A stretch of 64,000 nt of DNA from Morchella semilibera (Eukaryota > Ascomycota > Pezizomycetes > Pezizales > Morchellaceae), in NCBI GenBank assembly GCA_009192285.1, contig CM018604.1, positions 3,162,001-3,226,000 on the forward strand. The letters run 5' to 3'. How positions within the stretch are numbered: position 1 is the first letter of the stretch; every line of letters begins with the position of its first letter. A program made the position numbers and the translations under genes. Positions 1 to 64,000 of the stretch are shown here, one piece after another. The notes under the pieces were generated by a model. That model ran no database searches, had not been told where the DNA came from, and was given only the letters and a program-made list of their open reading frames with translations.

Positions 1-311
1 TGTGGTTAGAGAGTGTCGTCTCGCTAGATACCGGTCTGCGCCGTTTCCAGCTCCAGTTCCTCCAAGTTCCTAGAGATAAGCCGTGCAAGCCGAACCACTA
101 CGAACCGAAGCAGTGTTACATCCACGGAGCCGTGGTGAGATGTGGTGATCACACTAAATGTAGTTTTTTACCTGAGTTTTATATGGAGTTGGATGGTATA
201 AAGGCGGGGGTACAGGGACTGAGTTTATACGACTTCAAGTCACGTCAGATGCCGCCCAAGAGGGAGCCGCCTGGGGCGTTGTGGGAGTCTTTTCAGTTTA
301 TGGGGATTTAA
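1..311 (+). CDS. 3' end of an unrecognised protein gene (partial)
   Basis: A reading frame open from the first bases of the window runs 103 codons and stops at TAA (309-311); its start lies outside the window. The peptide begins WLESVVSLDTGL and ends ESFQFMGI. It holds a Cys/His-containing stretch (KPNHYEPKQCYIHG, then RCGDHTKCSF) followed by EFYMELDGIKAGVQGLSLYD. I do not recognise the family. The amino-acid composition looks protein-like rather than random, and a 103-codon opening at the edge is unlikely but possible by chance. No splice acceptor is needed to explain it. The Cys/His spacing could bind metal or be coincidence. Confidence 0.45.
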   Translation, partial: WLESVVSLDTGLRRFQLQFLQVPRDKPCKPNHYEPKQCYIHGAVVRCGDHTKCSFLPEFYMELDGIKAGVQGLSLYDFKSRQMPPKREPPGALWESFQFMGI

Positions 312-3300
312 CTTAATCGTTCTAAGCCCAGTGAAATAGGGTGAATTGGACCTACTTGTATGCAAAGACACCCGTTGAAATTCTTATTTTGTTCGAGTTA
401 ATGTATTTGCGCCCTATCGAGCGAGATGCTTCTAATGACTGGATCGCGCCCTAACTTTGGATATATGTGGAAGCCCAGTTGGTCGAAATCGCCAACATTT
501 GTATCTCTTCTTCCTAAAGGCTCAAATAATCTTATAGAGATCTTGGAGACCAAGCCAAATAGTGATACGCCAATCCATAATATACATGTATGTGCTTACG
601 GATCGTACTCCATGAGGGAGTGAAAAGCTTGTCTAGAAGACAATCTACTTGAATTTCTGCAGGAAAAGAAGAGACGTGCTCTACTCTTTCCACATCCGTA
701 GGCAAGCGCAGAATATGATACCTTACATGATGACACCGGTTCTTTACTCCTCTGCCAATCCCTCGAAAACAATGTATCACTATATAGATTGCCTCACTGG
801 AGCTAACTACCCGTAGTGTGGGAAACAATATATATCAGACCCTACAGCCTAAAGTTTAGTTTCTTTTATCTTCGCACTATTATACCAACAAACACCTTAT
901 GTCGCATGTAGTTAAGTATATCAGTTCAAATCTATTTATACCAACCCCGAGCTCTTAGCCCCTATAGACACTGCCAGATCAGGACCTAAGAACAGTACGG
1001 GGATAAGAAGAAACGCCAATACATATTACTTAGAACAGCAGCGAAATCTTTAAAACGAGACTTGAAAGGCCCAACAAATACGTGGATCGCGCGAGGCGTG
1101 GGAAACTGAGACCTGAATCCTTCATGAATCATCACTCGTTTTTCGTGTCGCATTGGCAAAGTCAGTGCGATTATTTATTTATAATTCATACATAAAGTCA
1201 ATGCGAGTTTGTGCGTGCACAAATCAATTCTAGTACTATCTAATGTTGTTCAATCCCTAGGTTAGCTATTGCCCCTTAGTCACAAATACCAGTCTATTGG
1301 GTTGAGTATAATCATAACACGGCCAGGAGCCAATAGTGCATAGGCAGATCACCTACATATTTTGGAACCTGCGCAAAAGATAGCTACGCCGGCGTTTCTC
1401 TAAATGTATAATTCTAACGCTATAGAAGTGATTCTCCTCAACATCTCTAGAGCTCTTGTTGTATTCCTAGATGACTGATTTGTGGAGATTGTTGTCAGCG
1501 GATACTGCATTTATCTGTGTTCATTTTATGTTAATTTGTGCTGCAAGATGCTAACCTGAATCGCCAAAAGCACGTACCTAATACATTAATTCCTCACCGG
1601 CCACTGGATGTTATTGTCCTCCATCTTCCACCCCCGGGAGGAAGGCACCGGTAAATTATAAATAGAGGTTAGGGAATGATCTAGCGTGGAGTGGAGATAT
1701 GGGTCAGAGAAAGTCTCCCAGAGGCGATGGCCGTGTGTGCCTAACCTCCAGGCCGACGCATACAATTAATGAATTAAACAGAGGGGGAAGGGAAACCCTT
1801 CAGGTCGGCACTCGGTCACTTATTCTCACTCGGTTTTGAGGACGCGTAATAATAACATTCGTGCGAGTCTGTTCGCCATCATACTCGTTAGTAATCGCAC
1901 TTTCTTATTTGTATTGGGTCCGTGATATATACATTTTTTACTGACTTTTTAGATTCCCATAGCTCAGACAGTGTTCATGTTGTCCTTTGATCAATTTGTT
2001 GTCGCCTCATTAGAAAACGTTAAACGCGGGTCCCACTTCAAGTAACTCAAGGCTTCAATACTTTACACAAGCAACTTATAATGAACGTCGCGTTCATAAC
2101 ACACACACACATATACATACCCACACCCGATCACAACGTCTGTTCGTATACGTAGGCATGGCACGATAATTGTATCGATCCTACCGCAAGCACAAAGTAA
2201 ATGCAACCGTTCTGAAACCACGACAATACATGTAAGTACCTACCGCACTTCGTTTCATGCCTGTCGTGCGTCACTGGCCACAGATCTCCAAGTCGAACCG
2301 CATGGCTTAAAGCAACGTAGTCAGAGCGGTAAGGCCCAAGACAAGCACTGTTTCTCGGAATTTATCTTTCCTCGTCATCTAACACATATACTCTACCTGT
2401 ATGTAGAGGAACTGACTAATAAAATAAAACTGTCTTGCTTGATAGAGCGGGATATGACGAGTTTGTTACAATGACATATATATATATCCATCATCCATAG
2501 AAGCAGCGTTAGAATTCAAATGGCTGGAATAACAATATCGGCAATTAACCCGCATACCCAGCCCAGAAAGTACGCGTCAAAGGGGAAGAAAGACACCGTT
2601 AAGCTATTCTTCACTTAAAACCTTACCCGTACGTTGAGATGAACAGGACCTGCGCAATCTCGGCCCGTGTTCTAGCCGGTATTGGGATGATGCCTGCGCT
2701 AGTCGACAATCACCACCGCGTTACAGAGGAAACTTCCCGGTCTGGGTTTAAATCGCCGAAAGATCTCTCTCTCTGCAGTTCTATGTAGTCACTGCACTAT
2801 GCACAAGAGATGGGGGGATGGGATGCTCTGTTGCACAAAAGGAGACTTCAGTCATACCAAATTCATCGGACCAGTGGGTGTAGAGATGTGGTGGGGACGG
2901 TTTTAATTCATCCCTCGTTTGATGCAGGGCAGTGGCAGGGGTGTGTCTGTCGTTAGCGAGGATGTTTTGCCGTCATCCTGCAGGCAGGCCCATAGCTGGT
3001 TGACTGTGGCTCTGGTGGCTAGGAGGCCCCACGCCCCTGCGTGCATCTAGTCAATCACACAAGATTTACGCACAGACAAGATCTTGACATTCAGCCTGAG
3101 CTGTATAATCGTGGTCACTAGGACTCTTTTGCACTTTGATTGCGCGAAAGTGTGTTGACAAGCTTGAAAGAATTAGAGCACAAAATGACACCAGATTTGG
3201 TCAGATAGGGCACAGATTCTGAGCGTGCAAATATTGAAGTGCAGGATAGAAATAGATGGCTAGTCAGATCACCGGTGGAACAGTTAAATATGAATTTCTT

Positions 3301-5391
3301 CAGCCTCCTTCGTTACACCTGTGTTTATATCTCATCATTTATGTTTTAAATAGTATCATCCATTCGAGAACAAGAATAAGGTGAATAAATCTCGAAATAG
3401 CAGTTCACACGTCCAAGCGGACTCGCAGCTCAGATAGATCGACCAGAACCTGGTATTCGGCGTTGAGTACTTAGAGGCTACCACGGTTCCGGTATCTTTA
3501 AAGTTCGAATTCTCAGGAATGTAGAGTAAAAGATAGTCCTCCCATATATGAGATTTGCAGAGATATTGTGGAGATTGAGGGGTGAATGTGGACCCTTCTT
3601 TGATAGTCCTATTAACTACATGTACATGTACATACCTGTGACACAAAATGCTTAGCCGATCTTTCGCTTCTTAACGAATCGGATCGATCCAAAGCGACGA
3701 TTATACAGTAACCACACATGAACAAAGGAAAGGAAGCCTCTAATATTTTCTCAGCCGTTGCAGCTCAAAAGAAAAGTGATGAAATTTTTTTTTTAAAGTT
3801 TTACTTTTTGTTTCTGGCGTCGGAAGCGAGAGTGGCATATATCAGCTGTGGTTGTGTCATCTTCAAACCTATCCAATCAACACCGAAACCATCATATGTA
3901 TGGCGCTTATGCACATCCAAAGATTGGATGAAGGAGGAACAAAATAAGAAAGTGGCTATCGACCCATGGGCTAGAAGGAGCCTACTAACTAAACTCCTGC
4001 AAGGTACCAACCAACTAGACCAATCAGCGAACGACAAGCAGGGAGGGGGCGGGGGGGTAGGATAGGTTAGATTCTAACCACCAACGCAACGGCTAGTAGC
4101 AGTACGATACTTGCCCCTCTGGTACCCCTTTTCGACGCACTCGTGCTCTGCATCGCCTGATCTGACACAGAAATTAAGTTATATCTTCCTTAGGGGGATG
4201 TCGGAGAGTTTCTTTTTCGCGTGGGCCAGTTGGTATAGAGAAGTAAGTGCCTTTGAGGGGAAGTCGCAGCACGCGTCGGAAAGAAAATTTTGATTCTAGA
4301 GTATGCAGGTAGCACTTTACATCCCCGACATGTACCCCATAGTAGCTCTCCATATGCATACTGCAGGAGAAAGGAGGGTAATAGGGTGGGTAATCTTGCG
4401 GGTTTATTGAGGATGAGTCTTTCGTTCTTGTTGCGCCGCATTTCATTTGAAAAAACTATCGCGAGGTTGGAGACAGGTGGAGAGCGAGGAAATAAGACAC
4501 CACCACCTCAGTTCGGTTACTTGTGCCTGCAGTAGCTATAGTGCATACATGGTTATTTCTTTCAACCGGAGAAGCACCTTCCTGGCTCACTCGCACTCAA
4601 GGGTACATTTATATGTGCACTCTGTATAATGTGTTAATACGATGTCAATTGGGGGGGGGGGTATACGATCAAAGTGTAGTTTTCATGATATTCAAAATTC
4701 GAATTGAAGATAAAACAGTAAATCGTTGATCTAATCTAACCGGTAATGACTTCATATAAATGAGAAGATGAGCTAACTAAGCATACGGTTTCATTAGTTG
4801 GCACTGGGGGGTAGTATTTGATAGTGGAGGATAGGTGATTGCCTCAATTTCACCTCCAGATGGCGAAGCCAATCCCGTCTCACAATAAGCACAATTTTCA
4901 CCGAGTGACCTACCCATCTCAGTGCGCGGGATACAGTTTTAGAACAAACAGGGCCTGCATATTCACTCCACAGGGACCGCATATGGCACACACAGAGGGA
5001 TGCCCCCTGCCCTGTCAACGGTCTTCGCTCACCCCGACAGGCAGGCAGGCAGGCGGGCAGGCACGATGAGTTTACACTCATTCTAAACAACCCTCCACTA
5101 GTAATTTTACCTTACTCTATACTGTGTTTGTAGCAATACTAGCGGTAACCCCCCCCCCCCTCCACACATCCATCCCACACCCACATCCACCCACTTACTA
5201 CATATACGGGTCAACATCCTCTCAATCAATCTTTCTCTTCTCACACCAGTCAATCTCATCCCACTCTTTCCGGTTCTAAAATTTTTTGATTTTCAGTTTC
5301 ATCAAACTACTTACACTCTTTTTGAATCACCAACGAATATCTAAAAACCTAGTTTTTATCGCTCTTTTTGCACTACCAATACCTAATCACA
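312..5391. other. Long intergenic region, no supported gene
   Basis: No convincing coding region in about 5 kb. Short frames on both strands lack protein-like composition. It holds a CA/TA-rich stretch near 2099-2130, copies of the TACATGTA palindrome (583, 2227, 3617, 3623), a G11 run (4651) and a C12 run (5149), and a short CAGG tandem at about 5036-5064. The last 200 bases are C/T-rich, as expected for a fungal core promoter upstream of the gene at 5392. Confidence 0.6.
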
Positions 5392-6310
5392 ATGCAGTTC
5401 TCAATCATCGCTACCTTCTCTGGCTTGATCGCCCTCGCTGCTGCCTACACTACTCCCGTCGGCTCAGACCCCCAGGGAAACCCCATCTCTCGTCCTGGCT
5501 TGAACGAGCAGGTTCCCAAAGGAAGTCCATTCACCATCACCTGGGCTGTGAGTAGAAATAATATCAATGCTTTAAGTTTTGTTGTGGTGATAATTGGTCT
5601 AATATAATTAATATCTCTTAGCCTACCTCTGCCCCAAACACTGTGACTTTGGTGCTCTTGCGTGGTCCTTCAACCAACGTGGTTCCTCTCTCCGTCATTG
5701 TTGAGAAGATCCCCAACACTGGAACCTACACCTGGACCCCGGCCAGCGGCCTCGACGTTGATATCACCGGTTATGGGATTCAGTTGATCGACGATGTCAC
5801 CGGTTTCTACCAGTACACCACTCAGTTCGGTATCGCGGCCGATCCCAACGCTGTTTCTTCCAGCGTCGTAGCCACCTCTAGCTCCGTCCCGTTTCATCCT
5901 CGGCCGCCCCCACTACTATTTCTTCCACCACCGTCGCCGTCACGACCAGCACTGTTGACACCTCTTCCACATCTCTCACAGTTAAGCCCATGGACACTGT
6001 TGTCTACAGTACTGTCATTGCGACTGTCACCTCGTGCCCTGCTTCGGTGTCAAACTGCCCTGGAAGGGCCTCGTCCACCACCGTTGCCCCTGTCGTCAGC
6101 GTCCCTACTTCTGCCATTGTTCCCACCTCATGGGCTAACAACACCATCGCCACCGCTACTACCATGACCAAGAACTCTACCGCTATCGCTTCAACCGGTT
6201 TTGCTGTTTCCACCACTGCCTCACCTTCGCAGTTCACTGGTGCTGGTGACAAGATCCGTGTTGGATGCGCCATGGGTGCCGTCGTTGTCGCCGCTCTTGG
6301 TATGTTATAG
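5392..6310 (+). CDS. Kre9/Knh1-like Ser/Thr-rich GPI-anchored cell-surface protein, apparently frameshifted
   Basis: Secreted wall protein of the fungal Ser-Thr-rich GPI-anchored family (Kre9/Knh1-type N-terminal domain), possibly linked to beta-glucan assembly. Exon 1 is 5392-5547; the intron 5548-5621 (GTGAGT...CTTAG, branch TCTAAT) joins frames exactly. Residues 1-18 are a signal peptide (MQFSIIATFSGLIALAAA). The Ig-like domain follows: PKGSPFTITW, then VTLVLLRGPS, TGTYTWTPAS, YGIQLIDD and YTTQFGIA. A Ser/Thr-rich stalk then leads to FTGAGDK and a hydrophobic tail VGCAMGAVVVAALGML, a GPI signal. The stalk and tail lie in a different frame from the Ig-like domain; the switch falls between about 5882 and 5893 and needs one base added or two removed. 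Without correction the frame runs to 6167 as Pro/Leu-rich nonsense and loses the GPI signal. Either a real mutation or a sequence error. The start is chosen because the signal peptide begins there. Confidence 0.85.
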
Positions 6311-9300
6311 CCGCTGCTACTTCCATCTATGTCATGACAAAAAAAAACTAATAACCGTGAGTAGCGCTTGCCATGTAAATCGCTTGACCAGTAACAAGCA
6401 AAATTCTTGCAATCTCGGCAGATCTTCCGATCTTGGTTTACTTTTTCTTTCGGGATAGATGTCGAGGGCGTAGGTAGATTAGGAAAGCTAGTGACGGAAG
6501 AAAAAGCTAATGAATGAAACAATATTTTACCAACCAAACAACCACAACTTGTCTTGTTTCTTCTACAGTCCTACTCTTGCATTATCTTTGTGTGAGATCG
6601 GGCCTTTAGGTGTGAAACTGACTAGCAGACTCTTCTACCATGTTTCTTTTGTCATTCTAGCCTTTTTTTTTCATAGGGGAAACGTTTTTTTAACGGTAGC
6701 CAGAAACTAACTAATGATCGGTGTTTTTGTTTTGGGCTTTCTGTGCTGGTCAGCGTGGATCTTTGCTTTTTTTTTTTGTAAATTTGATTTTTATTTTATT
6801 CCTTTGTACCCTAGCTTAGCAAGTTTTGATTTTCGCTTTCTTTTCGTCATTCTTCTGTTGTGCAGAGAATTATCATTTTTTTGTTATCTACATCCTCTTG
6901 GAGAGGCCTGAGATTTAACTTCTATTGTTTATTATTTATTTTCATTGGGTCAATAAATAAAACCAAACCATCCACAGATATAAACCTTGCGCTCATCTCC
7001 CTTGCAATGATGACTTCCAAGCCTACCTTCCGAATATGGGCTGAGTTGACCTTTTGGCGGCACCCTGGAATAAGGAAATTTGAAGCAGTCACCCGGTGGA
7101 GTGGGGGGGAGGGGGGGTTCACTCCGGTGTTTCGTAGATGCTGGGATCATGGATTGGCAAAAACTACACGAAACGAGTAACATTCGATATTTGTCACACC
7201 CAAATTAGGACATATAGTTAATGTGGTAATACCATAACCTGCCCACTCTCGGATGTGTGCGTTCGGTAGAAGGAAGGGAAGAAAAACTTCGTTATGTATT
7301 TAGGTACAATAGGGGTTTTACCATGTGTTACCGGGTATCTAGTATGATGACTTGTTCTGTTGTCGCTTTTGCCCGCCTGGTTGGGTTTGCACAGCCCTCT
7401 AAACAATTTATTTCCTGAGTATGTACCGTACCCCTATTCCACGAATAAATTCTGGAGCCGTTGTACCGCGACCGGGAGTAAGGGCCTTCCTCGCCGGGGA
7501 ACCAGTTCTACGCGTATGCTACTAGCTTGCTCAAGCTTGAACTGCGGCGCGGTTTGCTCGCTTACTGACTTACTGGTCGAGTGCGGATCTGTGACTATGA
7601 TGCTATTTTGTGCGACGTCCCGCGATCTTGGGGCACGGCTTGGGTGCCGACTTGGCAGGAACAATACGAGGCAAGGGTGATACTTTGGCATGATAGGTTC
7701 ACGCAAATGAACTCTTGACCATAAGGGGAAGGAGAGAGAGGGACAAATAGTAGAGGATCCGCCTTTGGTGTTAAGCTTCTTTTTAGTTGTTCGGGGATCC
7801 GAATGAGGAAGATGTAAACTTGTTTGTCTCTGATTAATACTAGATAGGGTTAAGGATTGCATTGGCATTGATCGCCGAATCAGTTAATGTGGGTAACCAT
7901 GATGATATTACATTACTCTTATATGTAGGTCAATATAACGGTATGTTTCTAAAGTGTGTTACTTGAGAGCGAGAGAGATATGGAAGGAAGAGGGTGCCTA
8001 GTTGTAGGTACACCCCCATAAATCTCTACAAACCGCTCCCCACAAGGGGACCCTGAGGTTCTTTCTGCCCCATCCCTGGTCTGTCACGCCTAACCTGACT
8101 CATAGTGATAGGTGTGGCCTCCTGAAATCGCGTCTGCCCGGCCGGAAACCCTCGCCCGCCCTGGTGAGTTCTTTTTTTCTTGGGTAAAGTCGGTGCTTAT
8201 GCAAATTAAGCTTCTTAGTTGGGTTCATTAGCGAGGTGGGTTCCGTCGGCTGTTGTGCCGTTTTGATTTGTAGAGAGGGTGGCGCGATAATTGGCTTGTA
8301 TAGGTGAGTGATATTCTGTGATGATGTCGAGGACGGATTTGTCGGGAGGTTTTGGTGTTGGAAGATCCGAAGCATATGCTTGGAGAATTAAGTTAAGGCA
8401 ACATGATGTGGAAACTATGTATGCCGTTAGTAGGTAGGCTTAAGGAAAGAAAATAACTCTAGCAGAAAGCCTACCATCACTCTCACATGATAACCCCTCA
8501 GTCTGCCTGTGGTGTTCGCGTACAACTTGCTTGTTTTTGTATAGAGTCCTTATATACTAATAGGAATAGAGACAGTGGGTAGGACTGTGGGTGCGTGGGG
8601 GACTTCTTTTCCTTAGTGCCAGCTCTTAGTGTCAGTAACCCTGACCCTGAACCCGCAGCCCCTACCACATGCCCCTAAACAGACAAAATTGCAGAGTCCT
8701 CTCTATATGCTTTGACTGATTTTACAAAGTGATTAAAGGTAGAGTCGACATGGTTAAAGGCTGAGCGCAGGATCGAGCAGGGGTAGACAACAGCCATAAA
8801 GGTGATGGCACCGCAAAGAAGGCGCGCCAGATACTAATTATGTTTCTGAAAGAATGTGTTCGGCTCTAGACCTCTTTTCTTTTATGCAATGAACCAACAC
8901 AATGACCATCGATATCGGTAACGCATCACAAGGAAAGGTATATCTTGAGATGTGGCTATGTGGACGTCACCGCCGAAAGCCCACCTATACTACCGGGTCC
9001 AGGGTCGAACACCGACCCAATGGAGCCTATTGGTCTACGGGAGCCTTCATACGCCTAGAAATATGATGAGATAAACAAAGGTGCCGATTATTTACAGAAT
9101 CTTAGTGTAAAGGGGAATTAGGTGGAGTAGAGGGATATATATGTGCATGTATGAAAAAAGTTAGACGGTTCTTGTAAACATGGTTGACTGGACTCGCGAG
9201 TAAAAGGTGTACCGACTCTTGATCGGAGTGCTGGGGTATATCCTGACTTCAGAGCAGAGCTTTACTCTACCAATACTTTGCTCCCAACCCGGCTATAGAT

Positions 9301-10057
9301 GATTCGTGCGTGCAGGAATCAGCTGGACGACCTCCCCTGTTGACCGTAGGAGACAATATCCCTAATATAATCATGGCTATTAAGATCAGATAGCAAAAGC
9401 CTACATTTCGTTCCAAAGGCTTTAGCTCAGATTCCACCTGATATTTACACAGATATCCCGCATTAAGGAGCTATAATTATGGGGTTTTTTTCGTGTATCT
9501 CCGGCTTCACGGGATAAAACTCGATGGATACCATTGTCAAAAACAACCATCAATTTGGCGGTCGGAAGCCATCAGCGGGCATTGGGTATGGACGGAGCTT
9601 ATTGTAGGCTCGGCCGGTGATCTTATTAGTAAATAAAAATGTCCTCACGGCTGTGACAGACCTCCCTGGTGATGGCCCCATTGCTATTGATACCATATTA
9701 TACACAGCTGTAATAATCAGTGTTTTAAACTATGAAACAGAATCTGCGCCTAAGGGTCTTCGTACAGACTGTGGACACATGCTGTGTCCACATGGTGATA
9801 TTGGAGACAAACAATACCCCGCGAGAAAAAGGGGACAAGGAAACATCCCTGGTCGGAGTCTGGTCTTGGAGCGGCAGTGCCGAAAAATAAGCATCTCTAC
9901 CTCTTGTCTTCTAATACACGGGACTTAGGCTGACAGAGCAGTAACGCAGTCAAAGTTCTTTTTTTCTTTTTTTCTTTTTAGAGATTTTGTTCCTACGTTG
10001 GTAAGTAGGCTGTTCCCAATATAAGGGGTTCATCAGTCATTTTGAGTGACCGTGCAA
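6311..10057. other. Intergenic region without supported genes
   Basis: About 3.7 kb. Open frames such as 7434-7868 (-), 8100-8375 (-) and 9617-9928 (+) have no recognisable domain. A perfect 9-bp inverted repeat with a 3-base loop sits at 9771-9791. T-rich tracts are present at 6660-6860 and 9959-9980. Confidence 0.55.
9771..9791. repeat. Perfect short hairpin, 9-bp arms with 3-nt loop
   Basis: The arm GTGGACACA is followed by TGC and then TGTGTCCAC, its exact reverse complement. It stands in gene-free DNA about 270 bases beyond the 3' end of the histidine kinase gene. It could be a protein-binding palindrome or an RNA hairpin; nothing nearby decides. Confidence 0.7.
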
Positions 10058-13000
10058 TCAAACAAGAGCCTTAAACTTCGATAAAAGTTCATTGATTCGG
10101 AACGGCTTTGGAATCGCGTCATCCTGTAGTATTGTCAGATATTATCCAGAAACTATCTGCCCATTTGATGAGAATGTTTCCCCTACCATCCCCGCCACAG
10201 TCATTCCTGCTACTATATAAAGGTCAGAATTAGTTCAACAAATACTTATTCAATCCTAGAGACCCTCTCACATTGTTCGGCTCTAGCATTTGCACTTATG
10301 CCAATAATCGGGATATGTCCAGCTCTCCGCTGGGTCTCCAACTGCCTAATTCTTTTAGTTGCCTCAACGCCTCCCATCACCGGCATTTCCATATCCATCA
10401 ATACAATATCAAGAGGCTTCCCATCTTTCTTTACAAATCTTGATAGCATGATCTTTTCCAGAGCCTCTTGTCCATTATTTGCCGTGTCAACTACACACCC
10501 TTCCATGACCAGCTGCTGTCGAAGGACCTTTTGGTTGATCAGGTTGTCCTCAACGACAAGAACATGATAGAGAGGGTCTTGGCTGACCTTACGAATGCTA
10601 CTCGCTCCCGATGGATACTTGGACGGGCCGGAATGGCTACGGGTATCCCAAGAACTAGAGCGATGGCTAGTCGGGTGCCCGGATTGTAAACTTCCCTGCG
10701 CGCTTGAGGGAGAGCCAATTGAGGCTGAAGTAGTGGGAGTTACCGGTTTGGAGGTTCGGCATGCCTTGATATAAAACCGAAAAACACTTCCTTCACCTTC
10801 AACGGATGATACACCAATATTACCCCCTTGTAACTGGCACAGGCGTCTGGATATATAGAGACCAAGACCACTTCCACCATATGTGATATGTGTTTTTGGG
10901 ACCTGATTAAATCGCTGAAACAGGTTTCGTTTATCTTTCTTACTGATGCCTATCCCAGTGTCCTACTTAAACATTAATGGCCTAGTAATGCGCAAGGATT
11001 ACAAGGTGATAAAGCTGATTCTTCAATACCTTTACAGTGATGGTAAGGAATAAGGGTTCTCCTGCTCCCAAATCTGGTGCACCTGTACTCTCTTGTTCTA
11101 GAATCTTCTCTGTGGGTAGGTAATCAAAATTCGACCAGTTTGTTGGGCTTTCCAAAGAAGCGTCAAGTAGAACACAGACCCTTTTCTCGCCCTCTTTAAG
11201 AGAAGTAAATTTAATAGCTGTAGAGAGGTAAGCTCATGCCAACATAAATAGTGTTGGGGGGAGTGGGGAACTAACCATTTGCAACGAGATTGACTAAAAT
11301 TTGTGTTGTTCTGCTTGGGTCTATTTTGACCCATGAGACATCCAGCAAATCGTAGCCCTCAAGGACACGAAACTCCCAGCCTATCCCTTTCCCAGAAAGT
11401 TCGGCTTCAAACATCTTTAGCCCCTTCCACACCAAATCTCTAGGATCCGTTGGAACAGGAGATACTGTCATTAGGTTTGAATCCAGTTTACTCACTGCAA
11501 GAATATCCTCAATGATTATTCTTTGATGATTGACGCAAAGGAGAATCGTTTGCGCAGAATCGGTTATTTGCTCAACATCCAATGTTGGTGATTTCCCGAT
11601 CCTGTGCCTATTTAGCAAACCAATAATTCCTTCTGCTGATTGTAAAACAGCAGATAGAGGGTTTCGGAGTTCATGAGATGAAATATCAATAAAGTTTTCT
11701 TGCTGTCGCTTCCTCTCGAGTGCTTGTGATGCCAACTGTTTTTGGTGACGTGCCTCCTGCACAGCTCTTCTCAAGTCTTCCGTTAACAGCCTTATTCTTC
11801 CGAGAGATGTCGCAAGTTGTTCCATTAGCATAGTAAGCCAGGTGAAATACTCATGGTCATATGGCCTTCTTGGATTAAGTCCTAATATAAGATATCCGAA
11901 TGTCCTTGAAGGGCTGGGTTGTATTGGTATGATAGCTGCGTGTGTACATGGGTCTCCAAACCCTCTGAACTCGATTTCGGAAAGTTCCTGCTTGTAACTA
12001 TGTGGTGCCGTTGCAAGATCCTTGACAACAACCGAGTTTGACTCCCGTGCTAGTAACATCTCTTGGTAGAACAGGAAATGCTCTTCGGTCTCACAAAGTC
12101 CAAATCCACTCGACGATGATGTTGTGCCAGTAGTTTCCTCTGGTGTCATATCTTCGCTATGCTCCTCATTAAGTCCAGATACTGTTCTAGGACAAGACAA
12201 TGCAAGTATATCACACTGACTTGAAGCCCCTGTGAATGTATTTCTAGAGCTACACGCAGTTTTCCCTCCAACATGGACCTCTTCTGGAACCAATTTGCCC
12301 TTCGCGTGAAGGTGTTCTGGAATTCCTAAGGTTCCAGCTAGCACGCAGCTTTTCTCAGAAACAACCCTATAAAGGATTGCAAATGGACTGTCGTACTCAT
12401 TGGAACCCAGACCCTCAAGAACTAACTTCCAGAAATCATCGCGGTCAAGATCTCGGATAAGTTCCACATTCGACCGAATCTTGTGTAGAGTCTCTATGCG
12501 GCGAGCCTGAATTACTTGGGAGGTTTTTGAATGAGCTTGTTTTAAAACTCCCTCGGCGCTTCCTGATGCTCCAATTATTGGCGAGATTATGAAATTGTAG
12601 TAGCGCTCCTCTACCGGAACTTCCCCAGGCAGGAATATCTGCTCGTTGGTTCGCAAGGTAGTCTTTCCGTCGAGGGCATCCAGTAGCATAGGCATCATAT
12701 ATTCTCTAAATTTAGGAAATCCGATTTCGAATGGTTGGCCGAGGGCTCCCGGATGGTTTTCACCAGCCAATATTCTTGCTTGTGGGTTATAAACTGCGAT
12801 AAGTTCCTTACCCCAGTATACCATAGCAGGATGAGGGAATGACCTTTATTTGGCAGGCCAAAGTATTAGTGTTCTGTGTCCCGGGGGCAAGAGAGAGTAG
12901 CTTACATGACAACATTGGCAATGCAACGAAGAGATACGGGCCAAGTATGCGGAGGGCCCATTGGCGACTGGTACCTGAACAGTTGAACGCGTCAGAGTGG

Positions 13001-14211
13001 AAATGATATTCTTAGTGATGGGACTCTTACCATGGGGCTTTTATCAAGAAATTCAGATGGTCATCCATTCCTTCTAGATTCTGTGTATTTTTTTGGAGAA
13101 TAGCGCCCCTTGTCCAGTCCATATTAGGTTTATCCCTGGTATGCCGATCGTAGCTTTCTGATTTCGATGACAATTCAGGTGCAATAAATAGGGCAGAGCC
13201 TCTTCTAGTACCTTGGAGTGACCTCGATGATCGCCTTGAAGTCGAATTTGAAGAAGACAACGACCCTCTAATTGTTGAGCCTTTGCTATGGCTGGGAGTG
13301 ATTGTCTTCGTCGAGCCGGAGGTTCCATCCACAGTTACTAGTGACTGATGTTCAATTGCTGTATTAACTGAGCCAGAACTGCCCTGGGGAGACTCTTCCG
13401 TAATTGAAATCCTTCGAACATCTCCAATACCACCGCCGCCATAATTCTCTAGATGGTAGTCCAGGGGAATTGGTCCCCGCTGAAAGTCCGAAACTCCACG
13501 ACAGTTGACACGCTCCTCTCCTCCGTGCTCATCGCAGATACCGGCACGTTCCTCCTCCCAATCTCTATGTAGTGATTCGGGGACAGGACCAACAGTCAGA
13601 ACCTTCGCCCAACTGTCATTTCTGCCCTTACCAACTCCGATACACCGCAACTGCCAATCATCGTTCTCTAATACCCACTCAGTTGGACTTGGACTTCGTT
13701 TTAGTATTTCGCCCATCTCCCTAGAAGATTTGAAATCAAGCTTGAGCTGGGGTTTAACATGCTCGAAAGCAGGGTTTGTGAATAAAATATCGACATCAAC
13801 TTCGTCAGTTTTACTCGTCTCTGGCTGTGACTTTACCGCCACAATGACTGTTGGCCTATCATCCACTTGAAGAAATTCAAAACAGAGATCGTTCAGCTCT
13901 GTCGTCGCGTTACCATGCTCCCCAATAGTGATGGACTCTAGATATGGTCTGATGAGAGTGGTAGCATCTGTGGGGGACGATTTGGCGGGGGACAAAATGG
14001 CCGGCGGGGGTGTGAGTGGATGATGCACAATAGGAGGAGATAGTATAGAAGCAGGAGGTTCTTTTTCCGGAAGTGGTAAAAATGATATTGGAGAGACAAC
14101 ACGTGGGAACGGAAACGGGCCTCGCCTCGGAGGAAATGCTGACTCGAGTGTTTCATCAGTTATAGAGCTGCGCTGTGTCAATAGAGAAGAATTGCTCCCC
14201 CGCCCCCCCAT
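10058..14211 (-). CDS. Hybrid sensor histidine kinase (HisKA-HATPase-REC), seven exons, about 1262 aa
   Basis: Membrane-free hybrid histidine kinase that would autophosphorylate a His and pass phosphate to its own receiver Asp, feeding a His-Asp phosphorelay. Exons on the minus strand: 14211-13031, 12974-12906, 12843-11276, 11217-11030, 10962-10272, 10212-10187, 10123-10058; 3789 nt, frame intact. The N-terminus (to about residue 390) is disordered and Ser/Pro-rich with one possible sensory segment. A PAS-like segment spans exons 2-3 (PHPAMVYWGKELIAVYN), then a GAF-like region. The H box is ISSHELRNPLSAV (His about 807). The N box, NLVANAIKFT, is split by an intron. G boxes are DTGIGI (about 1003) and GGSGLGL. 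The receiver has VEDN, LMDMEMP (Asp about 1192) and PKPFRI. All catalytic residues are present. A 26-nt microexon encodes GMTVAGM just before DDAIPKPF. The start could lie in an earlier exon. Its fungal HHK class was not assigned. Confidence 0.93.
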
Positions 14212-17200
14212 GATAACCTGACGAGCACGTCTTTGAAATTTGGAAATCCAGGAAGGGGTTCTCTTTTTTTTCGAGGGTTTCTGGTTTGATGTTTTGCTCG
14301 ATTCATGTTTTGGCTCCCCCTGTTTGGCCCCTAGATCATCTATCGATTCTAGCTTCGGGAATTGGATGTTAATTGATGGAAATGCTTACCATCACTTGTC
14401 CACTGAGAGATATAAGGTTTAGTTCCAGTTGGGGCTTGAGTCAAGTCTGCCATTCTTGATGAAGGGGCTGGAACTGGTTTAATAGTCTGAAAAGACAGTT
14501 ACGATAGAGTACGGATGGAGAAGATTGTGGATGTGAAGAACTAAGAAGCTTGTGTGTTTCTTGACTAAATTTACCCAGCAAACGATGAACAATGGTTCGT
14601 TGACTCTAAATCAAGGCAGAACCCCCCTCGATGACAGAAAAAAATTGGGAGTTTGTCGATTAAGCCAACCAAACCAGTCTTTTAGATTACGTGGTTATAA
14701 GCCTATGAACTATAGAAATATTGCCACACGCAAAAGGAAAAAGACTACTCGAGAGTGTGTAGCGAGTATAAGGACAGTTAGATATATTATAGTTCTTATA
14801 GATACATATGTAGCCCTGAGCCCCAGTAAAACAGGGAGGAATATTAAGTTCACAGCTTATCACTCGGATATCAATGATCCTGGTTTCAAGCCTATTTATC
14901 CGCCAAGAGTGAGCTCATAATCGTAGGTTGGCCTAGCTTGGGTGCTTTTGTGTCGTTTCTGTCATCAATAACTTCATATTTGGAAATTATATGAATATAT
15001 GTATCCTGAGTGGACTCGTCAGGGGCAGATTTCATGTATGACCGCAAGCATGCACTCGTTCTGAGAATATTAACCTTCAAGAACTAATGCCCAAACCACA
15101 GGCTAGATAATATAAATTGGATAAGATCCTCCTCGTTCAGGGTCCACGGCTGCCGTTCATTCATTAAAGATGAAGTCTGAGGACTTGATGGCCACGCAGA
15201 TAAAAGTCGCTGCCAAGAAAATAGAACTTGGGAAGCTTAAGAAGCACATGTATAGCCAAGCTAGGGCGGATCTCCTTTTTCTGTCGAGAATCATTAATTA
15301 TCCAAATAGGATCGGATGTGATTTTCGCAGTTTAACCCTGTGGACTGCTCAACTTTCCACCTCCTATAGAATTAAGGGATCAAACCCAAACTATCCAGCA
15401 CACCCGCGGAGACGAGGATGAATATAGAGTTCTTTTATAGGTCTTTGGCCCAGAGATGAGGGGCGGGCGGCACGCGGTGGGGGCTGACACATCCAGAGTC
15501 CACTTAGCTACTTAAGCCACTATCTACAACCTAGGGAGCGTCAGGGACATCATTCTCTGGTTTATCGCATCTCTTGTTCTACTACGCCTGAACCTCCCAG
15601 CTGCTTATCTTAGTTAATATTCTCCGGAGTGTATCGTCACTGGTCAACACAAGCTGATTAAGCTAAACGTCCCAGGGGGTCACAGGGATGGACTATCGGC
15701 GTGGGGATATTGGCAATGCTTAATATTCAAATGGACGCAGGAATATCCGTGGGGAATAATGGCCTCCATACCCAGACTGTTTGCCTTGTAACAGCTTTGT
15801 TCGAAATCATTGCATGTCCAGGTATATCCTTCAAGGCCAGAATATACCCCCAAGCCTCTGTTCAGTGTTTCTAAATTACAACGGTGTATCTAGAGAGGGG
15901 ATGTGCAGTTTCAGAGCTTTCCATTAACAAACCGGTCGCAAAGGGGTTAATCCAATTCCTCGGCCCATAACTATGTACATGTACCGCATATGTACATACA
16001 TGTAGGTACAAGTGGCCGTAAGTTGGCAACCACGACCGTGAACTCCTCCCGGCCTTTCCACTTTATCTTTTTTCCCTTTACACCAATATTGACAAGATGG
16101 TGAGGTAGATACACACGGGCGGTGGCATACAGTTCAAATTGGGTAAGCATATACTAAAAAAAAAAAGTCAACACTGAGTGATACCCTATGACGAACCTCG
16201 AGCATGGCTCAAGGCTTGCTTCCTCCGCCGTGCCAACACCACCAATTACCTGTTTTACAATCGAACATCCCCAATTACTATATAACCATCATCCATAACC
16301 TATCACCCTGACCTGGGGGCGGTTCTAATGAGATCCACGGACAGAGTCCAAAGACCACACATATCCTAGTAGATACAAAAAAACACGACATGGGGCCTTG
16401 CCTTTTAGATCGCTGTGATCTCCAGACAGCACAAAGTCAGTCTCCGAAAGCAGTCACGCATTACCCTGCTTCTTTTGACCTACTTTGCACTGCCTCCTGC
16501 TTACTAACGCTAGCATGAGCTTTAGCGGCTAGAGCTCGACCGCTTAACTAGGCGAAATGATCGTCGTCAACCACACCGCCCAGTAGCACTGCCTAACAAC
16601 GGGGATCCCACATCGCCCAGAGTAAAAGTCTGGGCCATAGAAGGTCACGTCGGGCACAAAGGGGCGGGGTGGAGATGCCTAGAGGTCCCCGCCATCCGAA
16701 GTAGGGTAAGATAGGCAAAACGGGACACGACGGGCCGGGACCGCCAGATGGCGATTACGGGGAGGAAAATGAGGGCAAAAAAATGCCCTGGGCCCTTGAC
16801 GAGACCCTGGGAACTCCTTACTAGTCCGGATAAAGAGTCTGCGAGCTTTGACGCCGTCAAGACTGTGGTTCTCCACTCTTCAACTTTTGCCTACCAAGGA
16901 GACTTCTTCTCACCGCCACCTAGGCCATGGGGTTAGAGCTGTTATCGATTATCAGTTCATCTGGACGGATGCACAATGACGGGTTATGTGTTGCTTCACC
17001 GACACTCGAGTTTCTATATACATATGTAAGATGGTTAAAAATCCTGTTTTTTTACATCTACTAATTCACTTCGCACATAGATATTTAGTACCATACTGTG
17101 CCTGCACATGTACGTAGTAGGGAGCTCGACCTACGTGTACATATAGACGTCGATGAACAAATACCCCCACTCAAAAAATAAAGAAATAGAAAAAGAACAG

Positions 17201-18365
17201 TATCACCATGTGCATATATCAACCAAAGCTTTAAATGATCTACATACACAAGCATGTGTGCAAGAGGCCCCCGATCCCAAGACCAACCCCCCCCCCCCCC
17301 GGACCCCCAAGGCCACTGCACACCCCACAGCTCCCAGAATACAAATCAAAAATACAACGAGGAAATAAGAAGAGGGAAAAAGAAAAGAAAAAAGAAAACA
17401 CTTCACCCGGCACCCCCCGGAAGTAAAAAAAAACCTCCGATCCAGATCACGATCACCTGATGTACTTGTGTATCAACATCGCTCAACGAAGCACGCACCG
17501 CAGCAGTAACAGCATGCCAGCAGTGCGCACTCAAAATAAAGCTCTCGTGTAACATCTGTAGTTTGCCCTATGTAGCCCGCCCACGGAAATATTCAGGCAG
17601 TAAAACAAGCTCACGGCGGATCATGTGGCTCAGCCCTACATGTATCTTATCTACCTTGCCTGCAGACAGCAGATCCTCTCGGCTACGAGATGACAGCTTT
17701 GTGGTCCGTGCGGTGCGTGGTGGATGGGGTCTACTCTAACTCGCTGCTGTGCTGTAGATCGCTTTAGTGCTCGCGCGGTGCGCAGGAGGGGACTCCACCC
17801 ATCACATTGAGAACTCGCTCACAAATCGAGCCCATGACCACGATCAAACTGGATTAATGGCTGGATGAAGGGCATGGCGATCATTTGCAGGATGGCCGGA
17901 ATCCCGAGGCTGGTTCTGAGATGTGGGGAGTTTGAGGTTCCTTTTTTTTTTTTTTTTTTTTTTTTCTTTACAGATGCTCACTGCCTAACTTGACTGCTGA
18001 CTTATGTACGCATTAATTCATGTAGCTATCAAAGATAGCTCGGCCCAGAAGTGGAGGTGATGGTTTGTTTTTCTTAATTCTGACTTTGTGGCGCGGCGAT
18101 ACTTTGTGCTTTCTTGACTCATCAGACCTAAGAAGAAGCGTTGTAGATCAGTAAGGTAGTTTAGCTGCACAGCCAACGAAAAGATCAATCTACATGTAGT
18201 TAGCCACCACCACTGCAGGCTGTCACCAGATCGGTAATCTAATCTTTCTTATCAGATCCCATCAATTACTATCACAACCCCACTCACCAACCAGATGTAA
18301 CTACACGTAACCTGCACAAAAGGTCCAAGTGCACACACCATCACTCGACCTATATCATCCCGCCT
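14212..18365. other. Intergenic region without supported genes
   Basis: About 4.1 kb. It contains two TACATGTA copies close together (15976, 15997), one at about 17639, a C14 run (17287-17300) and a T-tract of about 25 (17941-17965). The small frame 15170-15421 (+), beginning MKSEDLMATQIKVAAKKIE, has a helical Lys/Glu-rich start but no supporting signals. Confidence 0.5.
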
Positions 18366-18704
18366 CTATTTTACCCCCTCCACCCTATAGCCCTCAACCA
18401 CCACCCCCCTCAACCACCACCCCCTCAAAACCACCAACCCATCCACCTTCTCCGCATCATCCTGTTCGATAAAAGCCCACGCACACCACACGCATCCCGC
18501 CCCCACCACGGCAAGCGTCACCACAGCTACGAGCGCCTGCGCCCACGGCATCCACGCCGCCGCCAGCGCGGCCATCAGCACGCAGCACAGCATCACACCA
18601 AGTAGGATCGATAGAGGCAGCACCTGGTAGCGGTAGCGGTGGTAAGTGTAGCTGTAGCCAGTGAGGAGCTGGAGCTTTGCTTTGTATGTAGTAATACTCG
18701 TCAT
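18366..18704 (-). CDS. Small predicted two-span membrane protein, 112 aa
   Basis: A single-exon frame starting at ATG 18704. The N-terminal 28 residues are polar and Tyr-rich (TGYSYTYHRYRYQV). Two adjoining hydrophobic segments follow: LPLSILLGVMLCCVLMAALA at about 29-48 and ALVAVVTLAVVGAGCVWCAW at about 57-76. A charged C-terminus (EQDDAEKVDG) ends at TAA 18366. Codons are strongly G/C-ended, unlike the surrounding A/T-rich DNA, which supports a real gene. I recognise no family. Role unknown; a small organelle or plasma-membrane protein is possible. Confidence 0.55.
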   Translation of the reverse strand: MTSITTYKAKLQLLTGYSYTYHRYRYQVLPLSILLGVMLCCVLMAALAAAWMPWAQALVAVVTLAVVGAGCVWCAWAFIEQDDAEKVDGLVVLRGWWLRGVVVEGYRVEGVK

Positions 18705-21700
18705 TTTATTTTGTAAGGAGATAGGAGTGAGGGTGCGGAGTGTAGGAACGTTCTAGTCTGCTGTTTAATTTTCAAGTTTGGGCTGGTAGATTGTGAGGTA
18801 AGAAGGTACGTTGCTTCGAGTTTCAAGTTCCTGCCTCTGCCTTCTCCCCGGGACGTCACTGTCACTGATACTGGTACTATTGCAATGTGGTTTCAAGATG
18901 CGCAGATGCGTTTACGTTTAGAGTAAGCCGAAAACCCTAACCCTGTAGCTGAAACAAACGAGCGAATGAGTTGATGACCGCTAACCAACCGACAACGACA
19001 ACGACAACGACACTTGCACAGGAAAAAAAACGATGGAGTAAAACATGTAACCAATACATGCAATTGCCCTATATACTGTGCAAGAAAAGTGTAAAGTGCA
19101 GAATAAAAACGAAGAAATAGGACGAAGAAGTAAAAGAAAAAAAAAAGACCACAACCCTAAATACCTAGCGCCCTACAACAAAAGGGTGAAAAGATAGTAG
19201 TAATAGCAACAATACAAGTAGTAATCCCAGAAATTGAAGAGAAAGAACAAACTCTTCATGCATCACAGAACAAAAATCCTCGCTTCCCCATCATCACCCT
19301 CTGCTTTTCATTCCCGCTGACGGTTCCCTGTTTTCCCTCTCCTCTGAGTCATAGACTTCCCCTTCGGCTTCCTCACGTGACCGCCCTTTGAGAGTGACTC
19401 TTCCATGTTTTTTTCGTCCGATCCTAAAAATAGGGATCAACAACCGAAACAGAAACTGTGCTGCTCTCCTCGAACCACGCTACTAATGCCAGAAGTGAAG
19501 AAAAGACCAATGGACTAGAAAAAAGAAATTAAAGCCAAAGAAAAAAACACAGGTATTCAAGCAAAGGAAAAAGAGAAAAAAGAGAGATACAAGAAACATG
19601 GCGGTTGCATCATGGAGAAAAAGGAAAAAAGTTGAATCCAACCGAGGGGAAACCAGAAACTGATTCCTGACGTTGTGGCTCTCCCTCTAAAAAAAAAAGG
19701 AAGAGTCCAAATTTGCCCCATTTGACTCATACATAAACCAACAGTGAGTCGAATTCCTTTTCATCTTGCGCCGCGCCTTTTGTTCCCGCCGCTCCGTCCA
19801 GAAGCAAGAGAGAAAGAGGAGATAGTGGAGATATAAAATGCGTTACGGCTAGCCAATTCAATCGAAATGATTTACAATGACCTTGAGGCAAGCCAGATAG
19901 CGTTTTGTAATGCTACCTGCATCCGCCCGCCCGCCCGTCCGTCGTCCGTGAGATCCAAAAGACATAAACCGGCCGATGAGGAAATAATGATTTCGCCAAC
20001 TGATAACCAGCGAAAAGCATAGCCCACCAGGGTATTTGATTTTTGGGGTTGGGGGTGTCCGATTAATGGTTCCGTTTTTATAGAAGTGTGCCCGAGGGTG
20101 ATAGATGGGTTGAGTTGAGTTGAGTTTTTTTTTTTGATTTAGTCTTGGTGCGCTCCCGCACTTATGACCTTCAGCGATTCTATATGTAGTGACAAGTGTT
20201 AATAAAATGGCCTAGTAACGGGTAGGCGCTAGGGCGGGAACTAAGAACTTACGCCGAACATGCCCCGCGGCGCTGGTGGCAAGTCTGGGGTAGGGAGTCG
20301 GGGTGGTTGGGGTTTTGGTGGAGGAGGAGGATTGCTAGAGGGCATCGTGATAGAACTTGGTGGTGGGTCCGGAGGTGGCAACTTGCTTGCTATTGCTAGC
20401 TTGGGATGTGTAGTATGCCCGGGGGGGGGGGTGGTTCTAGATAGTGGCAAAAAAAATAAAGGGTGTTCGTCCGAGTTTTATGGACTGTCAAGCAAAGCAA
20501 GCAAGGATGTAGCAATAGATATAATGTTCTAGTTGTTTTCTTGGTTCTGACCAGGCTAGATATAGATAAGCTTAAGAACAGTGATGCTGAAGAAAAGATG
20601 TTTCTGTTTTGTTCGCAATGGATACTTGGATGGGAGGTCGAAATGAAAGAAGCTCGAACACTGGTTTCCGAATGACTCTTATATTATATTTTTCTGTCTC
20701 TAGCTCTCAGGCACACGAAGGAGGAATAGCGCAGGCAGCGCAGCAGCAAGCTTCCTACCATCTCTCTCTTTCTCTCCGAGAGGGCGGCCGCCTAGCTAGC
20801 TGCTAGCTCACTGGCTGGGTTGGATTAGCTGGGCGCACAAGAGGAAAGTAACTGAGACGCAGCAAGCCAGGCCCATCATCGACGGGGCTTCTTCTCGTTT
20901 CCTCACTCCCCAGATTATTTCTTTTGGGCTTTGCGTCACACTTTCCTTGTCACCGCTCTCCGGCTCTAGTTGATGTCGGCGGTGGTTCATTTCTGACCAG
21001 GGGGGGGGGGGTGAGGAGGATTTGCTGCGGCAGGCATATTATGACCCGTCACTAGGTTTCCCGTGGGCAGGCCTTGGAAGCTCTCAAACGAAACACATAC
21101 CAATGCCAGGCAACGGTTACGAAAACGATTGGCCCGCTTAGCAAAGCAAGCTCCCCCCCCTCCATCCCCCCTACCCCTGTCATAGAGGGAGATGGGAGGG
21201 TGGTGGGGGGTGGGAGGGAGTCGTGGATGTTAGTCACTCGGTACACAGGATGGTTCATTGGCTATGCCAAAGTAAGGAAACAATGCAGGGAACATAGGAT
21301 AGAGTAAAGTATGTATGTAGTATTCATTGTCGTTACTTGCGATATATGCAGGTTGGGTTCGCGGACTCAGCCCCCCTCTGAGGTTTCTTTAATAATAATA
21401 AAATAACAACAATAATATTTGAGTTCTCAAATGTGGTTCGCGCGCGACGTGTTGCGACCCTGGCTAGCCCTGCTCGGAATTACAATACCTGAGCGAATAC
21501 GGTTAGTGTGTGACCTCGAACCGGTCCGTGGCTTTCTGCTAAGCCATCTTTGATGGTGACTCAGAAACCTCTGAGTCCGACGCGGGACCGTCTGATCAAT
21601 ATTAGTCTTCACAGTAGGCGGTTTTTCGTCCATATCTACCCTCAAAAATCTCCCTCAGAAGATAAAATTAGGAGGCTGGACAAGGTCGTCACGTCGGACA

Positions 21701-24700
21701 TGACTTTCTTCGATATAATATCAGTCACGGAAGAGCTATGCTCAGTGCATCAACAAAGCACTTTCACATTTTATTCTCAGAGGCTTGGCACATCCTTGAA
21801 GGACCAGTCAACTATACTCGTCTAAATTAAAAACATAACGTGGGGATATAATTATATGCCGAGTGTCTTGGAGGACTGGTCATCGATATCCAAGAGCCAA
21901 TTGATCCGGCTACGCCAGATCTGACAATGAATCTTCTGTTTAGAGTCCAAGTTCTAAGTCAAGGAACAATTTCCGGCGACATCCGTGTGTTGTAATTGGT
22001 TAGAATGGAGGGGATTGGGGTGGAACGAGGGGACTGAGAGGGGGGAGAGGGGGGGGGGCGCTTGTAGGGAAGCGGATGCTTGTGAGTGGGCAGGTGCATG
22101 ATTACGATTGATGCGACGAAGCCTCATGGAGGGAGAAAGTAAACACATGGCATTTTCGAAAAGAGCAACATCTCGAATCTCAGATGGAAAATACTTGGTA
22201 TTGAAACAACGTAGCTTATGATATAGGGTTTTCGTGTACCTGAAGGTCTTGGTTGCACTTCCTGGGGTTGCGACAACTTCCAAATGACGTTCTGGCATAC
22301 GTACGCTCAGAACACGACACCTTTACCTCTTCACCATCACTCGGATGGATTGGTCTCGATTCACAGGCTAGGCGACTGCAAAAAAAAAAAGGAATCTTGC
22401 GGAACCAAATCATACAGAGCAGAATAAACTTCTTTCATCTGAAGTTTCCGAGTGTCTGGACCCCTCAACCCCTCCAACTACATGTACCTACCACCCTTCT
22501 CACTCACTACATGTACCTTAATCGACACATTTCGTCGGATACATGGATTATTAGAGACGCTGACACAACTATGCAAGGTTAAGCATAGAGTAGAAATCTC
22601 GTACCACCAGCCCCCGTGCCCTGCTTCGCATCCAAAGGTTTCTATGCGGTAAACAAAAACAGCGAAGACTCATCGATATGGGGACGTGTCCTCAGTTTGG
22701 GAGACGTAAGTACTTATCTATAATGACGAAAATTGGAGAAGTTTAGCAAAGAGGGACGAAGGATCTGTCGTTGTTGGGATCATACAGGTTAACGGTTACA
22801 CTCTGTCTTCAATTAACTTTTGTCGGACGCGTTTGAGGCTCTCAAATCATGTGACAGCGCGCTCACTTAGGGTAAGGTGTTGTTGAGGCTGAAATGCGGG
22901 ATTTTTTTCCTTCAGACCCCCCCCCCACATTGACTGTGTCAGTCTCCGAATACGGAATTACTCTAGAAGGTTTCTGTCGGCTCTGACCAGATCAATCAAG
23001 ATCCTTGGGAACATGCACAAACTGCCGCTGTCCTTTTTTTTTTTTTTTTTTTTTTATGTATATAGAGTAATTACTCTGACTAGACTTGTGCAGGTCAAGT
23101 CTGTCTTACATACTCTCTTGGGAGTGTTTCCTACCGAACGTGAAAGGCTGACTCAAGGTCACTGGGGGAGCTACGTTACATACGTCCTGGGTGTTCGCAC
23201 TCCAGATGGTGCGCAATTTCTGTCAATACGACTGGCTGCGCAAGCAGAAAGCCTTATCAGTGACACATCTTGGAGGGCACTCTAGCCGTCACGAGGACTC
23301 ACAATCGTGGTCGCGAACAAGCATATTTGTTCCCCACGTAGTTATGTTTGCTGCCATTCTACCTTCTATAACGGCCCGTTATCGGCTGTTTGGCGGGGGC
23401 GGGGTGGGATGGATTCTGGGAAAAGACAAGGTGGGGGGGTGTCGAGTCGAGAGAGGATAACCAAGCAGCTCGGTGAGCTTCAAACATAACCAGGTGACAC
23501 ATCTCCCATCCGCCATTTCCCATCCCATCAACATCAACATCCTCATCTTCATCATGTGGCCGTTCTCTTCTATATTGGACAATTCACTCGTTCCAAGATA
23601 TATCGTAAAAGCCTCAAGTTCCATCTGTCCCATAGACTTCAATATAGGCATCGCCCAATAATGATGGTGAGTTTCGATCTACTCGATCACAAAAGATATG
23701 CAATACTTCCAACTTATTTTTCACAACTGCCGTGCATGCTCTCGTAAGAAATCGCTGCTGACTTTATGCTTTAGGTCGATATTTACGAGGACTCGAATAT
23801 CAGTACGAGACTAGAGATGAGGCGAAGCTCGTCTGTACCTACATGTCTAGGCGCTTTCCCCGACCTGTGAGCCTAACAGACTGAAATACGTTACATATTT
23901 TCGAACGAGAATTGTATATTCTGTAGGTACTTACTGGTGAGGCTCACTGGCACTACCGTTACATTCGGGGTAACCCGCACCTCCGGATAAACTCGGTGCA
24001 GCTAAACCGATGACGCATAATCTCGGAAACATCGATTTCACAACTTTATCCTCACCGTTTCGTGTCGCAAGTATTGCAACTCAATTAACTACTTCATGTG
24101 CTCGTGATCACTACCTAGGTACCTCTATCGCTTACACGGGGAGCTTTTGGCTAACAAGAATCGACTCGGTGTTTTAATGAAGATAACCTCGCAACTCCCA
24201 ATTGGACATGGCGACGATCAAACTCAACGCGGTATGTCATTTGGATGAAGGATCCTTGGGCGGAGCTGCCTAGATGCCGGCTCGGAATCCCATGATCTCT
24301 TTGCAATGGGGAAAAATCGCTCGCTCGCCTCAGAGTTGAGGGTTATGTAGGAAGGGCAGCTACTAAATTTATTATGGATCCCTGTCTGTTTAGCGAGGCC
24401 AGCTAATGATCCGGCTTATTTTGGGTTTAGCTGGCGGCGGACAGTAGCGATGGAAGCCTCGTGGAAGAATGGAAGAATGGATAATTTGGCTTGGCTCTCA
24501 ACTCGGGTGTGTGCCGAAGGGTGTACTTCTCACTTGTAGCCTGCCTTTGCGTATCTAACCAGAGCAAATCCCATTATATCCCGATTAACCTATGGAATAA
24601 TCTCAAAAATTGTCTCTCTGTGGCGTGATTCGTAGCCAGGCCTCGTTGCATCTGTCACATATTTGGCCCGTATACCTTAGTAGTCAGCCAAGTTTATTCT

Positions 24701-27700
24701 ATAGCAGCTGTACACACAAAAGACTAATTACCTATCCTATTACTGTGGCGTGATGCTTCTTCTCCTTCCCCCAGACAGTGGTAATAAGCCTTACACCTTG
24801 ACACGAGCTACTACCGGCCCAAAATAATATATTGTTCCCCAAACTCAACCAGCCAGCCAGCCATGTATGATGTGGAACAGGAGCGATCCGTGGGTCACAG
24901 AAGAGGTCACCCACCGCACACATAGTTACCGGTGATCACATGTAACGTAGCTGCGAACCCCCTTAGTTTCCTCCTCTCCCCAGCTAGTGCTGACGAAATT
25001 ATTCCGAAGGGCAATGGCCTATTATGGGTAGGTGAAAGTTATGCCTATCCCGGAAGATTATTTCAAATACTGTTGCTAATACTAAATGTAGTCTGTTTGG
25101 GTCGTCTAGTCAGGCACATTAGTAATGTCCATACCAACTTTACAGAATTAGCAGCAGCAGCAAGTAAGTTTGATGTCTCTCGTAACCCGTATTGTAGGGG
25201 CTCGTAAATACCGAATTTAGTTGCGGCTACGACGTCGTAGCTACCTATGGCGCTAGGCTCGAGCTTTGTTTCTGTTTCTGTATTTGTTACTGCGCACACG
25301 GATCCCAGAAAAGTACTTAGGAACATAAGTAAGTGATCTGCGTAGCCGTAGTAGTCTCTGGACCTGATGCAACGTGGCACACTCATATATGCACGGACTC
25401 TGTTTTAACCTCTGGCTGCCCTGTATGGTCTGTCCTGTCCTGTCCTGTCCCCTGGGTAGATGGGCCTGCCTCCTCCTTCCTCTCCCACCAAACTTCCTTG
25501 CAGCTGTAATGTAGTGTAGATCCGGACTGATCAATTGAATCTGCTGCTGCAGGTCGCCGTTCGTAGGGCTGAGTGAGTCTGCCAAAGAGGATTTTTGAAT
25601 ACATCATCCTGCGTGCTTTTTTTTTCTTCCTTTTTCTTTTTCTTCCTCCGCAATACGGGCCTTTGCCTTGGTTTGACTTGACTTTTGTGCGTGCGCTTAT
25701 CGATCGGTCGGAGACGTAGTTATGGTACGATACCATCTCGGCGGGCGGGGAACGTGACGTGACGCTAGTGGTTGTGATTACCTGGAGTTGGTGAGAGAGA
25801 CGTCATTTTGGGTGGGCTTTTGTAAAGTTGAGGATCTTCGGTTTTGAATTGCCTACATGCTCCATGCAGTCATTTCGACCCCAGTCGGGAGGATAAGGGT
25901 GGCTGTTGCTACGCTGGTATCGGTGTTCTAGCCTCCATCGTCATTGTGCGGTTCCTTGGTTCCCCGACCACGAGGGATCGCCAGCGCAGTACGGGACGAG
26001 TGGCATAGTAGGATGAAGTGGATGAAGCTACACGTAGCTGAAGAGATAATGGTTTTTTTTTTTTAAAAAAAAAGTACCTACAGTACCCGGATAATGCCGC
26101 GAGGCCTTGTCCAGCTGAGATGTATGCTGGCGCGGCCAGAGACGGAACTGATCTTCGGGTTAGTTAGCTAATGAGCCGGCCGTGGGGTCATGGCACGGCC
26201 GGGATTGTTATATCGCGAGATCGTAGATATTGGACAACAGTTAGTCTACAAGATGTGCTCCTCGTGGGTACATGTATAGCCGTTGAGCTGAATATTTCTG
26301 CGGTGACTACTGCGGGAGTGGGGTGGGGTGGGTCGGTGCGGGGTGTGGGGTGGTGTTAGTCATAGATTCTCACTCGGTATCAATAAATCCTTGGTTTGGT
26401 ATGGAGATGCGGCCTCAAAGCCTGGGATCGGTATTTGGCGCAGCTGAAAAATGCAAGTAGAGGTATTCTTTCGCATATCTGTGACTGCTCTGTATTATGT
26501 GCCTGTAGCCAAAAAAGTCTTCTTCGTCGCTTTGAACATTGTCCCATTATTAGCTCCCTACATACATGTACGTACCTAAAATCGACGCTTCATTGCTTGA
26601 ACTAGCTACTTGGCCTCGGGGGGACCTTGTGAAGCCCTTGCTTCGGTTCTTCCATGAGCTGAAGGGCTAGGAGAAAGGTCTTAATTCATACTCAAAAAGT
26701 AGGTAAATCATAAGTCATCACTCGCTACTACTTATACTCGTAAATGATACCATATAAAAAAATAGCCTTGGCGGGTACGTTTTTTCTGTGTATGTTGAGT
26801 CAGAAAACGCTGTGAAATTACGGGTGCTCCCCGCTTTGGAACTATCCGGCCGCGGACTGAGCGCTGAAATGTATGGCAACTGCCTGCATATCTTGCGGCA
26901 AAAAAAAGGGGGGGGGGGCGGAAAGAGGACTAGAGAAATAAAAACTACTAGCGACCTACATAGGTAACTCACATTGAACCGTAGCGGTGCGCCGGAAGGG
27001 GAGGATTGAGCCTCTCTTGGAAATATTGTAATGTAGTAGGTTATTAGGTGGTCGTTTATTGAATTTTATCCTTTTTATATCTTTGACCTGCACCTGCAGC
27101 TGTTTCTGTAATACTGCGTAATGTTGACTGCTGGCTGAGCAGGGTAATCAGCTCGTAGTAGGTTTGAGAAAGTAGGAGATACGCGTTCTCGTGGGATTTG
27201 TTACAGCAGCTATTGTGGGCTACGGCGCTCAATGAAAGTGATAGCGGGTTTCGGAAGTCTCGGTATAATGGGTATAGTTATTTGGAAGCACTCGGTACGG
27301 TAGGCTACGCCAGCCAGTCGGAGGACCATATTCTCTGGCAGAGGAGAATAGGGCAGATATCCTCCGTCGATTACGGTGTGCTAGTCTATCCCGTCCGGCT
27401 CTGGTACTCCCTACAACGCGCCTATCTGACTTTTTAAGTACTCACAACATAACTTTCGAATATTTCTACGGAAAACACAACTTACCACCACAATATATAT
27501 GCTTCCCCGGCCTTATGGCGCCGTGCTGGTACTGGGTGTTGCAGGACGACGCAAACAGAGGGGACAGGCTTCCTCGCCTACTAATTACGGCATAGAGGGC
27601 GGTATAAGGTGGGGTATCTGGTACGTTATTGAGACCTCTGGTTGGCTTACGTTTACTCATTTTCTAGGCCTGCTAACAGCCATTTTAAGTGTTAGTACAT

Positions 27701-28340
27701 CTACCTCACTTCGCTGGGGCCTTGGCCTGGTAGTGCCATTACAGTCCGAAGATATTGAACGGATGAAATACATAAGTTCGATATAGTAGTTGGCTGCTAC
27801 AAGATAAGCAAGCCAAGTTATATATGAGAACAGTTGATGGGTTTGTTTGCCTTCATTTGATATTTCAAGTATTTGTCGGGAATTGGGAAATATCGACGAT
27901 GCTTATACCAACTCATTCTCTATAGGCACACAGATATGAGAGTTATTCCAATGAAAAGGTCTATGGAACCGCGCATGTAGATAAACAGGATGCAGATCGT
28001 GCGTAGATAAATCGATTATAACCAGCTTACCATCTACACAGTTGAATAAACAAAAAAAGCCGAAAAAAGAACTGAACGCGCTCTACACTCAATTTGATCC
28101 ATCCCCCTAATCACCTCCCGCCACTAAAACTATAGGTTGGGAAAACCCTGATGGAATATCTTCCTCTATCCTGAATTACTGTCTCAATGCTCATAGAACG
28201 TAGACGAGGGTCTTGTAGATTAAATTCAGCCGCAATATAAACATGCAATAAATATTTAGTGCCTCCTGGGATATATCATCATGAGGAGCCCTAATAGCTA
28301 TCTATAATAGTTGATGTAACAATTACTGGTGTCAAACCCC
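18705..28340. other. Largest gap, about 9.6 kb, no supported gene
   Basis: No frame here has convincing composition or domains. Noted elements: a purine/A-rich stretch at 19010-19640; CCGC and GTTGA short tandems near 19920 and 20105; G or C runs of 10 or more at 20421, 21000, 22917 and 26908; T tracts at about 23030; a T-run abutting an A-run at about 26053-26074; a TCCTG tandem near 25431; TACATGTA copies at about 22485, 22508, 26271 and 26565. Weak frames at 24932-25207, 27198-27437 and 27499-27786 are left uncalled. Degraded repeats cannot be excluded without a library search. Confidence 0.5.
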
Positions 28341-29325
28341 TTAGATAAACGCACCGCCAACAGCAAGCACAACGGCCACAACCCCTGCACCAACAAATCC
28401 TTCTCTGCCCACAGCCGCACCAGAATAGATAGGTGGTTGTGAGACAGTTGAGTTTGGAGCCGTGGAATTACCACCCCCGATGCTTGTAGGGCTTGGGCGG
28501 ATGGAAGAGGTGCTCGAGCTCGTGTAGGTGCCGTAGATGGGGGATGTCGAGGACTTTGCCTCTGAACTAGAAGAAGAGGCAGGACTGGTGACAGTGGTGC
28601 TAGACGTAGTGGCCGAAGCGGAGGTGTAGGTGGTACTGACGGTGTTGGTGTTGGTAACGGTGTTGGTAACGGTATTAGAGAGGGTGTTGGTGATAGTGTT
28701 GGTGAACGTGGTGCTCAGTACACAGATAGCACGACCACCTTGGTATGTGCAATATGGGGTGCTACTGGGGCTGTAGGCGTTGAGTATTGTTAGATCTTAG
28801 TGCTTAGAAATCTTCCCCATCCTACAGCCGGGGGTAGCAGAAAAAAAGTAGAGAATAACAAATACTGACCAGCATGCCTCAGAGCCAGGACACTTCGCAT
28901 CACTCGCATCATAGCAGATTGTTGCTACACCGCACTGGGATAGTGGCTTGCTATTCGATCGAAACTTCATTAGCACACTCTTTTCTATCACATTCTGAGT
29001 GGATGGAAATACGTTTCGTCGCAGCATCTTCCACCAGATTGGCAGCTGTAGCCAAATTGACAACTAGCTATTACACCGCAAACATATCAGTATTTATACC
29101 GGAAAAATCTACAATGGGCGGTGTATACATACTTCCGTCGGAGCAGCAGTTTTGCCCACACTTGATGGAGTTCGCGGTCTGCTCACAGATGTTTGGGTTT
29201 TCAGCGTCGCACTGGAGCTGGCGGGTGCTTAAGAGGGCACTGCGGGGCATGATGCCGATGTTGGAGGCCGCAAGAGCAGTGCTGCTGAGGAGCACAGAGA
29301 CGAAAAGGGGGGTAAAGATGCGCAT
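28341..29325 (-). CDS. Cysteine-rich, Ser/Thr-rich GPI-anchored surface protein, four exons, 252 aa
   Basis: Predicted secreted wall or membrane-anchored protein. Exons: 29325-29133, 29067-29013, 28950-28870, 28770-28341; 759 nt, frame intact. Introns of 65, 62 and 99 nt have donors GTATGT, GTATTT and GTCAGT. The signal peptide is MRIFTPLFVSVLLSSTALA. The Cys-rich domain reads CGQNCCSDG, then TSCQFGYSCQSGGRCCDE, then SQCGVATICYDASDAKCPGS, and ends EACCPSSTPYC. This Cys spacing recurs in fungal extracellular GPI proteins of unknown function. The stalk contains repeated TNT(I/L/V) units, then long Ser/Thr tracts. The C-terminus GFVGAGVVAVVLAVGGAFI is a GPI signal. The start was chosen because the signal peptide begins there; a frame extends 16 codons upstream but would put charged residues ahead of it. 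The 99-nt intron has no good alternative acceptor. Confidence 0.85.
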
Positions 29326-30960
29326 TTTCTTTCTTTTTGGGCTGAGAAAAAGAGTGTTTGTTTGCGTTTGCAATGAAAGGAAGAACTGATGACGAGCGAG
29401 AGTGCTAAAGGACAGGATGAGGTCCCATTAACACTGAGGGCGGAGAAGGGATTTTATATCCCCAACAGTCGCCTTTCCCTCCCCAGCCCAGGTCTATGCT
29501 CGGAAAAGAATGAAGAAATATGGGGCGATCTTAATTATTAGGATAAAAGAAGTGGGAAATTATTACCCCCGCTGTTAAACCTAATTAATACGAGCTGGTA
29601 GTACTTTTAATATTCTACTACATACATGCATCCTGTATATGCAGATATTCAATGCCCAACCAAGCGCTAATGTTGGATCCATGGATTGTACCTGCATCAT
29701 GACAGACCTGCGCTCTATAATGTGCATAGGTACCGACGATCTCAAGGAGTTATTACCAAAATGCAGGAAACGCAACCGGGGAAATTTATGCTTAATTCCC
29801 TATCAGGAAAGATAGGCAATGAAAGTGTGTGCTAGGGTAATTAGGGGCTGTAATAATTGGCTCGATCAACGTCAAGCTCCTTGAAGATGGAAGTGAGTGG
29901 TTGCTGTGTGAAACTGCACTTGCCACTTTTAATTTCCAGGAACTGGTGACACAACCAACACAATGTTACACCAGGGTGACATCAATAGCAATACGAACGC
30001 TGGGGACCCCCGTCTCTACGTGTATGGTTGGGGACACCTTGAGCCGGGGAGATAGCTTTAGTAGTGTGGGGTTGACACTCTTCTAGGTCTGACACGGTAC
30101 CCGGTCTAAAACGTTGATGGCCAACCACCACAACACACTAAAATTAAAACAGTTCTGTAGGGTGATGGAGGGAGAGGTGGATAGTACTGTAACAGAGACC
30201 AGTTGATCTTTTTTGTTGTGGTTGTTGAGCTATTGAATTTCTAAAAGTTGGGTTTTTTGGTGAGAGGGTGATTGAACGTTGCCCATAAACTGCCTTTCCC
30301 GGCAAGCTATTACCTAATTAGGAAATACGCCAGTTTATAATTATATGTACCTACCTAATTTGGTTCACCATTTGTTCATGGTTGATATCTTGGCATAAAT
30401 GCCAAGTAATTACTGGGTTAGGAATGTCGCACCCCCCTGTCTCTAGGTGTCCCAACCATATTAAGTGCAGAATACTCGGGCAGGCCGAAGATGGGATGAA
30501 GGGGTGTTCGCCTGCGGCTACGGCTAATTCCTTCATTTATCATCTTTCAACACTGAAAATGGCTGAGTTCGCGGTCAACCGGCTATATACGATGGGTACT
30601 GATGACTTAGAAAATGCTGATCCCCCAAAAAGTGGATTTGGTGTGGCTTTACTAACAGATCATTATCAAATAATGGGCCTCCAATACAAAATTTAATTCC
30701 TCTAGCAAAGTGGGTGAACATTGATGGACCATGGGATCAATCGATTAGATTTGTGTTTATTGTATAATAATAACAGTGCCGACGTCTATGAATCTTAGAT
30801 TTTGAATATGGGCAGGACAGATCGTGTCGTTGGATGCCCATATTACTCTAATGTGTCCCCAGATTCCTCCCTCCTGAACAAACTTTTTGATAGTGATAGT
30901 TATGCTGCCACTACAATCACTTATCACAAGTGTCCACCATACCGCTAAACGGGATATCTA
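29326..30960. other. Intergenic region between two minus-strand genes
   Basis: Holds the promoter of the Cys-rich GPI gene (GA-rich on this strand at 29380-29450). A perfect 8-bp inverted repeat, CTTGGCAT-AA-ATGCCAAG, is at 30389-30406. The frame 30382-30696 (+) has no domain and is not called. The 3' flank of the zinc-knuckle gene begins just below 30961. Confidence 0.5.
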
Positions 30961-32952
30961 TCAACCTAGCACCCTCTTCTTCCCCGGGTGCTTTGGGCAC
31001 TTCCACGAATCCTTCCTATGCCCGTACTCGCCACAAGCAGAGCACGTACAATGCATGATCGACTTTCCATCACTCCCACCCTGCTTACTTTGGTCAAACT
31101 TCTGCCTCAACAACTTTGCCTTAAGCTCCTGTTCCTCCACAAACAACTCGTTCTTCGCATTATTGATTTCCAGGAGGCGCTTTTGCAGGTAATCGAGATC
31201 CTCCTCCGGATGGGTTTTTGCAGGAGGTGTAGGAGCTCGCCCGCCTCCTCTTTTCGGCCTCGCGGGTTCTTCCTGAGACACGCGTAGCACAGTCCCCTGC
31301 TTAACTTTCTTTGTTTTCTTTTTCCGCCGCAGCTCCTCCGGCGTTTCGGAGTCGCTATCAACGATAGGGATCTTTCGTTCTGAGGCCGTTACTGGTGCTG
31401 GTTCTGAAGGAGCAGACTTCGACTTCTTCTTCCTCTTCTTCTTCTCTAGCTCTGGTTCTGCGGGTTTTGGCCTTTTTCTCTTCTTTCGTGGTGGATTGTC
31501 CGACATATCAGTATCGCTGTCGACAGCGGGGATCTCTCTGCGTTTCTTCTTCCGCTCCCTCCGCCCTGGCTCGCTGTCAGATTCAGACTCTTGTTTGATT
31601 GTAGGCTTTGCTTTCTTCTTTTTCCGGGGTGGCTCGTCCGGGGGTTCGCTGTCCTGACTTTCAGGCTCTGGTGATGCAGATAGCGACTTGAGGGGAGATC
31701 GCTCAGTGTGGGCAGCGGGGACCTCTGCTTTTGTTTCTGAGGGGAGCCCAATTCCGTGGTCGGCAGTAGGTATTTCCGGTGCTGGTTCCGGCCGTATAAA
31801 TGGTGGCCTATTCTGTCCCCGCAGCGGCTGTTCCGACATCTGAGCGTCCTTCTTTTCTATATCTCTTGATCGTCCTCCCATCCCTGTCACCCTACTGCCA
31901 ATGATATTAGTTTTATAGGGTTGAGATGGGCCCGCTGTGGTTATGTTGGCCCCAGGATGTCGTAAGGTAGATTCCCTTAGAGAAGGGACAGGCGACGAGG
32001 TAGAGATGCTTGGTGATGGTACTGTGCTCAATGAATGGGAATGCTTAGGTTCCCTGAACCCGATTCTAAGCGTGTTTACAGCACCCGGCTTCACTAAATC
32101 CAGTCTGAATTCCATATTTCCGTTTGCCACCCTTAGGCATGAGCTTAAACTTTCTATGATGGAGCGCACTGTATCGTCTGGGTCTGGCTCTCGGATAGAA
32201 GTTATGCCAACTGAGTTCGTGCGCAACAAGACAAATGGTTTCTCTCCCTTCTGGTGGTGAGTTAAGGTCACCTGTTTTTCGGGAGACAACTGGAAGATTA
32301 ACCAGCCCCCTGCGTTTGGCCCACCACTGCGAGGTTTAAAGTGGAACATGATGTATTTGGAGGGATTCTGCATCTCACATATCGAGCATAATATCAACGA
32401 CAAAGTAAGGCTGGACCATCTATCTCTCACGGCTCGATGGTATCGATCGGGGGTGGCACTCCAAAACAATTCGGGATTGGAGCTCTCCGTACTTAAGGAT
32501 TTGGCGTAAACTCTCGTTTTATGGTTATCGGCGCCGAATAACAGGTTTTGCAAGAAACCCCCCTGCTCATGATGGTTTTGCGATTGATTACGGTGTGGTT
32601 GATTGTCTTCCTGATGATTTTGGGGGACATGGTGCCTATTGATTTCCCGATCCTCTCTATCCCAATCCTCCCGAGCCCAGCCCACTCTGCCGTCAACCTC
32701 ACTTGCCCCAGCCTGTCGCGTGTAGTAGTGGTGTCGTGGCGGGTTGTGTGGTGCTCGACTTTCCACAAAGTTCTGGCGATGCCCACTGAGTTCGGGGGTG
32801 CTATATAAGACATTTCGCGGGGTGGCGATCTGGTGAGGTTGGTTGATTGAACGGTTGATTTGGGGTCGATAATGGTCTGGGTAATCGATAGCCCGAGGAC
32901 CAAGATTGCTGGTACGGTCCATATCGTAGTCTTCCCCTTGCCACCTAGGCAT
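30961..32952 (-). CDS. Lys-rich nuclear-type protein with C-terminal TAF1-like zinc knuckle, about 663 aa
   Basis: Single-exon gene. The frame opens further up to 33162, but the first 70 residues look untranslated; MPRWQGEDYDMDR at 32952 is the likelier start. Residues 1-130 are polar and His/Arg/Asn-rich. A folded region follows (about 150-310: SLILCSICEM, YIMFHFKPRSGG, WLIFQLSPEKQVTL, MEFRLDLVKPG). Residues about 400-590 are disordered, alternating acidic SDSD clusters with basic patches such as RKKKKAKP, RKKRKRPKP and LEKKKRKKKSK, which are strong nuclear localisation signals. Short units EIPTAD, EVPAAH, EIPAVDSD and KIPIVDSD recur. A possible coiled coil (DYLQKRLLEINNAKNELF) precedes the knuckle CSACGEYGHRKDSWKCP (C-x2-C-x4-H-x6-C), the spacing of the TAF1 zinc knuckle. 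Chromatin or transcription role is inferred. It is divergent from the 34183 gene. Confidence 0.75.
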   Translation of the reverse strand: MPRWQGEDYDMDRTSNLGPRAIDYPDHYRPQINRSINQPHQIATPRNVLYSTPELSGHRQNFVESRAPHNPPRHHYYTRQAGASEVDGRVGWAREDWDREDREINRHHVPQNHQEDNQPHRNQSQNHHEQGGFLQNLLFGADNHKTRVYAKSLSTESSNPELFWSATPDRYHRAVRDRWSSLTLSLILCSICEMQNPSKYIMFHFKPRSGGPNAGGWLIFQLSPEKQVTLTHHQKGEKPFVLLRTNSVGITSIREPDPDDTVRSIIESLSSCLRVANGNMEFRLDLVKPGAVNTLRIGFREPKHSHSLSTVPSPSISTSSPVPSLRESTLRHPGANITTAGPSQPYKTNIIGSRVTGMGGRSRDIEKKDAQMSEQPLRGQNRPPFIRPEPAPEIPTADHGIGLPSETKAEVPAAHTERSPLKSLSASPEPESQDSEPPDEPPRKKKKAKPTIKQESESDSEPGRRERKKKRREIPAVDSDTDMSDNPPRKKRKRPKPAEPELEKKKRKKKSKSAPSEPAPVTASERKIPIVDSDSETPEELRRKKKTKKVKQGTVLRVSQEEPARPKRGGGRAPTPPAKTHPEEDLDYLQKRLLEINNAKNELFVEEQELKAKLLRQKFDQSKQGGSDGKSIMHCTCSACGEYGHRKDSWKCPKHPGKKRVLG

Positions 32953-34182
32953 GATACGGGGTTTCCATAGAGCGGTGTGGGTGGTAAAGAAGAAGTACAA
33001 ACCGTACACGAGACGGTTTGGAAGCGACGAGCAGAATCTTTTGCCATGGTCTGGTGTAACCGCCAAGAGACAATAACCGATCACGTGATCATCGATATTC
33101 TGAGATTCTGCGATATCACTGCCTATCACTCGGGAGGCCTTCTGTTGCTTCAATAAGTCCAAGTCCTAATGCGAAGAAGCGGTCTATTAGTAGCCATATC
33201 TTTACTTTAATACCAATGGGGGGGTGTTTTGTTATTAGTGACTTTATGTCGTCGGTATTGGGGATGCACATACAATCTATCAAGAATCGGTGAAATCGAA
33301 TGTAATTCTCAGTGGGCGACTCTACTCGTGCATGTGGTATGAGTTGGTGCAACACTGTGTAGGGACCGGATGGATTGGGCTAACTCGAGTGATACCACGT
33401 GACCTATATTCAGGTAGGACATGGTGGGCCGTTCCCCTTTCACCTGTAGGACGGGCGAAATTTTGATGTACGGCGTGGGTGATCCTCTCCGATGATACCA
33501 TATCAGGGTACGGTCTCTTGGGGCCCAGGTGCTCTAGCAAGAGGCCCACGGACTATAAATAGATGTAGTGGTGAAGAAAGGAATGGAAAAATCGTAGCGA
33601 AAGGTAAATAAATCCCTACTGAATTCGGAATTGAAGCCCGGGGGTGGGTAAGAGGGAGGATCAATTGATATTGATGGAGAGGATAGATTGATGGAAAGGT
33701 GAAGTTACCTGTGGATGACTAGCGTTTAACTATGTTCTTTGAAAAGGTGTGGTTTAGTGGGCCTTAGTCTCCCTTTGAAGCAAGCGATTTTCTTTGGCGG
33801 GGGTAGATGGAGAATACTGGGTTGGATTCAAACGGCTCTGACGGAAAGGGAAAGTTGAGTTTTTCGCCCCCAAAAATCTGCATGTCGTGTTCTACTGGAG
33901 AAGAAACGGCATAGTCGCTAGTACGTTACATCTCCGGTACTGAAATCTGCTATAGCGGGATGCCAAGGTTTTCAGAGCATACATGAGTAGAGCTGTAGAG
34001 CTGTAAACGGAAAGTTTGAAACTTTTGAATGGTAAATAGTTTCCCGGAACGATCTGTCTTCACCGCTTCATCTTCCGTACATGTATCCCTCACATCCTCC
34101 GTATCTTACATTACAACCCCTTAATATCTTCCCACATCTTTCTTAATTATTCATATACAAACTTTTCTTAATCATATGTGAA
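32953..34182. promoter_or_regulatory. Shared divergent promoter region
   Basis: 1.2 kb separates the start codons of the zinc-knuckle gene (-) and the SANT/pseudo-RNase H gene (+). The stretch just upstream of 34183 is C/T-rich and then A/T-rich, like other fungal core promoters here, and contains TACATGTA at about 34077. Head-to-head arrangement allows co-regulation; that is inference. Confidence 0.4.
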
Positions 34183-37100
34183 ATGGGAAGTTCAAAGCCC
34201 CTTCATCCTCCTCCCAGTGGGAGAAGGAGGAGTATTAGAGCCGTCTCACTTCCCTCTCCACCGCCTCCTACTATTGGCCGCACACATTCAACACGGTCTC
34301 TCTACGCCAAGACACCCAACACAGTCAAAGCTATTAGAGAGCCATCCACGCTTCTAAACGAAGCTCCTCATCCAATAATGGCAAATACAAAGGACGGCAT
34401 CCGCCAGCGGAACTACACTCTGGAGGAAAAAGTATGGATTTTCGATCAAGCAGAGAGGGTTACTAATGGTGATGGTACCTGGGAGGATCTTACTGCAGCC
34501 TTTAATGCCACTCACGGTAGAGCAAAAGAAGCTCGGATGGTCAAAGCTTACTACGCGTACTCATACCGTGAGGTCAAAAACGGACGGGCCGTGGATCCGC
34601 GGAGCATCAAAGATCAGGATTCTACGGAAAATTTGGCATCAAAGTCGACAGTATTAAAGACAGCATCTCGACGTAAGCTAGTATTGGTCGATACTACTGA
34701 CTCAGATGACCACGATGAACTTAACTCAGCAGCGCCATCAAAACGCAGAAAGACCCTTACGAATCCCATAAAATCCGATACTGTCAGAAAAACGGCCACC
34801 CAGGGTAGCTCAAAGGGTAGAGGAAGGCCTAAGAGCTCATCCGATGCAGTCCCTCTTACTTTAAATTGGGTAGAGGAAGCTGGATCTTTGTCTGACGGGA
34901 TGTCGGCAGAAAATAATAAGGGAGGTCCTAAAAGAAACAAAGTAGCGGCTGTTGAGCTAAGTACACGTGTGACTAACTTTGTGATGGTTTACAACCCATT
35001 CTTAGGATTGTTGCTGACAGATTAATAGATTTGTCAGATAAAGCGGGCTCAAGAACCAGGGCTTCTCCTCGAAAGTTCGGAGTGACGCTGAGACCGAGGG
35101 TGGGATCAAAAAATCAAGTTTCTAGAGACTCTAGAGTCATGGCTATGGCCATGAAGCGTGCTGAACCAGACAGCGAAAACGATAATGGAGATAAAGATGA
35201 GGTTTATGATGATAGCGCCGAAGAAGTTGAGTCTAAAGATGAGGATAGTAGTGATACGATGACTACTGATAGTGAGAGTAGCCAAAACTGTGGGTCAATA
35301 TTTTTTTTCCGAACCAAAGAATTATCTCAATACGTTATAATCTACTGTCATTCTAGGATAAATGTTTGAATATCATTCACTAACATTATCAATAACTGCG
35401 AGCGTAGACACTAGATTCGATGGTGAAGACAATTTAAGGGATGAAGAGGGGACCGGGGAAGCTTTAGAGAGTGATAAAGAAAGTGAAGAGTGGGAAGAAC
35501 AAGACGTTAGCGGTATAGGGGATGTTACTATTGAGCAACCTTCATTGGCGGGTAAGTTAGACGTCTCTACCACCGAGGAAAATACGGTCTCTGGGTCTGA
35601 TAAGAAGGATGGACCCGTGGACACGGAAGAAAGCGATACCAACGAGAAAGTCTGCGATACAATTTCTGGCTGCGAAGGAAAAATTATTACCCTGGTGGAT
35701 GAAGGGGATAGAAACGGCGAGTCATCAAAAACGCGCGAGGCTCCTGATGAGCAGTTGCGTAGTGTTGCTTTCAAACTAGTTGTTGAGAGGAAAGAAATAC
35801 TTGAAGATAGCAAGGGCAACGAAGAACATGGAGGGGGTGAAGATGACGAAGATGAAGAAGCGATTAGAAGGAGATTCGTCACCGCTATCCCTATTAATTT
35901 CGGACAAAGCCTTACCAAACCTGCCGCGCCTTCCCCCTCACGCAAAGTGCTCAAGGAAACCAAACACTTATATTCTCTCAACTCCAGTCGGGCTGCTTTG
36001 GAGCACATTAGCTTACCTCTCCCATCCCTGGTTAGAGGTGAGGTGAACAGTACTTCTCTGGGCCGTACCAGCTTCGGATCTGTTTCTCCCAGGTATGCAG
36101 AGAAATCGGTTAAGGGAAACAACGGAGGAGAAAGCGTTCATGTCAAGCATCTTGCCAATGTTGGCCAGAACGCTATTCAGGTCCCTGGCCTTGATAGTAC
36201 CAATCACCGAAAAATTCTGGCTCCATTTCTTCTAGATAAGCCTCATGACTTTGAGTTCCCGGTCCTTTACGAGAAACCCCACATAGCAGGACATTTTGGC
36301 GGAGATATCAGCCTATCAGAGGGAGATGCTGCATATCAGGTGTTCGAAAAAGTAGGGCCATCCACAATCACTCATGTTGAACCTATCGTGCAACCTGTGA
36401 GCAAGAGGAATATCGAATTTGCACAGTCTGAGCATACACCCATCGGTGTTGGGGAAAGTGAGGCGCTCGGGAACCCGAAACCCACTTCCGGGACGCCGGT
36501 TATCAGAGGAAGGATGAGTAGAAGTCTCACAACTCCAGGTAATTTTACCTCTACAAATCCTTCAGACATTACGGCCCACCGAGAGATAGTGGGTCCGGGC
36601 CGGGGCAGGTCGTATTCAATGGAAAAATCGGAAGAAACGCCAGGTTAGTATATGATTCCCAGATTATATACTTTACAAGAGTGCTGACACTCTAAAGCAT
36701 GGGCCCCATATGAAAAACAGTCAGTTAAACCACTATTGGGCGTAGAGCGGCTATTAGAGGCATCACCAAACTCAAGCGGATCTTTAATGTTTCTCTCCTA
36801 TGAGAGTATGATTGTAGAGGATTCCATTGTTTGTGAAAGTTCGAAGATTCCCGTGGGGGGATCGGATCAAGGGGAAGGCATGCCTGGCAGTAATCACGAC
36901 GTTCGAGAAATTGGTAAGCTGTGTTGTGTTTTCATTATTGTAGAAAAGGATATATTTGAGAGGCTGGGCTTCATGGGTATTAATCTTTGAAAAGAGGGTT
37001 TTATTGACAGAAACGAAGTTCTAGGGGTTGATTGCATCGACGGACAGCAGCAGATGCCACAGGGCATCGTTGACCAAGGACAGTGTGAGATACACAGTGC

Positions 37101-37906
37101 AATTCCCACCACCGATCCCATTGAAAAGGTTCCTAAGAAGCAGATGAAAAGGGTCATTCTTCAAGAGGAATCAACTACCGAAACTTTGCAGTTGCCCGCC
37201 AAGAAAATAAGGTTATCGCACGCTGGTAGTGGCCAAACTATGGATAGAGCCGACCAAACAACCCATGCTCCAACGGCATATGAGGCTTCTGTTACAGTTG
37301 CAGGTACCCTTACACCTGGTCTAACTTCTCCTCCGTTAAGAGCTCAAGCCATGTCTATCACAAATGAGGGAGGCATCCGTCGTATTTATCTCGACCGCGG
37401 TGCCATCGGTACCAGCAGTCCCTCCGCTATCCCGGGCCCCATTAGCTGGGATAGGATTCCTGAGGAAGGGTAAGTCATGCTCCTCGTTTGTGCGACCTGC
37501 TTCAGAATTTTGATTGCTCATGAAATTATTTTAAAGGTCCGGCACTCTCGAAAGAACTCTGACTGCCGAGTTTCGAGAAATCGTGGAGGCCTTGACACTT
37601 GGAAGAAATGATAGACGCCTGTTCATTTACACCTGCTCCCAATCCGCTATCGAGTGGGTCACCGTCCACCATCTAAGGGCAAGGAAGACTCAGTGGAGAA
37701 CGCAATGGGGAATTCAAGTCCCGCAGGGTGACCAACACTTGATCGAGAAGGCAGTTGTGTTACTTGAAGAGAGAAAGAACAGTGGTAAAGAAATCGAATT
37801 CAAGCGTGTATGGGGCGGAAAAAAGGTTTATGAGGGCCTGATCTTGGAAGCGCAACGAGAATATCTCGAGGCTCATGGTCAGGATTCTTCTGAGGCTTCA
37901 TCTTAA
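34183..37906 (+). CDS. Large acidic protein with SANT-like N-terminus and degenerate RNase H-like C-terminus, six exons, 1098 aa
   Basis: Exons 34183-34960, 35038-35289, 35408-36643, 36698-36913, 37025-37469, 37537-37906; 3297 nt, all junctions in frame. Introns 4 and 5 have strong donors (GTAAGC, GTAAGT); introns 1 and 2 are less certain. Residues 76-130 resemble a Myb/SANT helical domain (NYTLEEKVWIFDQAER, then TWEDLTAAFNATHGR, VKAYYAYS). Residues about 140-640 are disordered, first basic (SKRRKTL, GRGRPKSS, an AT-hook-like run) and then very acidic. Residues about 946-1092 follow the RNase H1 order: IYLDRGAI (Asp951), TAEFREIVEAL (Glu987), LFIYTCSQSAIEWVT, QWRTQWGIQVP, IEFKRVWGG and EAQREYLEA. 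The second catalytic Asp is Cys1009, the last is Gln1082, and the usual GH is GG. So the fold may remain without catalysis. A nuclear role is inferred. Confidence 0.8.
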
Positions 37907-40321
37907 ACAGATTTCCCTCGGATATTCTAAGGTATTATCATCTCTGACCTTGAGTGATATATAGTCATTATGCTTATAAAATACTCACAATGCTTGGCAC
38001 AGTTCGAATAGTTGTACGGTGAGCTAGGGATGCTGGATACACTTTCAATTCTCTTGTGAAAAGTTTTGAATTGTCAGAAGTACTATAGCTTAGAGTCTCA
38101 TGTACAAATCTTGTCATTTTCAACTGATTTGAGCGACCGAATACTTCTTTCATTGTACTCATAATCTGAGGAGGTGAGCTATAAAGGCTCTGGTTTCCTT
38201 ACATAAATGCAAGTGATATGAAATTACGGCCTTTTTTCTTATTCATTGCGGTTACTGTGTGATTATATCACTATATATTTATATAACGGACTTTTTCAGG
38301 AAATACAAGAAAGGTCCCAGAAAAGAAGAGGGCTGTATAATTCCCCCAAGAGTAGGATAGAAAAAACAGTTAGAAGCATCGCGGTGATAGTATTCAGACC
38401 TAAATTTAAAGCCACAAAGCTCTTCCGTGTCTAATGGGACGTATATTGGGTGTATCGCGTGCAGAAATTGGTAAAGCCAGTGTTTACAAAGTTAGGCCCA
38501 GTTATTCTAGTAGAAATTCATTGTGGGGTAGCTTCCGGGCACTTCAGCCTGCGTAATATGGGATTTGCTTTTGGAGGGAGTCTCAAGAGGTGTGTAGGGC
38601 CTACTTCCTACTTGATAATACATGCACCTAGACTCTGTTTTTGTAACTGCTTACTGGACCATTAAATCAAATGACTTGCGGTAGTGCAAGGCTATAGAGT
38701 TCTAGCAGCTCAAACATCTGGGGGCCTTTTTGACCGGATATATTTCTCTGCACTGGTAAGTCTCGCTGCAATTAATGCTGTATTTGAAACCACATAAACT
38801 TTGAACTCACTGTAGATTATATTAAGCTTAAACTTGGCAAATATGGGCCTCATTATATGGTTGAAAGGTGAGAATAACTCGAGTGCAACGCCTTGAACGC
38901 GTTATCGCTGGAGGTACCCGGTTACGGAATTTAATGGTTTAGGCTACTCTACATTGGACAAGACATCATGTATTACCTCTAGCTGTTGAAGAGCGGTATC
39001 TTCGTTGCTGGTCTGAATATTAACAGAGGGCCTCATGCCTGTTTAGAGGACTATGTGTGCCGCCTCTGGTCTTTCATCGAAACGTTTCTTCAAGGCAGGT
39101 GGCCTATCTTAAGCAGGGGCGTAGCACTGATAATATCAGAGATGTTGGAGATAGTTGGGGATGCGGGGAGTTTGGAGTTTGATATTGAACCGTCCCTTTG
39201 CTCGGTTCTAGCGGGTTCTCTGTAAGGAAGAGCCTCCTGCTCTTCCTAATGTTCTTCTGCTTTATTAGTACAACTAGCAGATTCTCCTAGACCAGATATA
39301 CTGTTTGCATGTACAATTGCGGTTGATGCCGTTTTCTGATTTGGGCACTCAAAAGATGAACCCCGGGGCATTCCCCTACGTACAGCTCAAGTAAAGCATG
39401 TAAAACACATGTTTCGACTGGCTCCAATAATTTGGAGATACCTTCAGTCAAAAGCTGTCGATCAATGAGCTCTTAATCGCAGATATGGTTATGGCCGGGG
39501 TGGTTCTTACTGTATGAAAAATGAAGAGACACTGCGTTGCAGCCGATTACATGTACTTATATAAGAGAGACCAGTGTCAACGACGCCTTGCATCACAATT
39601 TCAGAAATGAACCAGGGATTTAATTTCTAAACATTCTATATTAAGATCATCCTAGATACAAATATGAGCCCAATGTCGGCACTAATTTCAAATGTTGAGA
39701 TTGTGGCATCCCGTTTGCGTGGTTTTCATGTCCCTGTCCTATATCTACATTAATACTCAAGAAATTCCAACGAATAGCGCTGTCAGTTGATAGTCAGGGA
39801 TCACAATTGTTCCAGTACGTGCCACCTATATGTATAAATAAAACCTTCAAGTACCAGTCTTGTTACACTCACATAAAGCACATAAAGCGTTTTAGGGCTT
39901 GATTTATCCTTGCCCCCGGCACTCAGGGTAATAGTCGGAAAATGGAGTAGAGATTTACTGTTGCCTGATATTCTAATACCCGGTTATCCCGCTTCTTACA
40001 ACATACATGTATGTATGTATGTCTGAACCCCGAGAAACTATTTTAGGATCCAGTCTCTAAACATATTTCCATCAACCTCTACCCTCAAATATATCCTCAT
40101 CATCTCTCAATCTTTAAACATACCATCATAATCATCTTCCGTCAGAAAGACACGCACTACCTCCTATCAGAAAGCTCTTCATCCTGCCTTGTATCTAATT
40201 AGATACTATCTGCTCTGAAACTAGTCCTATTATCACCTGTTTCCTCAGCTGGCAAAGCAGTCATCGTTGAATTAAAATCATCCATAGTTCTCCTCCACTG
40301 AAGTAGAAATTCCAACTAAAC
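37907..40321. other. Intergenic region without supported genes
   Basis: 2.4 kb, A/T-rich. Small frames (38246-38434, 38450-38665, 38986-39225 on +; 37974-38162 on -) are not supported; 38986-39225 (RGPHACLEDYVCRLWSFIE...) has the most protein-like composition. TACATGTA occurs at about 39551 and 40006, the latter continuing into a TATG tandem. C/T-rich DNA at 40070-40200 fits the promoter of the next gene. Confidence 0.5.
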
Positions 40322-41266
40322 ATGCCTACCCGTACCACTCTTTTTACCACGGACTGCGTCGTAAGAATCTTCACTTCCCATCCCCCTCCCAATTTTACTA
40401 ATAGATAGCAAGAATCTGGGGGCCCGCAACAGTCAAGAGGGGGCAGGGCCAAGTCCGTCTCGTAACCGTCTCACAAATAATGTGAATTTCCTGAAAAGGG
40501 AGTGGATAAAGTTTGACTATGAGGATCCTGCTGATCAATTAAGATATCCGGTAAGTTTTGATCAGCTGTAGTCTGTGCATAGGACGGAAAGGTGGATATG
40601 ATCTAACCCCTCCCTTATTAGGACTGGAAGACCCCTGAGGAATGGCAGAAATATGTCAATGAGGTGCACGAGTATATTAGAAATGGGACCCCCGATTTGA
40701 CCGACAATTACCCTTTCCGGAAATATAACCTGACTGCATCCTCGAATTCTGATGGGTTCCCGGTTTTAAAAACTAGTCCATTCACGGGAAAAAATTTGCT
40801 TGCAGATATTGAAAAGAGGCAGGGCTTCAACGCCTGGAAAGTCGGCCATGCCCTCCACATAGTGAGGAAACAGGGGGGCGCCCCAGCACCGAATAGCCAG
40901 CAGAGAAACGAGGTAAAAAAAGCCCTTAGGGCCTATTCTCACACCGTGCGGCAAAGTGTCTTTGCTATGTCTGGCCAACAGGTGCAGAGGTTTATCGAGC
41001 GCCAAATGCCAGGAATTCCAGAAGTCATCCAGCTACAAATCTTCGATGCATGGAGCGATTGGCTGTTTCGAATAGCATGCCGAAATCCAACGCGAAGCTT
41101 GACCAGATATTGGCTGGAAGGCGGCGGAACTCGAATCCCCCAGGATACCGAAGAGGATGAAGTTGAGAGTATGGGTTTGATTACATCTGCGGGCCTACAT
41201 AGGACATGGTCTGAGATGAGCTTAGAGGCTATAGAGTCGTACTATAAGGGTAAAAGCTGGAGCTAA
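40322..41266 (+). CDS. Orphan W-motif family protein, three exons, 273 aa
   Basis: Exons 40322-40360, 40413-40550 and 40622-41266; 822 nt. Intron 1 (52 nt) has GTAAGA, branch TACTAAT and GCAAG; intron 2 (71 nt) has GTAAGT and TTATTAG. The protein begins MPTRTTLFTTDCV and is soluble and probably helical. It has a Trp-rich N-terminal half (REWIKFDYEDP, DWKTPEEWQKYVNEVHEY), then a segment with RKYNLTASSNSDG and KRQGFNAWKVGHAL, a basic helix (QQRNEVKKALRAYS), and a motif AWSDWLFRIACRNPTRSL at about 210-227. No known domain is recognised. The final third is acidic (DTEEDEVESMG). The motif recurs in the genes at 45409 and, more weakly, 47126, and a decayed copy of this gene lies at 63607. Together these point to a lineage-specific family; function unknown. 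Confidence 0.78.
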
Positions 41267-43310
41267 TAGTGAGGACTTGAAGTGGTCGAAGAATGTTTTT
41301 TACGAAGTATTTGTTTTCCTTTTTACTTCTGTCCCCATTTTTCTTTCGGGTCTTTGCTTTCGGAGCTCTCCTCTCCGATATTTTCACTATCTTCGGCCTG
41401 CTCTGGTCACCTCTGGTTTGTCTCGTATAGCGGGACTGGGGTAAATTGATGTAGCTGTGCAGATAGATGGAATTCTGGAACGGAGACTGGAGGGTCTCTT
41501 CATGAAGTTGGGTCATGAACATGATGTTTAGTTTGCTTGCGGGGGAGTTATTTGGGGGGGGGGGTATAGCACTTACTGTTTTTAGTGGCTAGGGCTGAGT
41601 TTGGTGAAATCGGTTAGCTGGGAGTAATAAAAGCCACTGTTTGCTGGTAATGCTTTCAGAAATCTCATATCGGGTGGGAAAGTTGATAGGAATTATGCGA
41701 AGAAATATAGCTTGAGATGGACTGATAATGTGGAAATATTGAAAACCTTGGCCCGAAACCTCGGGACTAGTTGTATCACCTAGGGAGCCCACTTTCGAAA
41801 GAGGGACAGATACATGGAGTATAGTAGAAGGGTATATGGAACCTGCGACATCAATTTCAATATGGATACGTACTGAAGTGGTCTATTATATAATGAGCTT
41901 GGATGGGTGTGTTTGGGACGAGATCGGGGATCACTGAAACCGTTTCCCTGCGTCGAACGAACGGTCTGCCGCATCTCCGCAGCAAAAACAACATGGGGCC
42001 TACTCGATAGAGGCTGGGTTCTCAAATACCGGAGGTAGCTAGGCGGGGAGGAGCTAAATTTATTATCCGTCGAGTGGCAAGACATACAGTCACAACTCCT
42101 GAGAAGGCACATACTCACATGTACGTAGATGAACTATATGCAAGGCCCTACAAGGGGGTCCGCACAAACGTGCGTACCAGGAGAAGTGGGAGTAGACAAA
42201 CTAAGAACCGCGGCTCGATAACATGTGGCTTCCGCCTGGCGATAACAACATGTACATAGATAAACGTGTATAGTATCGCGAGGCACGACTGCTGGTGGAT
42301 AGCGATGCGGGACTAGGATCTTTAGTGTGTAGAGCTGAGGGAGGGCACTTGCCTGGTGAATGATGAGGCTCGAGACAGTGAGCGCGCCAGGCCGGTTAGT
42401 GTTGAGGAGACAAGGTGTATTTTTTCTTCTTTCTTCCCCCTTTTTTGATGTTGGTGGTGGATGGCGCTCTGGGGATAAAATCGTGCGTCACCGTAGCCGA
42501 GAGGCTGCATGCAAGTATGAATTTAAAAAAAAGGTGGAGCTGAGGACAACCAACCCTAACCCATATCCGAGTGATAAATTATGTCGCGAGTGATGGTGTG
42601 TGACGGGGAGTTTGTGCTCCCTAGACAAGGCGGGATTGAGTATCTGGGCTGTACATGAGGGTTTGTCTTTGTAAATGACTCCTGTGTGGAAATGTACGAG
42701 GTCGAACAAAGAGGTTTACACAGGCAATTGTCCTGTGACTGTTGATATATTATAATGGGGTACTTTGCAGCACAGCGGTAGTTCCCCTTGGGATCTTCAC
42801 AACCTTCTGCAGCTATCCGTTCGACTTTATATTCTGAACCTCTTTGATTGATATGCCAATTAATTATTTATACATGTACATACTTACTTATAAGGTACAA
42901 TCTTTGCCTGAGCCAGGCCTGCAGTTCGTTTAGCTCATAGAAAGGATGTTTGAAATAGAAACCAAACCCATATATATATATGTGTGTGTTGATCCTATGG
43001 TGATGGGTTAGTCCCTGTGCAACCAGATTCATAGATTACGACTGCCACTCCACTTGCCTGGTTGTGCCGCCTTTCGGTGGAAAAAGATTGATTTACCCCG
43101 CTGTGTTATCAGTCCAAAGCCCTTATCAGCTGAAATATGCATATCTCCCCTGTCCCAGACTAGCACATTGCTCTCTTTCGTGTTGATTCCCACATCATCG
43201 AGCGTGGACCTTGTCCTGCATCAACAGACATCTCCCTCCCCTCCTTTCTAAATTTTTCATCATCAAGGTCTCCTCCAATCAGCACTTTTAATCACAATAT
43301 CTAAAAAGAT
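41267..43310. other. Intergenic region without supported genes
   Basis: 2 kb, no supported coding sequence. Contains a G11 run (41554-41564), a CCCTAACCC-type telomere-like motif (about 42553), TACATGTA at about 42871 and a TA/TG tandem (42968-42990). The last 100 bases are C/T-rich, matching the promoter of the 43311 gene. Confidence 0.5.
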
Positions 43311-44721
43311 ATGGCCACTACCACCGCGGCCCAGGCTGCTGTTGAAGCTGCCCAAGCTGCTGCCGACATCGCTTTCTTCAGGAGCCTTGATCTCTCCGAG
43401 AACAACAAAGAAAACCTTCCTCCCTGGCTTGCTGAAGAGCGAGAGCCCATCTGGGCACGCCAACGTGCAGCCATTGCCAACTGGCGTCCTACACCTGAAC
43501 AAGAAAGACGTTATAGAGCGCGTCATCCCCTTCCTCCCGAGCGAACTGTGATAACACATGACATCACCTTTGGATACACTCCCTCCTCATCTACTCTGCC
43601 AATTATCCGCCCCAGGCGTGTCCGTGGCGAGTGGCATGAGATTTTTCTTCAAGAATGGGAGAGACCCGTTGCTCGAGACCCGCCACCAGCATGGGTGAGC
43701 GGTGCCGGTCGTGGGGATCCTGTTCCTCAGCCATTTTTGAACTCGCCGATACTAGATGCCCGTGGGATCCTGATTGATGTCACTCTTCGGGCGGCGGCAA
43801 TCGAGGCGATGCAAGAGCAGAGTAATACGCTTAGACCGGAGAATCCCGATTTGACAGCGACTGGGGGATCGGTCCGTGGCCAGAGACGCAGAGCACCTAT
43901 CCCAGCTTCGTTCTCTACTCCACAGCTTTCGACACCAAGGGTAGCCGCTAGAAGTCGTCCACTGTCGTTGTTGGCTCCATCCAGAGAGGAGATGGATAGT
44001 GGGTTCGAGATCTTTGAAGACCCTGAGGAGCGCGCGGGTGAGGTTCAATTTTACGAACAGCATCAAACTGGCCGTGGGGAGGGGCAGCTGCCTTTACTCA
44101 ACTCGTTGACCATCTCTAGTGGCGATGATGCGCCAGAGGTCGGTCAGAGTGAAGAGGGAGTTGGAGAATTGGCGCAGACATTGTCATCAATCAGGATCGT
44201 TGTTGATGAACCAAATGACGACCAAGAGAACCAGATTATCGAAACCGTTGCGCCAAAGCCGGCGGTGGCCTCAACAGTCCTTACGACCATCTACAGTAGG
44301 CCAAGATCCTCCACCTATCCCGGTAACAAGGTTCAGTACACCTTTCTTCCCTTCGAGAGCATTTTGGAAAGCCTTCCAGGTAGCCCAGTCAAGCTGGCTT
44401 TTCCCATGCCAGCCCCCAGTGCAAACTTTCCATTTGGTCAAACTCAAGACACCTTGCTCAACCCAGTTGGAGACGCATCGGCTACCCCGAACAATACCCC
44501 CTCAATTCTGGATTTCCAGGAGTTCAAAAAGAGTTTTCCAAGGCGTGTACGTCTCGCCTTGGAATTACCAGTCACCGGTAACAGAAGGGTCCGGTCCTTG
44601 AACGCACAGCCATCTCCACCTTTTGAGCTTGTAGGTTTACCTTAGAGTTGCTTAACCATCAATCTGTACTAATATTCCCTCACTTTAGGAAAATGGCTTT
44701 CTTGAGGCTATGCAGGCCTAG
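43311..44721 (+). CDS. Disordered protein with KEN box, ABBA motif and CDK sites, two exons, 450 aa
   Basis: Exon 1 is 43311-44630. The frame would stop at 44645, but a strong intron (GTAGGT, branch TACTAAT, CACTTTAG; 44631-44688) joins in phase to 44689-44721, adding ENGFLEAMQA and a stop. The start is the ATG of MATTTAAQAAVEAA, an Ala-rich helix. Short motifs are visible: KEN box at 33-35 (NNKENLPP), ABBA-type FEIFED at 232-237 after SREEMDSG, CDK-type sites STPRVAAR and GSPVKLAF plus other TP/SP sites, and RVRLALELP near the C-terminus, which could act as an RxxL or RxL docking motif. In known proteins KEN and ABBA motifs bind APC/C activators Cdc20/Cdh1. That makes a cell-cycle substrate or inhibitor (securin-like or Acm1-like) a fair guess, but each motif is short. 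No folded domain recognised. Confidence 0.78.
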
Positions 44722-45408
44722 CCGGCGACCCATCGTCTTCTGGCGGGCATCGTTAGCCCTCAGGTAAAACAAAAGTGTATTTCTTGGGGAGAAAATTAAA
44801 GGCATAAATATAAGGCGGTTTTACGGTGGGTGCAGCGAGTTATATGGATGGGGCGTACATGTGTGATTTCGGCAGGAGAACCCTTGGTCAATCTTCTGAT
44901 ACCATGTAACATCATGTAAATACCATTCACTCAGCACTCAAATATCATTATTAATAAATGCTCACCCGTACATCTCCTTCCCCAAACTTTGCGTATGGTT
45001 TTATGGTGCGCTTGGCACTTCAATCTGCATAATCTTTCTGGGCCAGCAGCGGGCTTCCAGTAGCCTTGCCTACTCTATATCTTTTGTAGTTTCTTTTTTT
45101 ATGTGTGTTTACGTACATGTACTTATGATGTCTGGGGATGACGCATTCAACACATTGTAGTACATGACACGCACAAATTTAATCCCCGCCAGAGAAGGGC
45201 GAAGCTCAGGAAAAGATTGCATGATGGAATAACTGAGGCCAACACAGCAAACGGTTTGTGGTGGCGTGTTTGCATATCTACACAGATGTATATTTCATCT
45301 CCCTCCAATCCCCTCCAATATCAGCCGAATCAATTTCCAGCGCCGGGCCAAGTGTCTTTTATCAGCACCTCTTGACCAAACATTTCAGTCTTTACTATAA
45401 CAAACAGA
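44722..45408. other. Short intergenic spacer
   Basis: About 690 bases between two plus-strand genes. Contains TACATGTA at about 45116, and C/T-rich DNA at 45300-45370 just before the next start codon. No coding signal seen. Confidence 0.5.
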
Positions 45409-46914
45409 ATGCATTTCATACCAAGTGTGATCCAAAACACCCCTACCCCCGAACACAGTAGACCACGCAGAGAGCACACAACACACCGCCGTGCTAGGTC
45501 AGGTCCCCTCGTCGAATCGACTTCTGTGGTGACACCCCCGACAAGAGATGCCGCGACCACTACTGAGCTTCCCCGAGTCTCCAGCGGGCCCTTTAACATC
45601 ACAGCATGGGTAAAGGTATCGGTTTCCGAGATTGAACAAGTACTGAGAGAGATAAGCCTATCCAATGGTGCTGTCCCCAATGACCCCTCCCTGGCTACGG
45701 TCGAAGAAATGTTTTCAATTATATCCGGTGACGATAGTGACTCAGTCATCGACGCTATCGAGAACGAGGGCCTGATGTGTCCGATGGGGGTAAGTGCTAG
45801 TATAATGATGATGGAAGGAGCAAATGTCCCACTTTCCGGTTCGATCTCGCCTGGGGGCCGGGCGCTCCTCCAAGGCCGTGCGGACAGGGACATGGCATTT
45901 GAGCAGCTATCTAGCCCCATCGACAACAACCCTCCAACTACAGACCAACCTGAGGTTACATCCGAATGGGAGGGAATTCGCAGTTCTTTCTCCGGATACC
46001 GAGGTAGGGGCTACAAATATTTAGCAAGGACCTCCCATTTCATTCAGAGCTGACTATGTGTTAAAAGACAGTAGACACGAACACGAACGAATCGTAAATG
46101 AAATATCTCTCCATGGGGTGGTCCGAATTTATAATATACTCCAATTACAAGGGCGTCGCCCTACTGGGACACCTCAATATCAAGGATGGACAGAGTGGCT
46201 CATACGGATTCGGAACTATTTTAGAAACACTTCCAGGCCACTTCAGGTGGTTATAGATCTTGATGCTTCAAGATCATTTCGAGTAATGATGAGTTATGGA
46301 TATCCAGGGCTTTTACTGTCGGAAGGCTCTCCAACAGCAATAAACACAACAGGACAAAGAACCAACCAAGGGGAAGAGAGCGAGACACCAGAGGCGACAT
46401 GGGGGGTGTCGGATTTTGGCGAGAGTATTAGAGCCCTGGATGTTGGGGAAATAAATAGGGGTATGTGCCTTGTTGACATATCTACCACATGGACAAACGG
46501 TTAATCTACTCCAATGTGTAGTGCATAACCGTCAAAGGGCCCAGATGGATGAACTACAAGACCTAATGCTGAGGATGGAGTCGAGAGTTGGGGGAGGTGA
46601 TTTTCCAACCCGTACAAACAATAACAATACAGTCTTTGGGGACATCATGTCCGCACTCAGCGGTCCTCGAATGCATAATTACTACGTTGAAGGCGCTAGG
46701 AGTCCTCAGTAGCTGGATAGAGCTTATTAGAGTAGCTAGTATGGAACCTGTGGAGATTGTTTCGAGTTTCAAAAAATCTGCGAGAATCTATCCTCCGAGT
46801 GATGGCTCACGAACGCGCTCAAGACGCCTGGAACAGCGAGTGATGTTGTATGATAAGGATGAAAAGAAGACATCACATAGAGCAGAAATTATGAATCGCA
46901 GGATCATAAAATAA
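45409..46914 (+). CDS. Orphan W-motif protein, multi-exon, about 444 aa (alternative end at 46712)
   Basis: Firm exons are 45409-46003 and 46068-46460 (64-nt intron GTAGGG...TTAAAAG with branch CTGAC), then an exon from 46522 after a 61-nt GTATGT intron. The 3' end is ambiguous. Reading through gives a stop at 46712 (392 aa). Splicing a 46-nt intron 46587-46632 (weak donor GTTGGG) continues to 46914 with better composition (SSWIELIRVASMEPVEIV, then a basic tail). The N-terminus is Arg/Thr/Pro-rich. Residues about 75-125 are acidic (VEEMFSIISGDDSDSVIDAI), followed by SISPGGRALLQGRADRD, which resembles ISPQRGNALLRGGTDGR in the 51086 gene. The third exon carries GWTEWLIRIRNYFRNTSRP, matching the motif in the 40322 gene. 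A possible donor GTAAGT at 45790 has no in-phase acceptor and is ignored. Family and function unknown. Confidence 0.68.
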
Positions 46915-47125
46915 AGAAGTTTAGAATATATCACTACAAGTACATGCTCTAATCTGAGTGCCGCGCTACCCAAAAAGCACGGGTGCACCGGCCCACAAAG
47001 TTGCTATATATCCAGACACGTCCACATTTCTGGCCTTACAAAAACCACAACACGCCCGGTCAACGACCATTACATACAGACTCTGATTTACTTCGTCAAG
47101 TATATCAATCTCCATCAAAATCTCA

Positions 47126-48229
47126 ATGCCCGGCCCAAGACCATCTCCAATCGACATGTCCGCCGCCACTCAGCATACGCGCTCTTACAGCACCAGTATA
47201 ATCTCCAGCGCCAATCACCCCTCCCCTCCCTCCCCCACCGCACACTCCTCCCCGCTGCGTCGCACCACCAGCCTCCTCAACAGTGACCGCTCTTCCCCCA
47301 CCGCTACCGCCACAGCGACTCACTCCTCCCCCCTCCGCCGCACTCCCAGCCCGCTCTCCCGCCTCTCCCGCCAGCGTACTCACGCGCACAATACCTCAAT
47401 CACCACCCCGATCTCCCTCAACCTAACCCTTATGCCCCCCTCCGTCCTCGAGATGTGGATCCTCTGCCGCCAGGTGGGCTACTTCTATACCTTCTTCATC
47501 GACACAATCACTACGCCAACCCTAGACCCATCTCGTCCAAAAATCCACATGAAAAATCTCATGTATGCGCAGTCCGAGCGTGCCCTTACTATCGCCCGCG
47601 ACTTTGCAACTAGAACCCACCACAATATCTCATACTACGATCTGGGCCAGCGCAAGCTGTCCTCCGACTGGGCCATCTGCGGCGCTCCCAGCTACGAGGA
47701 GCTCTTCTGTCTCTGTCGCGAGAGCTCAGCTGCCATATTCGGCCCACGCCTCGGCAACAGGATCGACTTCCGCGAGATCTATGTGCCACCGTACGTGCCG
47801 GCGAGCCGGGTGTTGTCAAACTGGCGTAGGACGGGAATCCAGCCGGAGCTGCACGAGGCGCTGGTCAAGGCGATGACGGTGAATATGGAAGACTGGGAGG
47901 CGAGGGTCAGAGCATATATCATGTGCTTTGACCCGTTCCGCCCGCTGGATGCAGTGAGGCTAATGATGGAGACAGCAAAGGAGCTGAGTTGCGCGGCGAG
48001 GGCGGTGGTGAGGTTGGTTGAGCACCATTATAGGCTCATGCTGGGGTTGGTGCCGATTGAGGGGGTGAGTGAGGCGAAGAGGGCGTATGAGATGGGGTTG
48101 GCGGAGGAGGGGGATGTGGTGGAGAGGGAGCTGGAGAGAGGGTTGGAGGGGGTTGTGGCTGAGGTGGAGGACGAGATGTTTCTTTTGAGTGGGGAGAGGA
48201 GGGAATCTTTGGCGTCGGCTTTAGAATAG
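47126..48229 (+). CDS. Orphan helical protein with Ser/Pro/Thr-rich N-terminus, 367 aa
   Basis: Single-exon gene only about 210 bases after the previous one. The start may be 47126 (MPGPRPSPID) or 47156 (MSAATQHTRS). Residues 1-90 are low-complexity with two copies of a HSSPLRRT unit. The rest is helical: LEMWILCRQVGYFYTFFIDT, AQSERALTIARDFATR, SYEELFCLCRESSAAIFGPR, then DWEARVRAYIMCFDPFRPL at about 275-293, which loosely matches the W/R motif of the upstream neighbours. A Glu-rich C-terminal helix (VVERELERGLEGVVAEVEDE) ends it. Codons are strongly G/C-ended. No recognised family. Tandem position and shared motif suggest common descent with the 40322 and 45409 genes, which is inference. Confidence 0.75.
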   Translation: MPGPRPSPIDMSAATQHTRSYSTSIISSANHPSPPSPTAHSSPLRRTTSLLNSDRSSPTATATATHSSPLRRTPSPLSRLSRQRTHAHNTSITTPISLNLTLMPPSVLEMWILCRQVGYFYTFFIDTITTPTLDPSRPKIHMKNLMYAQSERALTIARDFATRTHHNISYYDLGQRKLSSDWAICGAPSYEELFCLCRESSAAIFGPRLGNRIDFREIYVPPYVPASRVLSNWRRTGIQPELHEALVKAMTVNMEDWEARVRAYIMCFDPFRPLDAVRLMMETAKELSCAARAVVRLVEHHYRLMLGLVPIEGVSEAKRAYEMGLAEEGDVVERELERGLEGVVAEVEDEMFLLSGERRESLASALE

Positions 48230-48495
48230 TCTTATAGGTGGTGATTCGGCCGCTAGAGGCCTAATAATAATAATAGCCTTTTTCCCCCATTGTTAGATAT
48301 CATAAGTAGCTTTGTCTTTGAATGTTTGTCTGTATCGTTAACTTTGGACTTGTAGTGGTCTGTAAGCTCTCTTGTCGTGATATATATCAAGTGTTATCCT
48401 CGTGAATAATTAATCTTTCTGAAATACCAAGAAGATGGATACCAAAGAAAAAAGAAAAAAAGAAAGAAAACTAGTAGAGGCTCCCGAGTCGAAGT

Positions 48496-48517
48496 TATCC
48501 AATATATATATTGGATA
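48496..48517. repeat. Perfect 22-bp palindrome
   Basis: TATCCAATATA is followed directly by its reverse complement TATATTGGATA. An outer GTTATC/GATAAC pair lies slightly further out. It stands about 270 bases downstream of the 47126 gene's stop codon, on the side expected for 3' processing, but AT-rich palindromes also arise by chance. Confidence 0.65.
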
Positions 48518-49811
48518 CTACAAACCGAGAGCGATAACTCTAACCCTAGACTCACGATGTATTGTGTGTATAGCACGAAGAAACGGGGTGAAATCACTAC
48601 CATAGGACTACAAAACCTAGTGATTGGTAGTAGGTTAATTGGGCTGCCGCTGGAGAGGGGGAGGGGTGCTATGCCGGCGCCGCGTTCTTAATGAATTATA
48701 GTGTATTAACCGGAATACCTCAGTGATCTCCCCACCCCCCTTTGGTACAGTAGTATATGACTTGTCCCAGGGCTACATGTATGTAGACGCACCCCTGGGA
48801 TATGGTTAACCTGGGGTACGACTAGCCCATAAATTTGAAAACCAAGTTCAACAAAAAATTGCTCCTAGTGGGTCTCGACAATCAAAAAAAAGGTTCTCCA
48901 TATTCTTACAGAGGGTACTATCCGTACCATGTAGGAACACCATTTTGATTTTACTGAGTTTGGGTGGGGTTAGTCATACCCCTAGTATAACCATCCCCAG
49001 GAGTTCGTCTACATGCAGGACATGTGAGAGGAGGATGTATGTATAGAAGAAGAGAAGCTACTCGATTATCACAATGGTACTGTAATCTATCTCTGCCTTG
49101 TCAGGATAGTTTTTTTTCCTTTTCTTTTTTTTTGTTTATCGTCGTAATCAATATCATTGATGTTATCAATCATAATGAATCACTCGCTGTGTCACAAGGA
49201 GTCTAGTTGTATTCATAGGACATCACTCGGTGCCAAGACAGACCCCCGGTGTTGATTCAACCATACTCTTCCATATACCGAAGACTACATCTGAAATCAG
49301 TCATGTAGTTTGAGATTGTTTTATATCTCCGTATATGTAAGAATGTACCTTCGCGGTCGTAAAGTCTGGAAAATCCGTGACTCTTTGGTTCCTTAGATAA
49401 ATGTACATACTACACTTTCTTCTTCCCCCCTCGTTCTACTAGTGCTCGTACATACCTCCGCTTATTCCTCCTGCGTCCTCCAAATGGGGGCCTACAGAAA
49501 TCTTGAGTGCGAGGACTAAAGAGGGGCTTTACCTTGTTTTTCATTTTGTGGCTGTCCCGCGTGGTTCCTATTCCGGTCGGTTCCGCATTTTTTTTTCAGC
49601 ATCTTCTTTCGTGGCTAACTTTTCCCTGCTTGCTCTTCCCCCCCCCCTTCCCGCCCCTCTCCCCTCTCTTAATTCACTCGCTTCTAGCTAAGTATCTCTT
49701 CTCCCCTCACGTTCGATATGTTTTGATTTTATATATGTTGATTTTGTTCTGATCATCGACTGTGTTATGGTGGGCTTCCCTTTATATGTTGTGTAAGAAA
49801 ACAAAAATTTG

Positions 49812-49930
49812 AACGGGCGCCAGTGGCTAACCCCCACATTAGCATTGGCCGCATGCAACGAGAGTTGAACTCCTTTAAGTAGCATCGTCAATCTAATGTG
49901 GGAATTAAACCACTAGGCCATGTGCCCGTT
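49812..49930 (-). repeat. tRNA-like 119-bp element with inverted termini, copy 1
   Basis: Ends are AACGGGC and GCCCGTT, extending as imperfect inverted repeats of 31-38 bases that meet again at CCACATTAG/CTAATGTGG. Read on the minus strand it has a good pol III A box (TGGCCTAGTGG) about 11 bases in. About 50 bases later comes a B box-like T-arm (GGAGTTCAACTCT, loop TTCAACT fitting TTCRANY). No 7-bp acceptor stem forms around that arm, so it is not a normal tRNA. A tRNA-derived SINE-like unit, a MITE or a structured RNA gene are all possible. No target-site duplication is visible. Confidence 0.65.
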
Positions 49931-50414
49931 ATGTTTGAAACAGCGTTTTTCGTATCTTTGACCTGCAACTTCTAAGGGAAATCTTAAGGATCTGATAAGA
50001 TTATTTTGTAGTAGCTATATGCACCCCACCGGGTCTCCACCCCCGCACACAAGCACAAGGCTTTGCATTTCGGGGAGGCCGGGACATGGAGACAAACGGC
50101 GGCGTTGGGGCGTGCCCAAAGCAATGACTGAAGTTATTTCTTATGTTTAACTGCGGCACTGGTCTTATGTTCTTTCTACTGTACTTTCCTTTGTTGAAAA
50201 TGGCGGCGGAAGGGGCGTTTGGGAGAAAATGTTAGACATTGCCATAGCTGCATGCAATTAATGAACTGGGCGAAACAAAACTCCTCCCTGAACTGGTTCT
50301 CAGCGGAGAGCAGCTTACCTGGTGCCTAGGTATTGTACTAGGTTCTCTATCTTAAAAGTAGATGCCCAGTCAGTCAGAACATTGAAAATGTCGATTAAAA
50401 AAATCAAAAATTTG

Positions 50415-50533
50415 AACGGGCGCCAGTGGCTAACCCCCACATTAGCATTGGCCGCATGCAACGAGAGTTGAACTCCTTTAAGTAGCATCGTCAATCTAAT
50501 GTGAGAATTAAACCACCAGGCCATGTGCCCGTT
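50415..50533 (-). repeat. tRNA-like 119-bp element with inverted termini, copy 2
   Basis: Same length and orientation as the copy at 49812, differing at only two positions in 119 (GTGGGAATT to GTGAGAATT, and CCACTAGG to CCACCAGG). Both copies share the ten-base left flank CAAAAATTTG. The right flanks have drifted far more than the element itself. A and B boxes are unchanged. Confidence 0.65.
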
Positions 50534-51085
50534 ATTGTTACGAAAGGTTTTTTCACAACTTTGGCCTGAATCGGGAAGGACGGGCTTGAAGAATCCGATA
50601 AGATTTTTATCTCTGTGTATGCGAGACCCGCTTTCAAAGACCTGGCCCCAGATGTTACTCCCACTGTGTTCTCCCGACTTTTGGTGCCCCACACAGCGGC
50701 GAAGCGGATAGAATTTTCATCTGCCCCCTCTCTCGTGTTCTGCCAGCTGTTGTGTTCGAATTGTGCGATGTATCAATGAAAATTGCTTCATTATGTACTC
50801 TCTTCAGAGCTCAGGCAGTCGAAAGAAGTCTGGTGTGGTAAAGACAAAGGTTTTTCCTTGACTAGGGGATCGATTATCGTGTCCTTTTGCATAGGGGTAT
50901 TAACTAAATGCTATGTAGCCTGCTGGGGTCCCTGAATGACAGCTCTCACTTCCGGGCTTAAGCGTACGCTGGTATAAACGCCTTGGCTACGTATCACCAC
51001 GTTTTTCTTTCTACTCGGAAGCAATCCTACTTATAAACTCCCTCGGTCTCTCTTTAGCCTATATAGCGATCAACAGTTAATTGAT

Positions 51086-52102
51086 ATGGCAACTCACAAT
51101 CATACCCAAAGCACTCCTCGAAGGCTCCGGCTTTCAAAGAGTCTCGACAGCCTAACTGAGGGTATATCACTCAGGCAGGTTAGATGTCCTTGGGTGGATT
51201 GGAATGTATACATATCCTTTTTAGACCTAGTGATCTTCCGGCTAACTCTCTATAAACAAACGGTAGCCTAAAGATGACCGGGAAGATACAACATCCTTGG
51301 ACGGAATTTCCTCTTTTAATGAGCAAATGGACAAAACTAAGACCCTTCACATCCGGGCTTTGTTAGCTGCACACCACAGAACTCACGGACAAGAAACCTT
51401 AAGTGGTCCTTCAAAAGCCGACGCTGAAGCTGCCATGTCATGGTCGATAGTCCAAGAAGAGGAGAGGTTAACTCAAAGTCTTCAAGGAGGCGATGTGACG
51501 CAGGAGCAAACAGCTTATTCTAGGTCGCCGTCTCCCTCTTCATCCGGGGTCAGCTCTGGGATAAATTCCAGCTATTGTGGTTCGACGCGCCAGGAGTCCG
51601 AGTATCTTTCGTCTGATGAGGAAGATGATTTGTCATATGTTGGAAATTCAAACTTCGAGACTATTGAAGGTCTGAGCCTAGAAGAGATTTTTGGAACGGG
51701 AGATATCGGCCAAGGAATTTCAGTAAAGCGTAGGCTTGAATCAGGCATGATAATGCACGATACGATCCTCACCCAAGCAATCGAAGGAGATGTTGCGAGT
51801 AGAACCGCGGCAAGTGGGCCATCTTTGGCTGATTTCACTGAGGCGGTATGTGTCTTTGATTGAGAATAAGCGGGGCTATAGCTGACGTCTGTGATACCCA
51901 CAAGGCTATTTATAATGCGAGGACAGATCCGCAATATATACACCAGGGACCTAATGAGATATCTATAGAGATATCCCCCCAGAGAGGTAACGCACTTCTC
52001 AGGGGAGGAACGGACGGGAGAAAACATGAATCAGCTCCGAAGCGAACTTCTAGGAGAAAGGAGGAACCAACCGGAGGGCAAACTCCCGGGGGTAAACAAT
52101 AA
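51086..52102 (+). CDS. Orphan protein related to the 45409 gene, three exons, 281 aa
   Basis: Exons 51086-51161, 51274-51845 and 51905-52102; 846 nt. Intron 1 (112 nt) uses GTATAT and CCTAAAG; an alternative donor GTTAGA 20 bases on is out of phase. Intron 2 (59 nt) has GTATGT, branch CTGAC and CACAAG. The protein begins MATHNHTQSTPRRLRLSKSL, has a helix rich in Ala and His (HIRALLAAHHRTHG), Ser-rich and acidic stretches (SEYLSSDEEDDLSYVG), LSLEEIFGTGDIGQG and ISPQRGNALLRGGTDGRKHE; the last two resemble parts of the 45409 protein. It ends in a basic tail. The last codons overlap a possible donor (GTAAAC, 52092) in the same phase as the matching intron of the 45409 gene, but no in-frame downstream exon follows. 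So this copy may be truncated relative to its paralogue. Confidence 0.65.
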
Positions 52103-52187
52103 ATTATCCAAAAAGCGCGCCCCCGGAACCATGAATCACATGAATGGAAATTCCGGAGAGGGGGCTAGTGGGTGCATGTACTTGTAA

Positions 52188-52442
52188 ACACCTGAAAAGT
52201 ACACTCTTTCCTTGCTGGGTGGGCCGAAGGTTTCTCAGGGGATCACCGTATTTCGTAGGACAGGGGACAGAGGGGTGAAGCGCATTCCTACAGGCTTTAC
52301 TGTACAACTTGACCCGAGGCGGCTACGATACGAGCTGGCGGATGCTAATCATCTGCCTAGAAATGGTTCATCTGAGGGGAAGACAGCTGGGGAAAGGTTT
52401 ATTGGGACGGCGAGGGCGTATATATTTCCAGAGAGCCAGTAG
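52188..52442 (+). pseudogene. Coding-like fragment, possible lost 3' exon
   Basis: An open stretch of 85 codons with no convincing ATG, ending at TAG 52442. It reads TPEKYTLSLLGGPKVSQG and later TGFTVQLDPRRLRYELADAN and RFIGTARAYIFPESQ. Composition is protein-like. It lies 86 bases beyond the stop of the 51086 gene in the same direction. I could not find a splice pair joining them in frame, so it may be a decayed exon or part of a gene I have not resolved. Confidence 0.3.
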
Positions 52443-53029
52443 AGGGTGTTTATTCATGAGTGTTTGAGATATTGGAGCTGAGAGTATCTTGCACATCATA
52501 TCACTGCATTGATCAAATGCTATAGTCTATCATTAGACAGGTGTATGTGCTCCAGAGATTACACTCGTACATTTCATTTTGTATAATATTCGGCTGCATG
52601 TCTAAGCATACACGTGCATGTACTATAGCTACATGTAGCTTCCACTACAGCTGGCAGGGGGGAACGAGGCGGAGGGCATCGAGAATAAATACGATATCCT
52701 TTGCCTCTTATAACATTCTGCGGCCCTAAGATAAAAAAAACTTTGAGCTGGGAATATATCAGTACCGATGGTGCGGGTCAAGATATCCTAGGTTTTGACG
52801 GGTCAAGTGCATGTAGTATACATGTAGTCTGTGGGTTCTACCTTATGTATGTTCGGCGGGTAACACCGGGCAAGGTACTTGATTTGGTCGAGATGGAAGG
52901 GTTAGAATATGGTTCACCATGTTGCTATCTTGCTTAATGCGACGGAAACACGGATAGGTTTAAGATTTTTACACTTGCAATCTATTATAATACGTATAAA
53001 TAAAACACACTAGAGAAGTCTTTTAAAAT

Positions 53030-53117
53030 AAAAAAATAAATATATAAATTAAATAAAAAAATAAAAAAAAACTAAATACATGGTTAAATAAAAAAAAAAA
53101 AAAATTAAGTACATATT

Positions 53118-53148
<31 letters not shown>

Positions 53149-53240
53149 AAGAGAGGAGAAGCGGGAGAAAAAAGGGAACAAAAGGGAGCAAACCCAGAGG
53201 TCTCAAAGACCCCACAGCAAAAAAAAAACAAAAAAAAAAG
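53030..53240. repeat. A-rich low-complexity tract
   Basis: Nearly pure A with scattered T in the first 110 bases, including an A22 run at about 53119-53140, then a purine-rich GGGAAAGAGAGGAG-type stretch and more A-runs to 53240. On the opposite strand it forms a poly-T-led end. It could be the poly(A) end of an old retroposed copy or simple sequence. Confidence 0.7.
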
Positions 53241-53803
53241 GGACAAGGAACTAGTGCAATCCCCAAGTCTGGTCCTCGCAAACTGCCAGAACCAAATTGG
53301 GGATGTGTGCGTCCGTGAGGACCGCACAGGAAAGGTGGAGGGGGGGAGAGAAAAAGAGGGAGGCAACCACCAAGGATATAACCAGGTCCCCAGAGTTTGC
53401 CAGGCTCTGGGGAGGACTGGCTCCTGGTGGCTGGTGGGTGTTGCCGAGGGGTTGGGTACCCGGAGAGCACAGGGGCCTCTCCATCGCTTGCCCCCTCTTC
53501 GCCGGAGGCCTTCTGGATGGTGTCCGGGTCTCTGGGACCCGCCGGGGAGCTCGCATGCTTATGGTGGTGGAAAGAGGGGGGGGGGATGGAGCGGTTTATA
53601 TAGCTGGGAAGTGCTAGGGTTAGGTTAGGTAGGCATCTTTGCAGAAGCAATCCTTTAGTTTCTGCAGCCTTCTATAGGGTTAGGTGACCTCAGGGGAGTC
53701 CGGGACAGAGCCCAGCAAAGTCTGTTGTCACCACAGAACTGTTGCTGTCAAAGGCGAGAAGGGTGGTAAAGTAACCCTGACCCTAGTCTCGTTCTAGACT
53801 TCG

Positions 53804-53889
53804 CACACAGCAGACACACGCAGCAGAAACACAGCATACACACAGCAGACACACACAGCACACACATAGCAGACACACACGAGTGTGTG
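53804..53889. repeat. CA-rich minisatellite
   Basis: Repeats of a variable ACACAGCAGACACAC unit, with CAGCAGAAAC and CACATAGC variants, for about 85 bases. It is bounded on both sides by telomere-like AACCCTGACCCTAG and ACCCTAACCCTG motifs. Confidence 0.75.
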
Positions 53890-55803
53890 CAGAGAATCAA
53901 CCACGAGACTACCCTAACCCTGATCTGGGATTTATACCATGCGACCCAACCTTGACCTTAACGAAGCAACTACATGTATATTTGGTGGTAAGAGAGTATA
54001 GAGAATATATTCATCGATCACATATGCATCTAAATAAGAGAAATTAGGTGATTGCGAATTCACTAAGACCCCACCCAATCCCAAGCCGCTGCATCACTTC
54101 TCGGGACCCCTGGGTACACAAGTGGTGAAGAAAAGGTCCAGGAGTCTGTTTGGCAGAGGGTCTAAACGGAGTTTTATGAGGGGGTTTGTATGGCAACAGC
54201 AAAGTTCCATTTTATTTTGCTGCATACATGTAACTTTGTTGTTTTTTGTCTCGGGCCAATTCGGCTTAGTGTAATTGATAAAGGTATATTAATTATCCTA
54301 GTCACATGACCTACACAACGTCTGTTCAAGACAAGTTGTGTTTGGCATATCAACATTCAAACTCCATTGAGCTGGGACTTTTAGAAGCTGTTTCTGGAAT
54401 ACTGAATATGTTCCCAGATAAAAGAAGCTGACGAATCGGCGGAAAAGGTCTTTGTTTATCTCTCCTTATTCAGACTCTTCTCTTCGTATCGGGATGACAC
54501 TTTTCTTTGACTACATCCACTTTGGATAAATTATACAATAATTATATCATTATTATCCCTTTGAGTCTGTTTAGTATCGCCCATTTCCTAATCTAGCACA
54601 ACCTACAGTACCAAAAAGGGGGTACATGGAATCACTACGGCGATTACATCAATACCCTAGTAATGCGGTAGGAATACATTACTCTTCCTCCAATGCCGGT
54701 TTATTTCGGTATTTGTTATTGGGTTCTGTAGCTAGTCCATGGTAGTTGTTTCACCCTATTTTCTATCCCTTAGGAAGGGACTCGCAAGATCCGTTTTATT
54801 GCTCGGGATATTAATCGATACTTACAGGTAGTTCGATAAAACACGACCCTGTGATAGCAAGAGGCTCCCTTGTTTTAAGCTGCATGAGTTCTGCACCGGT
54901 GGCGGTTTTTTTTTCTGCTGAGAGGGCCGTCTACAGGATCGAGATCTAGAGAAGGTGCGGTTGCGGAAGGCACAAAAGCTTTTGTTTGGCGACTACTACT
55001 AGCTCGGGCGGGTTTTGCCTAGACCTCACACAAAATTCGAGGTCTTGACACAATTTTTAAGACCACCATTACTGCACAAACGATTGTTTTCGAAACTAAA
55101 GCTTTAAGATGATATTTCTGGTGGTCAATCTGCAAATCGCGAGTTTCTGGCAAACAACGTTATAGTGGCCACATCTATCTAGGGGTTTAACCATTGAGAT
55201 AGAAAAATGTCAACCAAAGAGAAGGCTCGACCACCAACAAAAGCAACTGTTTGCATCACCTGGTACGTACTTCTGTGGTTACATGTACAGGTAGTCAGCA
55301 ATTTCTTACTTTGTTTTCTTTACTAATATTTTCTTTCCATACTACTTGTAGACACTCACTACTTCTTCTTTCTTTCTACTATGCTTGGCTAGTTGTCTGT
55401 CTCACGGAATGAAAGACAAGTAACACCCTAAACAGCACTTCGCAGACCTCAGGTCACGCCAGCCTAGTTACCGGGCGCACACGCAGCTGGCTAGAAGAGG
55501 CTCCTACCGGATCACCACGCTGAAAGGGGTGCTGGAGTAGAGTTATGGATCATTATGTTTGATTTGAGCTTCACTTCACTATGTTTCGCCATGCATGTGC
55601 CTACACGACATGGGATATCTCCTAACTCACTACATCAGGAGATCCGTACAGTTGCAACCACAAAACTGCGACTTGGCTTCCAGGAATTCTGCCGGACACA
55701 TTTGAACCAATATACGCCTTTTACAATACAGTGCTCCATTACTCTTATATACATGGTTTAACCTACCGCCAGCAAGACTTCACAAGATATTCTGCTGCGC
55801 TAG

Positions 55804-56891
55804 CTAGTTACCCAAGCAGGACTTGACGAGCCCTGGGTACTTCAATTCCAACACCTCGACAATCTCCCCCCACATCTTCTTTTGCGCCGCTTGGCCCTCT
55901 GGGCCCGTGATAACCGCCGCTGGCCTATTTGGAAAATCTTGCATCAGCACAAATACAGACACCGCTAAGTAAAGAAGGAGATTTCAACTTACGGAACAAG
56001 CTTGCAAAAGTTTGTGTACCCCCCATGGGCCTCATCCCCCCTTGCCGCCGCATCCATAAATGTCCTGGCGCCTCTCTCCGAACTCCTCCCAAAGATTGCA
56101 TAAAAGATGTGCACCACTTTTGGTTGTTCCCTCCCCAGATCGCTCTTGCACATTCCCGGGTTTGGCATAGTGATTATCACCTCGGGTCGCCCCTCCTGTG
56201 TACCCGGAACCTTCTCTGCCAACTCTCGCGCAAAATACATAATGAACAGTTTTGACAGCGGATAGCGCTCCCAGTGGTTTGAAGGGTTCAGGAAGTACTC
56301 TTTGTTATTCAGTAGGCGTAGTACATTCTCGGCCTTACGCTCCTCGAACCTCGTCATCTCGTGGCCTTCGCTGCCTACTATAACTAGCCGCGGCTTAAAC
56401 CCTGGGTGCGCCCGCCCGGATTCTAGCAACTTGCGCAGCACCAAAAGGGACAAGAGAGCTGTCGAAAGCAAGTTGACCTGCAGGGTCTGCTCCCATCCGT
56501 CGATGCTCTCTTGCCATAAATTTGTAGCGACAGCCGCATTCATTACGGCAATATCGAGACGGTCAAGCTTAGCAACTCTCTCGGCGAAGGCCGCTGTGGT
56601 CGCGAAGGAGGAAAGGTCAAGGTGCCAGACCTCGACGACATTGAGGCGGAGGGTGGAGGTCTCGATGGACCGCTTGGCAGCTTCACCTTTTTCAGCATTG
56701 CGCACACCAAGAATTACGCGGGAAGCTCCGAGACGGACGAAATGGCGGGCGGTTTCGAGGCCGATGCCCGTGTTAGAGCCGGTGACGACCACAGTTTTGC
56801 CGGTGTAGTCGGTAGTGGGGTAGGGGAGAGGCCAGAGACCGCCAGTGAGTATACTGATGACGAAGCTAAGGGAAACGTTGACGGGAGCCAT
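55804..56891 (-). CDS. Short-chain dehydrogenase/reductase, two exons, 339 aa
   Basis: NAD(P)-dependent oxidoreductase of the classical SDR superfamily. Exon 1 is 56891-55993, exon 2 is 55924-55804; the 68-nt intron is GTAAGT...CAAATAG and the 1020-nt frame is intact. Rossmann motif TGSNTGIG at 37-44, LDLSSF near 92 (adenine-ring pocket), NAAVA near 118 in place of NNAG, and the catalytic tetrad Asn140, Ser174, Tyr210 and Lys214 (YPLSK). A hydrophobic N-terminus (VSLSFVISILTGGLWPL) could be a membrane anchor. Exon 2 supplies the usual C-terminal helix (GQAAQKKMWGEIVEVLELKYPGL); without it the protein would end at KLVP. Fungal relatives include reductases in secondary or retinol-like metabolism, but the substrate cannot be read from sequence. 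No biosynthetic neighbours are present. Confidence 0.93.
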
Positions 56892-57913
56892 TGTGAGTTT
56901 CGACAGGTTTTCCTGTGGATAAGACTGGGACAGAGAATATGGAGGACTATTAGGATTTGAGTCTAGCAGCTCTTATATCCATCTGCTGGACAACGAAGCA
57001 TTGGCCGCATAAATTCCTGAAGTAAGCCCTTACAGGTCATCTACCTATCATTCCAGCTAGGGGGGGCATTGTCACTAATCCCTGCCTGCAGGTTTCAGGA
57101 ATAGACAGGTTGATTGGGGTGTTCTCCCTGGCGTCAACACCCAGTACCAGTTATCGCCTCGGCCGGGGACCCCACGAAACCGCGCGGGGCAACGGTTCGT
57201 GTGCAGGATTATTAGGGTTGATATTATTTGTCCACAGCCCTCCGAAATGGGAACCGGGCATGATATTTTGACATATTTTAGCACCCCGATATGGTGGTAT
57301 TAACTGTGATACCAATTTGTATATAAGATAAGGTCACACACATAGATATAAATTACCCGACTCTAGTCTTGACTTCGAAATCTCTGTTTGATCGCATACT
57401 CAACGTCCGCACTGCGGGGTTGTTAGTACTTATTAACCAGGTCGCGACGCGCAAAGGCAGCCGATATAAGGAAATATAGCTTCTAGTCACTGTAGAGGAG
57501 GTGTCGATGCCTATGGCTAGCCCTTCGTCACTTCATCAATATATTATACTGTAATTACCCCTCTGTTAGCCGTGACTAGTACTTGGTCGTTTAGTAAAAG
57601 GTTGTGTTGCAACAGGGCAATCTTTCACTTTTTCCCACCCGGAATTAAGATTTAGTGGTGGATTTCTCGGGGGTTGGCGGTCGTTCGTATCCTTGACGGG
57701 GAGCAGGGTCGGCCAACAACGCCGGGTAAAAGCTCCATCGTCCGTCGCGCCATCAAGTGGAGTAATTGGCTGTGGCTTGCTCAATATGAAAATTCGCTTT
57801 TTTTTTTAGAGGAAAAGGATTAAGAATGCCAAAGTTTTCAAAGGCCTTTTCGTTTGAGTTGGGATACTCGCGGCAACTCTTTTGAGATCATGAAAAAAAA
57901 AGGAAGGATAGAT
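56892..57913. other. Intergenic region upstream of the dehydrogenase gene
   Basis: About 1 kb with no supported coding region. It carries the promoter of the dehydrogenase gene (minus strand) and ends at the 3' flank of the tRNA. On the minus strand the tRNA is followed within about 20 bases by a T-run (seen as AAAAAAAAA at about 57893-57901), a likely RNA polymerase III terminator. Confidence 0.5.
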
Positions 57914-57984
57914 TCCGTTGCGGGGAATTGAACCCCGATCTAGTCGGTGAGAGCGACTGATGCTAACCTTTACACCACAACGGA
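57914..57984 (-). tRNA. tRNA-Glu (anticodon CTC)
   Basis: 71-nt cloverleaf without intron. The acceptor stem TCCGTTG pairs fully with CAACGGA. The D arm contains GTGTAAAGGTTAGCAT. The anticodon stem AGTCG/CGACT is perfect around the loop CTCTCAC, giving anticodon CTC (Glu, codon GAG). The T arm CGGGG-TTCAATT-CCCCG is perfect and holds the B box. CCA is not encoded, as usual in eukaryotes. Confidence 0.95.
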
Positions 57985-59797
57985 TTGTATGGAGATGCTA
58001 GTTTACATTACATAGCAATACCAAACTGTTTGTGGTCGTTTCATGCACAAAAAAACGCTGGAATCGAATGTTTATAGCGCAACTCCATAGTTTTGGGGTC
58101 TGGTTGGCTTGTTTCCTAGTCTTTCACTTTTGTGCCTCGTCTCACTGGCGCCAGAGGAACCCTAACCCTGTTCACCAATTTCACCCCGAACATAAATTTG
58201 TACAAAAAATCCTAAGATAGGCATGAATTAAAGGGATTTTTCTAGCACTAGAAAAAGGCCGCCTACGGGTGTACCAACTAAGACTCTATGTGCGTTAACA
58301 TATGGGGAAATTGAACAGCCGAAGGTAGATTGTCGGGGTCTCGTGATGACTCCCTGTGGTGCTGCTGAACTTCAATATAAATTTGATAGTAAATTTAAAT
58401 GGGAACGTGTACATATATTCGCCATGCACCGCTGTGCGACAGGCGGTTTCTGTAGTGTGGGGGGTTCTTTATACGGGTCGTATAAAAACCACTGTGTAGA
58501 CATGGGTGAGCACTCGGTTGCACATCATATTTCTCAAAACAGGGGTCAAGAATCCGCAAACATACGCTCAAAATATTGAAAGAGTTGCTAGCATCGCTTA
58601 TATTTCATGAAGTAAATGGCACGGGTAGCTGGCCAAATATGGCCGTTACAGCGCCCGCCGTGAGTGGGTCTTTGTGCGCGGTGTTATGCGGTAGTCGTGG
58701 AAATTGGTTCCGGATGAAGTCATCGAGTTGTGGTTGTCTCCAGCTGAGCATGTTTTATATCCCTATGTCGACCCGCCTGTTACATTATTGAACGCTCTTT
58801 TTCGCTCACCAGGTGGAATAGGGTTTTAATTTCTCTCCATTGAGTAAAATGCGAGGGCTAAACACATTAGCATAACTCAACCTACATGAGACAAATATTA
58901 AGAAAAGCTATTAGGACCTGGGTTCCCCCCACAAACCATCACCTTTTTGTGAAAGACGAATCTTTGGTAAAACCGTACCGAGAGATATTATCATAGCAAT
59001 CTCAGTTGATATTTCCTCTGGATTGCACAATTGAAATGGAAATGGAAGCCCCTGGGGGTCTCCCGACAGTTATACAATCACCTCTTTGCAAGCCACAAAC
59101 AACACCATAATATGACACATCAACGAAGAGACCGCTTAGAGTGCAATGTATATCTCTAGGTTAGGTATACCTTATATCTAACCTCTTAGTTATGGGCAGC
59201 TGTAGGGTTGTAGTGAGGTGCTCACAAAAAAAATATAACCGATATACCATGTCTTGGTAACAAATGTCAGGTCGCAGATCTCTCGTCTTGTACTATTCCC
59301 TAGATTTTCTTAGAACTTCCTCCTAGCTAAAATAAATATGCGTCTAGTTGTAGTGTGGGTGAGATTCCGGCAGCTGGAACCAGGCGGGAACCCCACTTCG
59401 CTGAATATCCTCAAGCTACACACAGCGTAGATATCATGTTGACCGTCAACTTATTCAAGGGTTTTTCCAGAACGAATTGCCTGCAATTTATTTTCAAGTT
59501 TTGTTATCAGATCATGATAGCCGCCTGCGTAATCTTAGGTTCAAGGCGAACATGAGAACTCCTCATGAAAGTCGATTCAAGTTGGGCCACGATGGGATGA
59601 ATGTACCAGTCAATCAAGAACATAATGTAGATGTTTGAAATTCGATTCTCCACTATAAAACGAAAACACGACCAGGGAAAATTATACTCCTCACTTCTCT
59701 CAGCAGTTTCTATTTAGCATCGCCTTGTATTAATCAAAAGAAAATACCCGAAGTTTAAGAACATCATTTATTATTCACCTAAGATATATACCTCAAA
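57985..59797. other. Intergenic region without supported genes
   Basis: 1.8 kb. A telomere-like ACCCTAACCCTG motif occurs at about 58159. Frames at 58343-58579 and 58576-58791 (+) have no domain or splice support. The last 60 bases before 59798 resemble a fungal 5' leader. Confidence 0.5.
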
Positions 59798-60460
59798 ATG
59801 AGTGGACCAAACAGCCCCAACAGCAGTTTCACCACTGCACCCCCGAATTCTCCCGCCTCCGGAAATCCTCTCGCCATCCCTGAGCGTCTCCGTGCTGCCA
59901 TCAGGGCCAAGAATGCACGCTTAGCTGCAAACCAGCTCGAAATAGAGAGAGAGCAAACAGCTCGCGACTTGCGAAGACTAATGAGCAGAGAGAGCCTTGA
60001 ATCTCTTGTGCCAATTAGCGCGAAAGATGCTGCTCTCCTTCAGAGGTCAGTATTTCCCAGGCCAATGGGCCGGGATCCGGAAGCGACTGATATACCGGCA
60101 AGGTTGGCCAGGACCATTCAACTGCAGGATATGAAAGCCGATCTCAGAAGGGCGGCGGAGGAGCTAGAGGAGCAGCAGAGGCTCGAGGCTGCAGCTGGCC
60201 CAGTTGTTTCAGATACTGATGAATATGAAGCTAGTGACGCTGAACTTACAGATCCAAGTACGATAGATGATGATACCCTAGCTAGCTCAACCCCTTTAAA
60301 GGCAACTTTGCCTTATAAAACGAGTACCCTTGAGACCACTGCTTCGGGTAGTGAAATCCCTGAAAGGAAGCGTGACCGGGCAAGGCGCCTGGGAGGACGT
60401 TTACTGAGGAGAATGAGTACCCTTAAGCTAGGAAGCGGAGCTGCTCGCGATACGAAATAA
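59798..60460 (+). CDS. Orphan coiled-coil protein with basic C-terminus, 220 aa
   Basis: Single-exon gene; ATG is in a good context (CAAAATGAG). Residues 1-30 are Ser/Pro/Asn-rich (MSGPNSPNSSF). Residues about 30-65 are a charged helix (RAAIRAKNARLAANQLEIER), followed by RLMSRESLESLVPISAKD. A second helix, likely a coiled coil, spans about 105-130 (ARLARTIQLQDMKADLRRAA, EELEEQQRLEAAA). Residues about 137-165 are acidic and Ser/Thr-rich (SDTDEYEASDAELTD). The C-terminus is strongly basic (ERKRDRARRLGGRLLRRMST), possibly nuclear targeting or nucleic-acid binding. No family recognised; it shares style but no clear sequence blocks with the orphans at 40-52 kb. Confidence 0.7.
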   Translation: MSGPNSPNSSFTTAPPNSPASGNPLAIPERLRAAIRAKNARLAANQLEIEREQTARDLRRLMSRESLESLVPISAKDAALLQRSVFPRPMGRDPEATDIPARLARTIQLQDMKADLRRAAEELEEQQRLEAAAGPVVSDTDEYEASDAELTDPSTIDDDTLASSTPLKATLPYKTSTLETTASGSEIPERKRDRARRLGGRLLRRMSTLKLGSGAARDTK

Positions 60461-63400
60461 AGTTGGGGGCTTTTGTTTAATGGCAACATTCAGTGAGATA
60501 ATCAAGTGGCTAACAGATATAGGGTGCCTGCGTCGCTATACAGTGGACAGTCTAAAGACAAAAGTTTAGATTATGTTAAGAATATTTAAAATTAGGTATT
60601 ATCATGTTGAGAGCATTGGAATATTAGAAATCGATAGGATAGGATCGGTTAGACGAAATGAAAATCATTGAATTGCCATGGCTGCCGGTCAAAAATATTC
60701 TGTAAACATCTGTACTTCGGGATTCGGTGGTATCTTACATATCGCTTGCTATACATGCTACCAGCATATGCTTGAGGACCACCAGCACATGCAGAATGTG
60801 AATATTTGAATACTCAATACTCTCGCCCTCTCAGCTAAAAGCTGATGGAGAAGGCGTTCCGCTCCAATTCGAAGGAAGTAGGCTGCTTCGAGAAGCATCA
60901 CAGTTCCACAGAGGATCCGTCATTCTTCCGTCGCAGATGAACTTGGCTTTGGGCTCGTTCATAGAAAGAAATCTATCACAGATTTTATGTCTGAAGGATA
61001 GTGGTGGATTGATGTAAAATTCAACTCTGAGGTCGGGGAGGGTGTGGGGACGAGTCCTTGGGTGTGCTGACAGGGATCTAATCTAATCTTTGATGATTAT
61101 CTAATTATGTATATCTGTGGACCACGATTTGGGTTTTTTTTACTGAAGAGCCATATATGCCATGCGTGTGGGGTAGGATTAATGTAATAAAGACATGTAA
61201 ATTAATATGTATAGATAGTATTATTTCAAGAGATTCATATTTTGCGGCGGGGCCCTTTCTAAGAACTCAGGTCGTGGATAAGATTATTCGCCGCAACCCG
61301 ACCATGCATGGTACATGTGCTCGGGGGAGGTAAAAAGTGCTGCAAAAAAAAATGGTACTTTTACCTGCCCCGAGTACATACATCAAAGAAGTATACGTAA
61401 CGCACATATATGAATTGACAGGCTGGGGGCGCTAGACTCGGTGCTAACCAGGTCAGTCTGCTTGCAAATTTACTAACATCGACCGCTGCCATCACTCTTG
61501 GTTGTATTCTCGCCCTAAACTTGCAGTTTGGCGGTAGGTGCATGGTCATCCGCTCACTAACCTTTAAAATATTGGCTTGCCCTTGAGCATGTACTCAACA
61601 ATAGTGCCTCGGATTAAACTATTTGTCCAGTACACAAATTCATTACGAGAGTTAAAGATATGAGTGATACTCACCTCTGCACCTCCACATTTCCTCTAGA
61701 TCGTTCCCGTTTATACCTACTGTGTTTGATAGATACTCTGCACCCACCGCCTTCCGCACCTAAGACCTCTACCTCAAGGTCTCCATGCCTCTGGTGTCTA
61801 CCTTTAACACAGCTCCTTTCTGGACTCACTTGAATAAGCAGCCCACCTCGCGGCCCCTCCTCCCGATGTCCCCCCTTAACGAGATCCAACATAGGCTCTG
61901 TTTCTTATCATCTGGGACTCGTAAAAATGCGCATTGAGGGGTCCGCTCATGATTCCCCTTCCTAGATTCCTGGACCTCCTCCTATAACGCCTTTTTGTCC
62001 TTATCTTGCCCCTAGAATAGTTTCCGCGTACCTACCCCCCCCTTACTAGAACCATCCCCGCCTGACCCCCCCCCCCTCCTCCCCCGTCCTAGAATCACTC
62101 CCGTCCGATTATCTTCTCCCTCCCCTCCCATCTCACCCAGAGTTCTTCCCTCCCATATTTCTCTCGTAAAGTCACCTTTCCAGGCCCCCCCTCTCCCTCC
62201 CGTAGGGCAACTGTATTGCATCTCATTTACCTTTATAGGTATAGGCTACGTCTCCACTCCACCTTTATCCTTCACCCCTCTCTTGTAGGACTATCGTACT
62301 GCTACCACGGTCTTATTGGCCTTACCTACGCCCGGCACCACTTGCGACCGGCATAGGGAGCTTGAAGGAACAGCATATCGCGCGGGAAGCTTGGCCAAGT
62401 CCAAGTAAATGTGGGGTTATGGCCGGTATCAGGGGATATCGAACGAGTGTGGCTGTGGCAAGAATCGGTTATTTCGTTTCTGTTCTCACGAATCGCGAAT
62501 TAATAGTGGGTGAAATATATAGTAAAATGGCATCACAAATGCTTTGCCAGGGGATTTCTGGGTTGCTCCTTAGGCCAAGGATCTAAGGAGCCGTTTTATC
62601 ATTTACCTTATTTTCACCGGAGCATGTAAGATTGAGTTTCTCTGCTCATTGTTAAGTGGCACTTGTTAGTCATCAGATATATTTCTGTGGAGGTATGGCC
62701 TATACGTCGGTCTCGTTCTGATGGAGGCTGATGCTGTTCAATATATACAAGGGATCAGTGTCGGTCTTCGCTGTCACCGGAAGGAGTAAGGTAGCATATC
62801 CATTATTGATCTTTTTGATTGTCGCTATTTAGAAAAGGTTGAGACAGCTTATACATATAGCCAGCATATTTGGTGATTAAATCAGAAATAATCACCCCAG
62901 ATGATGTAGGTAGAACCATTAAGGTGGGCGTTTACTGGAGAGAGTAGCAAAATATCCGCTTAATTGCTCTCTCCCTTGGTCCAGGGTATGCATTGGAGCT
63001 TTCTTTGTTTATTATTCTTTTGAGGTGTTAGTTGTTAACGCCTGGGTGGGAGAATCTCGTTTACCCCCAAGGTTGTGCTCTCCCAGGGAGGTCCTCGGCA
63101 ACTAGATGTGTGCTAAGCCTCACTTTTTAAACCCTTACTTGATTTCAAACCCATGATCTAGACCTCTTTTCTAAGAGAATTTGCCGCGAAAGAACCGCTC
63201 TCAGATTCAGAGATGACGTACTTCTTTGAGAAATGTAGTGACGCTGGTTGCTCGCCAATAGTGAGTCTGGGTTCCCGCGTGCCTGCCAGGTAATTCCAGC
63301 CGTTTCGAGCCGCACAAACAAGATAAAACCGCATTTACAAATTATCCTTCTCATTCTGACCGCCTTGCCACCGTCCTCTAGATCCCACTTGAGATGATTT

Positions 63401-63606
63401 CGATGATTCGGTGTCTGGCCAAACCATTTCATCCTGAGGAGCTCAGAATCATATTGATCATTCTTGTCACGGCATCCTACACAAAGAGGTGCCTACTGAG
63501 GTGCGTCCATGCGCAAGCAGTACCGCAAAATGCGCCTGAGGACCGAAAACGATGAACACAGAGAGCATTCCCGGCGTATATCTGTCCTAGTATACCTGAC
63601 CATAAA
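60461..63606. other. Intergenic region without supported genes
   Basis: 3.1 kb. It has an imperfect inverted repeat (61313-61379) and a strongly C/T-biased tract (about 61670-62290) with a C11 run at 62066 and recurring CCTAGAAT-like words. The frames 62362-62586 (+) and 63145-63432 (-) are not supported. Confidence 0.5.
61313..61379. repeat. Imperfect inverted repeat, about 24-bp arms
   Basis: The left arm ATGTGCTCGGGGGAGGTAAA and onward reads, in reverse complement, almost as the right arm's ATGTACTCGGGGCAGGTAAA; the arms differ at two positions plus one extra A. An A-rich loop of about 18 bases separates them. RNA from either strand would fold into a long hairpin. It may be a MITE remnant or a small structured RNA. 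Confidence 0.65.
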
Positions 63607-64000
63607 TATCTCGCAAATAACGTCGACCTCTCGGGGGAGGAATGGATCATAATGATGCTAGGATACTTGGTAAGTTTAATTTGCTCTTCTCTGTGGATTA
63701 GATGGAGACGAATAGACGACAGCTGACCTCTCTATCAGGAACGAAAGTCGCCAGAGCGCTCCGGACTTGGCTGGCAACTGCCCTTCCCGAAAATATAGCC
63801 TTACTGCATCTTCGAATTCCGATGGACTGCTGATAGCTAGTCTGGTCACATGTGAAGATTTTCTTGTGGATGTTTGGGGGAGACAGGGTTTCAGAGCCTG
63901 GGAGAAGTAGGGTATACGTCTCAATAATGTCGCGGTCGAAGAACACCTCAAAGTCGGGGGGTCCCAGTTTGCGGTGAATTTTTCGAGTGGTGGTAAGGGC
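63607..64000 (+). pseudogene. Decayed paralogue of the 40322 gene, cut by window end
   Basis: Translation from 63607 gives YLANNVDLSGEEWI, matching RLTNNVNFLKREWI of the 40322 protein, up to a donor GTAAGT at 63670 in the same place and phase. From 63734 the peptide IRNESRQSAPDLAGNCPSRK continues with YSLTASSNSDG, then GRQGFRAWEK, matching RKYNLTASSNSDG and KRQGFNAWKV. Signs of decay: the intron is only 32 nt (71 nt in the intact gene), the frame is broken just after it, and a TAG stop follows WEK at 63908. Weak similarity continues toward the window end. The copy shows that the exon-intron structure was duplicated through DNA, not retroposed. It might still be expressed as a fragment. Confidence 0.7.

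Follow-up and report, generated by a model that had tools for sequence, protein, structure and literature searches.

The locus and its predicted gene

We analysed a window of 64,000 nucleotides of Morchella semilibera, in which open frames and a splice scan outline a plausible gene of six stop-free exons (Table 1). We infer a single-copy gene, encoding a predicted fusion protein of nuclear type, which would probably be located in the nucleus. Several in-frame solutions exist for introns 1 and 4; the 18 combinations tried were all in frame and gave proteins of 1099-1116 aa. For intron 2 a few alternatives were listed, and 35294-35402 was adopted. All residue numbers refer to a 1101-residue splice model, and the residues that the sequence-only reading had numbered Cys1009 and Gln1082 are thus the same ones, shifted by +3 to C1012 and Q1085 through the ambiguous intron 1 and 4 junctions.

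Table 1. Coordinates of the predicted gene, its exons and the motif codons discussed in the text (positions in the window).
Feature	Position	Strand	Description
Whole gene	34183-37906	+	Six stop-free exons, predicted from open frames and splice scan
Exon 1	34183..34960 (or to 34966)	+	Basic, Pro/Ser-rich start, then Myb/trihelix-like domain; in-frame splice options
Candidate Myb/SANT/trihelix-like stretch	34369..34614	+	Three modelled helices, ~34420-34578
Exon 2 (start uncertain)	35038..35293	+	Acidic; open frame and splice scan
Exon 3	35403..36643	+	413 aa open, acidic first part
Exon 4	36698..36913	+	Coding signal weakest of the six exons
Exon 5	37025..37469 (alternative starts 37019, 36995)	+	3' end encodes the first strand of the RNase H-like domain
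Asp codon of IYLD	37393-37395	+	D954
Intron 5	37470..37536	+	GTAAGT...TTAAAG, phase 2, splits codon of 26th residue from first Asp
Exon 6	37537..37906	+	Remainder of the putative pseudo-RNase H domain and stop codon
Glu codon of TAEF	37568-37570	+	E990
Cys codon of IYTCS	37634-37636	+	C1012, at the third carboxylate position
GG codons of VWGGK	37814-37819	+	G1072-G1073
Gln codon of EAQREYLEA	37853-37855	+	Q1085

For the coding test, six open frames from the window served as the training set, and the flanks of the same gene as the noncoding control. The codon scores of all six exons in the true frame were higher than those of both other forward frames and exceeded the noncoding 95th percentile; exon 1 reached 0.077 (other forward frames: -0.020 and -0.009) and exon 4 reached 0.014, barely above the percentile value of 0.013. 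The weak signal of exon 4, together with the ambiguous junctions of introns 1 and 4, may point to an artefact of the gene model, in which the splice pattern is wrong or exons 5-6 form a small gene of their own, possibly beginning with the ATG at 37054. We consider such an artefact unlikely, since the reading frames of the exons join stop-free and the distance from exon 4 to this ATG is only ~140 bases, as compared to a median intergenic length of 1603 given for Morchella crassipes in the excerpted text of PMC7014384.

The N-terminus was modelled as three helices in a Myb/trihelix-like arrangement, which resembles that of the DNA-binding domains of GT-1 trihelix, Sap1 and Reb1, with middling structural match scores. 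The Myb/SANT-like character proposed in the sequence-only reading may be kept tentatively, as a Myb/SANT/trihelix-like domain. The only other match of this domain in the genome was found at L024:1162-2190 (C6 near 222.7 kb), where two Myb-like stretches flank a long acidic run. The long acidic linker, which had also been proposed, is supported: 37 of the 100 residues at 301-400 are D or E, and the linker is probably disordered. For exon 3 no paralogue was present in the genome at E<=1.

Several other features were noticed in the window. A divergent open frame on the - strand, from 30961 to ~32951 and thus ~1.2 kb upstream of the gene, would encode a protein rich in lysine, in which a CxxC..H..C stretch lies close to the end. 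The long open frame at 11271-12845 (- strand) resembles a sensor histidine kinase and includes the motif HELRNP, which we take to be characteristic of such kinases. A tRNA-Glu (CTC) is located at 57913-57984 on the - strand.

Relationship of the C-terminal domain to RNase H1

Exon 6 was searched against the 56,756,124-base, 23-contig genome. Two candidates were scored, one being exon 6 itself and the other, the only further match, an RNase H1 gene (L002, E 6.5e-6, 36% identity). In blastp among the collected domains the same gene was the best match (5e-13, 34.9%), covering residues 11-133 of the window domain, and was followed by L029 (8e-6) and L038 (0.005).

With a profile made from 32 RNase HI/H1 domains, all of them active, the window domain scored 23.7 bits, as compared to at most 11.1 bits for shuffled sequences (2000 made, 1604 reported). 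The score was 19.3 bits for the profile without L002 and 19.0 bits for the 30 bacterial domains alone, and no shuffle reached either value. The profile consisted of the joined L002 domain and of 31 loci (30 bacterial and L004); its bacterial members were the best 30 places returned from the 49 of 57 genomes with a match, with L029 and L031 added (L030 being in both sets) and the omissions subtracted. Omitted were the self matches L001 and L028, the L002/L003 fragments, the duplicates L025 and L026, and the partial loci L027 and L059; L058 gave no blastp match. Pairwise z-scores (500 shuffles), calculated for six targets only, were 21.9 for L002, 9.5 and 1.1 for the bacterial L029 and L034, 0.4 for L004, a second RNase H1-like gene of the genome, and 0.8 and 0.2 for the LINE-like domains of L006 and L013, so that neither L004 nor the LINE-like domains rose above shuffled sequences. 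These comparisons indicate that the C-terminal domain is homologous to RNase H1 by descent, and that its closest relative among those compared is the genome's own RNase H1 with two hybrid-binding domains (HBDs; L002).

In Pfam no family was reported for the 162-aa domain at E<=10, PF00075 included. The RNase H model of NCBIfam remained sub-threshold (E 0.058, 13.3 bits, cut-off 320) and ranked below an unrelated, likewise sub-threshold model (E 0.014), and phmmer against the PDB reached RNase H with E 0.0078 at best, in two weak stretches of which one was out of register. Thus, the domain would escape standard annotation. The search of viral contigs with exon 6 gave 10 pattern matches and no relative; with RNase H1 as the query, genome contigs gave 3 bacterial loci, and the plasmid search gave 747 records, bacterial rnhA included.

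Active-site residues and the pattern of conservation

According to the sequence-only reading the C-terminal motifs follow the order of RNase H1, and the motifs were found where that reading puts them (Table 1). The D-E-D-D/GH set is incomplete: the first Asp and the Glu are retained, the third carboxylate is replaced by Cys, and the last Asp and the His are gone. The profile alignment was collinear and placed the Asp and Glu of the window domain on the first two carboxylates and the Cys on the third. The alignment of the C-terminal part was uncertain, as the pairwise alignment paired GG with GH and the Gln was set on the last Asp by eye, whereas the addition with MAFFT placed Tyr1077 in the conserved His column and Glu1087 in the last Asp column. 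Of the assignments in the sequence-only reading, those of Asp, Glu and Cys hold here, while GG and Gln depend on the alignment; in both alignments, neither His nor Asp occurs at those C-terminal positions. The third carboxylate is required for RNase H activity in the family, and the domain is predicted to be without RNase H cutting activity. The pseudo-RNase H domain postulated before is supported.

Polar conserved columns were kept in 7 of 24 cases, which is the level of shuffled sequences (mean 6.5 in 60 shuffles), whereas 26 of the 35 hydrophobic columns were kept, a number that none of the 60 shuffles reached (maximum 23). This pattern, of modest strength and from one sequence, suggests a fold kept without the chemistry. 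The main rival is decay of a redundant domain, i.e. a relaxed RNase H1 duplicate which is translated, functionless and drifting. The polar columns at shuffle level would fit such drift, as would the loss of ~six residues between strand 1 and helix A, and with the domain known from one sequence, constraint is not visible. We regard decay as less probable, though still the strongest competitor, because of the hydrophobic core pattern and of ~1100 codons without a stop; moreover, when 155 codons were allowed to drift neutrally to 60% identity in a simple simulation, 2% of 400 runs stayed stop-free.

Structure prediction had been suggested as a check of the whole RNase H-like region, and here it covers the exon 6 half. 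AlphaFold was given exon 6 of the window together with 18 of the 32 profile pieces. The model resembled half an RNase H fold, and its top match was RNase H1, which the input alignment favours; the best fold matches were the human RNase H1 catalytic domain in PDB entries 2qk9, 2qkb, 2qkk and 6vrd. The domain seems to keep the RNase H1 shape, the fold being predicted for the half encoded by exon 6.

Contacts with the RNA/DNA hybrid

Human RNase H1 has a complete active site and complete hybrid contacts, which we take to be N151, R179, T181, N182, Q183, F213, W221, S233 and N240. The human numbering was counted from D145 and checked by the expected letters at 12 positions, with N at 210 since the PDB entry is the D210N mutant. 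In a partly hand-set alignment, the window domain kept none of these nine contacts (eight were replaced and R179 fell in a gap), whereas the host RNase H1 kept eight of nine. Another placement of the gap could move a nearby Arg onto position 179 or 181. At positions 148 and 150 the window domain and L002 are identical, and both are unlike the human enzyme.

The search for an HBD in the window protein gave a best score of -1.2 bits. Two HBD matches in the genome exceeded the cut-off, both of them within the RNase H1 gene, whereas a further one elsewhere (E 0.37) stayed below it; for an HBD remnant or a shared linker upstream, nothing was found below E 0.1. The loss of these contacts and the absence of an HBD make specific binding of R-loops, as proposed in the sequence-only reading, unlikely, and suggest that hybrid recognition in the RNase H1 manner was lost. 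The dead domain could, alternatively, bind R-loops or RNA/DNA hybrids at sites picked by the Myb-like domain. Catalytically inactive RNase H indeed serves as an R-loop probe, as described in PMC12134985, and the protrusion region of the window domain still has basic residues; nevertheless, with eight of nine contacts replaced where the host enzyme keeps eight, and with no HBD detected in the protein, we consider this doubtful. The basic protrusion (RARKTQWR) may perhaps provide a weak, non-specific affinity for nucleic acids.

Origin of the domain

The host RNase H1 gene (L002, C23) shares 35% identity and the same order of elements with the window domain. It has two HBDs and the D-E-D-D/GH set, whereas the window protein is without HBDs and has the first two carboxylates only. 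A phase-2 intron (donor 1382, acceptor 1441) can also be read in L002, where it splits the codon of residue 26, counted from the first catalytic Asp, at the same distance and in the same phase as intron 5 of the window gene. It was chosen from five options because its product follows the human RNase H1 sequence as far as the catalytic Glu with only one gap, of one residue. In an ungapped, hand-set alignment of the two sequences up to the intron, 8 of 29 residues were identical, whereas free alignment introduced gaps before the intron and displaced it by ~six residues. The intron is thus likely, but not proven, to be common to both genes.

The shared reading of the intron and the z-scores favour a duplication at the DNA level over a retroelement or a retrocopy. 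Of the two sources named in the sequence-only reading, a duplicated RNase H1 is therefore the one that agrees with our results. The other, a domesticated retroelement RNase H, could draw on the genome's 65 RNase H matches at E<=1; a large part of these are near-identical, long open frames resembling LINE copies (the LINE label is inferred). A LINE-like profile from 18 loci gave the window domain 0.0 bits, however, a score equalled by 184 of the 1662 reported shuffles. Besides, the domain has a protrusion of RNase H1 type that can be aligned with the host enzyme, and the region 32000-40500 has no inverted repeats and only two short pairs of direct repeats. We consider a retroelement origin, compared here for LINE-like RNase H, very improbable.

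Two observations concern the RNase H1-like genes themselves. At ~1500 of L002 (C23 near 1163.9 kb), within the catalytic domain, the frame appears to shift by one base, likely from an assembly error. A second RNase H1-like gene, L004:1186-1956 (C19:5528227; PF00075 E 7.9e-19), has its domain in one open frame without introns, with FIDG and VTDS motifs and with the GH motif absent.

Proposed role and comparison with known systems

The reading that we prefer, with a probability of roughly 0.55, is that the gene encodes a nuclear pseudoenzyme, in which the RNase H1 fold was kept, cutting and hybrid recognition were lost, and the dead domain became a docking module for partners. The catalytic domain of the host HBD-type RNase H1 would have been duplicated at the DNA level, probably with the intron included, and joined to a gene for a Myb/trihelix-like domain and a long acidic linker, while the HBD was not carried along. 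In the resulting protein, the Myb-like domain would place the molecule on DNA, the disordered acidic region could act both as a flexible spacer and as a contact region, and docking of a protein partner may fall to the dead RNase H1 domain. A more specific proposal, which we put forward only as a speculation and hold to be rather unlikely, is a chromatin-bound decoy or scaffold derived from the host RNase H1. It would control, at particular sites, the partners of RNase H1 or the metabolism of R-loops, and would be kept by selection across morels.

Some known systems resemble the pseudoenzyme that we propose. The RNase H-like domain of Prp8, which lies in a large nuclear protein, has an RNase H fold but an active site that is not complete, as we propose for the window domain; unlike the window domain it is a part of the spliceosome and, in the excerpted text of PMC3985635, is described as not significantly similar in sequence to any other family. 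According to the excerpts of PMC8097288, pseudonucleases have arisen repeatedly from Dis3L2 in fungi. Like the pseudoenzyme proposed here, these Ssd1/Dis3L2 proteins are fungal and descend from a nuclease, with the active site gone and another role retained; in contrast to it, they belong to the RNase II family and bind RNA, and the excerpts mention no Myb fusion. Among the papers listed by searches of the open-licence literature, there was no RNase H1-derived pseudonuclease fused to a Myb-like domain. If conserved, the window protein would represent a housekeeping hybrid nuclease domain reused as a non-catalytic module, and a natural case of the RNase H1 fold separated from hybrid binding.
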